A stretch of 58,617 bases of DNA from NCBI GenBank assembly GCA_021792185.1, contig JAJYVD010000010.1, forward strand, positions 1 to 58,617, read 5' to 3'. Under the pieces are notes generated by a model. The model made no database searches and had not been told where the DNA came from. It saw only the letters and a list, made by a program, of their open reading frames with translations. This DNA comes from Nitrospirota bacterium (GTDB taxonomy: Bacteria > Nitrospirota > Thermodesulfovibrionia > Thermodesulfovibrionales > Dissulfurispiraceae). Made by a program: the position numbers and the translations under genes. Positions 1-58,617 of the stretch are shown one piece after another; position 1 is the first letter of the stretch; each line of letters begins with the position of its first letter.

Positions 1-107
1 TCTCTCTCAGAGCCGTCGGCGTCCACCACTTCTGACTTCTAAACTGGCATCCCTTACGCCAGCGGAACCCTATCTCATACTGTTTTCATAAATCCGTCTC
101 TTTTTTC
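1..107. other. Non-coding left edge upstream of truncated receiver
   Basis: No gene is visible. The frame of the downstream receiver is closed by a TGA at 33-35, and the residues encoded between there and 108 do not look like the first half of a receiver. The stretch with GGCATCCC, ACGCCAGC and CTCATACTG loosely resembles the palindromic element found at 5491-5690, 48327-48461 and 57615-57739. It may therefore be a degraded copy that replaced the start of the receiver gene, or assembly-edge sequence. The resemblance is weak. Confidence 0.3.
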
Positions 108-449
108 ATGAAACTTTTGACATTACCGCTTTTGAAGCTTAATCCCGAACTCCCGGTCATGGTAATAACAGGATTCAGCGACGAGCATTATTATGAAGAT
201 TCCGTCAATGCGGGCGCTTCGGACTTTATAAACAAGCCGTTTTCCATCGCCGAGCTTTTAGCGAGGTTCCAGAAAATGATGCGCGACCACGAAATTGTAG
301 CTCAGATAAGGGCCGGTGAAAAAGAACTCGAAAAAATCGGCTCGGAAATGATAGCAGGCATCCAGCACGACTCGATGCAAAGGGTGACGGCACTGAAAAA
401 AGAGATCGAGTCTCTGCAAAAAAAGTTACAGGCCGGGAGTGCCGCATGA
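108..449 (+). pseudogene. Response-regulator receiver fragment with C-terminal coiled coil
   Basis: This is the C-terminal half of a CheY-like receiver. The conserved Thr (VITGF, T21), the AGASDF turn and the invariant Lys (NKPF, K43) are present, but the acidic pocket and phospho-acceptor Asp that should lie upstream are missing. Residues 65-110 form a charged helix that probably coils. The sequence closely resembles the receiver of the GGDEF regulator at 1977-2855 (AGASDFI-KPF then a RF-KMM helix), so the two are paralogues. It overlaps the next gene by 11 bp, so it was probably the cognate regulator of that kinase. ATG 108 is only the first available start; the gene is 5'-truncated. Confidence 0.65.
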
Positions 450-1962
450 CGGCCGGTCAACATCTCAAGGCATTATTTCCCATCACGCTATGTTCGGTAA
501 TTTAATAGAAAAGATCAAGGCCGGAAATCTATGGCACCTTATCTGGATAGGTGTCCTTGCCTCGGAAATTCTAATATCGGCAATAGTATCGCTTATAGGT
601 ATCGCATTCCATGGAAGGATTGTTGTTGATTATATGATTGCCGGCTTTGTTACCGCCATGATAGTTTCAGCAGTCGTTTTCGCTATGTTTGTTCACTTTA
701 TCAAACAATTACGGGAAAATGAAGAAGAACTCAGGGCAGCGCAGGAACAGGTCAACCGGAAGGCAGAGATGGAGAACTATGCAAAAAACCTCGAACATAT
801 CGTAACTCTCAGAACCGAATGCCTCAATAACGCCTTAAAGGAACTGCAGCAGCAAAAGGATTTTTCCGAAAAGCTCTTATCTGCTATCGGCGCCACAATA
901 GCGGTTCTCGATTGCGAGGGACGGATTGTAAGGGTCAACAAGGCATGGGAAACCCTGAGGGGATTCAACGAAGAAGAGGTAAAAGGCAAATACGTGTGGG
1001 ACTTTATGCATGAAGGGTCCGCCCATCTGGCAAGGATGACCCTTGAGGAAATGCTCGTCAATAAAACTGCAACCACATTTAAAATAGCCGTATTAACAAA
1101 AGACGGCAGGGAAAGAACGGTTTTAGCGAACAATGCGGTTATTGCGGATGAAAACGGCGAGGTCAAATACATTATAGCTACAGGCATCGATATTACGGAA
1201 AAAGAAATGATGGAAGAACACCTGATGGAGGCGCAGAGATTGCAGTCCATCGCAACCCTGGTTACCGGCCTTTCGCATAATTTTAACAACATACTCGTGG
1301 GCATTCTCGGATACGCCGGCCTGTTAAGGATAAAAATCTCCTCATCCGACAGCCGGGATACCCTTCAGGGTGCCGATGAAATGTTGAAATACATAGATAT
1401 CATCGAAAATTCCGTGAAAAAAGCATCCGAATTCATCAAGCATCTAATGATGTTCTCAAAAAAGACGGAATATACAAAAAAAGATGTAAGCATAGGCGAG
1501 ATAGTCGGCGATGTGCTGGATATAATCAAATCTTCGTTCCCCAAAAATATTCTAATGGAATCAAAGCTCCATTGCGAGCCTTGTAAGATCAAGGCAGACA
1601 GGGACAGGCTGCGGCAGGCTCTTATAAATATATGCATCAATGCAAAAGACGCCATGCCCGAAGGCGGAAGGCTTAAGATAGAAACCCTCGGCAAGGAGAT
1701 CATACAGCCGGAGCACATTCTCCAGAAATTCGGCAGGTATGCGATTATCAAGATAAGCGACACCGGACAGGGCATGGATGAAGAGACCAAACGAAGAATA
1801 TTCGAACCGTTCTTTACCACAAAGGGGCTGCTTCACCACACAGGGCTCGGCCTTTCCATAGCGCACAGCATCATTAAAGATCACAACGGCTATATCGCGG
1901 TGGACAATAACAGCGAAGCTGAAAATGGCACAACATTTACGGTATATCTGCCGGTGGTGTAA
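439..1962 (+). CDS. Membrane-bound PAS sensor histidine kinase
   Basis: A transmitter kinase of about 507 residues. Two membrane helices (about 35-58 and 66-89) are followed by a coiled linker, one PAS domain (about 142-255), a HisKA helix with phospho-acceptor H280 in GLSHNFNN, and an HATPase_c domain with an N box (INICINAKDA), a G1 box (DTGQGM), an F box (FEPFFTTKG) and a G2 box (GLGLS). The SHNFNN H-box is of the AHDFNN type common in hybrid-like kinases. The GTG at 439 overlaps the preceding receiver; ATG 490 (MFGNLIEK) is an equally good start. There is no recognisable extracellular sensor, so the signal is probably read by the cytoplasmic PAS or the membrane helices. Confidence 0.88.
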   Translation: MPHDGRSTSQGIISHHAMFGNLIEKIKAGNLWHLIWIGVLASEILISAIVSLIGIAFHGRIVVDYMIAGFVTAMIVSAVVFAMFVHFIKQLRENEEELRAAQEQVNRKAEMENYAKNLEHIVTLRTECLNNALKELQQQKDFSEKLLSAIGATIAVLDCEGRIVRVNKAWETLRGFNEEEVKGKYVWDFMHEGSAHLARMTLEEMLVNKTATTFKIAVLTKDGRERTVLANNAVIADENGEVKYIIATGIDITEKEMMEEHLMEAQRLQSIATLVTGLSHNFNNILVGILGYAGLLRIKISSSDSRDTLQGADEMLKYIDIIENSVKKASEFIKHLMMFSKKTEYTKKDVSIGEIVGDVLDIIKSSFPKNILMESKLHCEPCKIKADRDRLRQALINICINAKDAMPEGGRLKIETLGKEIIQPEHILQKFGRYAIIKISDTGQGMDEETKRRIFEPFFTTKGLLHHTGLGLSIAHSIIKDHNGYIAVDNNSEAENGTTFTVYLPVV

Positions 1963-1976
1963 AAGGGCCTGCGGCG

Positions 1977-2855
1977 CTAAACGGTCTCAGGGGCCAGTAT
2001 CTCCACCCTGTTCCTCCCCTTGTTTTTGGCGGAGTATAAAGCCACGTCGGCCCTCCTGATGAAATTTTCTTCATCCTCGTTCAGCGCGTATTCGGAGACT
2101 CCGAAACTGCAGGTTATCCTGCTCAACTGCCCGAACTTATGCGCCTCTATCTTCATACGCAATTTTTCGGCAAGACTTCGCGCTCCCTCTATATCGGTAG
2201 ACGGCATAAGTATAATGAACTCCTCGCCGCCGTATCGGGCAAAGATATCGATTTTACGTATATTGCGCTCGGTTACCCTCGCTATCTCCTTAAGGACATA
2301 ATCTCCTACCTGATGGCCGTAATTATCATTGACGTCCTTGAAGCGGTCTATATCGAACATTACGATGGATAGCCGCTGTCCGTACCTCACCGTCCTCTCT
2401 ATCTCCCGCCTGAGTTCGTCGACGAATTTCTTCCTATTGAACACGCCGGTGAGGTGGTCCTTTTTGGAAAGGAAAATGATTTCATTGACGCTCATCATCT
2501 TATGGAATCTCAGCAAAAATTCCTCGGGGGAAAACGGCTTGCCTATAAAGTCGCTTGCGCCTGCCTCCACGGCCTCTTTTGCCGAATATTCGTTTGTAAA
2601 AGCGGTCATTACCATGATGGGAAGGTCGTGATATGATTTCGAAAGCTCCATTGTTAAGACAATGCCGTCCATATTGGGCATGGCTATATCCGTTACTACC
2701 ACATCGAATTTGTCAGCGGCGACCTTATCGATGGCCTCGACTCCATCCGATGCCGTTTCGCATTTATGCCCCTTAGAGGACAAAAGTTCGACAAGGAGCT
2801 GTTTTACCGCTTTTTCATCGTCCACGATAAGTACTTTATAGCCTGACATCTTCAT
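1977..2855 (-). CDS. Receiver-GGDEF response regulator (diguanylate cyclase)
   Basis: A 292-residue PleD/WspR-like regulator predicted to make c-di-GMP from two GTP when phosphorylated. The receiver (about 5-122) has the VDDE acidic pocket, phospho-acceptor D56 (VTDIAMP), Thr84 and Lys106. The GGDEF domain follows directly, with FDIDRFKDVND, the active site GGEEF (209-213) and an RxxD inhibitory site (RKID, 200-203) five residues before it, so product inhibition is expected. An open frame extends upstream to 2912, but ATG 2855 or 2849 (MKMSGYKVL / MSGYKVL) fits the family. It converges on the histidine kinase with a 14-bp gap. Its partner kinase is unknown; the plus-strand kinase is a candidate. 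Confidence 0.92.
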   Translation of the reverse strand: MKMSGYKVLIVDDEKAVKQLLVELLSSKGHKCETASDGVEAIDKVAADKFDVVVTDIAMPNMDGIVLTMELSKSYHDLPIMVMTAFTNEYSAKEAVEAGASDFIGKPFSPEEFLLRFHKMMSVNEIIFLSKKDHLTGVFNRKKFVDELRREIERTVRYGQRLSIVMFDIDRFKDVNDNYGHQVGDYVLKEIARVTERNIRKIDIFARYGGEEFIILMPSTDIEGARSLAEKLRMKIEAHKFGQLSRITCSFGVSEYALNEDEENFIRRADVALYSAKNKGRNRVEILAPETV

Positions 2856-2953
2856 ATTTTTATTATGACGCAAATAGCATTTAAAATAAACCAATGCTGG
2901 ATATTTTTTCAATTTTTACGCGGAAAAACATCAGGCAGAAAAAATGAACTTTA

Positions 2954-3772
2954 TTACTCCTGCTGTTGCTGCTGTTGCTGCTGCTTGTATAAAATCATGT
3001 ATTCCTTTTCCATGTCCTCGTACTGCTTCTGCATATCATCAAACATCTTGCTCTTTTCCTGAAGTTTGGACTCGAATTCCGTCAATGTCTGCCTCAACTT
3101 CTCCCTCTCCTGCATCAACTCCCCGTACTTGCCCTCATCCATCCCCGCGCTTACGCCTTCTACATCCCCGGCCTCTTCCCATATTTTTTTCAATTCGTCT
3201 TCCCATGCCCTGAACTTTTCATTGAGGTTTTCGTTCTCTTTTGAGAGTATTTCAACATACGATTCAAGTTCCTTGTTATTGCCCTCAAACGACTCTATCA
3301 TCTCTGCAATACCCTTATTTTCAGGCGACTCTCCGAACATTGTAACAAGTCTGCTCTTCAGGTTATTATAGCCGCCCTGAATCGACGATAACTTCGTCTG
3401 CGCGCCGTCGAATATATCCTTGTAGCACATCAAATCCAGTATCTTGCCCTTCTGGGAATCGATTATTCTATGCATCTTATTGACCTTGACTGCCAGGGAA
3501 CTTTCACCGGCAGCTTCTGCCGTCTCTACCGGCTGCGGCTCGCCTGATGCCTCTTCCGGCTGCTTTGCCGCTGCCGTCTCGGGAAGCGGAGCAGGTTCCC
3601 CGCCGGTTTGTCCTTCGGCTGTATTCTTTGCGTCGGCGAGTTCCTTCATGGTCTTCCGATAGAGCATCGCGTGTTTCCTGTTTTTTGAAAAGAAATATAC
3701 GGTCAACAGCAGCATTATCAGCGCGAACTCGATAAGCAGCATGAAATAAAGGGCATCGATAGTTATGATCAT
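2954..3772 (-). CDS. Membrane-anchored coiled-coil protein with C-terminal polyglutamine tail
   Basis: Not recognised as a named family. The 272 residues start with a membrane helix (about 8-28), followed by a Pro/Ala/Glu-rich stretch (about 50-90) and a long acidic coiled coil (about 95-265). The protein ends in eight consecutive glutamines and a Glu, encoded by a 9-bp repeat (CAGCAGCAA). Its start overlaps the stop of the VWA gene by 4 bp (ATGA), so the two are translationally coupled and probably act together in the inner membrane. Short ancestral repeats make the tail length likely to vary between strains. Function unknown. Confidence 0.7.
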   Translation of the reverse strand: MIITIDALYFMLLIEFALIMLLLTVYFFSKNRKHAMLYRKTMKELADAKNTAEGQTGGEPAPLPETAAAKQPEEASGEPQPVETAEAAGESSLAVKVNKMHRIIDSQKGKILDLMCYKDIFDGAQTKLSSIQGGYNNLKSRLVTMFGESPENKGIAEMIESFEGNNKELESYVEILSKENENLNEKFRAWEDELKKIWEEAGDVEGVSAGMDEGKYGELMQEREKLRQTLTEFESKLQEKSKMFDDMQKQYEDMEKEYMILYKQQQQQQQQE

Positions 3773-5244
3773 TTCTTTTCCTTCCTCTTTTTGGGTTTTA
3801 ATTCTCTCATAATAAGCGCCTTCCTCGCAAACAAAAAAATGCCGACGGCAACCAAAAGCGAAAGGTTTATAATGCCGAATTTAATGAGTGCGTCATTCCA
3901 TGAAGACCCCTTCTTTTTTGCTTCGGTCTTCACGGAAGGCTGAGCAGCCTTTTGAGGCGGAGGTTCGACCGATTTGAATTGAATCACCTTCTCGCGCTTG
4001 AATGTCTTGCTTTCCGCAGCTATTTTCAGCGCGTGTTCACCGGCGCTGTTGACCGTAAAAACAGCGGAATACCTTCCGTCTTTAGCGCTGTCCTGAAGTC
4101 CGAGCTTTGCGCTTTTGCCGTCAGGGGTCGTGATCTCGGCGGCAAAAGAAACCTGATCGAGTACGGCCTTCTCCGCCAATACGCCCCCTTCTTTTTCGAG
4201 CCACGCGTCAATTTTTATAGAGTCTCCCTTATTGACGAAGCCTTTGTCAAAAGAGCTTTTAAGACTGAGATTCGTTATTACAAAAACCTTGTTCCCCTCT
4301 TTAGTGCTGAGTTTCACTCTCCATGCGCCCTCTGCCGGCTCTTTGATGGTAATCATGTCAAATGTCTTTGATTCGTACCACTGCATGTTTTTCCCGTACT
4401 TTGCAGGGCCGTGTTTCTTTTTAGATGGATCTACAAGCGTGGTGGAGGTTCCGGGCGCCTTGCTGATAAGCAGTATAGCCTCGTTTATATCCCTGTCAAT
4501 GCTGAAGGAATCACCCTCAAGCGGCACGGTGTCGGGGGATTTGATCTTTTCGAAGATGGATGCGAATATAACATGAAGGTCTTTATCCTCCTTTGCAAGC
4601 CTGAAGAAGCCTCCTGTGGCCTTTGCCATGTCTTCGAGGAGCTTTGCATCAGACAACTCGGTAAAGGCTATGGAATATAGCTTTATGCCGGCCTTAGCAA
4701 GTTCAGACAAAAACCCCGACAACTCCGCAAAGGCCGCGTCGTCCTTCTCTTTTGAGCCGAGCGCAAGCTTGCCGTCGGACATTAAAATAAGCACCTTGTT
4801 CCTGTTTGAAGACTTAAGCTCTTCAACTCCTTTTTTCACGGCATCGGTAATGTTCGTGGAAAACTCCTTTGAAGTTACACTATTGACGGCATTGAAAAGC
4901 CTTCCCTGATTTTTCTTTGTATTCTGCGTAAGATGCGCCAACACCTTCGCGGAATCTCCGAAACTTACAACCCCGACATTATCTTCAGAACCGAGAAGCG
5001 ATATGAAAAGCCGCGCCGCGGGTTTTCTGTAGCTCTGAGGATCTGTTTTTTTCATACTGCCGGAACTGTCCATCAAAATAACAATATCAAACCCGACTTT
5101 ATCTGGCTGCTTTTGCTCGACCGGCTGTTGTGGTTTAACGGATTCTTTCTTTTCAACTGGAGAGTTATCCGCAGCAAAAGCTGCAGACAAGAAAAATGCG
5201 AACAGGAAGGCTACCGTTAGAATATATGCTTTTTTCATAGTCAT
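3769..5244 (-). CDS. Exported VWA-domain protein with C-terminal membrane anchor
   Basis: 491 residues. A signal peptide (about 1-25, ending AFAAD) precedes a Pro/Lys/Gln-rich linker and a von Willebrand A domain (about 52-225) with a complete MIDAS start DSSGS after hydrophobic FDIVILM and the second-loop SDG. The middle region (about 240-430) looks like beta-sandwich repeats. A hydrophobic helix (about 455-472) and a basic tail anchor the C-terminus in the membrane, so the VWA domain should face the periplasm. VWA domains bind protein ligands through a metal ion; the coupled coiled-coil gene downstream is the obvious partner. It is the first gene after tRNA-Ser. Confidence 0.82.
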   Translation of the reverse strand: MTMKKAYILTVAFLFAFFLSAAFAADNSPVEKKESVKPQQPVEQKQPDKVGFDIVILMDSSGSMKKTDPQSYRKPAARLFISLLGSEDNVGVVSFGDSAKVLAHLTQNTKKNQGRLFNAVNSVTSKEFSTNITDAVKKGVEELKSSNRNKVLILMSDGKLALGSKEKDDAAFAELSGFLSELAKAGIKLYSIAFTELSDAKLLEDMAKATGGFFRLAKEDKDLHVIFASIFEKIKSPDTVPLEGDSFSIDRDINEAILLISKAPGTSTTLVDPSKKKHGPAKYGKNMQWYESKTFDMITIKEPAEGAWRVKLSTKEGNKVFVITNLSLKSSFDKGFVNKGDSIKIDAWLEKEGGVLAEKAVLDQVSFAAEITTPDGKSAKLGLQDSAKDGRYSAVFTVNSAGEHALKIAAESKTFKREKVIQFKSVEPPPQKAAQPSVKTEAKKKGSSWNDALIKFGIINLSLLVAVGIFLFARKALIMRELKPKKRKEKK

Positions 5245-5300
5245 TATTCTTATCGGAATTCTTACATAGAACTATAGCATAAAACGGTGCATAAAATATC

Positions 5301-5390
<90 letters not shown>

Positions 5391-5398
5391 AAAAACAA

Positions 5399-5433
5399 CA
5401 GTAATCAGTCATCAGTGATCAGTGAATAGTTTA
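5399..5433. repeat. Tandem heptamer array (CAGTNAT) beside tRNA-Ser
   Basis: Five consecutive 7-bp units start at 5399: CAGTAAT, CAGTCAT, CAGTGAT, CAGTGAA and the degenerate TAGTTTA. The array begins 9 bp upstream of the 5' end of tRNA-Ser, where its promoter would be expected. No facing arm is visible. Same type of sequence as the other short-unit arrays in the window, but with a different unit. Confidence 0.75.
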
Positions 5434-5490
5434 AAACAAAAGACTACAATTAAGGAATACCCATAAATTTATTCATAAATTACAATAGCC

Positions 5491-5690
5491 GAAGCGGAAG
5501 ACAAAGTATTGGAGCGACTTCGGCAGCCCAAGCGTAACGCAGGTTAAGGTTGAGGTTAAGGTTAAGAAAGAAAAACTCAGCCTCAACCTTAGCCTTAACC
5601 TGTCGTTGAAAGGCGGGATGCCTTTCGAGAATGAAGCGGAAATGCTTTGGCTTCCGGCATGAAAACATTTATAAAGGCTTTGAAGCCATG
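5491..5690. repeat. Palindromic element A, copy 1 (middle replaced by hexamer hairpin)
   Basis: The gene-free stretch 5391-5705 holds this element, which ends about 15 bp from the tadA stop codon. Its block at 5500-5538 matches 57696-57734 in inverted orientation at 37 of 39 positions, and 5608-5644 matches 57626-57662 at 36 of 37. The two ends also resemble each other as inverted repeats (GCCGAAGC... against ...GCTTCCGGC). The 69 bp between the conserved blocks is unrelated to the other copy and is made of the hexamer hairpin annotated separately. Adjoining sequence 5665-5697 resembles the terminal repeat of the element at 10211-10543. Confidence 0.8.
5540..5602. repeat. Inverted hexamer array (AGGTTA) hairpin
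   Basis: A left arm of AGGTTA/AGGTTG units (5540-5566) faces a right arm of CCTTAA/CCTCAA units (5576-5602) across a 9-nt A-rich loop. Of 27 paired positions 22 are Watson-Crick; three of the other five are G-T wobbles on the plus strand. The same unit makes the hairpin at 40356-40451. Confidence 0.85.
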
Positions 5691-5705
5691 CCTGTTTTGA
5701 CGAGA

Positions 5706-6155
5706 TTATCTGCGCTCTTGAAAAAACCTTTTCAATAAGGCCGCGCACTCTTCCTCAAGGACGCCGGAAACGACCTCAACCTGATGATTCAATCTTTTAT
5801 CCGAAAGTATTTGATAGAGGTTTTGGACCGCTCCCGCCTTGGTATCCCCGCATCCGTATACAAGCCTTCCGAGCCGGGCATTCACCATTGCGCCCGCGCA
5901 CATTACGCACGGCTCTTTCGTTACGTAAAGGGTAGCGCCGGTCAGCCGCCAGTTTTCGACCTTGCGCGACCCTTCTTTCATTGCAAGAACTTCTGCGTGC
6001 GCCGTGGGATCAAAGGTCGATTCCCTGCAATTATGGGCGCTCGCGACTATTTCATTATTTATAACAAGAATTGCCCCTACAGGAACTTCGCCCTCATTGA
6101 AAGCGTCTTCAGCCTCTTTAAGGGCAAGCCTCATGAAATCGATATCATGGATCAT
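5706..6155 (-). CDS. tadA: tRNA-specific adenosine deaminase
   Basis: 149 residues, normal length for TadA, which converts A34 to inosine in tRNA-Arg(ACG) and is usually essential. The zinc-dependent deaminase signature is complete: H53-A-E55 and P82-C83-VM-C86, with a GEVPVGA substrate loop at 22-28. The stop codon adjoins palindromic element A. The upstream gene hypA ends 4 bp before its start, so the two are probably co-transcribed. Confidence 0.94.
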   Translation of the reverse strand: MIHDIDFMRLALKEAEDAFNEGEVPVGAILVINNEIVASAHNCRESTFDPTAHAEVLAMKEGSRKVENWRLTGATLYVTKEPCVMCAGAMVNARLGRLVYGCGDTKAGAVQNLYQILSDKRLNHQVEVVSGVLEEECAALLKRFFQERR

Positions 6156-6159
6156 TTTA

Positions 6160-6510
6160 TCAGACGCTCTCTACTTCCAGTCCCGTTAATTCCACTCCGT
6201 TTCCGGATTCTATTATGACCGAACCGCTTCCACAGCCCGGACATTCGAAGACAAAATCTTTATTTACGCCGAATTCGCCGCCGCAGGTCTTACAGCGGCC
6301 GGTTGTAGGTATTTCGACAATCGTAAGGGATGCCTCGCTTGCGATGCTCCCTGCCTTCAGGGCATCGAAGTTAAAAATCAAGGCCTCGGCAGATACTGCC
6401 GAGGCCTTTCCAATCTTTACTTCTATGTTTTTTATCCTTCTGAAACCGCTGTCTTTACATTTCCAAACGGCCGTTTCGAGAAGACTCTCGGCAATGAAAA
6501 CCTCATGCAT
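6160..6510 (-). CDS. hypA: Hydrogenase nickel-insertion metallochaperone HypA
   Basis: 116 residues. HypA delivers nickel to [NiFe]-hydrogenase large subunits with HypB. The N-terminal Met-His-Glu nickel site is present (M1-H2-E3), as is the structural zinc site with two CxxC pairs (C73/C76 and C90/C93). No hydrogenase structural gene or other hyp gene lies in the window, so its client must be encoded elsewhere, or this is a stand-alone copy. It sits 4 bp from tadA and 3 bp from the YtxH-like gene. Confidence 0.92.
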   Translation of the reverse strand: MHEVFIAESLLETAVWKCKDSGFRRIKNIEVKIGKASAVSAEALIFNFDALKAGSIASEASLTIVEIPTTGRCKTCGGEFGVNKDFVFECPGCGSGSVIIESGNGVELTGLEVESV

Positions 6511-6513
6511 GAA

Positions 6514-6822
6514 CTACTTATGCACTTCCTTCTCGTAAGCCTCCTTGCCTGCATCGATGGCCGCAGTGATAGCCGACTTTCTCTCTTCGTAGATACCCTT
6601 TCCTTTTTCAACGGTCGATGAGACCATCTCCTTGGCGTGGCTTACATACTCTGTCGCCTTTTCCTTCGCTTCATCCGTCATCTCGCGTATCTTTCTCCTT
6701 GTTTCGGCTCCGGACTGCGGCGCCATAAGCAGGGCAACGCCCGCGCCTACCATACCGCCCAAAAGGAATGAAAGCAATACCGAACCCGCGCTGAAACCGT
6801 CTTCTTCGTGTCTCATTGTCAT
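6514..6822 (-). CDS. YtxH-domain small membrane protein
   Basis: 102 residues. A glycine-rich membrane helix (about 10-32, SFLLGGMVGAGVALLMAP) is followed by the PQSGAETR motif typical of YtxH-type proteins and an amphipathic, lysine/glutamate-rich helix. Members are linked to envelope or general stress; the biochemical role is not known. A good ribosome-binding site (AAAGGAGG) precedes the start. It forms a pair with the upstream DUF948 gene, as in many bacteria, and here a repeat array lies between them. Confidence 0.8.
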   Translation of the reverse strand: MTMRHEEDGFSAGSVLLSFLLGGMVGAGVALLMAPQSGAETRRKIREMTDEAKEKATEYVSHAKEMVSSTVEKGKGIYEERKSAITAAIDAGKEAYEKEVHK

Positions 6823-6834
6823 AACCTCCTTTCT

Positions 6835-6945
6835 TAAAGTAGCTAAATAGTTAAGTAGCTAAGGGGTTAAGGGAAAGAACTAAAAATAACTTAAAAAATG
6901 TTTTTTACCTTAACTACTAACTACTTAATCCCTTGACTACCTTGA
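6835..6945. repeat. Inverted short-unit array (TAGTTAAG type)
   Basis: Left arm (about 6836-6876) has units like TAGCTAAA, TAGTTAAG and TAGCTAAGG; right arm (about 6908-6945) has CTTAACTA, CTAACTACTTAA and CCCTTGACTA. The reverse complement of the right arm matches the left at most positions. The stop codon TAG of the DUF948 gene (6937-6939) lies inside the right arm. Confidence 0.7.
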
Positions 6946-7341
6946 ACTAAGTTGTTTTATTAAAACCTCAAGCGCCGCCTTAACGCCGGCCTTTATGCCG
7001 AAAACCCTTAACGACACCCCTTCCCTCACATTATGAACAATACTGCTGAGCGCCTTCACATTTTCCGTTATTTCATAAGCCGCATCGGAAAGCTCCCTGA
7101 CATTGCCGGTTGCGATTCCCACATCGTCGCTTACCTTGCGGAGGCTTTTCAGGGTCTGCTCCGTCTCTTTTAGAACCGGCTCTATCTTATCTTCCGTATC
7201 TTTTAAAAATTCCCTAAAAGCGGCAGCAGCCCTTCTTATCTCCAGCGACGCGTAAATAAGAAAAAAAATAGCGGCGGAAAACCCGAGCGCCATGATAAAA
7301 AAACCTACGCTCAAAATTATTACCCACGATTGGTCAGCCAT
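6937..7341 (-). CDS. DUF948 membrane protein
   Basis: 134 residues. An N-terminal membrane helix (about 7-30) is followed by a continuous heptad-patterned helix (about 35-115), as in the DUF948 family of single-pass proteins with methyl-accepting-chemotaxis-like coiled coils. The last residues and the stop are encoded within the repeat array. Probably co-transcribed with the YtxH gene, its usual neighbour. Function unknown. Confidence 0.78.
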   Translation of the reverse strand: MADQSWVIILSVGFFIMALGFSAAIFFLIYASLEIRRAAAAFREFLKDTEDKIEPVLKETEQTLKSLRKVSDDVGIATGNVRELSDAAYEITENVKALSSIVHNVREGVSLRVFGIKAGVKAALEVLIKQLSSR

Positions 7342-7372
7342 CCTGCCTCCTTTCTCAAAAAGTATAACACAT

Positions 7373-8941
7373 TTATCCCTGATTTAATATATCTACGAAT
7401 ATTTTCACCATAGCGGGATCGAACTGAGTGCCGGCGCCCTTTTTCAATTCTTCGACAGCCGCTTCTTTGGTAAGCCCTTTCCTGTACGGCCTGTCCGATT
7501 CCATTGCGTCATATACGTCGGCAAGCGCAAGAATTCTTGCCCCAAGAGGTATATCATCGCCGGCAAGTCCGTCGGGGTATCCGGCGCCGTCATATCTTTC
7601 GTGATGGTGTTTCATTATAGGTATAATATTTCTGAGGCCCTTGAGCGGCATAAGAATATCGGCGCCCTGCGCCGGATGTTTCCTTATCATCTCTATCTCT
7701 TCCGCAGTCAGTTTCTCTGTCTTATCCAGCACCGCCTCATACGTCCCTATCTTCCCTACATCATGGAGAATAGCAGCTAACTGAAGCCTCTCCATCGCAT
7801 CCTTATTGAGCCGGAGTTTCTCTCCGATTTTGAACGCATAATTTACCACCCTGTCCGAATGTCCTTTGGTCCAGCGCGATTTTGCATCGATGGCGGCTAT
7901 AAGGGACTTGATGGTTCCCATGAATATCTCTTCGAGGTCTTCCATCAGCTTTGCGTTTCCCATAGCAATACCGACCTGAGTTGTTATCTTTTCTATAATT
8001 GCTATATGTATATTCGTCAGCCACGCAGGCCGAACACTCGATAGGATAAATGCCCCGAATAATTTGCCTTTAATCATCAACGGCGCGCAGAAATACGAAT
8101 AGACATTCTTTTCCCCGCCCCATTTCAGCAATATCGGAGAATTTTTAAAATCGAGGGTGATATCGTTCTGATAAAACGATTTACCCTTTTTAAGAATTGC
8201 AAAAAACGGGGCATCACTACCTATTTCTTCGCCTTTATCCATGCCCGTGCCCCAAGAAGCGGTCACTTTAAGGGCGTCTCGGTCATCCTCCGAAACTACT
8301 GCCATCGAAACACCGTCGCAGGGGATTATTCTCCTTATCATCAACACGACGGTCTCTATTATCTCTTCCGCATTAAGGTTGGAGAGTATCTCTTTCCCTA
8401 TTTCATACATGAGTTGAAGGGTCTCGATTTCATGGGTCATTTTTATGCGGTTTTCCATCCATTCCGTGTAAATGGTATGGTTTTCGAGCCCTATAGAGAC
8501 ATATCGCGCTATGGAATCCATCACTTGGACCTTCGTCTCATCCACTTCATCGGACTCTGCGATCAAAACGCCCATCTCTTTTCCCTTGGAGATTACGGTA
8601 CTTATAATCGCATTTGCCGTTATTTCCGACGAACACAGCTCTTTAGGCAAAAAATCGACCACTACGGCATTTCTATCCTTCATGGCTTTCACTATGAATT
8701 CCGTTGTATCGTCATTGCATCTAATATGCTTAAGCTCGACCCTTTCCTCCCTCGTGCCGCCGGATACGGCCATTGTGTGGAATTCGCCGTGCCACCCCTT
8801 CATAATAATAATGGCTCTCTTGAAATCGGAGGAAGGGGCGATTAAATTCACCACCTCGGTGCACATGTCTTCGGCATCCTTGAATGTGCTTATAATCTGG
8901 GAAAGCCTGTAAAAAAAGTTTTGAATCTCTTTATCTTTCAT
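7373..8941 (-). CDS. GAF-GAF-HD-GYP c-di-GMP phosphodiesterase
   Basis: 522 residues. A divergent GAF-like region (about 15-165), a second GAF (about 180-340) and a C-terminal HD-GYP domain (about 345-522) with HDVGKIG, the HHERYDGAGYP motif and the ADVYDAM helix are visible, so the metal ligands and the GYP signature are intact. It should hydrolyse c-di-GMP, controlled by a small ligand or redox signal at the GAF domains. No membrane segments, so cytoplasmic. Its start overlaps the end of the HDOD gene by 11 bp: operon. Confidence 0.9.
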   Translation of the reverse strand: MKDKEIQNFFYRLSQIISTFKDAEDMCTEVVNLIAPSSDFKRAIIIMKGWHGEFHTMAVSGGTREERVELKHIRCNDDTTEFIVKAMKDRNAVVVDFLPKELCSSEITANAIISTVISKGKEMGVLIAESDEVDETKVQVMDSIARYVSIGLENHTIYTEWMENRIKMTHEIETLQLMYEIGKEILSNLNAEEIIETVVLMIRRIIPCDGVSMAVVSEDDRDALKVTASWGTGMDKGEEIGSDAPFFAILKKGKSFYQNDITLDFKNSPILLKWGGEKNVYSYFCAPLMIKGKLFGAFILSSVRPAWLTNIHIAIIEKITTQVGIAMGNAKLMEDLEEIFMGTIKSLIAAIDAKSRWTKGHSDRVVNYAFKIGEKLRLNKDAMERLQLAAILHDVGKIGTYEAVLDKTEKLTAEEIEMIRKHPAQGADILMPLKGLRNIIPIMKHHHERYDGAGYPDGLAGDDIPLGARILALADVYDAMESDRPYRKGLTKEAAVEELKKGAGTQFDPAMVKIFVDILNQG

Positions 8942-9791
8942 CCTTCCTCCACGATAAATACTGCGAAAAAGACGGTTCTGCTTCTATTATATCTATGACC
9001 TCCGATAAGATATCAATAAGCTCATCTTCCGGCAAGGGAAGTTTTTCCCAGCCCCGATCATCAAACAGCGGCACCAACCGATCCATAGAAGCCGATATGC
9101 CGATACCCTTCACTATGAAATCCGCAAGATGCACGACCGCGGCCTCTCCCGGATATGCGCCGCAAAGGCCCGGCTTGTGATGATAAGCGATAATATCGTT
9201 TATTATCGATGGGAAATTCCATTGCCCGGCAATCCATGACCCAACGGCGTCGTGCGTAAAATCTATTACCTTTTTCTCCGCATCCAGGGCGGTCATGCCT
9301 TCGGATTGAACGGTCTTATCGATCTCCGCCGATTCTTCCGCAAGCTGCTTCCTGATAAGCACCTTCCCTATATCGTGAAGCAGCGCTGCTGTCATTATCT
9401 CCCCGATGTCTTTCATATTAAATCTGTTAGCCAGAAAACCCGATACTACCGAGCAGCAGTATGAATGGTCCCACAGCCCCGGAAGTTTTTTATCGGCGAT
9501 ATCGAAGAGGGGTGTGCTAAGTATTATGCCCCTGACCGGATTGGAGCCGATAAGAACTATTGCCTTGCCTACGGATGCCACCTTGCTGTAAAGGCCGTAA
9601 AAAGGCGAGTTGACAAGTCTCAATACCTTGCCGGACAACACCTGATCCCTTTCTATAAGGCTGCTCAAGTCATCCAGAGAATAATTGCCCTCGTCTATCA
9701 GTTTAAGTATGCGGTTATGGAGCGCAGGTATTGTAGGCAGTTCCCTGATGTTGAAGAGTCTTTCTTTGATGTTGGCGGCAGCGGGTATCAC
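8931..9791 (-). CDS. HDOD-domain signalling protein
   Basis: 286 residues. The HDOD domain (about 10-215) shows the family pattern: LPTIPAL near the start, RDQVLSGKVLRLVNSPFYG, an ALLHDIGK segment and a later AYHHKPG. HDOD proteins are related to HD phosphohydrolases and regulate signalling or stress; many lack catalysis. It overlaps the genes on both sides (4 bp upstream, 11 bp downstream), so the three-gene group is translationally coupled and probably one c-di-GMP module. Confidence 0.88.
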   Translation of the reverse strand: MIPAAANIKERLFNIRELPTIPALHNRILKLIDEGNYSLDDLSSLIERDQVLSGKVLRLVNSPFYGLYSKVASVGKAIVLIGSNPVRGIILSTPLFDIADKKLPGLWDHSYCCSVVSGFLANRFNMKDIGEIMTAALLHDIGKVLIRKQLAEESAEIDKTVQSEGMTALDAEKKVIDFTHDAVGSWIAGQWNFPSIINDIIAYHHKPGLCGAYPGEAAVVHLADFIVKGIGISASMDRLVPLFDDRGWEKLPLPEDELIDILSEVIDIIEAEPSFSQYLSWRKDER

Positions 9792-10078
9792 ATCAACAAG
9801 TCCTTTATTGCATCCCTTATTTTCAGGACGATGGGGTTCCGGCCTGCTGTAGCGAACCTCTCGTCGATCTCTTTGCGCAGATTTTCAATTCCGGTTTCCT
9901 CCCTTTTTACAGGACGGCCTTCGACGACCACATTCCTTATATCCCGGCTATTCAGGAGAATTATATGCTTATCAGTCAACTCGACACCCTTGAGGAACAG
10001 AATATTGCCGTTCTTGTCCTTTATGGTTGCGGCAAGCACCATGGAAGGCTTCAGTTCATCTATGCTCACTTTTTGCAT
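9788..10078 (-). CDS. Small HD-GYP/HDOD-associated domain protein
   Basis: 96 residues, first gene of the HDOD/HD-GYP operon. The opening IDELKPSMVLAATI and the later KDKNGNILFLKGVELTD resemble the N-terminal segment that precedes HD-GYP domains in other proteins (DUF3391-like), here encoded separately. No catalytic residues are apparent. The 4-bp overlap with the HDOD gene suggests the product works with that protein. The identification is by pattern only. Confidence 0.65.
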   Translation of the reverse strand: MQKVSIDELKPSMVLAATIKDKNGNILFLKGVELTDKHIILLNSRDIRNVVVEGRPVKREETGIENLRKEIDERFATAGRNPIVLKIRDAIKDLLM

Positions 10079-10140
10079 TTTCTACCGCCCTTCTAAAGAA
10101 GATATCCAAATTATATCACTCATCAGACGAAAATCAACAA

Positions 10141-10186
10141 AAAATATTAAACAGATTACACAGATTAAACACATTAAAAATATTAA
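10141..10186. repeat. Tandem 9-bp array (ACAGATTAA type)
   Basis: Consecutive 9-bp units ACAGATTAC, ACAGATTAA, ACACATTAA and AAATATTAA follow a degenerate first unit. Lies in the 476-bp gene-free stretch upstream of the HDOD operon. No facing arm seen. Confidence 0.7.
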
Positions 10187-10210
10187 TAGGCTTTCTTTAT
10201 TATGGCATGG

Positions 10211-10543
10211 AAGGCACGGCTTCAAAGCCTTTACAAGTGCTGGGTTACGTTCAGAGCATAGATATTAAGCGAAGTTACTCAATAACTAAGCACCGATGCG
10301 GAAGACGGGAAGGCGTATGCATGTTGGATATTTCGCCGGTAAAGTCTTTTCCGCCATACCTTCCATGCCCTTGCAAGTTCCGGGATGTGAGACGTGCTGA
10401 AAAAGCCTTTACTCATATGGAACATTATCACAACATTCTCTTTCTCGTGAGCTACAACATTGCTTTGTTATTGAGTAATACTCTGGTAATCTCCGGATTG
10501 CACAAGCAACTACACTTAGTAAAGGCTTTTGAAGTATGCCTCA
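10211..10543. repeat. Palindromic element B, copy 1
   Basis: Occupies most of the gene-free stretch 10079-10554. Terminal inverted repeats at 10211-10239 and 10513-10543 share AGGCA--- CTTCAAA-GCCTTTAC. A second nested inverted pair is GTTACTCAATAAC against GTTATTGAGTAA. Block 10271-10307 matches 21534-21568 in the opposite orientation (CCGTC-TCCGCATCGGTG then TTATTG-GT-A), and the terminal repeat also occurs at 5665-5697. No open reading frame worth calling. This may be a miniature element or an RNA-forming repeat. Confidence 0.65.
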
Positions 10544-10554
10544 CTGACCTATGG

Positions 10555-11133
10555 TTACGGATTGTGGTTATACTTTGTCATCTTATAGACGTGCAGTATT
10601 CTTTGAACAGCGGTTATATGGCTCAGGAAGAACAACAATACTATAACGGGAAACAACCATCCTGTTATGCAGCCGAAGGCTAACAGCACCACCCTCTCGG
10701 GCCTCTCCATAAGCCCTACAGCGCACTCAATGCCTATGCCCCCGGCCCTTGCCCTTACATAACTTATCACCATGGCGCCGACAAGGCTGCCTATGCTCAG
10801 CATAACGCCTGCGAGATTATTCCTATCGAAAAAATACCATGCTACGGCGATGAAAATAAAAGAATCGGAATACCTGTCGAGGGTCGAATCGAGGAGCGCG
10901 CCGAATCTGGTGCTTTTGCCGTTAGTGCGGGCGACAATGCCGTCGAGCATATCGAAAAAGCCTCCTGCGATTATCAGGAGTCCTCCGGCAAGGGGATTAA
11001 ACGGTATAACTAAAGCCGCTGCCGCCGTAATCAGAAACCCGGCAACGGTAAGAATATTCGGACTTACGGCTATGCGCCTTGTCAAAGGCGTAAGGGGCTT
11101 ATCGAGGAAATGCCCGAGCTTCGCGCTTATCAA
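10555..11133 (-). CDS. CDP-alcohol phosphatidyltransferase, probably phosphatidylinositol-phosphate synthase
   Basis: 192 residues with several membrane helices. The complete family motif D61-x2-D64-G-x2-A-R-x8-G78-x3-D82-x3-D86 is present, so it should transfer a phosphatidyl group from a CDP-lipid to an alcohol. It abuts the inositol-1-phosphate synthase gene with no gap, which points to inositol-1-phosphate as acceptor and phosphatidylinositol phosphate as product (inference from context). The alternative, PgsA (glycerol-3-phosphate acceptor), cannot be excluded from sequence alone. Confidence 0.85.
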   Translation of the reverse strand: MISAKLGHFLDKPLTPLTRRIAVSPNILTVAGFLITAAAALVIPFNPLAGGLLIIAGGFFDMLDGIVARTNGKSTRFGALLDSTLDRYSDSFIFIAVAWYFFDRNNLAGVMLSIGSLVGAMVISYVRARAGGIGIECAVGLMERPERVVLLAFGCITGWLFPVIVLLFFLSHITAVQRILHVYKMTKYNHNP

Positions 11134-12237
11134 CTACCTCTCCCTTTTATTTGCTATGAATTCTTCCACCATTTCTCTCGCTTCTTCGTCGGAAAACTGC
11201 GTCCTCGGATGCTTCATGAAATAAGATGAAGGAGAGAGAAGAGCGCCGCCCACACCCCTGTCTTTTGCGATCTTGCAGCACCTGACGGCGTCTATAACGA
11301 CGCCTGCGCTGTTTGGAGAGTCTTCGACCGACAGCCTCATCTCGAGATGCATGGGTATATTTCCAAAACCGCGTCCCTCTATGCGCAAAAAGCAGACCTT
11401 GTTATCGTCCATCCATGGCACGTAATCCGAAGGGCCTATGTGTATATCGTCATCGGTCATCCCGTGCGTAACCTGCGACTGAACCGCCTCTGTCTTGGAT
11501 ATCTTTTTAGATTTGAGCCTGTTGTGATTAAGCATATTCAGGAAATCGGTATTTCCTCCCACGTTAAGCTGATAGGTATGGTCTATCTTTACGCCCCTGT
11601 CCATAAATAATTTTGTAAGCATCCTGTGGATAATAGTCGCCCCTATCTGTGATTTTATATCGTCGCCGATCAGCGGTATGCCTTTTTCTTCAAAGCGCCT
11701 TATCCATGCATCTTCAGATGCTATAAAAACGGGAATGCAGTTAATTAAGGCAACGCCTGCCTCAAGACATGCGTTCGCGTAATACTTTGCGGCCTGTTCG
11801 GAGCCGACAGGAAGATAGTTGATCAGCATATCCGCTCCGCTTTCCTTAAGCATCTTAACTACATCGCACGGCTTCTCATCGGCCGCGATAAATCTCTTGC
11901 CGTCGGGATAGTCGGCCATGTGCGAAGATATGCCGTCGAGGATTTCGCCCATCTGTACCTTTACAGGATAATCCGGGATCCGTGAATAAAACGCCTTAGT
12001 GCAGTTCGGTCCGGCAAATACAGCTTCCTTTAATGGCCTGTTCACCTTCCTTGCGTCTATATCAAATGCCGCGACAACCTCGATATCTCCGGGCAGGTAT
12101 CCTCCGAGATTATGATGCATAAGGCCGAGGAATTTATCGGGGCTGTCCTCCCGTAATGACTTGTAATATTCTATTCCCTGAATCAGAGAGCTTGCGCAAT
12201 TGCCGACCCCGGCAATCGCAATCCGTATCTTACCCAT
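11134..12237 (-). CDS. ino1: Inositol-1-phosphate synthase (actinobacterial type)
   Basis: 367 residues, about the length of mycobacterial Ino1. It converts glucose-6-phosphate to myo-inositol-1-phosphate using bound NAD. The Rossmann start [13 protein letters not shown] (about 8-20) and internal motifs [35 protein letters not shown] and SPNSAGV are typical of this enzyme. It is directly upstream of the CDP-alcohol phosphotransferase, so the pair probably makes an inositol phospholipid. Inositol lipids are uncommon outside actinobacteria and thermophiles. Confidence 0.9.
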
Positions 12238-12256
12238 GCTGTTAATATCTCCTCGA

Positions 12257-12664
12257 TTATTTTATCTCTATATGTCTCGGTATATCTTTAGTTTTTTTGG
12301 GAAGGACTATTTTTAAAATGCCGTCATTAAGCGTAGCCCTTATTTTATCCTGATCCACATCGCAGGGCAATAAAAACGACCTGAAAAAAGCTCCGTACGC
12401 CCTTTCCACCTGATAATAATTCCTCCCTTCGCAGCGGAACTTTCTCTCACCGCTTAAATTGAGAGTATTGCCCTCAACCTTAATATTAATATCGGATTCG
12501 GAAACTTCGGGCAACTCGGCCTTAACCGTAAAATCCTCCGGAGTCTCATAAATATCCACGACAGGCAGCCATGCCGGCTGATCGGCAATTCCCCTGCCTG
12601 CCTGCGGAACGTCAAAAAGCTTATTAATTCTTTCCCTCAGCGGAAACGGGTCCCATTTTTCCAT
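12257..12664 (-). CDS. Small heat-shock protein (Hsp20/alpha-crystallin)
   Basis: 135 residues. The alpha-crystallin domain (about 35-125) shows [28 protein letters not shown] and the C-terminal [12 protein letters not shown], followed by a short tail. An ATP-independent holdase that keeps unfolding proteins soluble. A sigma-70-like promoter lies directly upstream (12704-12732). A second Hsp20 gene occurs at 53346-53723; the two are distinct paralogues. Confidence 0.9.
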
Positions 12665-12703
12665 TTCTTTCAGACCCCCGGAGTTAAAATCATAAACAGG
12701 ATT

Positions 12704-12732
12704 TTATAAATTAACTCATGCACTTGTGTCAA
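12704..12732 (-). promoter_or_regulatory. Promoter of hsp20
   Basis: On the minus strand TTGACA (12732-12727), a 17-bp spacer and TTATAA (12709-12704). The -35 box overlaps the stop codon of recO. Leader to the hsp20 start is about 35 nt. No CIRCE operator is visible. Confidence 0.6.
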
Positions 12733-13499
12733 GGACTAATCCCGACAGCAAAATTCTCTTTCCTTAATTGTCTCGACCGGCCTAAGATATAGGCGATATG
12801 AGAATTTATAACGTGCCCTATTTCAGACAGCATATACGCAGGCGCTTTTACCCTGTTTATATTCGACAAACGCCATTTTATAAGGCTGTTGTAGAGTCTC
12901 ACGGTCCCGTCGGACAGGCGTATCGAGCCTTCCCTGTCACGGATGCATTTTTCACAGATTATCGAACCGTGAGATACATAAAAATTATTATGCCCGCTGT
13001 AAGACCCATTATAAGATATAGTTCCGCACCTGCCGCACATATCGAGCCTCGGCGCGTATCCGGCAATCTCGAGGAATTTTATTTTGTAATAGAGGAGATA
13101 CAGCGCATTGTCGCAGTCCGATTCGAGTTTAGTCAGCGTGCCGAGCAGCAGTTTGAAAACGGCGAAGTGAGGCTCTCTTTCGGGCATGAACTTAAGGCTG
13201 AGTTCCAGCATTTCGGAAACATTCAGAAGACGCTTCAGGTCGTCCCGGAGTGCATGAAAGGTCTTTATTATATCCGACTGGGTCAGGCGGGGCAGGTTAG
13301 CGTCCTCTTTGCCCATAAACGAGATTTTGGAATAGGTAAGCGGTTCGAGACTGCTTCCGAACCTGCTTTTGATCTTTCTGGGACTTTTGGCAAATACCTT
13401 GAGCAAGCCGTAATCGCGGGTAAGATATGTAACTATGAGGTCCGCTTCTCCGAATAAGGAATTATTCAGGACAATTCCTTCCGTTCTTTTCAGCATCAC
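12729..13499 (-). CDS. recO: DNA repair protein RecO
   Basis: 256 residues. RecO loads RecA with RecR during recombinational repair. The N-terminal OB fold has EGIVLNNSLFGEADLIVTYLT and FAKSPRK; the helical C-terminal part contains a zinc site (CGRCG about 154-158 and CEKC about 182-185). The start could be M1 or M2 (MLKRTEG). It overlaps the upstream DUF151 gene by 4 bp and belongs to the era-recO group common in bacteria. Confidence 0.93.
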   Translation of the reverse strand: MMLKRTEGIVLNNSLFGEADLIVTYLTRDYGLLKVFAKSPRKIKSRFGSSLEPLTYSKISFMGKEDANLPRLTQSDIIKTFHALRDDLKRLLNVSEMLELSLKFMPEREPHFAVFKLLLGTLTKLESDCDNALYLLYYKIKFLEIAGYAPRLDMCGRCGTISYNGSYSGHNNFYVSHGSIICEKCIRDREGSIRLSDGTVRLYNSLIKWRLSNINRVKAPAYMLSEIGHVINSHIAYILGRSRQLRKENFAVGISP

Positions 13500-13948
13500 A
13501 TAATATTCCCGAAATCTTCGGGTTTCAGGTTCTTAAGCCATTCCTCGAGCTCGTCGGCTATCTTTACCTCAAGCACGCTCTCTTCGACGAAAATAGGCGC
13601 GTTTGCCCGAAGCGCGACAGCGACCGCATCCGAGGGCCTCGAGTCTATGCTTACGTCCCTTTTGCCGTCGCTTGCGTGGATAGCGGCATAGTAAGTATTG
13701 TCGACGATTTCGGTAATCACTATCTTTGTGATCCTGACATTAAAGCCGTCGAATACATTTTTAACGAGGTCGTGCGTAAGGGGCCTCGGAGTAATCACCT
13801 TACCGAGGGCGAGGGCTATGGCGTCGGCCTCCGGTTTCCCTATCCATATGGGAAGGGTCTCGGCGCCGTCTATCTGATGCAAGAGCAGGATATACATGCC
13901 GCTTCTCGGATCGAAAAGCAAACCTTCCACTTTCATTTGAATGAGCAT
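13496..13948 (-). CDS. Bifunctional nuclease-family protein (DUF151)
   Basis: 150 residues. Typical of DUF151: GMYILLLHQIDG, ETLPIWIGKPEADAIALAL, and the central RPSDAVAVALRANAPIFVEE. Plant and some bacterial members have been described as nucleases; the bacterial function is unsettled. It lies between era and recO with overlaps at both ends (1 bp and 4 bp), so it is translated with them. Confidence 0.88.
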   Translation of the reverse strand: MLIQMKVEGLLFDPRSGMYILLLHQIDGAETLPIWIGKPEADAIALALGKVITPRPLTHDLVKNVFDGFNVRITKIVITEIVDNTYYAAIHASDGKRDVSIDSRPSDAVAVALRANAPIFVEESVLEVKIADELEEWLKNLKPEDFGNIM

Positions 13949-14832
13949 TAACTAAACCCCAGTTCCTTTAATATGCGTTCGTTGCCGCGCCAGTCCTTTT
14001 TAATCTTTACCCGCAGTTCTATAAAGACCTTCGTGCCGAGCAGCTTCTCCATATCAAGCCTTGCGGCTGTCCCGATCGATTTAAGTTTCGACCCGCCTTT
14101 CCCTATTATAATACCCTTCTGCCCCTCTCTTTCAACATAAATATTCGCATTGATAAACACAACCCCGTTCTCCCTCTCGGCCCAATGTGTTATCTCCACC
14201 GCGACAGAATGCGGTATTTCGTCCTCCGTATGCCTGATGATCTTCTCCCTGATTATCTCCGCCGCCATGAACCGCTCAAGCTGATCCGTCAGTATATCCT
14301 CCGGGTAATATTTGGGACCCTCCGGAAGATAATCCGTAACTGTCTTGACCAAACTATCAACGCCGTCCCCCGTAAGCGCGGAGACCGGTATTATCTCCTT
14401 GAACGGATAAAGCCTGCTGTAGGCGTCTATAACCGGCAGCACCTCCGGCTTTTTAACCGTATCTATTTTGTTTATCACTAAAAATACAGGCTTGTTTAAA
14501 TCCTTCATAATATCGATAATAAACCTGTCGCCGCCGCCGGGTTCTTCGGGCTCGACCATAAAGAGTATCACATCCGTTTCCTTTGCGGATTCCCTCGCCT
14601 CTTTGACCATAAGCTCTCCAAGCCTGTGCTTAGGTTTATGGATTCCGGGGGTGTCGATGAATATTATCTGGGAGTCAGGCAGCGTTTTAACGCCGACTAT
14701 CCTGTTCCTCGTGGTCTGGGGTTTCGGAGAAACAATGGCGACCTTTTCGCCGAGGATCGCGTTGAGCAAGGTGGATTTGCCGACATTCGGCCTTCCTGTC
14801 AGAGAAACATAACCGCTGCGAAATTTTTCCAT
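13948..14832 (-). CDS. era: GTPase Era
   Basis: 294 residues. Era is an essential GTPase that binds the 3' end of 16S rRNA and helps 30S assembly. Visible motifs: G1 GRPNVGKST (about 13-21), G3 DTPG (about 60), G4 NKID, and the C-terminal KH domain with GKGGSKLKSIG. It overlaps DUF151 by 1 bp and abuts the aminotransferase gene upstream, so one transcript is likely. Confidence 0.96.
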   Translation of the reverse strand: MEKFRSGYVSLTGRPNVGKSTLLNAILGEKVAIVSPKPQTTRNRIVGVKTLPDSQIIFIDTPGIHKPKHRLGELMVKEARESAKETDVILFMVEPEEPGGGDRFIIDIMKDLNKPVFLVINKIDTVKKPEVLPVIDAYSRLYPFKEIIPVSALTGDGVDSLVKTVTDYLPEGPKYYPEDILTDQLERFMAAEIIREKIIRHTEDEIPHSVAVEITHWAERENGVVFINANIYVEREGQKGIIIGKGGSKLKSIGTAARLDMEKLLGTKVFIELRVKIKKDWRGNERILKELGFS

Positions 14833-16023
14833 CTACTTTAAATTTGCCAGCGCTTCTTTTATTCTATCCAGCCCCTTCTGTATGTTCTCCATGGATGTGG
14901 CGTATGATATACGGATAAAATTGTCGTCCCCGAACGCCTCGCCGTGCACCAGCGCGACCTTCGCGTCTTCGAGCAGATACATCGCCATATCGAACGATGA
15001 ATTTATTGCCCTGTCTCCGGCCTTTTTACCGTAATGTTTTGAAACATTCGGGAACGCATAAAATGCGCCGTTGGGCTTCAGGCAGCTTATGCCTTCGATG
15101 GAATTCAACCCGTCCACTAAAAATTTTCTCCTTTTGTCGAATTCCGCGCGCATTGTGTTTATAAAATCCTGCGGGCCCGTCAATGCGGCCACCGCCGCCT
15201 TTTGTGAAATTGACGCCGGATTTGATGTAGACTGGCTCTGGATATTGGTCATTGCCTTTATAATCTCCTTAGGCCCGGCAGTATAGCCGATCCTCCACCC
15301 TGTCATGGCGTGGGATTTCGAAAGCCCGTTAATAACGATAGTCTTATCCTTTATCTCTTTTCCGAGGGACGCTATACTTACGAATTCCGTGCCGTCGTAA
15401 ACGAGCTTTTCGTAAATTTCATCAGAGACAATGTAAACATTATGTTTAAGGGCTATTTCCGCAATGGCCTGAATGGTTTTTTTATCGCAGGTCAGCCCTG
15501 TCGGGTTTGAAGGGGAATTGAGTATGATCGCCTTTGTATTTTTCGTTATCTTCGATTCGAGGACATCGGGCTTCAGCATGAAATTATCTTTTTCGTATGT
15601 CTTAATGAAAACGGGAGACGCATCGTTGAGCAAAACCTGATCCGGATAAGAAACCCAGTAAGGAGACGGGATTATAACTTCATCTCCGGGGCCGTAAATG
15701 GCCTGCGCTGCATTATAAAGGCTGTGCTTTGCCCCGCAGGAAACGATTATATCTTCTTTTGCGTATTCAAGATTGTTATCCTGCTTAAGTTTTCGAGCAA
15801 TAGCGTCTTTAAGCTCGTCGATACCGCCTACCGGAGTGTATTTTGTAAAACCGTCCCTTATCGCCTTTATTGCAGCCTCTTTCACGTGTTCCGGCGTATC
15901 GAAATCAGGCTCGCCCACTCCGAAGTTCACGACATCCATCCCCTGAGCCTTCATTGCCTTGGCCTTGGCGTCAACGGCAAGCGTAGGGGACGGCTTGATC
16001 TTTTTAGCCCTTTCGGAAAGCAT
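14833..16023 (-). CDS. Class I PLP-dependent aminotransferase (aspartate aminotransferase type)
   Basis: About 396 residues from ATG 16023. Fold-type I aminotransferase: GVGEPDFDTPEH near the N-terminus, NSPSNPTG, the DEIYEKLVYDG segment and the PLP lysine in SKSHAMTGWRIGY. It probably transfers amino groups between aspartate and 2-oxoglutarate, possibly acting on prephenate as well. An open frame extends to 16047, but AAGGAGG is 8 nt before ATG 16023 and overlaps the longer start, so the shorter protein is favoured. Confidence 0.92.
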   Translation of the reverse strand: MLSERAKKIKPSPTLAVDAKAKAMKAQGMDVVNFGVGEPDFDTPEHVKEAAIKAIRDGFTKYTPVGGIDELKDAIARKLKQDNNLEYAKEDIIVSCGAKHSLYNAAQAIYGPGDEVIIPSPYWVSYPDQVLLNDASPVFIKTYEKDNFMLKPDVLESKITKNTKAIILNSPSNPTGLTCDKKTIQAIAEIALKHNVYIVSDEIYEKLVYDGTEFVSIASLGKEIKDKTIVINGLSKSHAMTGWRIGYTAGPKEIIKAMTNIQSQSTSNPASISQKAAVAALTGPQDFINTMRAEFDKRRKFLVDGLNSIEGISCLKPNGAFYAFPNVSKHYGKKAGDRAINSSFDMAMYLLEDAKVALVHGEAFGDDNFIRISYATSMENIQKGLDRIKEALANLK

Positions 16024-16106
16024 AAAGAAGTCCTCCTTGGAAATCATATTGTTTTATGAATAATGCATTACGCGGTTATGGTCGTTATTATAGCCCATTT
16101 TTCGAT

Positions 16107-16123
16107 TTTAATTCCCTGATCTT
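16107..16123. repeat. 17-bp direct repeat, left border of ATPase insertion
   Basis: TTTAATTCCCTGATCTT here is identical to 17451-17467, which is the 3' end of the TPR lipoprotein gene. The pair brackets the AAA ATPase gene and may be a target duplication. Confidence 0.7.
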
Positions 16124-16141
16124 AATGCCTTTGTCTTTTCC

Positions 16142-17302
16142 TTATATGACATCGCCGTTCCAGAGCCTTTCAAGAAAGAACCGCCACGGCATTATGTGAA
16201 TGCCATCGCTTAAGCGCGGCTCTTTTTCATTGCAGACTACAATAGCCTTTTTCGGGTTATAATCGCCGTAAAAAGCCTTTATGCCCCTCATGTCCCCGGG
16301 CTTTACCAGCTCCGAGCCTTTTACCTCAATACCTACTTCTCCGGTGCCGAGCACAAAGTCAACCTCTATCCCGGTCTTTGTCCGCCAATAGCCGATATCA
16401 AAGTCTTTTTCGTAATAACGGCTGTATGCCCTAATCTCCATGAATATAAAATGTTCAAGCGCCCTTCCGAACTGCTCCCCTTTTTCTTCCGGCACAATTC
16501 TTCCCGCGATATAACCGGCAATGCCCACGTCAAACAAGTAGAATTTCGGCGTATGAGTGATAATGTCCCTGGACTTGCGCTTGATATACGGCAAGAGCAT
16601 CTTGCCTATGAGGGTATCTTCCATTATGTGGAAATACTCCCTTACAGTCTTGGCATCCACCCCGCAGTCCCGTGCAATGTTGGAATAATTTATCAACTCT
16701 CCTTGACAATACGCTAAGGCGTCAAAAAATCTCGAAAATGCCTGAACATTGCGAACGAGCCCTTCTTCAAATATCTCCTCTTTCAGGTAATCGCTGACAT
16801 AAGCCTTCAGGCTCTTGCGGTAGTGATCTTCGCCGGCAGTATAATGAGACGGAATAAGGCCATGATTGAGGACTTTAAGCACTGCATACTCGCCTATTTC
16901 CCTTGTGGTAAGCGGGTACATCTCATATCGCCATGCCCTTCCGCCCAGCAGGTTCGCATGGCCGCGTTTAAGTTTGCGGGCGCTTGAGCCGCACAGCACA
17001 AAAGACAGCCCCTTGTTTTCAATCAGCCAATGAACTTCATTTAAAATATAGGGAACTTTTTGAACCTCATCCATGATGATGGGCTGCCGTTTACCAATGT
17101 CGCTTACTGCCAAAACCCTTTCCCGAAACAGCGCCGGCTTTTTCAGATAATCCATATAAATATCTGTCTTCAGAAAATCAAACCACAGGCTATCCGGAAA
17201 TGTATGCCTCAAATAAGTAGTCTTGCCGGTCTTTCTCGCGCCCCACAAAAAGGCTGATTGCCCTGCAGGCAAATCTATTCTTAGAATCCTTTGAAAACTC
17301 AT
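16142..17302 (-). CDS. AAA ATPase with DUF4143 domain
   Basis: 386 residues. The N-terminal P-loop domain (about 1-170) has Walker A GARKTGKTT and Walker B PIIMDEVQKV with LCGSSARKLK sensor. The C-terminal DUF4143-like region (about 200-375) ends in a restriction-nuclease-like strand pattern (EHFIFMEIRAY ... TGIEVDFVLG ... IEVKGSELV). Such genes are widespread, patchily distributed and often laterally acquired; their role is not defined. It has its own promoter (17340-17369) and is bracketed by 17-bp direct repeats, so it looks like an insertion between the TPR gene and the aminotransferase. Confidence 0.85.
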   Translation of the reverse strand: MSFQRILRIDLPAGQSAFLWGARKTGKTTYLRHTFPDSLWFDFLKTDIYMDYLKKPALFRERVLAVSDIGKRQPIIMDEVQKVPYILNEVHWLIENKGLSFVLCGSSARKLKRGHANLLGGRAWRYEMYPLTTREIGEYAVLKVLNHGLIPSHYTAGEDHYRKSLKAYVSDYLKEEIFEEGLVRNVQAFSRFFDALAYCQGELINYSNIARDCGVDAKTVREYFHIMEDTLIGKMLLPYIKRKSRDIITHTPKFYLFDVGIAGYIAGRIVPEEKGEQFGRALEHFIFMEIRAYSRYYEKDFDIGYWRTKTGIEVDFVLGTGEVGIEVKGSELVKPGDMRGIKAFYGDYNPKKAIVVCNEKEPRLSDGIHIMPWRFFLERLWNGDVI

Positions 17303-17339
17303 CTACCCATCCTACTCCTGATTAGCATTACTTTTTAGG

Positions 17340-17369
17340 AGTATATTACCTGAGAAGTTGACTTGTCAA
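17340..17369 (-). promoter_or_regulatory. Promoter of the AAA ATPase gene
   Basis: Minus strand: TTGACA (17369-17364), 18-bp spacer, TATACT (17345-17340), about 38 nt before the start. The -35 box lies within GACTTGTCAAGTC, a 13-bp near-perfect palindrome that could be an operator. Confidence 0.55.
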
Positions 17370-17437
17370 GTCCCCATATCGGATATTTACCGGATAGCTT
17401 ATAGAAAAACCTGCCCTATAGCCGTGACCGATAGCTG

Positions 17438-17998
17438 TTATTTAATGCCCTTTAATTCCCTGATCTTTTTCAGCGTATCTTTATAATTCTCATCGGACGG
17501 CTTTAGCTCCAACGCCTTCAGGACAAGCTTCTCCGCCTCGGCGAGATTCTCTTTTTCCATATAATAAAGCCACGCAAGGTTATTATAGGCATCCGAGAGG
17601 TCGGGCTGTTTTTTGATCGCCTTTTTATAATGGCTCTCCGCCTCGTCTAAATCTCCCTTTTGCATATATGCGTTGCCGAGATAGAGGTAAGCGGACGGAA
17701 GCTTTTTCGATGCCTTTTTATATTCCTCGACGGCGTTATCGATCTCTCCCTTTTTCTCATACGCCATACCGAGATTTATATGCTCCTCAGGCGTCAAGGG
17801 ATCATCGAGGATGACTATCTTGGGCAGAGAGCAACCGGTAAAAATAATAGAGCAGCAGAGCAGCAGAGCAGCAGAACGGCTTAAACAGTTCAAACGGTTT
17901 AAACGGTTCAAAGTGTTACTTATTGCGCTGCTGACCGCTGAATGCTCATTGCTTACTTCTTTTTTATCCACAATGTCCAATAATTCGTCTTTTCCCAT
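17438..17998 (-). CDS. TPR lipoprotein (PA2778-like C-terminal part)
   Basis: 186 residues with a lipobox (FTGC, about residue 55) and four TPR-like helical repeats (about 70-180, e.g. HINLGMAYEKKGEIDNAVEEY). The first 45 residues are odd: they overlap the end of the C39 peptidase gene by 46 bp and are encoded by 9-bp and 8-bp tandem repeats giving LNRLNRLNCL and AALLLCC. The natural start may lie downstream of ATG 17998; TTG codons are available in the repeat. In Pseudomonas PA2778 a C39 domain and TPRs occur in one protein; here they are separate. Final residues lie in the 17-bp repeat shared with 16107-16123. Confidence 0.75.
   Translation of the reverse strand: MGKDELLDIVDKKEVSNEHSAVSSAISNTLNRLNRLNCLSRSAALLLCCSIIFTGCSLPKIVILDDPLTPEEHINLGMAYEKKGEIDNAVEEYKKASKKLPSAYLYLGNAYMQKGDLDEAESHYKKAIKKQPDLSDAYNNLAWLYYMEKENLAEAEKLVLKALELKPSDENYKDTLKKIRELKGIK
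17451..17467. repeat. 17-bp direct repeat, right border of ATPase insertion
   Basis: Identical to 16107-16123. It lies inside the TPR gene and encodes part of its last residues (KIRELK). Confidence 0.7.
17847..17920. repeat. 8-bp and 9-bp tandem arrays in a lipoprotein signal region
   Basis: GAGCAGCA occurs three times in a row, followed directly by four 9-bp units of the type TTAAACGGT/TCAAACGGT. Both are in frame at the start of the TPR lipoprotein, where they encode the basic and hydrophobic parts of its export signal. Confidence 0.75.
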
Positions 17999-18504
17999 GA
18001 ATTCAGAAATTTTTCCCTCTCTATGAACGCGTGTTCTGTTTTGCCTGAATTTACCGTCACACCGGTTTCGTTATATCCTACCACCACCATGAAATGATTG
18101 GCCTGATATACGAAGAATCCGTAATCGACAAGGACTATCAAAGGATAACCGCCGTCTATTTTTGCCTTAATATCTTCCCAGCTTCCTCTGTATTGCTGCG
18201 CCTGAAAACCCTTCTTGTTTGCGTAAATAAGCATATCGATATCGAGCGTTCCCCGTGCCGATGCGCTGTATACGTCTTTTGCTATGTCTTCAGGCTTTAT
18301 ATCGACGCCCCAGTAATTCATCACTCCGGCTAATGACGCGGGGCCGCACTGGTAGTCCTCTTGCGGATGGAAGGGAACTTTATTTATGAGTATGGTTTTC
18401 TCTATCTGAACGGATACGCCCGAACATGAAAAAAGAAAAAAAACGGGAAAGGCAAGAAAAAAAACAAAACTAAAAATTCCCTCTATATACCGCCTTTCCC
18501 GCAT
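17953..18504 (-). CDS. C39-like cysteine peptidase lipoprotein (PA2778 family)
   Basis: 183 residues. Lipoprotein signal with LFSC (C27), then a papain-like C39 fold: catalytic Cys in YQCGPASLAGVMNYWG (C53), His in ANHFMVVVGY and a later polar residue in the NSGK stretch. Family members are exported cysteine peptidases of unknown substrate, encoded beside a PA2779-family protein, as here. Downstream the TPR gene overlaps by 46 bp. It is part of the mla-like operon. Confidence 0.82.
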   Translation of the reverse strand: MRERRYIEGIFSFVFFLAFPVFFLFSCSGVSVQIEKTILINKVPFHPQEDYQCGPASLAGVMNYWGVDIKPEDIAKDVYSASARGTLDIDMLIYANKKGFQAQQYRGSWEDIKAKIDGGYPLIVLVDYGFFVYQANHFMVVVGYNETGVTVNSGKTEHAFIEREKFLNSWEKTNYWTLWIKKK

Positions 18505-18511
18505 TTACCTT

Positions 18512-18904
18512 TTATTTCGTCACCACAACCCTGTGCCCTGTCAGTTGAATCAGTAATACGACCAGTATCGCTATCACGAGAAGGGCGATCACAATTCCGA
18601 GGCCGTCTCCTCCAACTTTCAGATCATCGAGTTGAAGGGCAAGCTTATGTATCTGTTGATCGCTGAGCTGCCCCAGCCTGTTGTTTATCTCTTCCTGAGT
18701 GAAGCCCAATTTTTCGAGCCGTTCCCTTATCATCTTGGTCTCGAGCGTCTTCTGTATTTTCTCCATATCAACAGCCCTGTCGGCTTTTGACAGCGCAATC
18801 ACCTCCGACGGCGCGAAGCCGGCCTCAACCTTAGGCGCGATACCGATAATAAACATTGCAAATATAAGATACCATGCTGCCTCTTTCATAAACGGGACTT
18901 TCAT
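18512..18904 (-). CDS. PA2779-family protein
   Basis: About 130 residues from ATG 18904. A signal peptide (to about VEAGF) is followed by a helical region with the family pattern (PSEVIALSKADRAVDMEKIQ, RLEKLGFTQEEINNRLGQLSDQQ) and a C-terminal membrane helix (IVIALLVIAILVVLLIQLTG). AAAGGAGGT sits 7 nt before ATG 18904, so the longer frame to 18937 is probably not used. PA2779 and PA2778 homologues are usually adjacent, suggesting they act together at the envelope. Function unknown. Confidence 0.82.
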   Translation of the reverse strand: MKVPFMKEAAWYLIFAMFIIGIAPKVEAGFAPSEVIALSKADRAVDMEKIQKTLETKMIRERLEKLGFTQEEINNRLGQLSDQQIHKLALQLDDLKVGGDGLGIVIALLVIAILVVLLIQLTGHRVVVTK

Positions 18905-18929
18905 TGTTTCCACCTCCTTTCTTTGCGAA

Positions 18930-19910
18930 TTATTCATAGCTGTCGATCTTCAATTTTTTTTCTTCGGGCTCTTTTATGTACGACCTTATAGGCCATATTT
19001 TTTTTGCCGAATCTATAAGTTCCTTTGTCTCGCTCATTGTCTTTTCTGCGGATTCATAGAGCTCGTCATCCGCTATAAGCCTGCCGACCGTGCCTTCTCC
19101 TCTCTCGACTTTCCGAGTAATACTGTCCAGCCGTTCGATGCTCTTTTTTAATCCAGGCTTGTTTTCCTCAAGGAGCGCATTCAGTTCTTTTGCGGCCTTA
19201 TCGAGTTTCGTAATGAGGGACGGCCCCTTATCCGACAGCTCGTTCAAGTTGGACATTGTGGCGTTAAACAGGTCTTTGTTCGTTTTTATAAGCTCGTTTA
19301 TGTCGTCCAGAACCTTTCTGAGCCTCTTATCGTTGTAATCTATAGCCGAGCCCATTTTTCTGGTAATGTCCCTGACGTTGGCTACCGACTCCTTAAACGC
19401 CTGTTTCGATTCTTCGGAGCCTACCATCTCATCGATAGACGATGAAAGAGCGCTTATATCCTTAGAGAGAGCGGAAAGATTTCTTATAAGGCCGTCGATG
19501 TCCGTAACCTCCATAACGTTGGCAAGCGTATCCCCATTTTTCAATTGCGGCGGTTCGGAGCCGGGTTTTATCTCCAGGAACTTGTCTCCCAGAAAGCCGG
19601 TAATCTTGATATACGCAGCCGCATCCTTGTAAAGCTTAACCCCCTCATGCATTCTTATCGCCACTTTTGCCCTGCCGTTTTCAAGGGTTATGCCGGTTAT
19701 AATTCCGGCATCCACGCCGGCGACCCTAACCTTTGTCTTTTGATCGAGCCCTACTATATTGTTGAAATAGGCATAAACCGTGTATCCCCTGCCTTTGAAC
19801 AGTTCGATGTCCCCGACCTTAAAGGTCATAAACGCGAGCAGGACCAGAACGATCAACGCAAAAATACCGACTTTAAGCTCTGCGGATAATTTTTTAATCT
19901 GTCCTTTCAT
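18930..19910 (-). CDS. mlaD: MCE-domain lipid-binding protein (MlaD type)
   Basis: 326 residues. N-terminal membrane helix (about 13-31), MCE domain (about 38-116, with GLDQKTKVRVAGVDAGIITGI and GFLGDKFLEI), then a long helical tail (about 125-315). MlaD subunits form hexameric rings that pass phospholipids across the periplasm. It follows the permease and ATPase genes in the order E-F-D, with 1-bp overlap to the ATPase, and so belongs to one transporter. No MlaB or MlaC gene is present here. Confidence 0.9.
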   Translation of the reverse strand: MKGQIKKLSAELKVGIFALIVLVLLAFMTFKVGDIELFKGRGYTVYAYFNNIVGLDQKTKVRVAGVDAGIITGITLENGRAKVAIRMHEGVKLYKDAAAYIKITGFLGDKFLEIKPGSEPPQLKNGDTLANVMEVTDIDGLIRNLSALSKDISALSSSIDEMVGSEESKQAFKESVANVRDITRKMGSAIDYNDKRLRKVLDDINELIKTNKDLFNATMSNLNELSDKGPSLITKLDKAAKELNALLEENKPGLKKSIERLDSITRKVERGEGTVGRLIADDELYESAEKTMSETKELIDSAKKIWPIRSYIKEPEEKKLKIDSYE

Positions 19911-20680
19911 TACATTAACATGGGCACGCCGGTTATGGGGCCTACGGCGCTGCCGCTTATAAATTGCCTTACGACAAGATTTTTGGTGTTCTTTATATCA
20001 TCCGGAGTGCCGGTCTCTATAATCTTACCGGAATATAGCATCGCAATCCTATCAGCTATTTTATAGGCGCTGTGCATGTCGTGGGTTATGGTAACGGAAG
20101 TAACCGAAAGCCTTTTGTTCATTTCTATTATCAGGTCGTTTATGGCGTCCGCCATTATGGGGTCGAGTCCTGTCGTAGGTTCGTCATAAAGAAGTATTTC
20201 CGGTTCGTGAGCAATGGCCCTCGCAAGGCCGACCCTCTTTTTCATGCCGCCCGAAAGCTCCGACGGCATAAGGTCCTGCACGCCGTCAAGCCCTACCATC
20301 TTGAGCTTTTGAATGGCTGTCTGCCGCGCATCTTCTCTGCTCATTCCCTTTTCCCTCATAAGTACAAAACTGACGTTTTCCCACACCTTCATGGAATCGA
20401 AAAGCGCCGCACCCTGAAAAAGCATGCCGAACTTTCTCCTCGTCTCATATAAACCCTTTTCGTCTATGCGTGATATATCCCTGCCGGCAACCATCACGTT
20501 TCCCTTATCCGGTTTAACCAATCCTATTATATGCTTCATCAGCACACTTTTTCCAGAACCGCTGCCCCCGATAACCACCATGCTTTCGCCCTGCTGCACC
20601 TTGAGGTTCACTCCCCGAAGCACATATTTCTGGCCGAAAGATTTATATAGATCTATGATTTCTATCATCTGAACATCCAC
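19910..20680 (-). CDS. mlaF: Mla-type ABC transporter ATPase
   Basis: About 252-256 residues; start at 20680 or 20668 (MIEIIDLYKSFG). Walker A GGSGSGKSV (about 37-45), signature LSGGMKKR, Walker B ILLYDEPTTGLDP and the H-loop THD are all present. It powers lipid transport with the MlaE-type permease, whose gene overlaps by 16 bp. Confidence 0.93.
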   Translation of the reverse strand: MDVQMIEIIDLYKSFGQKYVLRGVNLKVQQGESMVVIGGSGSGKSVLMKHIIGLVKPDKGNVMVAGRDISRIDEKGLYETRRKFGMLFQGAALFDSMKVWENVSFVLMREKGMSREDARQTAIQKLKMVGLDGVQDLMPSELSGGMKKRVGLARAIAHEPEILLYDEPTTGLDPIMADAINDLIIEMNKRLSVTSVTITHDMHSAYKIADRIAMLYSGKIIETGTPDDIKNTKNLVVRQFISGSAVGPITGVPMLM

Positions 20681-21435
20681 GCCGAAAGAAAATAATCGGA
20701 TATGAGTATGGTCATCGACGAGAGAACCACCGCGCCTGTTGTGGCCTTGCCTACTCCTTCGGCTCCTCCTTCCGAATAAAAACCCTTATAGCAGCTTATA
20801 AGCGCTGTGCATGCGCCGAAAAAGCCTGCCTTGACAAGTCCGAAATATATATCTTCAAACTCTATAAAGTCCCATGTCTTCTTCCAGTAAGTCGCGGAGC
20901 TTGCCCCGAAAAAACCGACGGTAACGGTATAGCCGCCCATGATGCCTACAATATCCGTGACAACAGCAAGCGCCGGAAGGGCCATCAGACCGGCTAAGAA
21001 TCTCGGAACGATCAGGTATTTAACAGGATTGGCCGCAAGCGTCTCAAGCGCGTCTATTTGCTCCGTAACTCTCATGGTGCCGAGTTCCGCGGCCATCGCA
21101 GCGCCGGCCCTGCCGGCAACTATAATTCCTGTAAGAACGGGACCGAGTTCCCTCGTTATAGACAAGGCTACGGCAAACCCAACCATCGATTCGGCGTTAA
21201 ACCTCTTAAATCCCGTATAAGTCTGAAGGGCCATGACCATGCCTGTAAAAACTGCTGTAATAAGAACTACGGGAAGGGATTTTATGCCGATCTCGATTAC
21301 CTGTTTCAGAACACTCTTTATCTCATAAGGGGGAACAATGGCCTGCTTTACCGTATACCAGAGCAATATTAAAACATTGCCCAGTTCGCCGGTAAAACGG
21401 ATAAGGTATTTGCCTATTAACTCTATAAATTTCAT
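20665..21435 (-). CDS. mlaE: MlaE-type lipid ABC transporter permease
   Basis: 256 residues, multi-helix. Family signatures: PVVLITAVFTGMVMALQ, ITRELGPVLTGIIVAGRAGAAMAAELGTMRVTEQIDAL and a VPR boundary. First gene of the group mlaE-mlaF-mlaD-PA2779-C39-TPR, all minus strand with overlaps or short gaps. Element B copy 2 lies immediately upstream in the leader or promoter region. Confidence 0.93.
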   Translation of the reverse strand: MKFIELIGKYLIRFTGELGNVLILLWYTVKQAIVPPYEIKSVLKQVIEIGIKSLPVVLITAVFTGMVMALQTYTGFKRFNAESMVGFAVALSITRELGPVLTGIIVAGRAGAAMAAELGTMRVTEQIDALETLAANPVKYLIVPRFLAGLMALPALAVVTDIVGIMGGYTVTVGFFGASSATYWKKTWDFIEFEDIYFGLVKAGFFGACTALISCYKGFYSEGGAEGVGKATTGAVVLSSMTILISDYFLSAWMFR

Positions 21436-21472
21436 GTTAATTTAACCCAAACTGAACGATTCTAAGTCAGAA

Positions 21473-21637
21473 ATATATGTCAGATGCGGCGAAAAGACTT
21501 TAAACCCCGCACTTGTATTAACATTTATCTTATCCGTCATCCGCATCGGTGGACACTTATTGGGTGATGCACATATAATCTTTTGTCTGCACTCGAACTA
21601 ACACTTTTTAAAGTCTTTGAGCCGTATCTGACATATA
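21473..21637. repeat. Palindromic element B, copy 2
   Basis: About 165 bp with strong terminal inverted repeats (21473-21504 and 21607-21637; ATATGTCAGAT-CGGC then AAAGACTTTAAA). The interior 21534-21568 matches part of element B copy 1 in the opposite orientation. Located between alr and mlaE; no coding capacity seen. Confidence 0.75.
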
Positions 21638-21648
21638 AAATCGCTCAA

Positions 21649-22752
21649 TTAATAATACACCTTTTTCGCCCTATATCCAATAGACGTAAGTATTTCATAT
21701 GGTATCGTGTCTGCCCTGCGCGCCAATTCAGCGGCATCTATGGATTCGTTTCCATTTTTTCCTATAATCACCGCATCATCCCCTTCTTCCACATGCTCTA
21801 TGCCGGTCAAATCTATCATGGTCAAATCCATGCAAACGCGTCCCACAACCGGAACCCTTCTGCCCCCTACAATGACCTCCGCATTATTTGAGAGCCGCCT
21901 GCTCAGGCCGTCCGCATAACCCGCCGCCATTACCCCTATAAGGCTTTCTCTTTTTGTAACGAATGTCCTCCCGTAGCTTATCGGAGTGCCTGCAGGAAGT
22001 CTTCTTAAAGCCAGTATTTTTGCCTTAACCGTCATTACAGGCAATAGGCGATGGGCTATAATCGCTTCGCGCCTTTCAATCGGCGAATAGCCGTACAGCA
22101 TTATTCCTGGCCTGACAGCGTCGAAATGCGATTCGGGCAGGGCTTCAACAGCGGCGCTGTTGGCTATATGGAATAGCCTTATCTGCAAACCCTTTTGCAA
22201 AAGCTCTTTTCTAACAGAATTGAAAGAAGCTATCTGCATGCGGGCGAAAGATTCATCCTTGATATCCGCCTCTGAAAAATGGCTCATCACGCCTTCAATG
22301 CTTATGCCCCTCATGCCTGCTATTTCGAGTATTTCTTTGACCGGGTCTCCTGTAAGACCGAGCCTTCCCATGCCGGTATCTATCTTAAGATGAACGTTCA
22401 AAGCAGTGTTGCGTCTTTCAGCCTCTTTAGATAATACAACCGCTGTTTTTTTATCGCTTATTACAGGGATAAGACTGTATTTGAAAATATCTTCTACATC
22501 GGGGTCGAAAAGAACGACTATAGGCGTATTTATGCCCGCATCCCTTAATTCCTCAGCCTCTCCGGTAAAAGCTACAGCGAGATATTCGACACCATCGCGG
22601 ATCAGTCTTCCGGAAATCTCTACAGCGCCGTGCCCGTAGGCATCGGCCTTCACAACGGCTATTAAGGGCAGATTACGGGAAATATCTTTTATAACCTTGA
22701 GATTATGAGAGACGGCGTTTAAATCTATTTCAGCGGTAAAGCCCCTGTTCAC
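21649..22752 (-). CDS. alr: Alanine racemase
   Basis: 367 residues. Converts L- to D-alanine for peptidoglycan. PLP lysine in VVKADAYGHGA (K34), GRVCMDLTMID near the C-terminal active-site Tyr region, and SYGRTF are typical. Six bp downstream of tatA, so part of the dnaB-amrB-mobA-tatA-alr run. Confidence 0.95.
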   Translation of the reverse strand: MNRGFTAEIDLNAVSHNLKVIKDISRNLPLIAVVKADAYGHGAVEISGRLIRDGVEYLAVAFTGEAEELRDAGINTPIVVLFDPDVEDIFKYSLIPVISDKKTAVVLSKEAERRNTALNVHLKIDTGMGRLGLTGDPVKEILEIAGMRGISIEGVMSHFSEADIKDESFARMQIASFNSVRKELLQKGLQIRLFHIANSAAVEALPESHFDAVRPGIMLYGYSPIERREAIIAHRLLPVMTVKAKILALRRLPAGTPISYGRTFVTKRESLIGVMAAGYADGLSRRLSNNAEVIVGGRRVPVVGRVCMDLTMIDLTGIEHVEEGDDAVIIGKNGNESIDAAELARRADTIPYEILTSIGYRAKKVYY

Positions 22753-22758
22753 GTTATA

Positions 22759-22971
22759 TTAAGCCTTTTTTTCCTCTTTTACCTCTTCCTTGCCTTCTCC
22801 CGCACTCTTTTTAGGGGTTACATCTATCTCTTCAGGCTCGCTCATCCCCTTTTTAAAACTCTTTATCGCCTTGCCTATGCCTCCGGCAAGCTCCGGCAAT
22901 CTTTTTGCCCCGAACAGGATCAAAATGATCACCAGTATTATTATCAACTCCTGCATTCCAAGACCGAACAT
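22759..22971 (-). CDS. tatA: Twin-arginine translocase subunit TatA
   Basis: 70 residues. N-terminal membrane helix, FG hinge ([17 protein letters not shown]), amphipathic helix and a charged tail rich in Lys/Glu. TatA oligomerises to let folded proteins cross the inner membrane. No tatB or tatC nearby. Lies between mobA (cofactor for many Tat substrates) and alr. Confidence 0.94.
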
Positions 22972-22984
22972 AACTACCTCCTCT

Positions 22985-23575
22985 TTAGCGTATAGCTATT
23001 AATTTTTCGTAATCCTCAGGCGTATTTATATTAACAAATGACCTGCCTTCAGGGTCTATTTTCCTTATATCCGACTCGTCAATAAAATCCGTCTTAATCT
23101 TGTCCAAAAACCGCTTCAATGATGTCTTTTTATTCACAATTCCTTCTTCAAGATATGGCAACGCTGTCTTACAGTATACACCAAACAGGGGCTGCGGTTC
23201 ATTATTATAAATCGGTATCACGGCATCTATCGCCTGAGAACGCAAATCAACATGTCTATCGCAAATAAATGAAATTACCTCTTTCTTTATAAACGGCATG
23301 TCGCAGGCGACCGCGAAAACGCAGTCTCCTTTCGCGTTGATCAATGCCGAATAAATACCGGACATCGGGCCTTGGGAAGGAAGCGCATCTCCTAAGAGCG
23401 GCACGCCGAGGTGAAAATATTTTTCCGGCATATTGGTGCTGATAAAGACAGTATCGAACATGCCTTTCATGAGGGAAAGGTTTTTTTCTATTATCGTGGA
23501 ATCGCCTATCTTTATGAAACCTTTGAGGGTGGGGAACCTCCTGTTTTCGCCGCCTGCAAGAATAACGCCGGTCAT
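22985..23575 (-). CDS. mobA: Molybdenum cofactor guanylyltransferase-like protein
   Basis: About 196 residues from ATG 23575, which overlaps the amrB stop by 4 bp; the longer frame to 23719 lies inside amrB and does not resemble the family. It attaches GMP to molybdopterin to make the MGD cofactor. The N-terminal nucleotide loop is [15 protein letters not shown]; usual members have LAGGxSxRMGxxK, so the RMG positions differ while the Lys is kept. DMPFI and NINTPEDY are typical. A related nucleotidyltransferase cannot be excluded. Confidence 0.85.
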
Positions 23576-24375
23576 CTCACAACCACTCCGGCATATCCGA
23601 CGACATGTTCGTAATCGCCGCTCACATCTCCGGAAGTTGCGTATTTCACGAGCCGCGCCTCCTTCGCGCCCAATGCCTTTGCCGCATAGAGCATTATGGT
23701 TGCCGGCATGAAACCGCACATCGAAATATCTTCCTTTTTTACGGTCTTATGCAATCCTTCGGGATTAAGGCGGAGAATCTCATCTATGGCAAGTCCGTCG
23801 AGTTTCCGCGCAACGGCATCAGGCACATAATGGCTCATGTCCGAGCTTGCCGCGATGACCACGTCATAACCGGCCTCTTTTACGGCATCGGCAATGCCCT
23901 CTCCTATTTCCCTGCACTCCTGAACCGAAGCGCTCATGACGATTATCGGGACGATCTTAACATCCTCCGAAAAATAGGCTATAAAAGGCAACTGCACTTC
24001 AAGGGAATGTTCGAATAAATGCGCCTTCGCATCCTCCGATATATGAGGCGACGCCTTTGCTATCTTTCCGGCAAGTTCTTCGTCTATATCGAAGGTCCCC
24101 GTAGGAATTTCCCACTGACCGGAAGTCATAATCGATACGTTCGAACCGAGTCCGGTGTGATTCGGCCCGATAAGGACAAATGTCTTCGGAAAATGAATGG
24201 AGGAATACACCGCGCCCGCTACATGACCTGAATACATCAAGCCTGCATGGGGAGAGATAATGCCTATGACCTTTTCTTTTGACGCTCCTTCAAGGATATA
24301 CTGCTCGACCTGACTTCTCAATTTCGACGCAGTGCCGTAATAAAACTGTCCTGCTACTGCGGGCGACCTCTTCAT
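23572..24375 (-). CDS. amrB: MEMO-family protein (AmmeMemoRadiSam system protein B)
   Basis: 267 residues. MEMO fold: PAVAGQFYYG at the N-terminus, SPHAGLMYSGHVAG, LIGPNHTG, the SSDMSHYVP motif with metal-like ligands and the CG-MPATIML segment. The partners AmmeMemoRadiSam A and the radical SAM protein are not in this window. Substrate unknown. Overlaps dnaB by 1 bp. Confidence 0.9.
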   Translation of the reverse strand: MKRSPAVAGQFYYGTASKLRSQVEQYILEGASKEKVIGIISPHAGLMYSGHVAGAVYSSIHFPKTFVLIGPNHTGLGSNVSIMTSGQWEIPTGTFDIDEELAGKIAKASPHISEDAKAHLFEHSLEVQLPFIAYFSEDVKIVPIIVMSASVQECREIGEGIADAVKEAGYDVVIAASSDMSHYVPDAVARKLDGLAIDEILRLNPEGLHKTVKKEDISMCGFMPATIMLYAAKALGAKEARLVKYATSGDVSGDYEHVVGYAGVVVR

Positions 24376-25769
24376 TAATAGACATCCTCTTCGGATTCGT
24401 ACGAGACGTTCGCGAAATCGACGAATCTCGTGCTGTCCGCTAAATAGGTGAGATTTACCGTGCCGGTAGGCCCGTTCCTCTGCTTTGCGATATTCACCTC
24501 TGCCTTGCCTTTATTGGAAGGGTTGTTTTTATTGTATATCTCATCGCGGTAAATAAACATTATCACATCCGCGTCCTGCTCAATTGCCCCGGATTCCCTG
24601 AGATCCGCAAGCGTGGGTTTCTTCTCTCCACGCTGCTCTACGGCCCTGTTCAACTGGCTGAGGGCTATGACAGGAACCCTCAGTTCCTTTGCGAGCGCCT
24701 TTAGCGACCTGGATATTTCCGATATCTCCTGCTCCCTGCGCTCAAAATTTCCCCTGCTCCTCATGAGCTGGAGGTAATCCACAACAACGAGGCTCAATCC
24801 CCCATGCTCCATCTTTAACCTGCGGGCCTTTGCGCGGACTTCAAGCACTGTAATGGCGGACGAATCGTCTATAAATATAAGAGCGTCCGCGAGCCGCCCT
24901 GCCGCGTTGGTGAGCTTCGGCCAGTCCTGCTTGCCTATAAAACCCTTTCTCACATGGGAGGCATTCACCATGCTCTCCGAGCAGAGCATCCTCATCGCAA
25001 GCTGTTCCTTCGACATCTCAAGGCTGAATATGGCCACCGGCTCTTTGAGGTCGATTGCCACATGCTGGGCTATGTTAAGGGCAAAGGCGGTCTTTCCCAT
25101 GCCGGGCCTGCCGCCGATGATTATCAGATCGCTGGGCTGAAATCCGGCTGTCAGCTCGTCTATATCCTTAAATCCGGAAGGAACGCCTGTAATGGCCTCT
25201 TTTTTATCATAGAGGTGCTCTATCATCTTAAAGGTATCTTTAATGACGTCCTTCAGGCTCGCAAATGATGTCTTTGTCCTCTTGTCCGCGATGTCGAATA
25301 CCATCTTCTCCGCGTAATCCACCATTTCGTCAGCGTCGCGGCTGTCTTCATAAACTTCGGTGGTAATCTGGGTAGCGGTTTTTATTAATGCCCTGAGCAG
25401 CGCCTTTTCCCTTACTATCTTCGCGTGATAACGGATATTCGCGGACGTCGGAACGGCATTAGCAAGATTGGAAAGATAAGAAATACCGCCCACGGAATCG
25501 AGTTCATCGCTTCTTCTGAGATAATCCGTAAGGGTGATAATATCTATGGGCTCGTTCTTCTCGAAAAGACCCATCATAGCATTGTATAAACGCCTGTGGG
25601 TATCCTTGTAGAAATCCTCCGAGCCGAGCATTTCGAGGGCTTTTGGAAGGGCCTCGTTATCGAGTATGATCGCGCCGAGGACAGACTGCTCCGCCTCTAT
25701 GTTCTGGGGGGGCAGCTTGTCGATCATATCCTTTGAACTTAAATTGACCTCTCTCAAAACTACCCCCAT
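24375..25769 (-). CDS. dnaB: Replicative DNA helicase DnaB
   Basis: 464 residues. N-terminal domain LPPQNIEAEQSVLGAIILD (about 18-36), RecA-like domain with Walker A GGRPGMGKTAFAL, Walker B LVVVDYLQLM and QLNRAVE. Unwinds DNA at the replication fork. Start is ATG 25769 or ATG 25727 (MIDKLPPQ). It follows rplI as in many bacteria; a repeat array separates them. Confidence 0.96.
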   Translation of the reverse strand: MGVVLREVNLSSKDMIDKLPPQNIEAEQSVLGAIILDNEALPKALEMLGSEDFYKDTHRRLYNAMMGLFEKNEPIDIITLTDYLRRSDELDSVGGISYLSNLANAVPTSANIRYHAKIVREKALLRALIKTATQITTEVYEDSRDADEMVDYAEKMVFDIADKRTKTSFASLKDVIKDTFKMIEHLYDKKEAITGVPSGFKDIDELTAGFQPSDLIIIGGRPGMGKTAFALNIAQHVAIDLKEPVAIFSLEMSKEQLAMRMLCSESMVNASHVRKGFIGKQDWPKLTNAAGRLADALIFIDDSSAITVLEVRAKARRLKMEHGGLSLVVVDYLQLMRSRGNFERREQEISEISRSLKALAKELRVPVIALSQLNRAVEQRGEKKPTLADLRESGAIEQDADVIMFIYRDEIYNKNNPSNKGKAEVNIAKQRNGPTGTVNLTYLADSTRFVDFANVSYESEEDVY

Positions 25770-25773
25770 TTTT

Positions 25774-25877
25774 CGTTATAGCGTTATAGCGTTATTGCGT
25801 TGTAGCGTTATAGAATAGTGTTTATAGCGTTCAATCCTTCGTTTATCGCTATAACGCTTTACGCTTCACGCTCAACG
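25774..25877. repeat. Inverted octamer array (CGTTATAG) between rplI and dnaB
   Basis: Five octamers CGTTATAG, CGTTATAG, CGTTATTG, CGTTGTAG, CGTTATAG (25774-25813) face CTATAACG, CTTTACG, CTTCACG and CTCAACG (25849-25877). The right arm enters the rplI gene and encodes its last residues (EREA) and stop. Same unit as 32175-32248 and 33382-33474. The hairpin could attenuate dnaB transcription. Confidence 0.85.
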
Positions 25878-26305
25878 ATTACATTTACCTGGGCCGAAAC
25901 CGCCTGATGAATCTTTACGTTAACCGTATAACTGCCGAGCCTTTTTATCGGCTCATCGAGCACGATTTTCTTTTTGTCTATGTCGAGCCCCTCTTTTTTC
26001 AACGCCTCGGCAATATCCATGGCCGTGACAGAGCCGAAAAGCTTATCTTCTTCACCGGACTTTGCCTTTATAGTTATAGATGTCCCTGAAATCTTCGCAG
26101 CCATATCTTCGGCTGCCGACTTAGCCTTTTTCACAAGCTCCTGTATCTTTCTCTTTTCATGCTCGAGTGCCTTGAGATTCTTGGGATTGGCCTCGACCGC
26201 AAGCCCTTTCGGTATCAGAAAATTCCTCGCAAACCCGTCCTTGACGTTTACCATATCCCCTATATGGCCTACATCTCTCACATTGTCCTTAAGAATAACC
26301 TGCAT
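25859..26305 (-). CDS. rplI: Ribosomal protein bL9
   Basis: 148 residues, normal length. N-terminal LKDVRDVG-like motif with GHIGDMVNVKDGFARNFLIPKGLA, a long connecting helix (about 45-75) and a C-terminal domain. Good ribosome-binding site (GGAGAAT) before the start. The C-terminal codons lie in the octamer repeat. Confidence 0.96.
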   Translation of the reverse strand: MQVILKDNVRDVGHIGDMVNVKDGFARNFLIPKGLAVEANPKNLKALEHEKRKIQELVKKAKSAAEDMAAKISGTSITIKAKSGEEDKLFGSVTAMDIAEALKKEGLDIDKKKIVLDEPIKRLGSYTVNVKIHQAVSAQVNVIVEREA

Positions 26306-26354
26306 CTGAAATTCTCCTTTCGACTCGATTTTTGGTATGGGTTAGTATAACCAA

Positions 26355-27173
26355 TTACGCTGAAAAATGGGAATCCGACCTCTGCCTCACAACCTCGTAT
26401 AAACATATGGACGCCGACATTGCGACATTCAGGCTCTCGGCCTTGCCGATAATAGGGATTTTTATCCCATTTGCCCTCTTAAGAAGCTTCCCGCTCACAC
26501 CGTGAGCCTCATTGCCGAATGCGACGGCAGCAGGCTTTTTAAAGCCTGCTTCATATATCGAGGTCTTTGCATGCACGTCCGCCGCATACATCTCGATATT
26601 TCTCGAATTGAGATAGTCAAAAAGCATTTGAGGCTCGGAATAAATAACGGGAATATTAAACAAGCTTCCGGCAGTAGCCCGTATTGTTTTTTGCATAAAG
26701 GCGTCGCATGTGCCGGGAAGGATTATCAATGCATCCGCTCCAGCCGCGTCGGACGCCCTGATAATCGTTCCGAGGTTGCCGGGGTCTTGAATACCGTCGC
26801 AGACAACGAGAAACGGTATGCCTTTAAACTTAATTTCATCCAACCCTATTGCTCTATACGATACAACAGCAACGATCCCCTGCGGCGTCTCCGTATCGGC
26901 GAGTTTTGAGAGAATAGATACCGATGTTTCTACCAGATCGATATCTCTTTTTGAAATCTGCCTTAAAAGCCTCTGCCCTTCCCTTTTTGCCGAGAATTCA
27001 TCCGTAAAAAAAACTTTTTTTATTTCGACGGCAGAAGATGACAGTGTCGTTTCAATGAGGTGCGGGCCTTCGATCAAAAAAGCCTCATGTTTGAATCTGG
27101 CGCGCTTTTCCTTTATCTTCAAGGCTTCTTTGATCAAAAGATTTGCAGTGCTTGTAATTTTTATGTATCTCAT
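26355..27173 (-). CDS. TrmH/SpoU-family RNA 2'-O-methyltransferase
   Basis: 272 residues. N-terminal substrate-binding domain (about 15-95) and SPOUT catalytic domain with motif 1 DPGNLGTIIRASDAAG, motif 2 FGNEAHGVS and motif 3 SLNVAMSASICLYE. Methylates ribose in rRNA or tRNA using SAM; the exact target cannot be given. It overlaps the M50 protease gene by 1 bp. Confidence 0.9.
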   Translation of the reverse strand: MRYIKITSTANLLIKEALKIKEKRARFKHEAFLIEGPHLIETTLSSSAVEIKKVFFTDEFSAKREGQRLLRQISKRDIDLVETSVSILSKLADTETPQGIVAVVSYRAIGLDEIKFKGIPFLVVCDGIQDPGNLGTIIRASDAAGADALIILPGTCDAFMQKTIRATAGSLFNIPVIYSEPQMLFDYLNSRNIEMYAADVHAKTSIYEAGFKKPAAVAFGNEAHGVSGKLLKRANGIKIPIIGKAESLNVAMSASICLYEVVRQRSDSHFSA

Positions 27174-28006
27174 TACAGCAGTTTAAACGGCAATGGTATA
27201 AAGGTGACAATAAAAATAATCAGAGATAAAAAACCTACAAATCTCCTTTTCCGATCTATCGGAACCTCCCAATAAATCACAGGCGGATGTTTGATTCCGA
27301 GTATAAGCATCAATACAGCCCACAAAGCCCATCCTTCCCAATAAAAAATACCGAGCACGCCAAGGATTGCAACAAGAACTATAGATATATATTTATGCCT
27401 TTCGCCTAAGATTGCGAACGCGATGTGACCTCCGTCGAGCTGACCTATGGGAATCAGGTTCAGCGATGTAACAAAAAGACCTATCCAGCCCGCAAATGCG
27501 ACCGGATGGAGAAGGATATCCTGATTGTCGGGCGCGACACCCATTACAACCTTCGAAAGAAAAGAAAACAAAATGGAATCTCCGAGACTCAACGTGCCGC
27601 CGGTCTGCGGCAAGGAAACCACCTCGGATATGCTAAGGCCGATGATACTGGCTATTACCGATACGATAAATCCGGCTATCGGGCCCGATGCGCCTATGTC
27701 TATAAGGGCCTTTCTCGTTACAATGGGCGACTTCATCTTTATAAAAGCGCCGAATGTCCCTATTATCGAGGGCGCGGGAATGAAATACGGCAATGTCGCC
27801 TTTGTATGATGTTTTTTCGACGCGATATAATGCGACAACTCGTGGCATAGAAGTATCGTCATTAATGTGCCGGCAAAGGGAAGCCCCTCGATTATCCTGC
27901 CCGGCTCGTTGATTATATTTATTCCCTTCTGCAAGGCGCCTGCGGTCAGTGTGGTCAAAAACGTAACGGCAAACAAAATTAGATGAAGATACGGGATTTT
28001 TTTCAT
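27173..28006 (-). CDS. Site-2-protease family membrane metalloprotease (M50)
   Basis: 277 residues, about seven membrane helices. Zinc motif HELSH (about 55-59) and the second motif LDGGHIAFA (about 190) are intact. Cleaves within or near membranes; no PDZ domain, so unlike RseP. Substrate unknown. Cotranscribed with the methyltransferase; 5 bp after the response regulator gene. Confidence 0.87.
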   Translation of the reverse strand: MKKIPYLHLILFAVTFLTTLTAGALQKGINIINEPGRIIEGLPFAGTLMTILLCHELSHYIASKKHHTKATLPYFIPAPSIIGTFGAFIKMKSPIVTRKALIDIGASGPIAGFIVSVIASIIGLSISEVVSLPQTGGTLSLGDSILFSFLSKVVMGVAPDNQDILLHPVAFAGWIGLFVTSLNLIPIGQLDGGHIAFAILGERHKYISIVLVAILGVLGIFYWEGWALWAVLMLILGIKHPPVIYWEVPIDRKRRFVGFLSLIIFIVTFIPLPFKLL

Positions 28007-28011
28007 TAATA

Positions 28012-29193
28012 TCAGATATCGAATCTATCGGTCTCGGCGAGGGCCCTAAGATCGCTCGTTATATCCTTTGAAAACGGGTTCAGTTCCCATGCCGATTTGA
28101 TGGCATCGATAGCCTTCTCTTTATTGCCCATCTCCAGATATGCCTTGCCCATCTGGTATTTTATATGAGCGTCATTGGGCCTGAATTTTAAAGCCTCCTT
28201 ATATATCTCGACCGCCTGCTCATACTTGGCGACTTTCCTATATGCCTCCGCAAGGCTCTGCAAGATGGACGGATCATAAGGGTTCTTCTTGTAAGCCTTA
28301 AGAAGCATATCGAGCGCCTTTTCATTTTCATTCTTTGCCAGATACATCTGTCCCATCAGATGGCTCGATGCGGAAATATCTTCCCTCGTTCCCGAGATAG
28401 CGTCCTTCAGTATCGTCTCCGCCTTATTGGTTTCGCCCTTTGATGTATAGATTTTACTCAGGGTAATCAGCCTTTCGGTGCTCGCGGGGCTTATCTCCCG
28501 CGCCATTTCATAATACTTTATAGCGGACTCCATATCGCCGAGGTTCTCGTATATTTCGGCGAGGGAGTTATACGCGTTCACGAACATGGGTTTTTTCTCT
28601 ATAGCCTTTTTGAAAAAATCTATCGCCGTATACGCGTCCCCTTTCGCAACCGCTAAAAGCCCGAAGTTATAAGCAATCGTCGGGCTGTCGGGATAATATT
28701 CCGACGCCCTTAAAAGCTGGTTCTCGGCCTCGCTCAAATCACGTTCGTCCAGATATCTCTTGAAGTCTCTGAGGTGCGTATCGAAATTGGAGGGGTTGAA
28801 TTTTTTTGCCAGCACCTTTGAAAGCTTTGCTTCGAGGTTGGAAAGCACAAAAGGTTTTATGAGGTAATCGTCCGCGCCGCTTTCCGCGGCCTTGGCAACT
28901 GCGCTCCTGTTCGCCTCCGCCGTAACGAATATGAAATTAACGCGGTCGTACTTCTTGTCCTTTCTGACCGCGGTAAAAAATTCGGTGCCGCTGACCTCCG
29001 GCATATTGATATCGCTGATGACGAGGTCTATCTTAACGGACTTGATTATATCGAGAGCCTTTTTCCCGCTCTCGGCCGTGACGACGCTTTTGAAGCCGAG
29101 CTTCTGCATCATATTGCTTATGGTCCTGCGCATGGACGCCTCGTCATCCACGACAAGACAGTTTACATTCAGATATTGCATGGGAACGCCCAT
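28012..29193 (-). CDS. Response regulator with TPR output
   Basis: 393 residues. Receiver (about 7-125) with acidic DDE, D56-type phospho-acceptor in ISDINMP and Lys in LIKPF, then at least six TPR units (about 150-380). It has no DNA-binding domain, so the output is presumably protein-protein contact. It overlaps the histidine kinase gene by 1 bp, which is the likely partner. Confidence 0.88.
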   Translation of the reverse strand: MGVPMQYLNVNCLVVDDEASMRRTISNMMQKLGFKSVVTAESGKKALDIIKSVKIDLVISDINMPEVSGTEFFTAVRKDKKYDRVNFIFVTAEANRSAVAKAAESGADDYLIKPFVLSNLEAKLSKVLAKKFNPSNFDTHLRDFKRYLDERDLSEAENQLLRASEYYPDSPTIAYNFGLLAVAKGDAYTAIDFFKKAIEKKPMFVNAYNSLAEIYENLGDMESAIKYYEMAREISPASTERLITLSKIYTSKGETNKAETILKDAISGTREDISASSHLMGQMYLAKNENEKALDMLLKAYKKNPYDPSILQSLAEAYRKVAKYEQAVEIYKEALKFRPNDAHIKYQMGKAYLEMGNKEKAIDAIKSAWELNPFSKDITSDLRALAETDRFDI

Positions 29194-30431
29194 TATGCCT
29201 TAGCCTCCTTCAGCGCCTCGGGGATTGTGAATACGAACTTTGCGCCGCCTTTATCCGAATCTTCCGCCCATATGCTCCCGCCGTGCGCATCCACAACGAG
29301 CTTGCAAAATGTCAGCCCGAGACCGGTGGTTGTTTTCCTCTGCTTGTTGGCTTCCTCTACCTGAAAAAATTTATCGAATATTTTATGCTTCAGTTCGTCT
29401 GGAATCCCTATACCCTCATCCGACACGCTTACCGACAATTCTTTGCCGATGCCGTCATGCCGTAGGTCAATCGTAATCTTAGAGCCTTCCGGCGAATGTT
29501 CTATGGCATTCAAAAGGAGGTTGGAAAGCACCCTGCCTATAAGATTTTCGTCAATGTAACACATGCGTGAACTGCCGTTAAGCGCCAAAGCTATATCTTT
29601 GCGGGCTGCGCTGTTTTTAAAAGACGATACCTCGTTTTTCGCCAGTTCATAAATGTCCGTTTCTTCCCTGAATACCTTGATCTTACCCTCTTGCAGCTTC
29701 GACACATCAAGTATATTCAGCATCATTCTCTGTAACTTGTATGTATCCTCTATGGCTAAGTTCAGGTATTCGAACTGCTCCTCGGTAAGAGGCTCATAGG
29801 TGAGCAGGTCGAGATTTGCCGTTATTGTGCTGATAGGACCCTTCAGGTCATGCACGATGAAATTGGTCAGGTTCGTCTTGAGGTCATCCATCTCCATGAA
29901 ACGTCTATTAACATCTTCGAGCTTCTTCACCTTCTTTTCGAGAAGATCCTTTGCCTGCGCCGCATAAATGAACGGCGCCAGATGCTCGACGATATCTACC
30001 GAGGTGTTCTCATGATCCTTGGTAAAAGGTGTTCCTCCCTCCGTATCGGCGAGGTTCACAACGCCGAGCTTCTTGCCGAGATATTTTATGGGAATGCTGA
30101 GGGAATTCCCGGATTTATATTTGGAAGAATCAAGCGGGCTGAAAAACTCAAGCCTTTTTTCATCCGTATAAAACGGTTCGTCGTCTATTAATGCCCTTGT
30201 GGAAATCGTAACATCCGACAGGTTTCTTTTATGACCGACTATTTCCGGATTTGTGGACGCCTTGACTTCAAGCGTCAGATCTTCAGGATTGATGATCATT
30301 ATGGAGCATTTCTTCACCTTAAGGCAGTCCTCAAGAATATTTACCACATCCTGCAGCTTTTCGTTCAGCGAAACGTCCTGCCGCAGAAGGATCCTGCCGA
30401 TTTTATATTTTTCGCAAAGGTCGTATGACAT
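29193..30431 (-). CDS. Soluble GAF sensor histidine kinase
   Basis: 412 residues. GAF domain (about 18-165), coiled linker, HisKA with H in NFIVHDLKGPIS, and HATPase_c with N box NLLLNAIEHSPEG, G1 SDEGIGIPDE, F box FDKFFQV and G2 TGLGLTF. No membrane segment: signal sensed in the cytoplasm. Cognate regulator is the overlapping TPR regulator. Confidence 0.92.
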   Translation of the reverse strand: MSYDLCEKYKIGRILLRQDVSLNEKLQDVVNILEDCLKVKKCSIMIINPEDLTLEVKASTNPEIVGHKRNLSDVTISTRALIDDEPFYTDEKRLEFFSPLDSSKYKSGNSLSIPIKYLGKKLGVVNLADTEGGTPFTKDHENTSVDIVEHLAPFIYAAQAKDLLEKKVKKLEDVNRRFMEMDDLKTNLTNFIVHDLKGPISTITANLDLLTYEPLTEEQFEYLNLAIEDTYKLQRMMLNILDVSKLQEGKIKVFREETDIYELAKNEVSSFKNSAARKDIALALNGSSRMCYIDENLIGRVLSNLLLNAIEHSPEGSKITIDLRHDGIGKELSVSVSDEGIGIPDELKHKIFDKFFQVEEANKQRKTTTGLGLTFCKLVVDAHGGSIWAEDSDKGGAKFVFTIPEALKEAKA

Positions 30432-30481
30432 ATTGAAAATTATATCATAATCTGTAAAAAATGCGCTTAAACATCAAACAT

Positions 30482-30532
30482 ATGGAGGTATGGGCGGATA
30501 AAAGACTTTACCATGAGGGGTTATACCTCCAT
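30482..30532. repeat. 10-bp inverted repeat at the rnj stop
   Basis: ATGGAGGTAT (30482-30491) and ATACCTCCAT (30523-30532) are perfect inverted repeats 31 nt apart; the right copy encodes the last residues of RNase J. Might form an mRNA-end hairpin; no T-run follows directly, so it is not called a terminator. Confidence 0.5.
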
Positions 30533-32182
30533 GACTATAGGCATTATCATGGGCTTTCTGTCCATCGTATTTCTGAGGTATTTTTTGAGCGTTGACCGCA
30601 ATTTCGCCTGAACGAGACTCATATCGGAAATTATATCATCTTCCAGATTCATCAAGGTATTCGTCATCAATTCCCTAACCTCATTGATTATGTCCTGAGA
30701 GGCGTCCTCAAACACAAATCCCCTCGATATTATCTCGGGGCCGGAGACTATCTTTTTTGTGAGTTTTTCTATGCCCACAAGGACTATCACTATCCCGTCG
30801 TGCGCGAGCCGCTTTCTGTCCCTCAGAACGATGTCTTCAACGCCTCCTATGTCCTTGCCGTCTATGAATACCCTTCCGGAAGTCACCTTCCCGTCTTTTG
30901 ACGCTCCTTCCCCGGTTATCTCGAGAACTCCGCCGTCTTCCATGATAAAAATATTTTCCGCGGGTATGTCCGACTTTTCCGCCAGCCTTGCGTGATATTT
31001 CAAGTGCCTGTATTCTCCGTGTATAGGCATGAAATATCTCGGCCTGACGATATTCATCATCAGCTTTAACTCTTCCTTGGAAGCGTGTCCCGATACATGT
31101 ATCTCCGAAACCTTTTCGTATATGACGTCGGCCCCTCTCCTCATCAAATGGTTGATAATCCTCCCTATGGACCGCTCGTTGCCGGGGATGATCTTTGCCG
31201 AGAGGATGACCGTATCACCCTCCTTTATCTTTATGTGTTTATGCTCGTCAATGGCGATTCTGGAGAGAACGCTCATGGGCTCTCCCTGGCTGCCGGTGGT
31301 TATGATAACCGCTTCATTGTCCGGCAGGTCTCTAAGGTTTTCAAGCCTCACCCATGTGTTTTCAGGCATCTTCAAATAACCCAGGTCGAGGGCTATCTGC
31401 GAGTTCGACACGATGCTCTTTCCGCACATGATAACGCGCCTTCCGTATTGCACTGAGACGTCGATAGCCTGCTGTATCCTGTGTATATTCGATGCGAAGG
31501 TGGCTATGATTATTCTTCCCTTTGCCTTTGAAAATATGTCTTCAAACGCCCTTCTTACCTCTTTTTCGGAGAAGGTGAAGCCTCCTTTTTCGGCATTGGT
31601 GCTGTCTGAAAGCATCAAGAGAGTACCCTTTTCCCCGTATTCCGAAAATTTGTGAAAGTCCATTAATTCGCCGTCGACCGGAGTGGGGTCGAGCTTAAAG
31701 TCGCCGGTATGAATAATGTTGCCGAGGGGCGTATTGATGCCGAGCCCTACCCCGTCGACAATGCTGTGGGTAACTCTCATGAACTCTATCGTAAAAACAC
31801 CGAGTGTAACGGTATCCCTCGGCTTGATAGGCATAAGGGGTATATCGGTGATATTATGCTCTTTTAATTTTTCCCTGACGAGGGCAAGGGTGAGAGGGGT
31901 TCCGAAGACGGGGACGTTTATCTCTCTAAGCAAAAAAGGCAATGCGCCGGTATGATCTTCATGCCCGTGGGTAAGGATGATCCCCTTTACTTTTTCACGG
32001 TTGTCGAGGATATAAGAAAAATCCGGGATAACAAAATCCACGCCCAGCATATCCTCTTCCGGGAACATAAGGCCTGCATCCACGATAATCAGGTCATCGG
32101 CGCATTGGAAAACGGTCATATTAAGACCGATCTCTTCAAGCCCTCCGAGGGGGATAATCAAAAGAGAGTTCATTGCGTTCAT
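30521..32182 (-). CDS. rnj: Ribonuclease J
   Basis: 553 residues. Beta-lactamase-fold RNase with THGHEDHTGALPFL (metal site), the HTGDFKLDP strand, beta-CASP region and a C-terminal domain. 5' exonuclease and endonuclease in mRNA decay and rRNA maturation. The first start ATG (32182) is inside the octamer repeat; ATG 32173 (MNSLLIIPLGG) is the alternative and fits the family equally well. Confidence 0.93.
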   Translation of the reverse strand: MNAMNSLLIIPLGGLEEIGLNMTVFQCADDLIIVDAGLMFPEEDMLGVDFVIPDFSYILDNREKVKGIILTHGHEDHTGALPFLLREINVPVFGTPLTLALVREKLKEHNITDIPLMPIKPRDTVTLGVFTIEFMRVTHSIVDGVGLGINTPLGNIIHTGDFKLDPTPVDGELMDFHKFSEYGEKGTLLMLSDSTNAEKGGFTFSEKEVRRAFEDIFSKAKGRIIIATFASNIHRIQQAIDVSVQYGRRVIMCGKSIVSNSQIALDLGYLKMPENTWVRLENLRDLPDNEAVIITTGSQGEPMSVLSRIAIDEHKHIKIKEGDTVILSAKIIPGNERSIGRIINHLMRRGADVIYEKVSEIHVSGHASKEELKLMMNIVRPRYFMPIHGEYRHLKYHARLAEKSDIPAENIFIMEDGGVLEITGEGASKDGKVTSGRVFIDGKDIGGVEDIVLRDRKRLAHDGIVIVLVGIEKLTKKIVSGPEIISRGFVFEDASQDIINEVRELMTNTLMNLEDDIISDMSLVQAKLRSTLKKYLRNTMDRKPMIMPIVMEV

Positions 32183-32248
32183 CGCGTTATAGCGTTTATC
32201 GCGAAGAGCTTCAACGCCATAACTCTATAACGCTCCACGCTATAACTC
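32175..32248. repeat. Inverted octamer array between rnj and HD-GYP regulator
   Basis: GCGTTCAT, CGCGTTATA, GCGTTTATC (32175-32203) face CGCCATAA, CTCTATAA, CGCTCCA, CGCTATAA (32214-32246). Same unit as at 25774 and 33382, more diverged. It supplies the outer start codon of rnj (ATGAACGC). Confidence 0.75.
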
Positions 32249-33364
32249 TTATCTCCATCTTTCTATCGCTTCTTCTATGGATATATCGCCGTCCAGCACC
32301 TGCTGTATTATAGGTTTTGCGGTTCGTTCATCTGTCTTAAATTGCTTAATCTGTATTATCTTTTCCGTAACATTAAAAAATGCATCGACGACATCGGGGT
32401 CGAATTGTTTCTCTCTCTGGTCTTTTATGTAATCCAATGCCTTTTCAACAGGCCACGCGGCCTTGTATACCCTTGCCGATGTAAGCGCATCAAAGACATC
32501 GGTGATAGCGACTATCCGGCCCGATATCGGGATATCCTTCCCTTTTAGGCCGAGCGGATAACCGCTGCCGTCCCATCTTTCGTGGTGGCTTAAGGCTATT
32601 TCTCTCGCCAGTTCGAGGAGCGGAAGGGTAGTGCCGCTCAATATCTTACTGCCTATTACCGTATGGAGTTTTATTATTTTGAACTCGTCCGCGGTCAGCT
32701 TGTCCGGTTTAAGGAGTATGCTGTCCGGAACCCCTATCTTGCCTACGTCGTGCATGGGCGAGGCGTATTTCATCATGACGTAGTCGTTGTGCATATGCAT
32801 CTCTCCCGCTATCAGACCTGCATAATCCGCTATCCTTTCGATATGTCTGCCTGTCTCGTCGTCTCTGAACTCCGCAGCCTTACCGAGCCTTATTATAATC
32901 TCGAGCTGTGTATGTTCGAGCATCTGGAGCTTCTCAAGCAGGTTGGATTCCATGACATCGAGGGATGTATTCAAGAATTCATCGCGCTCTTTGAGCTTGA
33001 GCATATTGTAAACCCTCGCCTTAAGCTCCTCCACAAAAAACGGCTTTGTCACATAGTCGTCGGCTCCCAACGAAAGGGCGTTTATGATGCTCTGCTTGTC
33101 GGTAAGCGCAGAGAGGACAACAATTGGAAAGTAATTTTTCGCCCTCGCGTCTTTTAATTTTCTAAGCACATCGAAACCGTCCATTACCGGCATCATGAGA
33201 TCGAGGATTATGAGGTCCGGAAATCCGTCCTTCTGCATCGCGTCGAGGAGTTCGCTTCCGTCGCATGCCTTTTTAATGACGATATCTTCGTCGCTCCTAA
33301 AAACGGCCTCTACAAGTTCTATATTCGTAGGAACGTCATCCGCCACATACACTGTTCTCCGCAT
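32249..33364 (-). CDS. Receiver-HD-GYP response regulator
   Basis: About 371 residues from ATG 33364 (MRRTVYVADD); the frame continues to 33379. Receiver (about 4-120) with D in ILDLMMP and K in VTKPF, linker helix, and HD-GYP domain (about 165-345) with HDVGKIG and HHERWDGSGYP. Predicted to hydrolyse c-di-GMP when phosphorylated. No kinase adjacent. Flanked on both sides by octamer repeat arrays. Confidence 0.92.
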   Translation of the reverse strand: MRRTVYVADDVPTNIELVEAVFRSDEDIVIKKACDGSELLDAMQKDGFPDLIILDLMMPVMDGFDVLRKLKDARAKNYFPIVVLSALTDKQSIINALSLGADDYVTKPFFVEELKARVYNMLKLKERDEFLNTSLDVMESNLLEKLQMLEHTQLEIIIRLGKAAEFRDDETGRHIERIADYAGLIAGEMHMHNDYVMMKYASPMHDVGKIGVPDSILLKPDKLTADEFKIIKLHTVIGSKILSGTTLPLLELAREIALSHHERWDGSGYPLGLKGKDIPISGRIVAITDVFDALTSARVYKAAWPVEKALDYIKDQREKQFDPDVVDAFFNVTEKIIQIKQFKTDERTAKPIIQQVLDGDISIEEAIERWR

Positions 33365-33381
33365 ATCTGTCCCTCCCATGT

Positions 33382-33474
33382 TCGTTATAGCGTAAAGCGA
33401 AACGCGTTATTGCGCAAATAAAATTTTTTCAACTGTTTAACTCTATAACCCTCAACGCTATAACGCTTTACTCC
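33382..33474. repeat. Inverted octamer array overlapping the copA stop
   Basis: TCGTTATAG, CGTAAAG, CGAAACG, CGTTATTG (33382-33412) face CTCTATAA, CCCTCAA, CGCTATAA, CGCTTTA (33441-33472). The copA stop codon TAG (33458-33460) and its last residues (SKAL) are in the right arm. Confidence 0.8.
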
Positions 33475-35767
33475 TTAGCCTTAAGGAATTACTCACGACC
33501 GAAACCGAACTGAAGGCCATTGCCGCCGACGCGATCATTGGGTTGAGCAGCGGCCCGCCGAAAGGATAAAGGAGTCCGGCCGCAACCGGAATACCCACTA
33601 CGTTATAAAAAAATGCCCAGAAAAGATTCTGCTTTATGGTATTGATGGTAAGCCTGCTCAACCTGATGGCATCCACTACGCTTTTCAGATTGCCTTTTAT
33701 GATTGTTATATCCGAAGCCTCTATAGCTATATCGGTGCCGGTGCCTATGGCAATGCCCACGTCCGCTTCGGCAAGAGCCGGGGCATCGTTAATGCCGTCG
33801 CCTACCATAGCGGTAACCTTTCCCTCGGATTTTACCTTTCTCAAAACCTCGACCTTTTGATCCGGCATGACTTCCGCCACGAATCTGTCAATCCCGGCCT
33901 CTTTTGCAATTGCCCTCGCGGTGTTTTGATGATCACCGGTAAGCATTATAACATCAATCCCCATATTTTTCAGCTCGCTGACGGCTTCCAAAGACCCTTC
34001 TTTTATAGTATCGGCTATCGAAAATACCGACTTAATCTCGTTATCGACAGCCATGAAAACCGGGGTTTTAGCCTCAAAAGATATTTTCTCAGAAAATGAC
34101 TCTACAGTCAATATATTTATATTTTCCCGCCGCATCATTCCTTCATTACCGATAAAAACATTTGAATAGAGTTCAGAGTTAGGAGTTAGGAGTTCCATGG
34201 GTTCTTGACTCTTAACTCTTAACTCTTGACTCCTGATTTTCGCTTTTATCCCTCCTCCGGGGATAACTGTAAACTCAACCGGCTCTGAAATCTTCAAACC
34301 TTTTTCCGCAGCTTTTCTTACTATTGCCTGCCCGAGGGGATGTTCGGACAGTTTTTCCGCAGATGCGGCGATCTGCAAAGCAACTTCAGGCGATAGGCTA
34401 TAGGTGATGGGTGAGGAGGATGCCTCTTGCCCATTGCCTGTTATGATTATATCCACCACTTCGGGTTCGCCTTTTGTTATCGTGCCTGTCTTATCCAATA
34501 TCACCGCCCCGATCTTATGGGATAATTCCAGCGCCCCGGCATCCCTTATGAGTATGCCTTTCTCAGCGCCCTTTCCAGTTCCTACCATTATTGCAGTCGG
34601 CGTCGCAAGACCCAACGCGCACGGACAGGCTATGATCAGCACCGCAATAAAATTCATCAATGCGAGAGTGAACGAAGGCTTGGGGCCGAACGCGAACCAT
34701 ACAACAAAAGTAATCAGCGCGATCCCTATTACCACCGGCACAAAAACGGAGGCGACCTTATCCGCAAGCCTCTGAATGGGCGCTTTGCTTCCCTGCGCTT
34801 CTTCGACAAGCCTTATTATCTGCGATAATGCCGTATCCTTGCCTACTTTTAACGCCCTCAGTTTAAAACTCCCCACCTTGTTAACAGTTCCGCCGAAGAC
34901 CTTATCTCCCGGAGATTTTTCAAGCGGCAGGCTTTCTCCGGTGAGCATGGATTCGTCCACCGTGGAATAGCCGTCAACAACCTCGCCGTCAACCGGTATC
35001 CTCTCTCCGGGCCTGACAATAACAATGTCTCCGGCAGTAACTTCCCCTATCGGTATATTTTTCTCTTCACCGTCCCTTATAACAAAGGCCGTTTTTGCCT
35101 GCAGCCCCATGAGCTTTCTTATCGCGTCGGAAGTCTTGCCTTTCGCCTTCGCCTCAAGAAGCCTGCCCAAAAGGATAAGGGTTATTATGGTAGCCGATGT
35201 ATCGAAATATACATGGGGAGTTATCCCTCCCTTAAAAAACAGTTCCGGCATGAATGTGGCCGCCAAACTATAGATATAGGCAGACGTAGTTCCTACGCTT
35301 ATCAGCGTATTCATGTTGGTTGTGCGGTGCTTAAGCGCGGAAATGGCCGCCTTATGAAACTTCAAGCCGCTCCAGAACTGAACAGGTGTCGCGAGGAGGA
35401 ATAACAGATACCAGTTGGACAAAACCGGAAGGGCAATCATGCTTCCGATGATGATTGGAGCGGTAAGTATCGCGCTTGAGATAAACCCTTTTTTTAATTC
35501 ATTAAATTCCTTCTCCCGCTGCTCGCGCTCCCTGTCGATGAATTCTTCTGTTATCTGCTCCGCGGAATAGCCTGCCTCCGCGATTATCTTTTTGAAGTCT
35601 TCAAAACCGGTCATCTCAGGCATAAATTCAACGGTCGCCCTCTCGGCCGGAAGGTTCACAACCGCGCTCACAACGCCGGGAATATCCCTGAGCACCCTCT
35701 CAACAGCAGAAGAACAGGCAGCGCATGTCATGCCTCTTACGCTGAAATCAATCAGTTTTGCCTTCAC
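33458..35767 (-). CDS. copA: Copper-exporting P-type ATPase
   Basis: 769 residues. One N-terminal heavy-metal domain (GMTCAACSS, CxxC about 14-17), membrane helices, TGES actuator loop, the copper-type CPC in ACPCALGL, phosphorylation site DKTGT, EHPLG and GDGINDAP. Exports Cu(I). The nucleotide-binding domain carries two low-complexity inserts (about residues 441-460 and 511-533) exactly where heptamer arrays lie in the DNA. Probably still functional because frame and motifs are kept. No copper regulator nearby. Confidence 0.93.
34169..34232. repeat. Inverted heptamer array inside copA (first)
   Basis: Left arm GAGTTCA, GAGTTAG, GAGTTAG, GAGTTCC (34169-34196); 8-nt loop; right arm TTGACTC, TTAACTC, TTAACTC, TTGACTC (34205-34232). 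It is in frame and translated as [10 protein letters not shown] and TPNSEL segments. Confidence 0.9.
34389..34441. repeat. Inverted heptamer array inside copA (second)
   Basis: Left arm GGCGATA, GGCTATA, GGTGATG, GGTGAGG (34389-34416); right arm TGCCTCT, TGCCCAT, TGCCTGT (34421-34441). Translated in CopA as [12 protein letters not shown], shortly after the DKTGT motif. Confidence 0.75.
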
Positions 35768-35768
35768 T

Positions 35769-36344
35769 CTAAAACTTCACTTTCGGCGCCTCTTTTTCAG
35801 CCGCAGGAATCTCATAATACGCAGCCTCTCCTACTCCCGCAACCGCCGAGAATATCCTGCCGAAGACAGTCCTTCTGTATGTATTAAGCACCTGAACGCT
35901 TTCGTTGTAACGCTTCCTTTCTACCGAGATCCTGTTCTCTGTTCCTTCAAGGCTGTCCTGAAGCTTCAAAAAGTTTTCATTCGCCTTCAATTGCGGATAC
36001 GTCTCTCTCAAAACAAGAAGCCTCGATAATACGCCTTCAAGCGCGTTTGATGCCTGAATCTTGTCTTTAGTTGTTTTAGCCTGAAAATACTGCGTCCTCG
36101 CCTGAGCCATATTCTCGAATATCTCCTTTTCATGCTTCGCGTAGCCTTTTACGGTTTCTACAAGATTAGGGATGAGGTCGTATCTCCTCTTCAACTGGTT
36201 TTCCACCTGCGCCCACTGCGCCTTCACCTGTTCATCCATCGAGATGACCCTGTTATACTGGCCGATTCCCCATCCGATAAAGATGATGCCTATTACTGCT
36301 ATAAGCCCGGCAATTCCCAATGCGATTTTCACTCCATTACTCAT
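35769..36344 (-). CDS. LemA-family protein
   Basis: 191 residues. N-terminal membrane helix (about 7-26) then [40 protein letters not shown], the LemA hallmark (quoted here in part: [12 protein letters not shown]). Helical bundle outside the membrane; function unknown. Usually encoded next to a TPM-domain (YgcG-like) protein; here that partner is 3.3 kb upstream, beyond an insert of accessory genes. Confidence 0.9.
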
Positions 36345-36373
36345 AAAATCCTCCTTTTATTTCAATAAATGCT

Positions 36374-36586
36374 TTAAGCAACTACTAATTCTACGGGCAT
36401 AGGCCTGTCAATTCCTACTGTCTTGCTGACATACAGCTTTTCAATCCCTATAGTCTTTCCGTTCTTATCCTTCTTGAGAATAATGCCTTCTCCTGCTTCT
36501 TCACATATTACTTCATCCTCGGGATTGCCGAACCATATGTCCATTGTATCCGAATCTTTGTGATAATAAACCATTACTTTGTCCAT
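36374..36586 (-). CDS. DUF2283 protein
   Basis: 70 residues. VYYHKDSDTMDIWFGNPEDE and GIILKKDKNGKTIGIEKL match DUF2283, a small family often next to putative toxins. With the gene just upstream (gap 22 bp) it forms a two-gene unit inside the insert between lemA and the TPM gene. Confidence 0.8.
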   Translation of the reverse strand: MDKVMVYYHKDSDTMDIWFGNPEDEVICEEAGEGIILKKDKNGKTIGIEKLYVSKTVGIDRPMPVELVVA

Positions 36587-36608
36587 ATTACATCTCCTTC
36601 CTTTACCT

Positions 36609-36881
36609 TTAGGCGGTTATTAAGAAACCATCAGTCCCCATGTGTCTGGCGACTGCACAATATAGTTTATCAGACTGTTTGTAATAAAGAAAAACTTCTT
36701 TATCAGTCCTGCTCTGCCTTATTTCATCAGGAGATTGCAGAACAGCCTTCACGACATCATCCTTCCCATTCATAACAGGATGTTTCATCGTAATCAGATA
36801 TGTCCAGTAAGCTATAGTAGTTCTGACTTCAATATCAAGAGGTGTTCTTATAACAAAGTAAATTTTCTCATCAATGTCCAT
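36609..36881 (-). CDS. Small protein paired with DUF2283, toxin candidate
   Basis: 90 residues, not confidently assigned. IAYWTYLITMKHPVM, SPDEIRQSRTDKEVFLYY and LYCAVARHMGTDGFLI resemble a group of small proteins encoded just before DUF2283 genes. The C-terminus (FLITA) seems shorter than in remembered relatives, which continue with a YPTDKI-like tail; a deletion could have removed it. A toxin-antitoxin pairing with DUF2283 is inference from size, order and tight spacing. Confidence 0.55.
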   Translation of the reverse strand: MDIDEKIYFVIRTPLDIEVRTTIAYWTYLITMKHPVMNGKDDVVKAVLQSPDEIRQSRTDKEVFLYYKQSDKLYCAVARHMGTDGFLITA

Positions 36882-36974
36882 TTTACACGCTCCTTGCTTA
36901 TTTGTCGCTCACTCTTCAGCTTCCTTGAAGATCAGATTCTGGACCTTCGCCGGCATCAATAATTTTCCTGAAAA

Positions 36975-39545
36975 TCATTGCGTTTTATTTGAATTAGCTT
37001 TCTCATTATATAATTTCAAGAACATTTCTATTGATTCTCTTTCTTCCTGTGTCAGAGAACCTTCGTTCTTGAACTTATCAGCTATTTTTTGAATTTCATC
37101 GAGATTATATGCCCGACCCAATTTATTTAAATCAAAAGTCATCTGACCATTTGAAATAATCGGACTTTCTCTCAGGTGCATGAGAAACACAACAAATTTC
37201 TTAGCATCATCTCTAATAAGCGAAAAGATATAGTTGTTTACGATTTCTTTATTGTCATCAGTAAATGTCATCCAGTTTGTTGACCATTGATAGAGGATGA
37301 AACCCCAATCTCTTCTTTCCGGTAGCTCTGTAAAAATATCTTTCCCACCCTCGATAAAATGTTCTTTCAATCGTTGTGACACTTTGATTTGTAATTCTCC
37401 AATATTTATTGAATCATAAATTTTGAAAAGGGAGCCTCTTTGTCCTTTCCTACAAGATAGAATCAAATGAATAGCAAAAGGAAGGTCTGGCGTGCTGGTT
37501 ACCACTTCCTCTAAGATACTATGAATATTACTTTTCTCTATCCTGTCATCAAGTAACCATAATAAGAGGCTTTGCGCTTTATCATATTCAGAATTCCATA
37601 AATCTTCAGTGCCTTTCTTGGAAAATCGGCTGGCATTTTTATAAATTACTCGTACCATGTCATGAATTACATCTCCGGGTATAGTATTGATAAATACGAG
37701 AAGCCTTTTAAAGAATTCCAAAAGCATATCTTTCTGTTGAAGCTCAAGAATTGTTTTTTCTATTACGCTTTCTCGTTTGGCCTTATCTGTTGATAACCAT
37801 GAATCTAAAGTCGTTTCTACATATTCGTCTGATATATCCGAAGGAGAAACTTTCAACATAAAATATTTTCTGAAGGACTCAGGATGGGTAATCCGCTTTT
37901 CAGTCCTGTAACTGCTTGCAACGTTATCATGACCCATTCTACTGCCTAAGGCATTTTCTACTTCAACAAAAAATATAGTCTTCAACAACTCCTTTAACAT
38001 TTCTGCTTCGTTTTCTCTCTTAACTATATCTTCAATATGCTCTTTAATCTTTGAATACTTTACATTTTCATCAGAATAATTTAATGGGGACAAGAAATAA
38101 GTTGCATCGCTCCACTTCAAAGGAATATAGAACCATGGGTTCCTCCAAATGTCATTATAGACTCTTGGATAAAAGACTCTTATAACTTCCAGAATAAAGA
38201 AGTCGTACAAGTGGACTTCAGCCTTGATTGGCGGGAGTGTTGAACGCAAGCCATTAAAATATCTTTTGGCATGACGAAGAGTCTTAAATAGCTTTCTGAT
38301 TTGCGTTTGGTATATATAAATAAACTCCTTCTCAAATTTTTCTATTGCTTTTTGGGGTATCCTCATTCCCTTAAAAAGATTATCAATATGAACATTTAAA
38401 AACTGGTCCACATCATTTTGTTCAATTGCCGGCAAGGGGACAGGCTTTTGCACAATTTTTTCTAAAAATGCAGGGTCGGCATTCAAATCGTCCTTGAGGT
38501 AATTCTGAACTACAACAGGGTCAAAACTTAACAGGAAAATTGTATTCAGGAATTTCGCATTGAGTCGCACGAGTTTAAAAATGAGCAATGCTTCTTCTGG
38601 TTGGAGTCTATCAACATCGTCGATAAAAATAATGATTTTTTTGCCCGTTCTTGATATGTATGATTCAACTCTCTGTTTGATTTCTTCTAAGGATTCATCT
38701 GAAAGCAGAAGGTCAATTTTAAACCCTGCTTGAGATAGTCCAAAAGAAATAAGTTTTTGATATTTCATAAAAGTTCTTTTAAGGCCTGGGAAAATATATC
38801 GCTCGCTTAGAGCATATTCAATCTGGTTATAAAAGGAGCTTAAAATAGCTTCCTCATCTTTAAAATGCCAAGGATCATAATTTACGATTAAAAAATCTAT
38901 ATTCTTTTCAACTTTATTTCTAAGCAAGTTAATAACCGATGATTTGCCCTCACCCCAGCTCCCGTAAAGACCGAATACAAAAGAATCGCTAAAAGGAAGA
39001 TTTGTGATTTCTTTGTATAAGTCCTCTATGAATTTCTCTCTCCCCAATAAATCTTGCTTGTCTGAGGATATAGGCTCATCGGATAACGAGTGAATGTCAA
39101 CGTTTTCTACATTATCGCTTTTATCTTTCTTTTTCCCGATGAAATAACTCGATAGAAACCATCCTAAAAAAATCATAAGATTAATACTTGCAAAAGATTT
39201 AAATGTTGCTGAAAGACTTGGGATTGATGCATTTTGAAATAATGCGATCAATAAAACAGAAAAACCGCTAAATAAAAAAATGTAATCAGGATAAACAATT
39301 TGCAGCGGCTGTAATCTCCAAGTGTTTTTATATTTCTCCCATAGATTTCGCGTCCATCCCCATGAATATATAGCGGAAAATAACACAAAGGCAGTAATGG
39401 CTATAAACGGCTCCTTTGCAGTACTACTGAAAAATATTTTTACAAATTTCAGGCTCGTTAAGGTTGGAATAATCAAGAATACAAAAAATATTGACACTAA
39501 TAATGTGCCAATGATGTGAACTATATTTCTATAGATATAGTCCAT
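36975..39545 (-). CDS. KAP-family P-loop NTPase
   Basis: 856 residues. Four membrane helices (about 8-30, 45-62, 80-98, 112-130) precede a KAP NTPase domain with Walker A GLYGSWGEGKSS (about 190-201), NYDPWHF, and Walker B IIFIDDVDRL. Long helical C-terminal region of unknown role. KAP proteins are sporadic, often horizontally acquired and in some cases part of anti-phage or membrane systems. Coding is more AT-rich than that of its neighbours. A 13-bp tandem duplication covers its start codon. Confidence 0.87.
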   Translation of the reverse strand: MDYIYRNIVHIIGTLLVSIFFVFLIIPTLTSLKFVKIFFSSTAKEPFIAITAFVLFSAIYSWGWTRNLWEKYKNTWRLQPLQIVYPDYIFLFSGFSVLLIALFQNASIPSLSATFKSFASINLMIFLGWFLSSYFIGKKKDKSDNVENVDIHSLSDEPISSDKQDLLGREKFIEDLYKEITNLPFSDSFVFGLYGSWGEGKSSVINLLRNKVEKNIDFLIVNYDPWHFKDEEAILSSFYNQIEYALSERYIFPGLKRTFMKYQKLISFGLSQAGFKIDLLLSDESLEEIKQRVESYISRTGKKIIIFIDDVDRLQPEEALLIFKLVRLNAKFLNTIFLLSFDPVVVQNYLKDDLNADPAFLEKIVQKPVPLPAIEQNDVDQFLNVHIDNLFKGMRIPQKAIEKFEKEFIYIYQTQIRKLFKTLRHAKRYFNGLRSTLPPIKAEVHLYDFFILEVIRVFYPRVYNDIWRNPWFYIPLKWSDATYFLSPLNYSDENVKYSKIKEHIEDIVKRENEAEMLKELLKTIFFVEVENALGSRMGHDNVASSYRTEKRITHPESFRKYFMLKVSPSDISDEYVETTLDSWLSTDKAKRESVIEKTILELQQKDMLLEFFKRLLVFINTIPGDVIHDMVRVIYKNASRFSKKGTEDLWNSEYDKAQSLLLWLLDDRIEKSNIHSILEEVVTSTPDLPFAIHLILSCRKGQRGSLFKIYDSINIGELQIKVSQRLKEHFIEGGKDIFTELPERRDWGFILYQWSTNWMTFTDDNKEIVNNYIFSLIRDDAKKFVVFLMHLRESPIISNGQMTFDLNKLGRAYNLDEIQKIADKFKNEGSLTQEERESIEMFLKLYNEKANSNKTQ

Positions 39546-39558
39546 AGATATAGTCCAT
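39533..39558. repeat. 13-bp tandem duplication at the KAP start codon
   Basis: AGATATAGTCCAT occurs twice in a row (39533-39545, 39546-39558), duplicating the ATG of the KAP gene on the minus strand. Because 13 is not a multiple of 3, the outer ATG opens a 9-codon frame (MDYIYGLYL) that ends within the KAP start region. Confidence 0.85.
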
Positions 39559-39628
39559 TAATTTTTCCACACACACTCCTTATCCTCTCAAAGCGATTTC
39601 GGATAATTTTGCAGCAGAGACTTTATTT

Positions 39629-40471
39629 CTACCAACTCCCTGACGCTCCTCCTCCTCCAAAGCCTCCGCCCCCGCCGCCGCCGAACCCTCCTCCGAATCC
39701 GCCGCCGCCGGACCAGCCGCTTCTTCTACCGCCCATCGATGAACTTAACAACAGCAGAAGCAGAAGACGCGGATGCTTTATGAAAAGAAAGACAATTACC
39801 CCGAATACCGCAAAAAGTATTATGGCATCAAAAAATCCAAGTCCTTTTTTGCCTTTCGCCGACTGTCTGTCGCCCCTTGCCTTTATCTTAGGCATTCCTG
39901 TTATTTCTACGCCTTCATGTTCCGCTATCTTTTGCGCTATGACAACAGAGGCATTGAATATGCCGGTACTGTAATCTCCCTTTCTGAAATACGGAACAAG
40001 GTGCTGCCTTCCTATGGAACCTGCAAGGCTGTCTGGCAATATTCCCTCTATCCCGTAACCGGTCTCGATCCTGTATTTCCTGTCATTCAGCGCAACGGTT
40101 ATCAGCACGCCGTTGTCTTTGCCCTTTTGTCCCGGTTTCCACCTTTCGGCAATTTTAAGGGAAAAACCCTCGATGTCTTCTCCATCGAGGCTCTGCACGG
40201 TAAGAACGAACACCTGCGCGGTCGTCTTCTGCTCAAGTTCCTTAAGATATGCATTCAGCCTCGCTTCCATATCATCGTTTATTATTCCTGCGAGGTCATT
40301 GACATAGTTGGACGGAACCTTTGACGGCTCGGGAGTAGAGGCAAAAGATAAAATCGAGGTTAAGGTTAAGGCTAAGGTTAAGGCTAAGTATAAAACACAA
40401 GAACTTCTTTTTATTTCTTTAAATCTCAACCTTAACCTCAGCCTCAACCTGTCTTTAAAGCCGAATTTCAT
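39629..40471 (-). CDS. TPM-domain exported protein with Gly-rich tail (YgcG-like)
   Basis: 280 residues. Export signal, TPM domain (about 50-190, with VNDLAGII, AQVFVLTV, NGVLITVALNDRKYRIETGYG), a membrane helix (about 217-240) and a tail of Gly with Ser/Phe. Usual partner of LemA. The first 45 residues are repeat-encoded (DRLRLRLRLR and LALTLALTLT come from the hexamer hairpin), yet still form a basic stretch plus hydrophobic core. It overlaps the nucleotidyltransferase gene by 17 bp. Confidence 0.85.
   Translation of the reverse strand: MKFGFKDRLRLRLRLRFKEIKRSSCVLYLALTLALTLTSILSFASTPEPSKVPSNYVNDLAGIINDDMEARLNAYLKELEQKTTAQVFVLTVQSLDGEDIEGFSLKIAERWKPGQKGKDNGVLITVALNDRKYRIETGYGIEGILPDSLAGSIGRQHLVPYFRKGDYSTGIFNASVVIAQKIAEHEGVEITGMPKIKARGDRQSAKGKKGLGFFDAIILFAVFGVIVFLFIKHPRLLLLLLLSSSMGGRRSGWSGGGGFGGGFGGGGGGGFGGGGASGSW
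40356..40451. repeat. Inverted hexamer array in the TPM gene signal region
   Basis: Left arm GAGGTTAAGG-type units (40356-40388) and right arm CTCAACCTTAACC-type units (40425-40451), 36 nt apart. Same unit as 5540-5602, 35 kb away. In frame with the TPM gene, encoding Leu/Arg and Leu/Thr/Ala repeats. Confidence 0.88.
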
Positions 40472-41201
40472 CTACTATCTTGCCTATGGCCTCTGTGGCC
40501 GAATAATACTGCTCAAAGGAGGAGCCGAGGTCTTCTTTGGACAGGGCGATCTTCTTTCTTTTAAGTAAAAGCATCCTTTCAAACACAGCGGTATCTGTCC
40601 CTGTTATTTTCTGGAGTGTTGCGACAACATCATGTTTCGGTATAGGCGGTTCCTTGCCTAACAGATAAATAATAGCCCTGAAGAGAGGCATATAGCCCGT
40701 AATGGAAACCGAAAGCCTTTCCGTGAGGATTTTTTTATCGCCGAGAGAAGATATATAACCCTGCCTCAATCCGATAAGCTTCGTCTTTATCTCGCGCTCG
40801 CACTGAAGTCTCAAATGCGACCTGTTAATCTCCAAGTCCCCGAATATATCCTCTCCGTAAACGGTTTTATGGATATTCTTTATGTCGAGGAATTCTATGG
40901 GGAAGACATCGAGCGAACCCTGTATATAGTCGGGCGTCATAATCAGCGGAGCGGCAATGCCTTTTTTAACGTATTTTTTCCCTAAGGGCGCGAGGAATTC
41001 GATAAAGCCGAAATCCATTTTTTTGAGGACTATTACGGAATTAATGTCCGAAGCCTTTTCGTCGAAATCCGCTGTAATAGAACTGCCCACAATGTGAATC
41101 GAGTGGATATTGCCGTCGCGGCTCTCCAGTATCTCTCCGATAAAGGGGGCTGTTCTATTGGAAACCACAGGATTGAGCCCTTCAAGATGCAATTCTTTCA
41201 T
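40455..41201 (-). CDS. Nucleotidyltransferase-like protein
   Basis: 248 residues. The N-terminal part has a polymerase-beta-type pattern (HIVGSSITADFDEKASDINSVIVL: a GS followed by acidic residues), quoted only in part as GSSITADFDEKASDIN. The rest is helical. Substrate and role unknown; the acidic pair is DxN rather than DxD, so activity is uncertain. Lies between emrB and the TPM gene. Confidence 0.6.
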   Translation of the reverse strand: MKELHLEGLNPVVSNRTAPFIGEILESRDGNIHSIHIVGSSITADFDEKASDINSVIVLKKMDFGFIEFLAPLGKKYVKKGIAAPLIMTPDYIQGSLDVFPIEFLDIKNIHKTVYGEDIFGDLEINRSHLRLQCEREIKTKLIGLRQGYISSLGDKKILTERLSVSITGYMPLFRAIIYLLGKEPPIPKHDVVATLQKITGTDTAVFERMLLLKRKKIALSKEDLGSSFEQYYSATEAIGKIVDEIRL

Positions 41202-41219
41202 ACGGGTGATTATAACATA

Positions 41220-42749
41220 TCAATGCATATCGACATGCATTACAGACTTGCCCCTTTTCATGAAAAACAAAAGCGGCAATATGCATACCAATATTATACT
41301 CGTAAGATAAAAGGCATCGTTGAACGACATCATCGACGCCTGCCTGAGCAGTTGCTCGTAAATCGCCGCGAGGCCGCCCTGATGGGCCGTTACACCTTCA
41401 AAGCCTTTATACTGCAATATCTGAGCGCTTTGTCGGTATGCGATCTGATAGTTCGCATCGAAAGGCGTAAGATGCTCCACAAGACGGTTCTGGTGAAACT
41501 GAGACTGCCTTGAAAGTATCGTGGTCACAAAGGCCACTCCGAAGCTTCCGCCCAGGTTCCTCAGCAGATTATATATCGCCGAGGCATTTCCCATGTCTTC
41601 CTTTTTTATTCCCGACATCGTGAGCGTAGTAAGAGGTATGAAGAAAAATCCCATTCCTACGCCGAGGATTATCCTCGGCCATATCACCGTATCGAAATCC
41701 GCGTAAAGATTGAATTTAGACATAAGGAACGTAGCGTAGGCGCATGTTATCAGCCCGAATGTCAGCAGTCCCTTCGGATTAACGGAAGTCACAAGCCTTC
41801 CCGTGACCGGAAGGGCTATCAGCGTGGCAATGCCTCCCGGTCCAAGCACTATACCCGCGAGAGTTGCCGTATATCCCATTAAGGTCTGTAAATAGATTGG
41901 CAGAAGCACTATGCTCGCAAACAGGTTAAAAAATCCGAAAAACATTACTATACTGCCGGTGCTGAAAGAAACATTCCTGAATGTCTTGAGATTTACGATC
42001 GGGTGCTCGGCAAACATCTCCACAACTATGAAAAGCATTAATGAGACTATTGATATGACGCTCAATACAGCTATAAAGTCCGAGTCGAACCAGTTTTCTC
42101 TTTCTCCCTTATCGAGGACTATCTGGAGACATCCGAGCCCTACGGCCAAAAGTGCAAGCCCCCAATAGTCTATCTTCATCTTCATCCTCTCCATGTACGG
42201 AGGGTCTGTAATAAAAAACATTGTCATAATAATCGAGATTACGCCGATGGGGATATTGATATAAAAGATCCAGTGCCACGACCAGTTGTCCGTAATCCAT
42301 CCGCCCAGAAGCGGGCCGACGATAGGGCCGAACATTACACCTATGCCGAAAATCGCCATAGCCATGCCGTGCTGCCGGGGCGGAAACGTCTCAAGTAGTA
42401 TTGATTGCGAGATGGGCTGGAGCGCTCCGCCGCCTATCCCCTGAAGTATTCTGAAAAAAATAAGGCTTTGTAGGTTCCACGCGGAGCCGCACAAAAAAGA
42501 GCTTACGGTAAAAAGGGTTATTGAAAAAATAAGATAGCGCTTCCTGCCGAACATCCTGCTCAGCCAGCCTGTCATCGGGATTATGATAGCGTTGGACACA
42601 AGATAGGAGGTGATAGTCCATGTGGATTCGTCTATGCCCGCTGAAAGGCTTCCCCTTATATGATCGAGGGCGACATTCACAACGGAAGTGTCCACGATCT
42701 CTATGAGCGTGGGAAGCATGACGGTGAGAGCGATAATCCACTTATTCAC
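41220..42749 (-). CDS. emrB: DHA2-family drug:H+ antiporter (EmrB type)
   Basis: 509 residues, about 14 membrane helices. MFS signatures: SNAIIIPMTGWLSRMFGRKRY (loop 2-3) and IGVMFGPIVGPLLGGW. Inner-membrane part of a tripartite exporter. Overlaps the emrA gene by 1 bp. Confidence 0.93.
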   Translation of the reverse strand: MNKWIIALTVMLPTLIEIVDTSVVNVALDHIRGSLSAGIDESTWTITSYLVSNAIIIPMTGWLSRMFGRKRYLIFSITLFTVSSFLCGSAWNLQSLIFFRILQGIGGGALQPISQSILLETFPPRQHGMAMAIFGIGVMFGPIVGPLLGGWITDNWSWHWIFYINIPIGVISIIMTMFFITDPPYMERMKMKIDYWGLALLAVGLGCLQIVLDKGERENWFDSDFIAVLSVISIVSLMLFIVVEMFAEHPIVNLKTFRNVSFSTGSIVMFFGFFNLFASIVLLPIYLQTLMGYTATLAGIVLGPGGIATLIALPVTGRLVTSVNPKGLLTFGLITCAYATFLMSKFNLYADFDTVIWPRIILGVGMGFFFIPLTTLTMSGIKKEDMGNASAIYNLLRNLGGSFGVAFVTTILSRQSQFHQNRLVEHLTPFDANYQIAYRQSAQILQYKGFEGVTAHQGGLAAIYEQLLRQASMMSFNDAFYLTSIILVCILPLLFFMKRGKSVMHVDMH

Positions 42750-43858
42750 TATTTCGCAATCACTGTCGGCGCTACCGACATGCCGATTCTCAATATATGC
42801 TCTTTATCCGTATCTTTATCGAGAATGATCTTCACCGGTATCCTCTGCACCACCTTCACAAACTGGCCTGTGGCATTTTCGGGAGGGAACAACGAAAATA
42901 CCGCACCAGTACCGGCCATAATGCTGTCCACCTTTCCACCAAAAACCTTGCCGGGATATGTATCGACTTTTATCTTCACCTTCTGTCCCGGCTTTATCTT
43001 TCCGAGCTGCGTTTCTTTATAGTTGGCGACAACATACACTCCGTCGAGCGGAACCACCGCCATCAACGGCTGCCCTGCCTGAATCTGATTGCCTGCCTCG
43101 ACCGACTTTTTCGTAACATAGCCGTCTGAGGGCGCGTAAATCTTCGTGTATCCGTAATTGAGCTGCGCTGTTTCGAGCAGCGCCTCTCTCTGTTTAATGG
43201 ACGACATTACTATCGCCTTTTCAGCCTCCACCTGCTTAATAACCGCCTTCTGGGTCTCCACGACATTCCCCGCTTGTCTCAATTGCTCTTGAGCGGCCTT
43301 TAACTGAGCAGCCGCTACATCGTAAGCTGTTCTTGTTTTTTCATACCTCTCTTTGGAAATAGCATCTTTTGAGTAAAGGTTCTCCGCGCGTTTTAAGTCC
43401 CTTTCAGCCTGTTTCAAATTCGCATCTTGAAGTTGAAGATTCGCCCTTGCCGTCTCAATACCGGCATTTAGCTCGTTCAATCTTTTTTTAGATGCCTCAA
43501 TCCTTGTCTCGACCTCCCATATCCTTTTCTTTTCCGCCTCGAATCCCGCCGATGCCTCCTTTACCCTTACATCATAATCCGAGGGTTCTGCCTCCAACAG
43601 CAGGTCTCCCTTCTTAACATACTGATTATCCTTCACCCGAACGGCTTTTACCGTCCCTGAAACTTTCGATGCTATGGTATGTACGCTTCCCTCCACAAAG
43701 GCGTCGTCGGTGCCGATATGCACGGCCTTATAGCCGAGATAAAAATACAGAGACACGCCTGCGGCTATTCCGACAAGCGCAAATACGACTAATGCTATTT
43801 TTTTTCTCCTGCCGTCGGTTGTCTTATTTTCTTCCATTTGAACCTCCGAAAATATCAC
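42749..43858 (-). CDS. emrA: EmrA/HlyD membrane-fusion protein
   Basis: 369 residues. One N-terminal membrane helix (about 20-40), lipoyl-like halves (TVKAVRVKDNQYVKKGDLLLE and YTKIYAPSDGYVTKKSVEAGNQI), a long coiled-coil hairpin (about 85-205) and a beta-barrel. Bridges EmrB and TolC across the periplasm. Overlaps tolC by 4 bp. Confidence 0.93.
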   Translation of the reverse strand: MIFSEVQMEENKTTDGRRKKIALVVFALVGIAAGVSLYFYLGYKAVHIGTDDAFVEGSVHTIASKVSGTVKAVRVKDNQYVKKGDLLLEAEPSDYDVRVKEASAGFEAEKKRIWEVETRIEASKKRLNELNAGIETARANLQLQDANLKQAERDLKRAENLYSKDAISKERYEKTRTAYDVAAAQLKAAQEQLRQAGNVVETQKAVIKQVEAEKAIVMSSIKQREALLETAQLNYGYTKIYAPSDGYVTKKSVEAGNQIQAGQPLMAVVPLDGVYVVANYKETQLGKIKPGQKVKIKVDTYPGKVFGGKVDSIMAGTGAVFSLFPPENATGQFVKVVQRIPVKIILDKDTDKEHILRIGMSVAPTVIAK

Positions 43859-45183
43859 TTGTAGGCCGATACCAGATCGGTTCCTATCGCGTACCCGAAT
43901 CCTGCCTCCGCACGCCTCAACTCATATACTGCACGGTAATAATTCGTCTCCGCCGTTGTAAGAAGGGTTATCGCGTCGAGGACATCCGTAGCCGTGCCTA
44001 TTCCTTCCTCGTATCTGACCTTATTAATCCGCAGATTTTCTTCTGCCTGCGCTACGGCGTCTTTTGTGACCATTATCTTTTCCTCCGCGTTTTTGATGTC
44101 GAGATAATTCTTCTCTACATCAAGCCTGATGTCGTCTGCGAGCTTTTTTCTTTGCTCGTTGAGCTGTTCTTTCCTGTGCCTGACCTTCGACACTTCGGCC
44201 TTAGTGCTTCCGCCGCTGAATAAATTAAAATTTATACCCATGACGATAGACCAGTTATCCTCCTGCAACTGATAGCGGTTTTCCGCGTAATTGTATCCGC
44301 CCTGCGCGAACAATTTGGGGAAATAGTCGGATCTTTTCACTGTCTCTTCCAACTCCATTGTCTTTATTTCGCGGTCGATAATGCCGAGTTCCAAGCGCTG
44401 ATTTTCGGCATTCGTCCATGCCTTTTCGAGCGCAGGCAGTTTATCGCCGGATATCGCATTAAGAGGCACGTCTTCGACCTCTATCGCCGTGTTCAGCGGC
44501 CTTGAGAGGATATTATTTATCCTCGACGCGCCGATAGCCCTGAGATTTTTCAAAGTAAGCATTCGCTGTTTTGCGTCGGAGAGCCTGACCTCTGCCTGTA
44601 AAAGGTCGTTCTTCGTGATAACGCCTTCATTAAAGAGGTTCTTTGCGACAGTCCGGTGCGATTCGAGACGTTCTACTTCCTTTTTGGAAACAACGAGCAT
44701 CTTCTCGGTTTCGAGGAGATCGAAATAAGCGGTTACGAAGTTCAGAGCGACGATATTTTTTGTAAGATCTATGCCTAATTTCTTAGCGTCTAATATGGAC
44801 ATGGATGCTTCATGCCTCGACGAATCCCCTCCGAAAGAAAAAAGCGTCTGATACGCGTTTATACCGTAGGATAGATAATTCCTTTCGGAAGTGTAGACAT
44901 CCTGTGCGCCGAGACGCGCCCCGGGCTGATTCGATAAAAACGTCTGATTTATTGTCGCGTTAACGTTCGGAAGCATCCTCGAACGCGTGATCAGGGTGTC
45001 TTCATATGACATATCCCTTTCACGAAATGAGATTTTTATAAGCCTGTTATTTTCCGTCGCGATCCCGAGACCTTCCGAAAGGCTCAAGATTTCGGCCTGA
45101 GCGCTGCCTAATATCAAGACTGCGATGAAAAAAGCGCGGTATAGGGTTTTTATTTTACCCCTAAAAATCTTTTTCTCCTGCAT
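43855..45183 (-). CDS. TolC-family outer-membrane efflux protein
   Basis: 442 residues. Signal peptide (about 1-31), then two OEP repeats of coiled-coil and beta-strand (e.g. NFVTAYFDLLETEKML and KNYLDIKNAEEKI). Outer-membrane channel of the pump; first gene of the tolC-emrA-emrB operon, reading from a strong promoter 10-38 bp upstream. The transcript would carry almost no leader. Confidence 0.92.
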   Translation of the reverse strand: MQEKKIFRGKIKTLYRAFFIAVLILGSAQAEILSLSEGLGIATENNRLIKISFRERDMSYEDTLITRSRMLPNVNATINQTFLSNQPGARLGAQDVYTSERNYLSYGINAYQTLFSFGGDSSRHEASMSILDAKKLGIDLTKNIVALNFVTAYFDLLETEKMLVVSKKEVERLESHRTVAKNLFNEGVITKNDLLQAEVRLSDAKQRMLTLKNLRAIGASRINNILSRPLNTAIEVEDVPLNAISGDKLPALEKAWTNAENQRLELGIIDREIKTMELEETVKRSDYFPKLFAQGGYNYAENRYQLQEDNWSIVMGINFNLFSGGSTKAEVSKVRHRKEQLNEQRKKLADDIRLDVEKNYLDIKNAEEKIMVTKDAVAQAEENLRINKVRYEEGIGTATDVLDAITLLTTAETNYYRAVYELRRAEAGFGYAIGTDLVSAYK

Positions 45184-45192
45184 AGCACTAAA

Positions 45193-45221
45193 ATATTAGG
45201 TGAAACTTATCAGGCTGTCAA
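45193..45221 (-). promoter_or_regulatory. Promoter of tolC-emrA-emrB
   Basis: Minus strand TTGACA (45221-45216), 17-bp spacer, TAATAT (45198-45193): near-consensus sigma-70. The expected start site (about 45186) is only about 3 nt before ATG 45183, so the mRNA would be leaderless or nearly so. Confidence 0.7.
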
Positions 45222-45297
45222 GGAAAAATACAGGCTGTAATCGTTAATAAGCATACGCCGGCTGGTAATTCAAGGCATAATTTAGGTAGAATAACAA

Positions 45298-46521
45298 ATG
45301 CCCCTTGCCAAAGAAACCAAGATTTATAAAACATTTATTATCTCCATAACTCTTACCATCGCCCTTGTCTTATCAGGCATATTCCTCGGGATGAGCATAC
45401 GGATGCGGCAGCTTATCTACGAAGAAAATATTATCAGGGCAAAATCGCTTTTCAACAGCATTGTTTTAACGAGAAAATGGAATGCCGGTTACGGCGGCGT
45501 ATACGTCGAGAAGAAAAAAGGGGTGAAATCCACCCCGTATCTTAAAAATTCGGATATTGAAACGGTTGACGGGAAAATATACACCATGAAGAATCATGCC
45601 CTTATGGCCCGGGAGATTTCCGAATATGCCGAACGGGAGGGTATGTTCAAATTCCACATAACGAGCCGGAATCCCATAAACCCGAACAATAAGCCGGATG
45701 AATTCGAAAAAAAGGCATTGGAACTGTTTGAAAGGAGCAAGATGGAAGCATTCGACACAGAGATGATAAACGGCAAGATGCATTTCAGATACATGTCCCC
45801 CCTCTTTGTTGAAAAAAACTGTTTGCAGTGTCATGCAAAACAGGGATATAAAGTCGGAGATGTAAGAGGCGGCATCAGCGTAAGCTTCGACATCGAAAAT
45901 CTACAAAACAGGCTCAAAACCAACACCATCCTTATTATTGTTTTTGCAATTACTACAACCACACTTCTTTTGAGTCTTATCTACTTTTTTACGGCACGCT
46001 TGATAAAAAGGGTTTCCGATGCCAGGCATAAGATCGAAAAGATGGCTACAACGGACGGGTTGACAGGCATATTTAACAGAAGACATTTAATGATAAGGTT
46101 TGAGGAAGAATTTAAGAGGGCAAAACGGCTGAAAAATGATTTAAGTTGTATTATTTTAGATATCGACCATTTCAAATCTATTAATGACAGTTACGGGCAT
46201 CTCGTTGGTGACAAGGTATTAAGGGATATAGCCAATCACATTGCGAGGTCTATTCGCACATACGATATATTAGGTCGTTATGGGGGGGAGGAATTCCTGA
46301 TTATTCTACCTGAAACCGATTTTGAAGAGGCAAAAAATCTTGCTGAAAGAATAAGGATTGCCATAAAAGAAAAACCTATTTGGAATATAGAAGTCACGGT
46401 CAGTCTCGGCATAGCATCCAAAAGCGATAAGGATGAATCTGAAGATGATATTATTAAAAGAGCGGATGACGGACTATATAAAGCAAAAAATTCAGGAAGG
46501 GACAGGGTTGAATATGTTTAG
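45298..46521 (+). CDS. Membrane diguanylate cyclase with DUF3365 haem-site sensor
   Basis: 407 residues. Membrane helix (about 12-32), periplasmic DUF3365/Tll0287-like domain (about 35-200) containing a CxxCH haem motif (CLQCH, about 179-183), second helix (about 208-232), then GGDEF domain with FKSINDSYGHLVGD, active site GGEEF and an RxxD I-site (RTYD). It probably makes c-di-GMP in response to redox, gas or haem-linked signals. First gene of the plus-strand block; weak ribosome-binding site (TAGGTAG). Confidence 0.9.
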   Translation: MPLAKETKIYKTFIISITLTIALVLSGIFLGMSIRMRQLIYEENIIRAKSLFNSIVLTRKWNAGYGGVYVEKKKGVKSTPYLKNSDIETVDGKIYTMKNHALMAREISEYAEREGMFKFHITSRNPINPNNKPDEFEKKALELFERSKMEAFDTEMINGKMHFRYMSPLFVEKNCLQCHAKQGYKVGDVRGGISVSFDIENLQNRLKTNTILIIVFAITTTTLLLSLIYFFTARLIKRVSDARHKIEKMATTDGLTGIFNRRHLMIRFEEEFKRAKRLKNDLSCIILDIDHFKSINDSYGHLVGDKVLRDIANHIARSIRTYDILGRYGGEEFLIILPETDFEEAKNLAERIRIAIKEKPIWNIEVTVSLGIASKSDKDESEDDIIKRADDGLYKAKNSGRDRVEYV

Positions 46522-46612
46522 ATTATATGGATAGGGGAATATATGCCGGCGGTCTTTTTCTGTGGTATGCTTTTATAAAACATGAATGCAATCAATTTTT
46601 AGGGAGGACGAT

Positions 46613-47335
46613 ATGAAAACATCCAGAATAATAAGCGCTGTAACAGTAATTATTAGCATCCTTTGCTGGGCATCTTTTTCATCGGCAGATTGTGTTGCGT
46701 GGAAAGAGACGGAGCAGATAATACGCGCGAACTGGGCCAAGAAATATCCGGGAGAGAAAATACTCAAGATAGAGAGGACAGGAGAATCGAGCGTATACGA
46801 AAAGGAAATAGGAACCGGAAAGACGAAAAAGGATCCGAGGACCGGAGACATTTACGAATATTTCGTCAAAGTGCCTTTCTGTCAGGAGCCTGTAAGGGTC
46901 CATGTGGAGAGGGCAAGCGGCACAAAGGTCGAGTTCAATACATCATGGCATTTCAAGAAAGTCGAAAACAAATATGTCTATTCGCATTTTTCAGTCGGAG
47001 CCGTAACGGAGGTCGCAAAGAAAGGTCAGGAGGCCCCTCCTAAAGATGAAATAAAAAAGATGGTTGCCGAGGCATGGGTCAGGGACATGCAGGCTACCGA
47101 CAAGGTAAGAAAGGTATTGTTATCCGATCCGGAATTTAATCAATATAAAGACCGCTGGTGGTACTGGCTTGAGGGAGATGTGTTCGTAACGAACGCCGAA
47201 GGCCAGAATCAAAAATGCAAGGATTTGAAGATGCAGCTTTTCAGAGACGAAAAAGGATCGGAGGGCAAAGACGCAGGCGCGCCGTGGAGGGTTAAGTTCG
47301 TCTCGGAGACAAAGGGATACTGCCCTAACGAATAG
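46613..47335 (+). CDS. Exported protein of unknown function
   Basis: About 240 residues from ATG 46613, preceded by AGGGAGGA; the frame opens earlier at 46586 but lacks such a site. Signal peptide (to about SSADC), then a mostly beta/charged region without recognised motifs; cysteines occur at the mature N-terminus, mid-protein and C-terminus and could form disulfides. No family assigned. Confidence 0.65.
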   Translation: MKTSRIISAVTVIISILCWASFSSADCVAWKETEQIIRANWAKKYPGEKILKIERTGESSVYEKEIGTGKTKKDPRTGDIYEYFVKVPFCQEPVRVHVERASGTKVEFNTSWHFKKVENKYVYSHFSVGAVTEVAKKGQEAPPKDEIKKMVAEAWVRDMQATDKVRKVLLSDPEFNQYKDRWWYWLEGDVFVTNAEGQNQKCKDLKMQLFRDEKGSEGKDAGAPWRVKFVSETKGYCPNE

Positions 47336-47349
47336 ATATCAGATCGAAG

Positions 47350-47381
47350 ATAGCGCTGCATTAATCTTAATGCAGCGCTAT
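47350..47381. terminator. Perfect 15-bp palindrome between secreted protein gene and tupA
   Basis: ATAGCGCTGCATTAA, 2-nt centre, TTAATGCAGCGCTAT; a T-rich run follows after about 9 nt. Most likely a terminator of the upstream gene, but a regulator operator for tupA is also possible. Confidence 0.45.
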
Positions 47382-47453
47382 GACATCGGTTTTGCCTCTT
47401 TTTTGTTTTCTATATTATAATATCCGCATAAAAATATAATGGAGGCATATCAT

Positions 47454-48281
47454 ATGCAAATCAAACCTAAAAACTTATTTATTGTAGCGCTTATTTTTTT
47501 ATTGTTTTCTGCTTATGAAGTTTCTGCCGAAACGCGCATCCGCTGTGCATCAACTACGAGCACGCAGAATTCCGGACTCTTTGATTACATCCTTCCAATA
47601 TTCGAGAAAAAGACAGGCATCAAAGTTGATGTCGTCGCGGTCGGAACAGGCGCTGCCATCGAGATTGGCAAAAGGGGAGATGCGGATGTCGTATTAGTCC
47701 ACGCGAAAGAACAGGAATTAAAGGCAGTTGAAGAAGGCTATTTCGTGAACCGTCATGATGTGATGTATAACGACTTTGTTATCATCGGCCATCAGAATGA
47801 CCCATTGAAACTAAAGGGCATGAAGTCTGCGAATGATGCGTTTAAAAAGATTGCCGAAAACAGCGCACTGTTTGTTTCGCGCGGCGACAAGTCAGGGACT
47901 CATACGAAAGAGCTTTCGATCTGGAAAAAAACGGGTATTGAACCGAAAGGTCAGAAATGGTATCTTGAAGTGGGACAGGGAATGGAAAAGACCCAGAGGA
48001 TCGCGAATGAAAAAAGAGCATATACTCTGACCGACAGGGGAACGTGGCTTGCGACAAAAGGCAAGGATAAGCTCGAAATGATAATTGTCCTTGAAGGAGA
48101 CACGGCGCTGTTCAACCAGTATGGGGTTATGGCAGTAAATCCTGCGAAGCATAAACATGCAAAATATAAAGAGGCAATGGAATTCATAAACTGGCTCATA
48201 TCAAAGGAAGGACAGCAGGTTATCGCATCGTTTAAAGATAAAAACGGAAACCCTTTGTTTATACCTAACGCATTAAAATGA
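47454..48281 (+). CDS. tupA: Tungstate ABC transporter binding protein
   Basis: About 275 residues from ATG 47454; the GGAGG ribosome site at 47441 overlaps the earlier ATG 47439, favouring the later start. Signal peptide to about VSAET, then RCASTTSTQNSGLFDYILP and VGTGAAIEIGKRGDADVVLVHA, the TupA signatures for tungstate binding (TTTS-like loop). High-affinity tungstate uptake feeds tungsten or molybdenum enzymes; fits the mobA gene at 23 kb. Confidence 0.92.
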   Translation: MQIKPKNLFIVALIFLLFSAYEVSAETRIRCASTTSTQNSGLFDYILPIFEKKTGIKVDVVAVGTGAAIEIGKRGDADVVLVHAKEQELKAVEEGYFVNRHDVMYNDFVIIGHQNDPLKLKGMKSANDAFKKIAENSALFVSRGDKSGTHTKELSIWKKTGIEPKGQKWYLEVGQGMEKTQRIANEKRAYTLTDRGTWLATKGKDKLEMIIVLEGDTALFNQYGVMAVNPAKHKHAKYKEAMEFINWLISKEGQQVIASFKDKNGNPLFIPNALK

Positions 48282-48289
48282 CTATCGAA

Positions 48290-48461
48290 GCTGACAGGGG
48301 ATTGTATTGTAGCGAAATGATAATTGGATTTGACAGGGCACAGTATTTCCGCTCATTCTCGACGAACATCCATGTCCGTCTCCGAGGCACCAGCTCGGTT
48401 TCGCCATCACGGCGAAACTACGAGCTGCTGAAACCGCTCCAATACAATGCCCTGTCAAATC
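48290..48461. repeat. Palindromic element A, copy 3, between tupA and tupB
   Basis: Terminal repeats GATTTGACAGGGCA (48327-48340) and its perfect inverse (48448-48461) enclose a 135-bp palindrome with an inner hairpin (TTTCGCC/GGCGAAA flanked by CAGCTCG/CGAGCTG). Arms share TATT-3-GC and TCATTCTCGA with copies 1 and 2. A partial third arm lies at 48290-48313. Splits the tup operon. Confidence 0.8.
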
Positions 48462-48471
48462 TTTCTAAACT

Positions 48472-49185
48472 ATGTATTCGATAATCGAAGCCTTTAAAAA
48501 AGCATTTGCGCTTATATTCAGCCTCGATTCGGAACTTTTGGGCATAATCTTTTTGTCCTTAAAGGTCTCCGGCACTGCGCTTTTAATAGCATCCTTCATC
48601 GGCATTCCCCTGTCCGCCATGCTCGGTTTAAAAAAAATACCGGCAAGGGGGCTGTTGATAAGCCTCATGAATACATTTATGGGACTTCCGCCTGTTGTTG
48701 TCGGCCTCTTCGTTTATATTATGCTCTCAAGAAGCGGGCCTCTCGGTTTTATGGGCCTGCTTTATACGCCGTCCGCAATGATTATTGCCCAGACCATTCT
48801 TGCGCTTCCGATTGTAGCATCTCTGTGCCATTCGGCAATTATCGAAGTTGACCGCAATATCAGCCTTGCATCCCAAACCCTCGGAGCAACGCCGTTTCAG
48901 ACCTCGATTACGATTATCAAAGAGGCAAGATACGGAATAATGTCGGGCATAATTGCAGCGCTCGGAAGGGTAATGGCCGAGGTAGGAGCAATTTTGATAG
49001 TGGGCGGCAACATTGCGGGATACACGAGGGTGATGACTACTACCATTGCGCTTGAGACCGACAAGGGCAACTTCGAGCTTGCCATTGCTCTCGGCATTAT
49101 CCTCTTGACGATTTCTCTTGTCATAAATGCGCTTCTGCATTTAGTTCAGAAAAAAGGAATTCCACAGGCGGCCATATGGGATTAA
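48472..49185 (+). CDS. tupB: Tungstate ABC transporter permease
   Basis: 237 residues, about five to six membrane helices. BPD_transp_1 EAA loop (SQTLGATPFQTSITIIKEA) and MAEVGAILIVGGNIAG are typical of TupB. Translation start lies 10 bp after the palindromic element; no clear ribosome-binding site because the element ends there. Overlaps tupC by 10 bp. Confidence 0.92.
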   Translation: MYSIIEAFKKAFALIFSLDSELLGIIFLSLKVSGTALLIASFIGIPLSAMLGLKKIPARGLLISLMNTFMGLPPVVVGLFVYIMLSRSGPLGFMGLLYTPSAMIIAQTILALPIVASLCHSAIIEVDRNISLASQTLGATPFQTSITIIKEARYGIMSGIIAALGRVMAEVGAILIVGGNIAGYTRVMTTTIALETDKGNFELAIALGIILLTISLVINALLHLVQKKGIPQAAIWD

Positions 49186-49829
49186 GGCTCGATGTATTAA
49201 ATATCTCCAAAAGCTATGATGGAAAGCCTGTTCTCAGAGATTGTTCTTTATCATTCGATAAGGCAGACGTTTATGCGCTCATGGGGCAGAACGGCACAGG
49301 CAAATCAACTTTTTTAAGGATATGCGCTCTTCTTGAAAATCCCGACAACGGAGAAGTCAATTATTTTTCAGGAAGCGGCATTATAAGCAAAGACATTGAA
49401 CTCCGCCGACGAATAACCCTTGTATTGCCAAAAATCGGGATATTTAATACAACTGTTTTTCAAAACGCCGCGTATGGGTTGAAGATAAGAGGGATTAAGG
49501 GGAACGAGATGGAGAATCGGGTTGAAAAGGCATTGGATTTTGTCGGCCTTATCCATAAAAAGGATCAGAACGCCCTTACCCTTTCGAGCGGCGAGGCGCA
49601 GAGGCTCGGCATTGCGCGGGCAATTGTCATCGAACCCGAAATACTCTTCCTCGATGAGCCGACAGCATCTGTTGATGAAGAAAACACGCGCATAATCGAG
49701 AATATAATCCTGAGCATGAAAGAAGAAGGCGGATCGATCATCATTATCACCACCCACGACAGATCGCAGGCCGAAAGACTCGCAGACACGCTGCTGATTA
49801 TGCGCGGCGGAACCATCATTAGAAGCTGA
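49176..49829 (+). CDS. tupC: Tungstate ABC transporter ATPase
   Basis: 217 residues. Walker A MGQNGTGKSTFLR, signature LSSGEAQRLGIARA, Walker B ILFLDEPTASVD and H-loop TTHD. Drives tungstate import with TupB. Confidence 0.93.
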   Translation: MGLRLDVLNISKSYDGKPVLRDCSLSFDKADVYALMGQNGTGKSTFLRICALLENPDNGEVNYFSGSGIISKDIELRRRITLVLPKIGIFNTTVFQNAAYGLKIRGIKGNEMENRVEKALDFVGLIHKKDQNALTLSSGEAQRLGIARAIVIEPEILFLDEPTASVDEENTRIIENIILSMKEEGGSIIIITTHDRSQAERLADTLLIMRGGTIIRS

Positions 49830-49844
49830 TCGTTAAAGCCTAAG

Positions 49845-49874
49845 TTGCACTTTATCCTTGGTTTTTAGTATCTT
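49845..49874 (+). promoter_or_regulatory. Promoter of tRNA-Leu
   Basis: TTGCAC (49845-49850), 18-bp spacer, TATCTT (49869-49874), 11 bp before the tRNA. Before the island inserted it would also have read into galU. Confidence 0.5.
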
Positions 49875-49885
49875 ATTCAATTATT

Positions 49886-49969
49886 GCCGGAGTGGCGGAA
49901 TTGGTAGACGCAAGGGACTTAAAATCCCTCGGAGCTTGCTCTGTACGAGTTCGAGTCTCGTCTCCGGCA
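49886..49969 (+). tRNA. tRNA-Leu(UAA)
   Basis: 84 nt. Acceptor GCCGGAG/CTCCGGC, D-loop GGTAGAC, anticodon stem-loop AGGGA-CTTAAAA-TCCCT with anticodon TAA, long variable arm and GTTCGAGTC T-arm; CCA not encoded. Its 3' part is the attachment site of the following island. Confidence 0.95.
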
Positions 49970-49971
49970 TT
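49915..49971 (+). repeat. attL: 57-bp direct repeat in the 3' part of tRNA-Leu
   Basis: Identical to 52402-52458 over 57 bp, from the anticodon stem to two bases past the tRNA end. The pair marks an integrated element of 2,487 bp. Confidence 0.92.
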
Positions 49972-50577
49972 TATCTTTCAAGGGCTTGAAGCCCCTTGCC
50001 TCTACCATTTACCACCTTCATTAATGGAATTGTGCCCGGAATGTGCCCGTTGTGAGCCTTTTCGATTAGTTCCTCCCTATCCCTGTGCATCTCCGATACC
50101 CTTCTTGAAGCGGCTATCAAATCCGTTTCATTTACGATGTTATACCTGTCAAACACGGAACGGGTCTTATGTCCTGATATCTTCATCGCTACCTTTTCAG
50201 GGATACCGGCTCTTATCATATTCCTAACTGCCGTTCTCCTGAGGTCGTGGAACAGCCGTCTTTCAATCCCTGCTGCTTTGCAGGCTGCTTCCCATGATCC
50301 CCTAAAGTCTTTAACCGGATATCCGTTTCTGAAAAAGACATAAGGATAGTTTGGATATTTGCCGTCTCTGATGCTCTTTTGCTTCAGGATCGCATCGTAA
50401 AGCTCACCGTCAAGGAATATAACGCGGGCTTCGTTGTTCTTTGTCTTCCCGGCCTCCAGCGTTATTTTCCTGTCAAAGACATTAACCTGTGTCCATGTAA
50501 GTGATACGATTTCCCCTTGATGTGGGTTGCCCTCATTTAAGCGATTCTGGACGCTAAAACGCGCCGTGAGTCTTGGT
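49971..50577 (-). pseudogene. Tyrosine integrase, C-terminal catalytic fragment
   Basis: The open frame encodes about 200 residues: [20 protein letters not shown]-type strands, [10 protein letters not shown], then HDLRRT (H-x-x-R), SGHKT and nucleophile FDRYN. The first catalytic Arg region (normally GMR-GEI) reads NPHQGEI, and the core-binding N-terminal domain is missing; upstream the same frame meets the stop codon of the antitoxin gene. No start codon precedes ATG 50219, so only an 82-residue tail could be made. Confidence 0.85.
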
Positions 50578-50579
50578 TT

Positions 50580-50954
50580 TTATACAGGGATTTCTACAAG
50601 TATCTTTTGATAATTCACCTTCGGAGTCGTTTTCTTCCTTCCGTCCTTTGACTCTTTTATCTCTATCAGTCCGAGATCGGAAAGAAAGTGGATATCATCG
50701 GAGACATTCTTGGTATCCCGCTTCAGTATCTTTGCAAGCTCGTAAATAGATTCCGGGCTGTATTTTTTTATTGTCCTGAGTATCCTTAATCTTTCATCCG
50801 TGATAAAGCTCCTCATGGCCTTCATGGACTCAAAGGAGAGGGTTGAACGGTTCTTTACGCTCTCGCCCTTTGCGATTTTTTTCAGGTCTCTCTTTATTTC
50901 GGAGATGAATTCATCTTCCGCTTGAAGTTCAAGCCTTACATTTTTAACCTTCAT
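50580..50954 (-). CDS. Winged-helix antitoxin-like regulator (TumA type)
   Basis: 124 residues. A winged-helix segment (about 60-115: RILRTIKKYSPESIYELAKIL then VSDDIHFLSDLGLIE) suggests DNA binding. It follows the toxin-like gene with an 11-bp overlap, the arrangement of TumE-TumA pairs. Stop codon is directly in frame with the integrase fragment. Confidence 0.75.
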   Translation of the reverse strand: MKVKNVRLELQAEDEFISEIKRDLKKIAKGESVKNRSTLSFESMKAMRSFITDERLRILRTIKKYSPESIYELAKILKRDTKNVSDDIHFLSDLGLIEIKESKDGRKKTTPKVNYQKILVEIPV

Positions 50955-51228
50955 CTTTAAACCTCCTCACATCGTTGAAAAAGTCTTCTATCAATTCATC
51001 GATACCCTTAAAGCGGTATTGATGCTCTTTACCCTTGTAATGCCTATGGTCTCCTTTCTGCTCCGAGTTGTCATATCCGATTACTCTTTTGCCGTCCCTT
51101 ACAAACACCAGAGAGTATTTAAAGCCGTGCGGTTTGTCGCTGCTCTGCTCAACTTTCCACGCCTTAATTTCTATAATGTCGCCGTTCTCATAAAGCCTTT
51201 TGAACATGTAATAAGGCTCTGCCTTCAT
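50944..51228 (-). CDS. TumE-family toxin (DUF6516 type)
   Basis: About 94 residues from ATG 51228 (frame opens at 51282). Pattern GFKYSLVFVRDGKRVIGYDNSEQKGDHRHY (quoted in part: RVIGYDNSEQKGDHRH) and YRFKGIDELIEDFFNDV match the TumE-like family of small toxins. An AGGGAGG ribosome site lies 14 nt upstream. Probably stabilises the island together with the downstream antitoxin gene. Confidence 0.78.
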   Translation of the reverse strand: MKAEPYYMFKRLYENGDIIEIKAWKVEQSSDKPHGFKYSLVFVRDGKRVIGYDNSEQKGDHRHYKGKEHQYRFKGIDELIEDFFNDVRRFKDEG

Positions 51229-51317
51229 ATAGGTTATTATATACCTCCCTTTCAAAAGATGCAATAAAAATCCCTGCCTCATGTCTCCACAAGGCAGGGT
51301 GTCCGCATTTCACATGA

Positions 51318-52019
51318 TTAATTTTTCATACTCCATGTTGTCATGGTGTAACATTTTCTTAAAGCGCATTTTGCTATTCCTTGACTTAAAAACAGCTTAT
51401 AAATAGCCTTCCGCAACTTCCTTGAAAGCTTCTTTATATCGGGCCTGCTTAGATTCCCCTGCCGCTTCATTGTTTCATTCAGACTAACCAGTATGTTCGC
51501 TGCCTCCCATTCTTGCCCTTTTTTCTTTTCATCGGTCTTTTCAATCTCCTGACCTATCGTATCGAAATGTTTTTTTATAGACTCATGACCGTTGGCGCTG
51601 ACAATAACATGGTCTAAAACCTCAATGCCTAACAACCCGCCTGCCTCCATACATTTTGCGGTTATATCCAAATCGTCTTTACTCGGTGTAGCATCGCCTG
51701 AAGGGTGATTATGAACAAGGATAATGCGGGCGGAATTATTCAGGATCGCGCCCTTAAAAATCTCACGCTGATGTATTATGCTGTTGGTAAGTGAACCTAC
51801 CGAAATAAGTTCCATAGCTATAATCCTGAGTTTTGCGTCAAGATGCAGCGCATATAGTATTTCCCTATCTGCCGTCTTTAAAAAACTCACAAACTTAGCA
51901 ACATCACCTGTTTGATATACGGGCTCGCTTTTTGGTGTATCGGGGTTATAGTTTATTCTGATCTGCGGCAACGGCATTTTTTGTTCTGTCCTTCCTAAAG
52001 AAAGATTGACGCTTAACAT
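51318..52019 (-). CDS. RadC-family JAB-domain protein
   Basis: 233 residues. JAB/MPN metal motif with ELISVGSLTNSI, HNHPSGDATPSKDD and VLDHVIV. RadC-like proteins are frequent on mobile elements; function in repair is doubtful. A C-terminal helical extension (about 165-233) is not part of the usual domain. Confidence 0.85.
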   Translation of the reverse strand: MLSVNLSLGRTEQKMPLPQIRINYNPDTPKSEPVYQTGDVAKFVSFLKTADREILYALHLDAKLRIIAMELISVGSLTNSIIHQREIFKGAILNNSARIILVHNHPSGDATPSKDDLDITAKCMEAGGLLGIEVLDHVIVSANGHESIKKHFDTIGQEIEKTDEKKKGQEWEAANILVSLNETMKRQGNLSRPDIKKLSRKLRKAIYKLFLSQGIAKCALRKCYTMTTWSMKN

Positions 52020-52039
52020 TTCATTGCCCTCCTTTATTT

Positions 52040-52237
52040 TTAATAGGTGAATACTGTTTTACTCTGCTCGATCAATTTATCAATGTCCAGAATATCGAGG
52101 AGTATCCTCTTGCCGTTTTTAATGTATGGCAACTCGCCACGCCATATCAATTCCCTGACAGCCCACGAGCTGCGTCCAAGATATATGGCGGCCTCTTTTA
52201 AGGTGTATAACCGCTTTGCCTGCCTATCTTTCTGCAT
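52040..52237 (-). CDS. Excisionase-like helix-turn-helix protein
   Basis: 65 residues. YTLKEAAIYLGRSSWAVREL then GELPYIKNGKRILL is the MerR-like excisionase/HTH_17 pattern. Expected to bend DNA at the att sites for excision of the island; first gene of the minus-strand island run. Confidence 0.8.
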   Translation of the reverse strand: MQKDRQAKRLYTLKEAAIYLGRSSWAVRELIWRGELPYIKNGKRILLDILDIDKLIEQSKTVFTY

Positions 52238-52295
52238 TCTCTCCTCCTTTGAATGTGCCTAAATTGTGCCTATCTAATGAGGGGAAGCCCTTTGT

Positions 52296-52325
52296 TTTAC
52301 GCATCATCCGCGAATATGCTATAAT
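52296..52325 (+). promoter_or_regulatory. Outward promoter at the island's right end
   Basis: TTTACG (52296-52301), 18-bp spacer, TATAAT (52320-52325), reading towards attR and galU; a small hairpin (CCTTGA-4-TCAAGG, about 52333-52349) follows. Probably now supplies galU expression. Confidence 0.5.
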
Positions 52326-52401
52326 CCTGCAAGCCTTGAAAAATCAAGGGAATGCGAGTAAAATTGGCATATCAGCCGGATGAAGGAATTTAAGCTTTTT
52401 C

Positions 52402-52458
52402 GGACTTAAAATCCCTCGGAGCTTGCTCTGTACGAGTTCGAGTCTCGTCTCCGGCATT
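52402..52458 (+). repeat. attR: 57-bp tRNA-Leu 3' copy
   Basis: Perfect copy of 49915-49971. galU begins 18 bp beyond it, so galU originally lay 19-20 bp after tRNA-Leu. Confidence 0.92.
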
Positions 52459-52476
52459 AACAAGACGAGGTTAATT

Positions 52477-53349
52477 ATGAAAACCGGCATCAAAAAAGTT
52501 GTCCTCCCCGCAGCGGGTCTCGGCACGAGGTTTTTGCCCGCTACCAAGGCGTCTCCAAAGGAGATGCTGCCCATCGTGGATAAGCCGTTGATACAGTATG
52601 CCGTTGAAGAATCCATATCATGCGGCATAGAGGAATTTATCATTATTACCGGAAAGAATAAGAGGGCTATCGAGGATCATTTCGATTCGGCATACGAGCT
52701 CGAGGAAAAGCTTAAGAGCACGGGAAAAAACAAGCTGCTCGAAGAGATCAACAAATTGAGCCGTGTGAATTTCGCCTATATACGGCAAAAGGTTGCTTTA
52801 GGCCTCGGACACGCGATACTCTGCGCTAAACCGTTTGTAAATAACGAGCCGTTCGCCGTCATATTGAGCGACGACGTGATAGACCCGGAATATCCTCTTT
52901 TAAAAGAAATGATAAAAATTTATGAAAAAAAGAAGTGCCCGGTGATAGCGCTTGAAGAAGTGCCGATGTCTGAGGTCAATCGTTACGGCATCGTCGCCGG
53001 CAAGTTGGAAGACGGAGTGTACAGGATCAGAGACATGGTCGAAAAGCCGCAACCGGAGAAATCGCCGTCGAATTTGGCTATAATAGGAAGATACATCCTG
53101 ACGCCGGATATATTCGGCATCCTCGAAAAACAGAAACCCGGCGCGGGAGGAGAGATACAGCTTACGGACGCGTTAAAGATCATGGTGAAGAAAACGCCGA
53201 TTTACGGCTATCTCATAAAGGGCAAACGGTATGACGCAGGCGATAAAATAGGATATTTGAAGGCGACTGTAGATTTCGCGCTCAAAAACAGGGAATTATC
53301 AAGAGATTTTAAAAACTATCTGATCGAAAAAGCAAAGACACTGAGATGA
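52477..53349 (+). CDS. galU: UTP-glucose-1-phosphate uridylyltransferase
   Basis: 290 residues from ATG 52477; the frame opens earlier inside attR but the GACGAGG ribosome site and family N-terminus (MKTGIKKVVLPAAGLGTRF) fix the start. GLGTRFLPATKASPKEMLP is the nucleotide-binding signature; EKPQPEKSPSNLAIIGRYI follows. Makes UDP-glucose for surface polysaccharides. Confidence 0.95.
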   Translation: MKTGIKKVVLPAAGLGTRFLPATKASPKEMLPIVDKPLIQYAVEESISCGIEEFIIITGKNKRAIEDHFDSAYELEEKLKSTGKNKLLEEINKLSRVNFAYIRQKVALGLGHAILCAKPFVNNEPFAVILSDDVIDPEYPLLKEMIKIYEKKKCPVIALEEVPMSEVNRYGIVAGKLEDGVYRIRDMVEKPQPEKSPSNLAIIGRYILTPDIFGILEKQKPGAGGEIQLTDALKIMVKKTPIYGYLIKGKRYDAGDKIGYLKATVDFALKNRELSRDFKNYLIEKAKTLR

Positions 53350-53723
53350 AAAGCGTCTTAAAAGGCTTATTCTTTTACGAAGCCGAGACCTGCGGAAGCC
53401 CTCTTGTCGACCTCTACGAGACCGCTGAAGACCTCGTATTCGAGGTTGACCTTCCGGGAATAGACCCGGCGAATGTCTCGATAAAAGTCTATGAAAACCT
53501 GCTGATTATCGAGGGGGAGAGAGATGTCGAAGAAAAATCCGCATCGGGCGAAATAAAATACCTCTGCGTGGAAAGAGGCATGAAGGATTTCAGACGTGTA
53601 ATAAAGATCCCGGTTCATGTAAATACCATAGCCGGAGATGCGGTTTATAATAATGGAGTTATGACCATAACATTTCCTAAACTGAAAGGCAAAGTTATAC
53701 ATATCGCAATAGAGAAAAGATAG
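53346..53723 (+). CDS. Small heat-shock protein, second copy
   Basis: 125 residues. Alpha-crystallin domain (about 20-115) with DLYETAEDLVFEVDLPG and NNGVMTITFPK. Overlaps galU by 4 bp and precedes lon by 29 bp: a chaperone and protease transcribed together. Only distantly like the Hsp20 at 12 kb. Confidence 0.88.
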   Translation: MKSVLKGLFFYEAETCGSPLVDLYETAEDLVFEVDLPGIDPANVSIKVYENLLIIEGERDVEEKSASGEIKYLCVERGMKDFRRVIKIPVHVNTIAGDAVYNNGVMTITFPKLKGKVIHIAIEKR

Positions 53724-53752
53724 CTGCAACGGAATAATGGAGGAGAGATAAT

Positions 53753-56167
53753 ATGGCTGAAACAGAAAAGAATAACGATAAAGAACAGGTGGAGATTCCG
53801 GATATATTACCGGTGCTGCCTGCACGGGATATCGTCGTCTTTCCATATATGATATTGCCGCTTTTCGTGGGGAGGGATGTTTCCATTAAAGCCATCGACC
53901 ATTCCCTGAACACGAACAGGATGATACTGCTCCTTACCCAGAAAGACCTGAATATAGAGTCTCCTTCTCCGAACGACCTATATTCGACAGGAACCGTCTG
54001 CATGATCATGAGGATGCTCAAACTGCCGGACGGACGCGTCAAAATATTAGCGCAGGGATTGAGTAAGGCGCAAGTCATAAAATTCTCCCAGCAGGAGCCT
54101 TTCTTTATGGCCAAGATAGAAAAAACTACCGAAGAAAAGGCAGTGGAGATGACTCTCGAAAACGAGGCATTGATACGAAACGTGAAAGAGCAGATGGACA
54201 AGGCCGTATCTCTCGGCAAGACCATACTGCCGGACGTGATGGTAGTTATAGAAAACATCGATGACCCCGGAAGGCTTGCGGATCTTATAGCGTCGAATTT
54301 AGGGCTTAAGACTGATCAAGCGCAGGAGATACTGGAGATGTCCGACCCTATCGAGCGGCTGAAAAAAATAAGCGAAATACTCTCGCGTGAGATACAGCTT
54401 TTGACCATTCAGCAAAAAATACAGACCGAGGCGCGCGGTGAAATAGACAAGACCCAGCGTGAATACTTCCTGCGCGAGCAGCTCAAGGCGATACAAAGGG
54501 AACTCGGGGACATAGACGAACGCGCCGAAGAGGCAAGGGAGTTCAGGAAAAAAATAGAAGAAGCCAAGATGCCGGAGAAGGTCATGAAGGAGGCCGAAAA
54601 ACAGCTCAAGCGCCTCGAAAAAATGCATCCGGACAGCGCGGAGGCCGGTACTATAAGGACATATCTCGAATGGCTCACGGAAATCCCGTGGTCAAAGAGC
54701 ACAAAGGATAATCTCGATATAAAGACGGCGGAAAAGATATTAAATGAAGACCATTATGACCTCGAAAAAATAAAAGAGAGGATACTCGAATACCTGAGCG
54801 TAAGAAAGCTCAAAGAAAAGATGAAAGGCCCAATACTCTGTTTTATAGGCCCTCCCGGAGTCGGAAAGACTTCCCTCGGACGCTCCATAGCGCGGTCGCT
54901 CGGAAGGGAATTCGTGAGAATGTCCCTCGGAGGCGTCCGGGACGAGGCGGAAATAAGGGGACACAGAAGGACATATGTCGGCTCCCTTCCCGGAAGGATA
55001 ATACAAGGAATAAAGAACGCAGGAACGAACAATCCCGTATTCATGCTCGACGAAGTGGACAAAATCGGCATGGACTTCAGGGGAGACCCGTCTTCCGCAC
55101 TCCTTGAGGTGCTCGACCCTGAACAAAACAATTCCTTTATGGACCACTATCTGGCGGTTCCCTTCGACCTGTCGAACGTCATGTTCATAACGACAGGAAA
55201 TCTTACGGACACAATACCAGGGCCATTGAGAGACAGAATGGAGATACTCTATCTTTCAGGATATACCGAAGAGGAAAAACTGGAGATAGCGAAAAAATAT
55301 CTTGTGCCGAAACAGCTCGAAGAGCACGGTATAACAACAAAAATATTAACATTAAACGATTCGGCCGTAAAACAGATAATATCCCATTATACACGGGAGG
55401 CAGGGGTCAGAAACCTTGAGCGCGAGATCGCAAACCTTTGCAGAAAAATTGCGAAACAGGTTGCGGAGGGAAAGGCAAAACGGTTCAATGTCACCGCGGG
55501 GAACGTCCACAAATACCTCGGAGTTCAAAAATATCTGCCGGAAGAAGAGATGAAAAAAAGCGAAATAGGCGTCGCCACAGGTCTTGCATGGACAGAGGCC
55601 GGCGGAGATATTATATATGTCGAAGCGACCATGATGAAGGGTAAAGGCAGTCTTACCCTGACAGGACAATTGGGCGACGTTATGAAAGAGTCTGCACAGG
55701 CCGCATTGAGCTATATCAGGTCAAAAGCCAAGAAACTCGATATAAGCGATGATACCTTCTCGAAGACCGATCTCCATATCCATGTCCCGGCAGGCGCAAT
55801 CCCGAAAGACGGGCCTTCAGCGGGCATAACAATGGCTACCGCCATAGCCTCGGCTCTTACCAGCAAGCCCGTGAGAAAAAACGTTGCAATGACGGGAGAG
55901 GTAACGCTGAGAGGAAAGGTTCTTCCCATCGGAGGGCTGAAGGAAAAAACACTCGCTGCCAAGCGGATGGGGATAAAAACGGTAATAATCCCTCACAGGA
56001 ATAAAAAGGACCTCGAAGACCTTCCGAAGTATGTTAAGGAAGGAATGAACTTTATCCTCGCAGAGACAATGGACGACGTTTTAAAGATTGCGGTAGGCAA
56101 TGGGAAAAATGAAACTTCAAAAAATAGGAGAACTAAAACTTCTCCAAGAAATAAGAAAAAGGTTTAA
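53753..56167 (+). CDS. lon: ATP-dependent protease Lon
   Basis: 804 residues. LON substrate domain (about 15-210), AAA domain with Walker [10 protein letters not shown] (about 366-374) and EVDKIG, protease domain with catalytic Ser in [12 protein letters not shown] and Lys in [12 protein letters not shown]. Degrades misfolded and regulatory proteins. The basic tail ([14 protein letters not shown]) goes beyond the usual end and overlaps thiL. Confidence 0.97.
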
Positions 56168-57188
56168 AACCGAAGACAACGGCATCATCCTCGGCATCGG
56201 GGACGATGCCGCCGTCCTTGTCCCTCAAAAAGAAAACCTCCTCGTTACGACGGATATGATGAACGAGGGGATACATTTCGATCTGAGCTTTACCTCGCCT
56301 TTTCAGCTCGGCTTTAAATTGGTCTCTATCAATGTGAGCGATATTATGGCGATGGGAGGCAGGCCGAAATATATATTCCTCAATGTCGCGTTGAAAAGCG
56401 ACGCAGACGAAGATATATTCTGGGATATGTATGAAGGCATTTCAAAGGCAATGGAAATGTACAGCGTGAAACTGGCAGGGGGAGACCTGTGCGCTGCAAA
56501 GAATGATATGGTTTTATCCGCTACCGTGATCGGCGCCGCCGAAAAATTTATCACAAGGTCAGGCGCAAAGGCAGGCGATAAAATTTATATAACCGGCACT
56601 CTCGGCGATTCGGCATGCGGGCTTGCTCTTCTGCAGCGACTTACGGATGAATCAAAGGAAATAGTTAATCGTATCGGGGCGCCGGGGTATCGGCGTATCT
56701 GTGAAAAATTGTATCTCCGATACCACGACACGCCGACACTCCGATACATTGATTTTGACACTGTTGAGCCTTTAATAACGAGGCATCTCACGCCTGTTGC
56801 GAGGGATTCCTCGGAAGTAGCAAAATACGCAACCTCGATGATAGATGTAAGCGACGGCCTTTTTATCGACCTCTGCAGGATATGCGATGAGAGTAATGTC
56901 GGAGCAAAAGTTTATCTCGATAGAATTCAAATTTCGGATGAGGCGAAGAATGCCGCTGAAATTATGGGATTAGACCCGATGCGGCTTGCAGTATCGGGCG
57001 GAGAGGACTACGAGCTTTTATTCACAGCGCCAGCAGAAAATAATTTCAAATTTCAAATCTCAAATCTCAAATCTCAAAAAATAACTTGCATCGGTGAAAT
57101 CATGGAAACGGATAGAATAGCGGTGGATAAGACCGGCAAAAAATTTCCCATAAAAGCAGAGGGGTACCAGCACTTTGGCGCTCCGTGA
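56109..57188 (+). CDS. thiL: Thiamine-monophosphate kinase
   Basis: About 359 residues from ATG 56109, 59 bp inside lon. [31 protein letters not shown] and [14 protein letters not shown] are ThiL motifs; it makes thiamine diphosphate. Two segments do not resemble the family: about 190-216 (GAPGYRRI ... TPTLRY) and about 312-324 (FKFQISNLK), both encoded by short tandem repeats. No other thi genes here. Confidence 0.93.
56671..56756. repeat. Inverted short-unit array inside thiL
   Basis: GTATCGG / GTATCGGCG units (56671-56700) face TCCGATACCACG and CCGACACTCCGATAC (56716-56756). In frame; encodes [20 protein letters not shown] in ThiL. Confidence 0.78.
57044..57078. repeat. Tandem heptamer array inside thiL
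   Basis: Five direct units: TTTCAAA twice, then TCTCAAA three times. Encodes [11 protein letters not shown] after the GGEDYELLF motif. No facing arm. Confidence 0.9.
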
Positions 57189-57612
57189 CAAGCTCTCCGC
57201 TGTTTTCAGCGTTAAAGACTCTCCGCAAAAGATCGCCGTATCTTTCGCAATCGGCATATTCCTCGGCATGTCTCCGCTTTTAGGCCTTCATACCGTGCTC
57301 GGCATTGCAGCGGCGTGGATTTTCAGGCTCAATAAATTTGTGACCATAGTCGGGGTATATATCACCAATCCGTGGACTATCGTTCCTATATATACATTCG
57401 CCACATGGTTTGGAGCAAAACTTTTAGGAATTGACAAGATAATTCCGGACATAAACTGGAACGACATAAGCTTTTCGTATCTCATGAACGAGATGAGACA
57501 CCTTTTATTGCCGTTTGTAGTAGGCACGACCCTCGTCGGAATCCTGTCATCGATAGCAGGTTACATCATCATCTATCATGCCGTAGTAAAAAGCAGACGG
57601 ACGCCGAAATAG
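57175..57612 (+). CDS. DUF2062 membrane protein
   Basis: 145 residues with about three membrane helices; AIGIFLGMSPLLGLHT and TNPWTIVPIYTFA are typical of DUF2062. Start TTG 57175 overlaps thiL by 14 bp. Function unknown. Confidence 0.82.
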   Translation: MALRDKLSAVFSVKDSPQKIAVSFAIGIFLGMSPLLGLHTVLGIAAAWIFRLNKFVTIVGVYITNPWTIVPIYTFATWFGAKLLGIDKIIPDINWNDISFSYLMNEMRHLLLPFVVGTTLVGILSSIAGYIIIYHAVVKSRRTPK

Positions 57613-57614
57613 AA

Positions 57615-57739
57615 GGGAGACAAAACATTTCCGCTTCATTCTCGAATGGCATCCCGCCTTTCTCCGAAGCTACGCCAGCCCGCTTAAACATCCGTGTTAC
57701 GCCTGGGCTGCCGAAGTCGCTCCAATACCTTGTCTTTCG
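57615..57739. repeat. Palindromic element A, copy 2
   Basis: Imperfect palindrome between the DUF2062 and DUF3786 genes: GACAA-3-ATT-3-GC arms at both ends and an inner GCCAGCCC/GGGCTG pair. Conserved blocks 57626-57662 and 57696-57734 match copy 1 in inverted orientation; the 33-bp middle differs. Element A without an inserted array, thus the reference form. Confidence 0.82.
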
Positions 57740-57783
57740 TCCTACCTATTCCAATTTGATTAACTGTGCTAATATGTTAAGAA

Positions 57784-58416
57784 ATGGAACTTGTACCAAT
57801 CAAAATAGAACACGGCGAGGAAAAGGCGTGGGAAAAGGTATGCGGGCTTTCCCGTGCTGAGTTATGCGGGAAAACCGGCGCTGTCTTTGACGAAAAGGCC
57901 GGCGCTTTCAGGCTCAGGTGTTTCGGGATAGATTTTCATATCAACCCGTGCGAAATGAAAATATCCGCAGGTTCGGGGAAAGGCGAGCTATTCCTTGGCA
58001 AGCTCAAGGACTTTTTCAGACTTTCGATACTTTGGTACATGGACAGCGCCATGGATATTCCTCAAAGCGGCAGATTGCTGAGGCCCGAAGATGTGAAGGG
58101 CGGCCATAAATTCACAGTCGGCACGCACGTTCTTCCCCTCGATGAGATCGCGAAAAAATACGCTAAAAACACCGAAGGTTTCATAATCAAGGGACAGGAA
58201 TACGGGGCCGAAGTCCTTACAGGATACGGGGATGCCTGCATAAGACTTTACCCTTTGCCGAGAGTGCCCGTCACAATGATATTATGGCTTGAGGATGAGG
58301 AGTTTCCGGCGAAAGCCGACTTATTATTCGATTCCACATGCGAATTTCAGCTCTCCCTTTCTGATATTATATGGGCAGTGGCAATAATGTGTTCCATAGT
58401 TATGCTTGAGGGATAG
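57784..58416 (+). CDS. DUF3786 protein
   Basis: 210 residues. Matches the DUF3786 pattern in LWYMDSAMDIPQSGRLLRPEDVKGG (quoted in part: PQSGRLLRPEDVKGG), VTMILWLEDEEFPAKADLLFD and the final helix. The family is common in anaerobes; its function is not established. No membrane or signal segments. Confidence 0.8.
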   Translation: MELVPIKIEHGEEKAWEKVCGLSRAELCGKTGAVFDEKAGAFRLRCFGIDFHINPCEMKISAGSGKGELFLGKLKDFFRLSILWYMDSAMDIPQSGRLLRPEDVKGGHKFTVGTHVLPLDEIAKKYAKNTEGFIIKGQEYGAEVLTGYGDACIRLYPLPRVPVTMILWLEDEEFPAKADLLFDSTCEFQLSLSDIIWAVAIMCSIVMLEG

Positions 58417-58422
58417 GCTTGC

Positions 58423-58499
58423 CGTTACATAAACCGATTGGGCCGAGTGGCGAAAAGCGGAATATCCGCTGGAGATGAAATAAATCCGGCAGTGTAACG
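58423..58499. other. Possible structured RNA or hairpin element
   Basis: CGTTACA (58423-58429) pairs with TGTAACG (58493-58499); inside are GCC-gagt-GGC (58442-58451) and GCGGA-ata-TCCGC (58457-58469), giving a branched fold. No known riboswitch recognised; could also be a DNA palindrome at the border of the insertion sequence. Confidence 0.4.
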
Positions 58500-58617
58500 C
58501 CAAAATGATAATGTCCTATATAGCCAAAATAGAAATGTCCTATAAAGAGACTGCTAAACTGTCTGATTTAAGGGGAGGACAGGATGGCAGGAGAGGACAT
58601 CATCATGGTAAGGCAGA
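58500..58617 (+). mobile_element. Left end of an insertion sequence (cut by the window edge)
   Basis: AATGTCCTATA occurs twice (about 58510-58520 and 58533-58543) just before a transposase-like start, as at transposon ends where transposase binds. The right end is outside the window. Confidence 0.5.
58584..58617 (+). CDS. Transposase N-terminus, probably ISNCY type (partial)
   Basis: Eleven codons (MAGEDIIMVRQ) after a strong ribosome-binding site (GGGGAGG). The DIIMVRQ start resembles ISNCY-family transposases from memory. Too short for certainty. Confidence 0.45.
   Translation, partial: MAGEDIIMVRQ

What the first reader, a model, noticed from the sequence alone, without database searches (positions are those of the whole stretch)
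34169..34441. Two hairpin arrays inserted in frame in the copper ATPase
Both arrays lie in the part coding for the nucleotide-binding domain, between DKTGT and GDGINDAP, and keep the frame. The DNA is plainly facing heptamers, and the protein segments (SQELRVK-, SPITYSLS-) look foreign to CopA. This implies selection kept only multiples of three in surface loops.
Basis: partly seen in the sequence, partly recalled or inferred. Interest (0 to 1): 0.6.

Follow-up and report, generated by a model that had tools for sequence, protein, structure and literature searches.

The report
Facing short-repeat arrays in protein loops
The copper-pump gene carries two short hairpin-like repeat arrays that are read as protein in surface loops, and they belong to hundreds of such arrays spread, always in the same left-right layout, through the ordinary genes of this groundwater bacterium and its relatives.

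Summary
In copA (window 33458-35767, minus strand) array A (34169-34234) is two facing sets of GAGTTNN heptamers (DNA fold z -4.4); array B (34396-34440) is a worn one (z -3.4). Both code for loops that AlphaFold leaves disordered, between conserved N-domain elements, and most relatives lack them. The feature is not special to CopA. In a 459-kb sample of this Nitrospirota genome, 6-, 7- and 8-mer arrays are abundant (59 loci, roughly 340 per genome), no rarer in genes than in spacers, and sit in frame in metG, carA, carB, pyrC, glnD, hemW and others. Orthologues in sister species and genera carry different arrays, other palindromes, or nothing at the same loops. Stop-making units are missing exactly at the codon phase where they would stop translation (0 of 50 against 56 of 98). 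Every facing array puts the G-rich arm first: 34 loci to 0, and 39 of 395 phylum genomes against 0 for the reverse layout. Best reading: locally expanding, near-neutral short-repeat arrays, filtered by reading frame and protein fold, with loops re-used. It combines the convergent heptamer repeats of Xanthomonas with the in-frame palindromes of Rickettsia. The engine is unknown; no reverse transcriptase or Ku was found.

The parts
33458..35767 (-). copA, copper-translocating P1B ATPase, 769 aa (GTG start)
   Evidence: ORF list and translation; CopA structures at E 1e-188; Foldseek to 7r0g_A, TM 0.87 by target
34169..34195 (+). array A, G-rich arm of GAGTTNN heptamers
34196..34206 (.). array A spacer (hairpin loop)
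   Evidence: sequence, fold
34207..34234 (+). array A, facing C-rich arm (AACTCTT heptamers); whole array A codes residues 512-533, about [22 protein letters not shown]
   Evidence: pLDDT < 50 at 518-531
34396..34416 (+). array B, G-rich arm, degenerate GGYNATR units
   Evidence: sequence, fold z -3.44; shared only with G013
34423..34440 (+). array B, facing C-rich arm; whole array B codes residues 443-458, about [16 protein letters not shown]
   Evidence: pLDDT < 50 at 445-456
5541..5616 (+). same kind elsewhere in the window: facing hexamer array AGGTTA / TAACCT
25769..25877 (+). same kind: facing octamer array GCGTTATA in a gene spacer
40356..40446 (+). same kind: facing hexamer array AGGTTA / TAACCT at the 5' end of ORF 39629-40471 (-)
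57040..57081 (+). same kind: CAAATCT heptamer array inside ORF 56100-57188 (+), single arm

Best explanation
The two inserts are members of a genome-wide population of short tandem arrays with 6-, 7- or 8-nt units, often in facing (convergent) pairs with the G-rich arm first. SHOWN: they lie in frame inside conserved, many of them essential, genes; the encoded peptides sit in exposed, disordered loops (modelled for CopA); the same loops hold other arrays or palindromes in relatives; unit composition follows codon phase so that stops are avoided; the polarity is strict. INFERRED: arrays start and grow locally by slippage and hairpin-templated (fold-back) copying during DNA synthesis, change length by whole units, and are occasionally exchanged between relatives by short-tract recombination anchored on the conserved motifs around the loop. 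In genes only copies that total a multiple of three, avoid stops and fall in a tolerant loop survive, as near-neutral passengers. No benefit to CopA is needed.
For: Period-7 (17) and period-8 (12) arrays against 0 in block shuffles and 2 and 1 in codon shuffles. 46 of 59 array loci lie wholly in called genes, random segments 72%; period 7/8 only, 28 of 34. Named host genes: metG, pyrC, carA, carB, glnD, hemW, nnr, lolC. Loop re-use in CopA, MetG, PyrC and CarA across six relatives, each with different repeat DNA. carA contraction of 24 nt = 3 octamers between G000 and G013; CopA of G006 lacks the left arm by an in-frame deletion. Stop-making GAGTTAA/TAG/TGA units 56 of 98 at the harmless phases and 0 of 50 at the stop phase. 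Both CopA inserts are disordered loops. Repeat-array loops also occur in G009, a one-contig genome, so this is not a binning artefact.
Against: Slippage does not by itself explain why the G-rich arm is always first. Array A is 64 of 67 nt identical between the window and G007 (another genus) while the rest of the gene is 76% identical (binomial 3e-5), with no synonymous change: too alike for a neutral insert inherited since the genera split, and no long recombinant tract surrounds it. The frame rule is partly an effect of looking in ORFs.
Confidence: 0.55

Rival explanations
1. Mobile hairpin element: each array is a small non-autonomous element that inserts as a unit, moved in trans by a host or IS enzyme such as a Y1 (RAYT-type) transposase.
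For: Array A occupies the same codon in two genera with nearly identical DNA and sharp edges. Array-bearing genomes G000, G006, G007, G008, G013 and G023 carry 2-5 Y1 transposase matches, while G012, poor in arrays, has none.
Against: Units, unit lengths and arm lengths differ from copy to copy; only one arm of A at a time recurs elsewhere, not the whole array. Array-bearing G020, G029 and G030 have no Y1 gene. The 13 Y1 genes examined are not flanked by facing arrays.
Confidence: 0.2
2. Telomere-like end addition: G-rich repeats of 6-8 nt are added to both 3' ends at a break, which are then joined, leaving head-to-head arrays with the G-rich arm first.
For: Strict polarity: 34 G-first, 1 tie, 0 C-first; 39 of 395 genomes against 0 of 395 for the opposite layout; the same with another unit in Anaerolineales, 4 of 7 against 0 of 7. 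DRT10 shows that a bacterial reverse transcriptase can make tandem-repeat DNA (PMC12632851).
Against: No RVT_1 match in the 99.4%-complete G000, nor in array-bearing G006, G013 or G023; no Ku in G000. Many different units coexist in one genome, which would need many templates. Single-arm arrays also exist.
Confidence: 0.12
3. The arrays are kept for a hairpin function in DNA or mRNA (stability, pausing, cruciform), and the peptide is a by-product.
For: DNA hairpins are stable and array A is the best conserved stretch of its length between the window and G007.
Against: Orthologues replace one array by another, by a different palindrome or by nothing; G006 has lost one arm; B folds little better than chance on its second strand.
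Confidence: 0.08
4. The loops give the proteins a useful property, such as regulation or interaction.
For: Loops are retained in essential enzymes.
Against: The peptide sequence is dictated by the DNA repeat and is unrelated between orthologues; AlphaFold sees no structure.
Confidence: 0.05

Closest known systems
Convergent heptameric GGGAATC / GGGGA(C/T)T repeats of Xanthomonas and Nostoc (Rehm et al. 2015, PMC4692102)
   Same: Tandem heptamers with variable positions, spread over the genome, not at the same genes in related species, with 70-75 pairs of repeats 'in convergent orientation' per genome.
   Different: There 89-93% are intergenic and the unit forms G-quadruplexes; here most lie in genes, in frame, with 6-, 7- and 8-mers and units such as GAGTTAA that lack G-tracts.
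Rickettsia palindromic elements, RPE (Ogata et al., reviewed in PMC2229807)
   Same: Palindromic repeats inserted in frame in conserved protein genes; one RPE-bearing gene product (Gmk) is translated and active, with a neutral or slightly harmful effect.
   Different: RPEs are 105-146 bp with terminal inverted repeats, in 19 genes in that report; here arrays of about 25-110 bp built of 6-8-nt units, of many unit types, perhaps 340 per genome.
TAACTGA direct repeats of Beggiatoaceae and cyanobacteria (MacGregor 2015, PMC4679880)
   Same: Heptamer arrays with stop-codon limits in ORFs noted.
   Different: Nearly all intergenic and direct, one inverted case; proposed as translational control.
Short tandemly repeated repetitive (STRR) heptanucleotides of cyanobacteria
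   Same: Heptamer tandem arrays dispersed in the genome (own knowledge; PMC4692102 mentions three in Calothrix).
   Different: Not read here beyond that mention; no in-frame facing arrays known to me.
REP/RAYT palindromes
   Same: Short hairpins in many copies.
   Different: No fixed palindrome, and no facing arrays around the Y1 genes.

Membership tests
Rickettsia-type palindromic elements | In-frame presence inside conserved protein genes | tested here: met
Rickettsia-type palindromic elements | 105-146 bp element with a family consensus and terminal inverted repeats | tested here: not met
   arrays of about 25-110 nt made of 6-8-nt units, with no shared whole-array consensus
Convergent heptamer repeats (Xanthomonas/Nostoc kind) | Tandem units of 7 nt with variable positions | tested here: met
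   6- and 8-mers also occur
Convergent heptamer repeats (Xanthomonas/Nostoc kind) | Pairs in convergent orientation | tested here: met
   34 of 35 loci G-rich arm first; 39 of 395 genomes against 0
Convergent heptamer repeats (Xanthomonas/Nostoc kind) | G-tract unit (GGGNATC) able to form quadruplexes | tested here: not met
   main unit GAGTTAA; not tested biophysically
Convergent heptamer repeats (Xanthomonas/Nostoc kind) | Mostly intergenic | tested here: not met
   46 of 59 loci within genes
REP/RAYT | Palindromes flank the Y1 transposase gene | tested here: not met
   13 Y1 loci; none flanked by facing arrays, one near a CCCATT-type single arm (L231) and one next to a gene with arrays (L232)
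Telomerase-like or DRT10 products | A reverse transcriptase and template RNA in the genome | tested here: not met
   no RVT_1 in G000, 99.4% complete; template RNA not sought
Transposable MITE | Target-site duplication and fixed ends | tested here: inconclusive
   no true empty site close enough to compare; loops differ in length and sequence

The most novel reading that the evidence does not exclude
A dedicated bacterial activity adds short G-rich repeats to both 3' ends at DNA breaks or gaps, and the healed ends leave head-to-head 'telomere-fusion-like' arrays throughout the genome. In genes these scars are kept as translated, fast-changing loops, so a repair process rewrites protein surface loops in several phyla.
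Probability: 0.12. Interest if true: 0.9.

Novelty: new variant of a known kind. Interest (0 to 1): 0.62.

Why it matters
Tandem repeats whose unit is not a multiple of three are expected to be purged from genes. Here they are as common in genes as outside, in core enzymes, and they remodel the same loops again and again in related species. That gives a natural series for testing how proteins accept new loops from junk DNA. The strict G-rich-arm-first layout, seen in two phyla with different units, is a clear clue to an unknown way of making repeat DNA. It also warns that loop 'insertions' in proteins from such genomes may be repeat-derived and not adaptive.

Tried and rejected
Assembly or binning artefact: rejected, since array B and the carA array are shared with G013, array A with G007, and repeat loops occur in one-contig G009. 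Ribosome bypass or removal of the segment: not needed, because stop-making units are avoided exactly by codon phase. Reverse-transcriptase origin: no RVT_1 in G000. End joining by Ku: none in G000. RAYT as mover: Y1 genes exist but are not flanked by facing arrays. Recent transfer of a long copA tract carrying array A from the G007 lineage: not seen; flanks are only about 64-83% identical. A first frame test with 150-nt windows was too noisy near gene ends (17 open through, 12 shifted or stopped, many of them at gene junctions), so I relied on orthologue alignments. One facing array listed as C-first was two merged arms; one tie remained. The CCCCCTTT...AAAGGGGG palindromes (G013 copA, G007 metG) are C-first and belong to another class.

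Full report
THE OBSERVATION. copA runs 35767 to 33458 on the minus strand (769 aa). Array A (34169-34234) is a left arm of GAGTTNN heptamers, an 11-nt spacer and a right arm of the complementary heptamers. It is found by the repeat finders, no period-7 array appears in five composition-preserving shuffles of the window, and as single-stranded DNA it folds at z -4.4. Array B (34396-34440) has the same facing layout with worn units; it folds at z -3.4 on one strand and -0.9 on the other. Both lie between DKTGT and GDGINDAP in an unbroken frame.

WHAT THE PROTEIN SAYS. Relatives of this CopA were collected from public genomes and from 31 genomes of the same family. Most have a short turn at both sites. 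At site A same-genus G012 has KVDGADIFIGN; sister G013 has NPPLPPFAKGGRGG from a CCCCCTTT...AAAGGGGG palindrome; G007, another genus, has the same array as the window; G006 has it without the left arm; G009 and G028 have other inserts. Site B is shared with G013 only. In Anaerolineales, another phylum, site B carries other heptamer arrays, for example SDQLSVSSDQLSVS from CAGTNNT units in L027. AlphaFold (31-sequence alignment, mean pLDDT 80.5) places both inserts in two of its three segments under pLDDT 50: 445-456 between a strand and a helix, and 518-531 in the turn of a beta hairpin. The model matches solved CopA-type ATPases.

IT IS GENOME-WIDE. The array-A unit recurs at some 30 places in the genome, and 27 of the 30 fetched loci show at least one array, most of them inside a long ORF. 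In 458.6 kb (20 stretches plus the window) arrays of period 7 and 8 number 17 and 12, against 0 in block shuffles; hexamers are also in excess. Merged, there are 59 loci; 46 lie inside called genes (78%; random segments 72%), 8 in spacers, 5 across gene ends. So the arrays are not depleted in genes. Hosts include MetG, PyrC, CarA, CarB, GlnD, HemW, NAD(P)H-hydrate repair, LolC and a PMR1-type ATPase, matched by their family models on both sides of the array.

LOOP RE-USE. MetG, PyrC and CarA orthologues from six relatives show the same as CopA: the loop that carries an array in this genome carries, in each relative, another array, another palindrome or a short loop. In MetG: CAAATTT heptamers (G000, G006), a CCCCCCC...GGGGGGG palindrome (G007), GAAGACA-type heptamers (G009). 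In CarA, G000 and G013 share a facing octamer array that differs by 24 nt, three octamers, the smallest in-frame step for an 8-mer.

READING FRAME. Because 7 and 3 have no common factor, a heptamer array passes through all three frames. GAGTTAA reads as a stop when its first base is the third codon position. In ORF-borne arrays units of the type GAGTTAA, GAGTTAG or GAGTTGA make up 56 of 98 at the two harmless phases and 0 of 50 at the stop phase, where GAGTCAA takes over. ORFs are open by definition, so this is partly ascertainment; but it shows that arrays in genes are matched to the frame by point variants, as expected if they are read by the ribosome.

POLARITY. In every facing 6-8-mer array the G-rich arm comes first: 34 loci, one tie, no exception (one search gave the same on the sample, its one exception being two merged arms). 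A facing pair reads the same on both strands, so this is a property of the array and not of the gene. Over 395 genomes of the phylum GAGTTNNGAGTT-gap-AACTCNNAACTC occurs in 39 genomes and 27 genera; the opposite layout in none. In seven Chloroflexota genomes reached through the CopA loci another unit gives 4 against 0. Rehm et al. describe convergent pairs of GGGAATC repeats in Xanthomonas (PMC4692102), which fits.

AGE OF ARRAY A. Between the window and G007 the array is 64 of 67 nt identical, the rest of copA 76%. On a slightly wider cut the chance of so few changes is 3e-5, no other stretch of that length outside reaches it, and all changed codons are non-synonymous. Flanks show no long recombinant tract. 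This remains unexplained: short-tract exchange anchored on GGGIKAK and VFIGNEG, insertion of one donor array twice, or DNA-level constraint are all open.

MECHANISM. Shown: the population, the frame match, the loop position in CopA, loop turnover, unit-sized length change, polarity. Inferred: growth by slippage with hairpin-templated copying, and passive filtering by selection. A telomere-like addition to both 3' ends of a break would produce exactly this layout and bacterial RTs that make tandem repeats exist (DRT10, PMC12632851), but no RVT_1 domain was found in this genome or in array-bearing G006, G013 and G023, nor Ku in this genome. Y1 transposases are present but are not flanked by facing arrays.

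NOVELTY. Heptamer arrays and convergent pairs are known as intergenic features; in-frame palindromes are known from Rickettsia as longer elements. I found no paper in the held library that joins the two or reports the polarity; the library lacks most subscription journals. I therefore call it a new variant of a known kind.

Noticed in passing
window 5397-5430: CAGTNAT heptamer array a few bases beyond the tRNA-Ser(cga) gene (5301-5390), the same unit family as the Beggiatoaceae and Anaerolineales arrays.
   Followed up: no
window 5541-5620 and L163 11608-11690: Near-identical AGGTTA/TAACCT facing hexamer arrays including their flanks at two places in the genome; probably a duplicated gene or region.
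   Followed up: no
L090 (G013 copA), residues about 459-530: This tract is only about 55-68% identical in DNA to the window while the rest of the gene is about 90%, so copA is mosaic around the loops.
   Followed up: partly
L163:5-3871: One 1289-aa ORF (BcrAD/BadFG, DUF2229, HGD-D domains) carries four separate octamer arrays, all in frame.
   Followed up: no
L090 site A; L173 metG loop: C-rich-first palindrome CCCCCTTT...AAAGGGGG (peptide PLPPFAKGG / PLPPHPPLTKGG) inserted in frame in different genes of different species; a separate repeat class with opposite polarity.
   Followed up: partly
genomes G020, G029, G030: These family members have GAGT arrays but no Y1 transposase match, while most other array-bearing relatives have some.
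   Followed up: partly
window 25769-25880: GCGTTATA facing octamer array in a gene spacer; similar GCGTTATA arrays lie elsewhere in the genome (L159 520, L164 3877, L168 10107).
   Followed up: no
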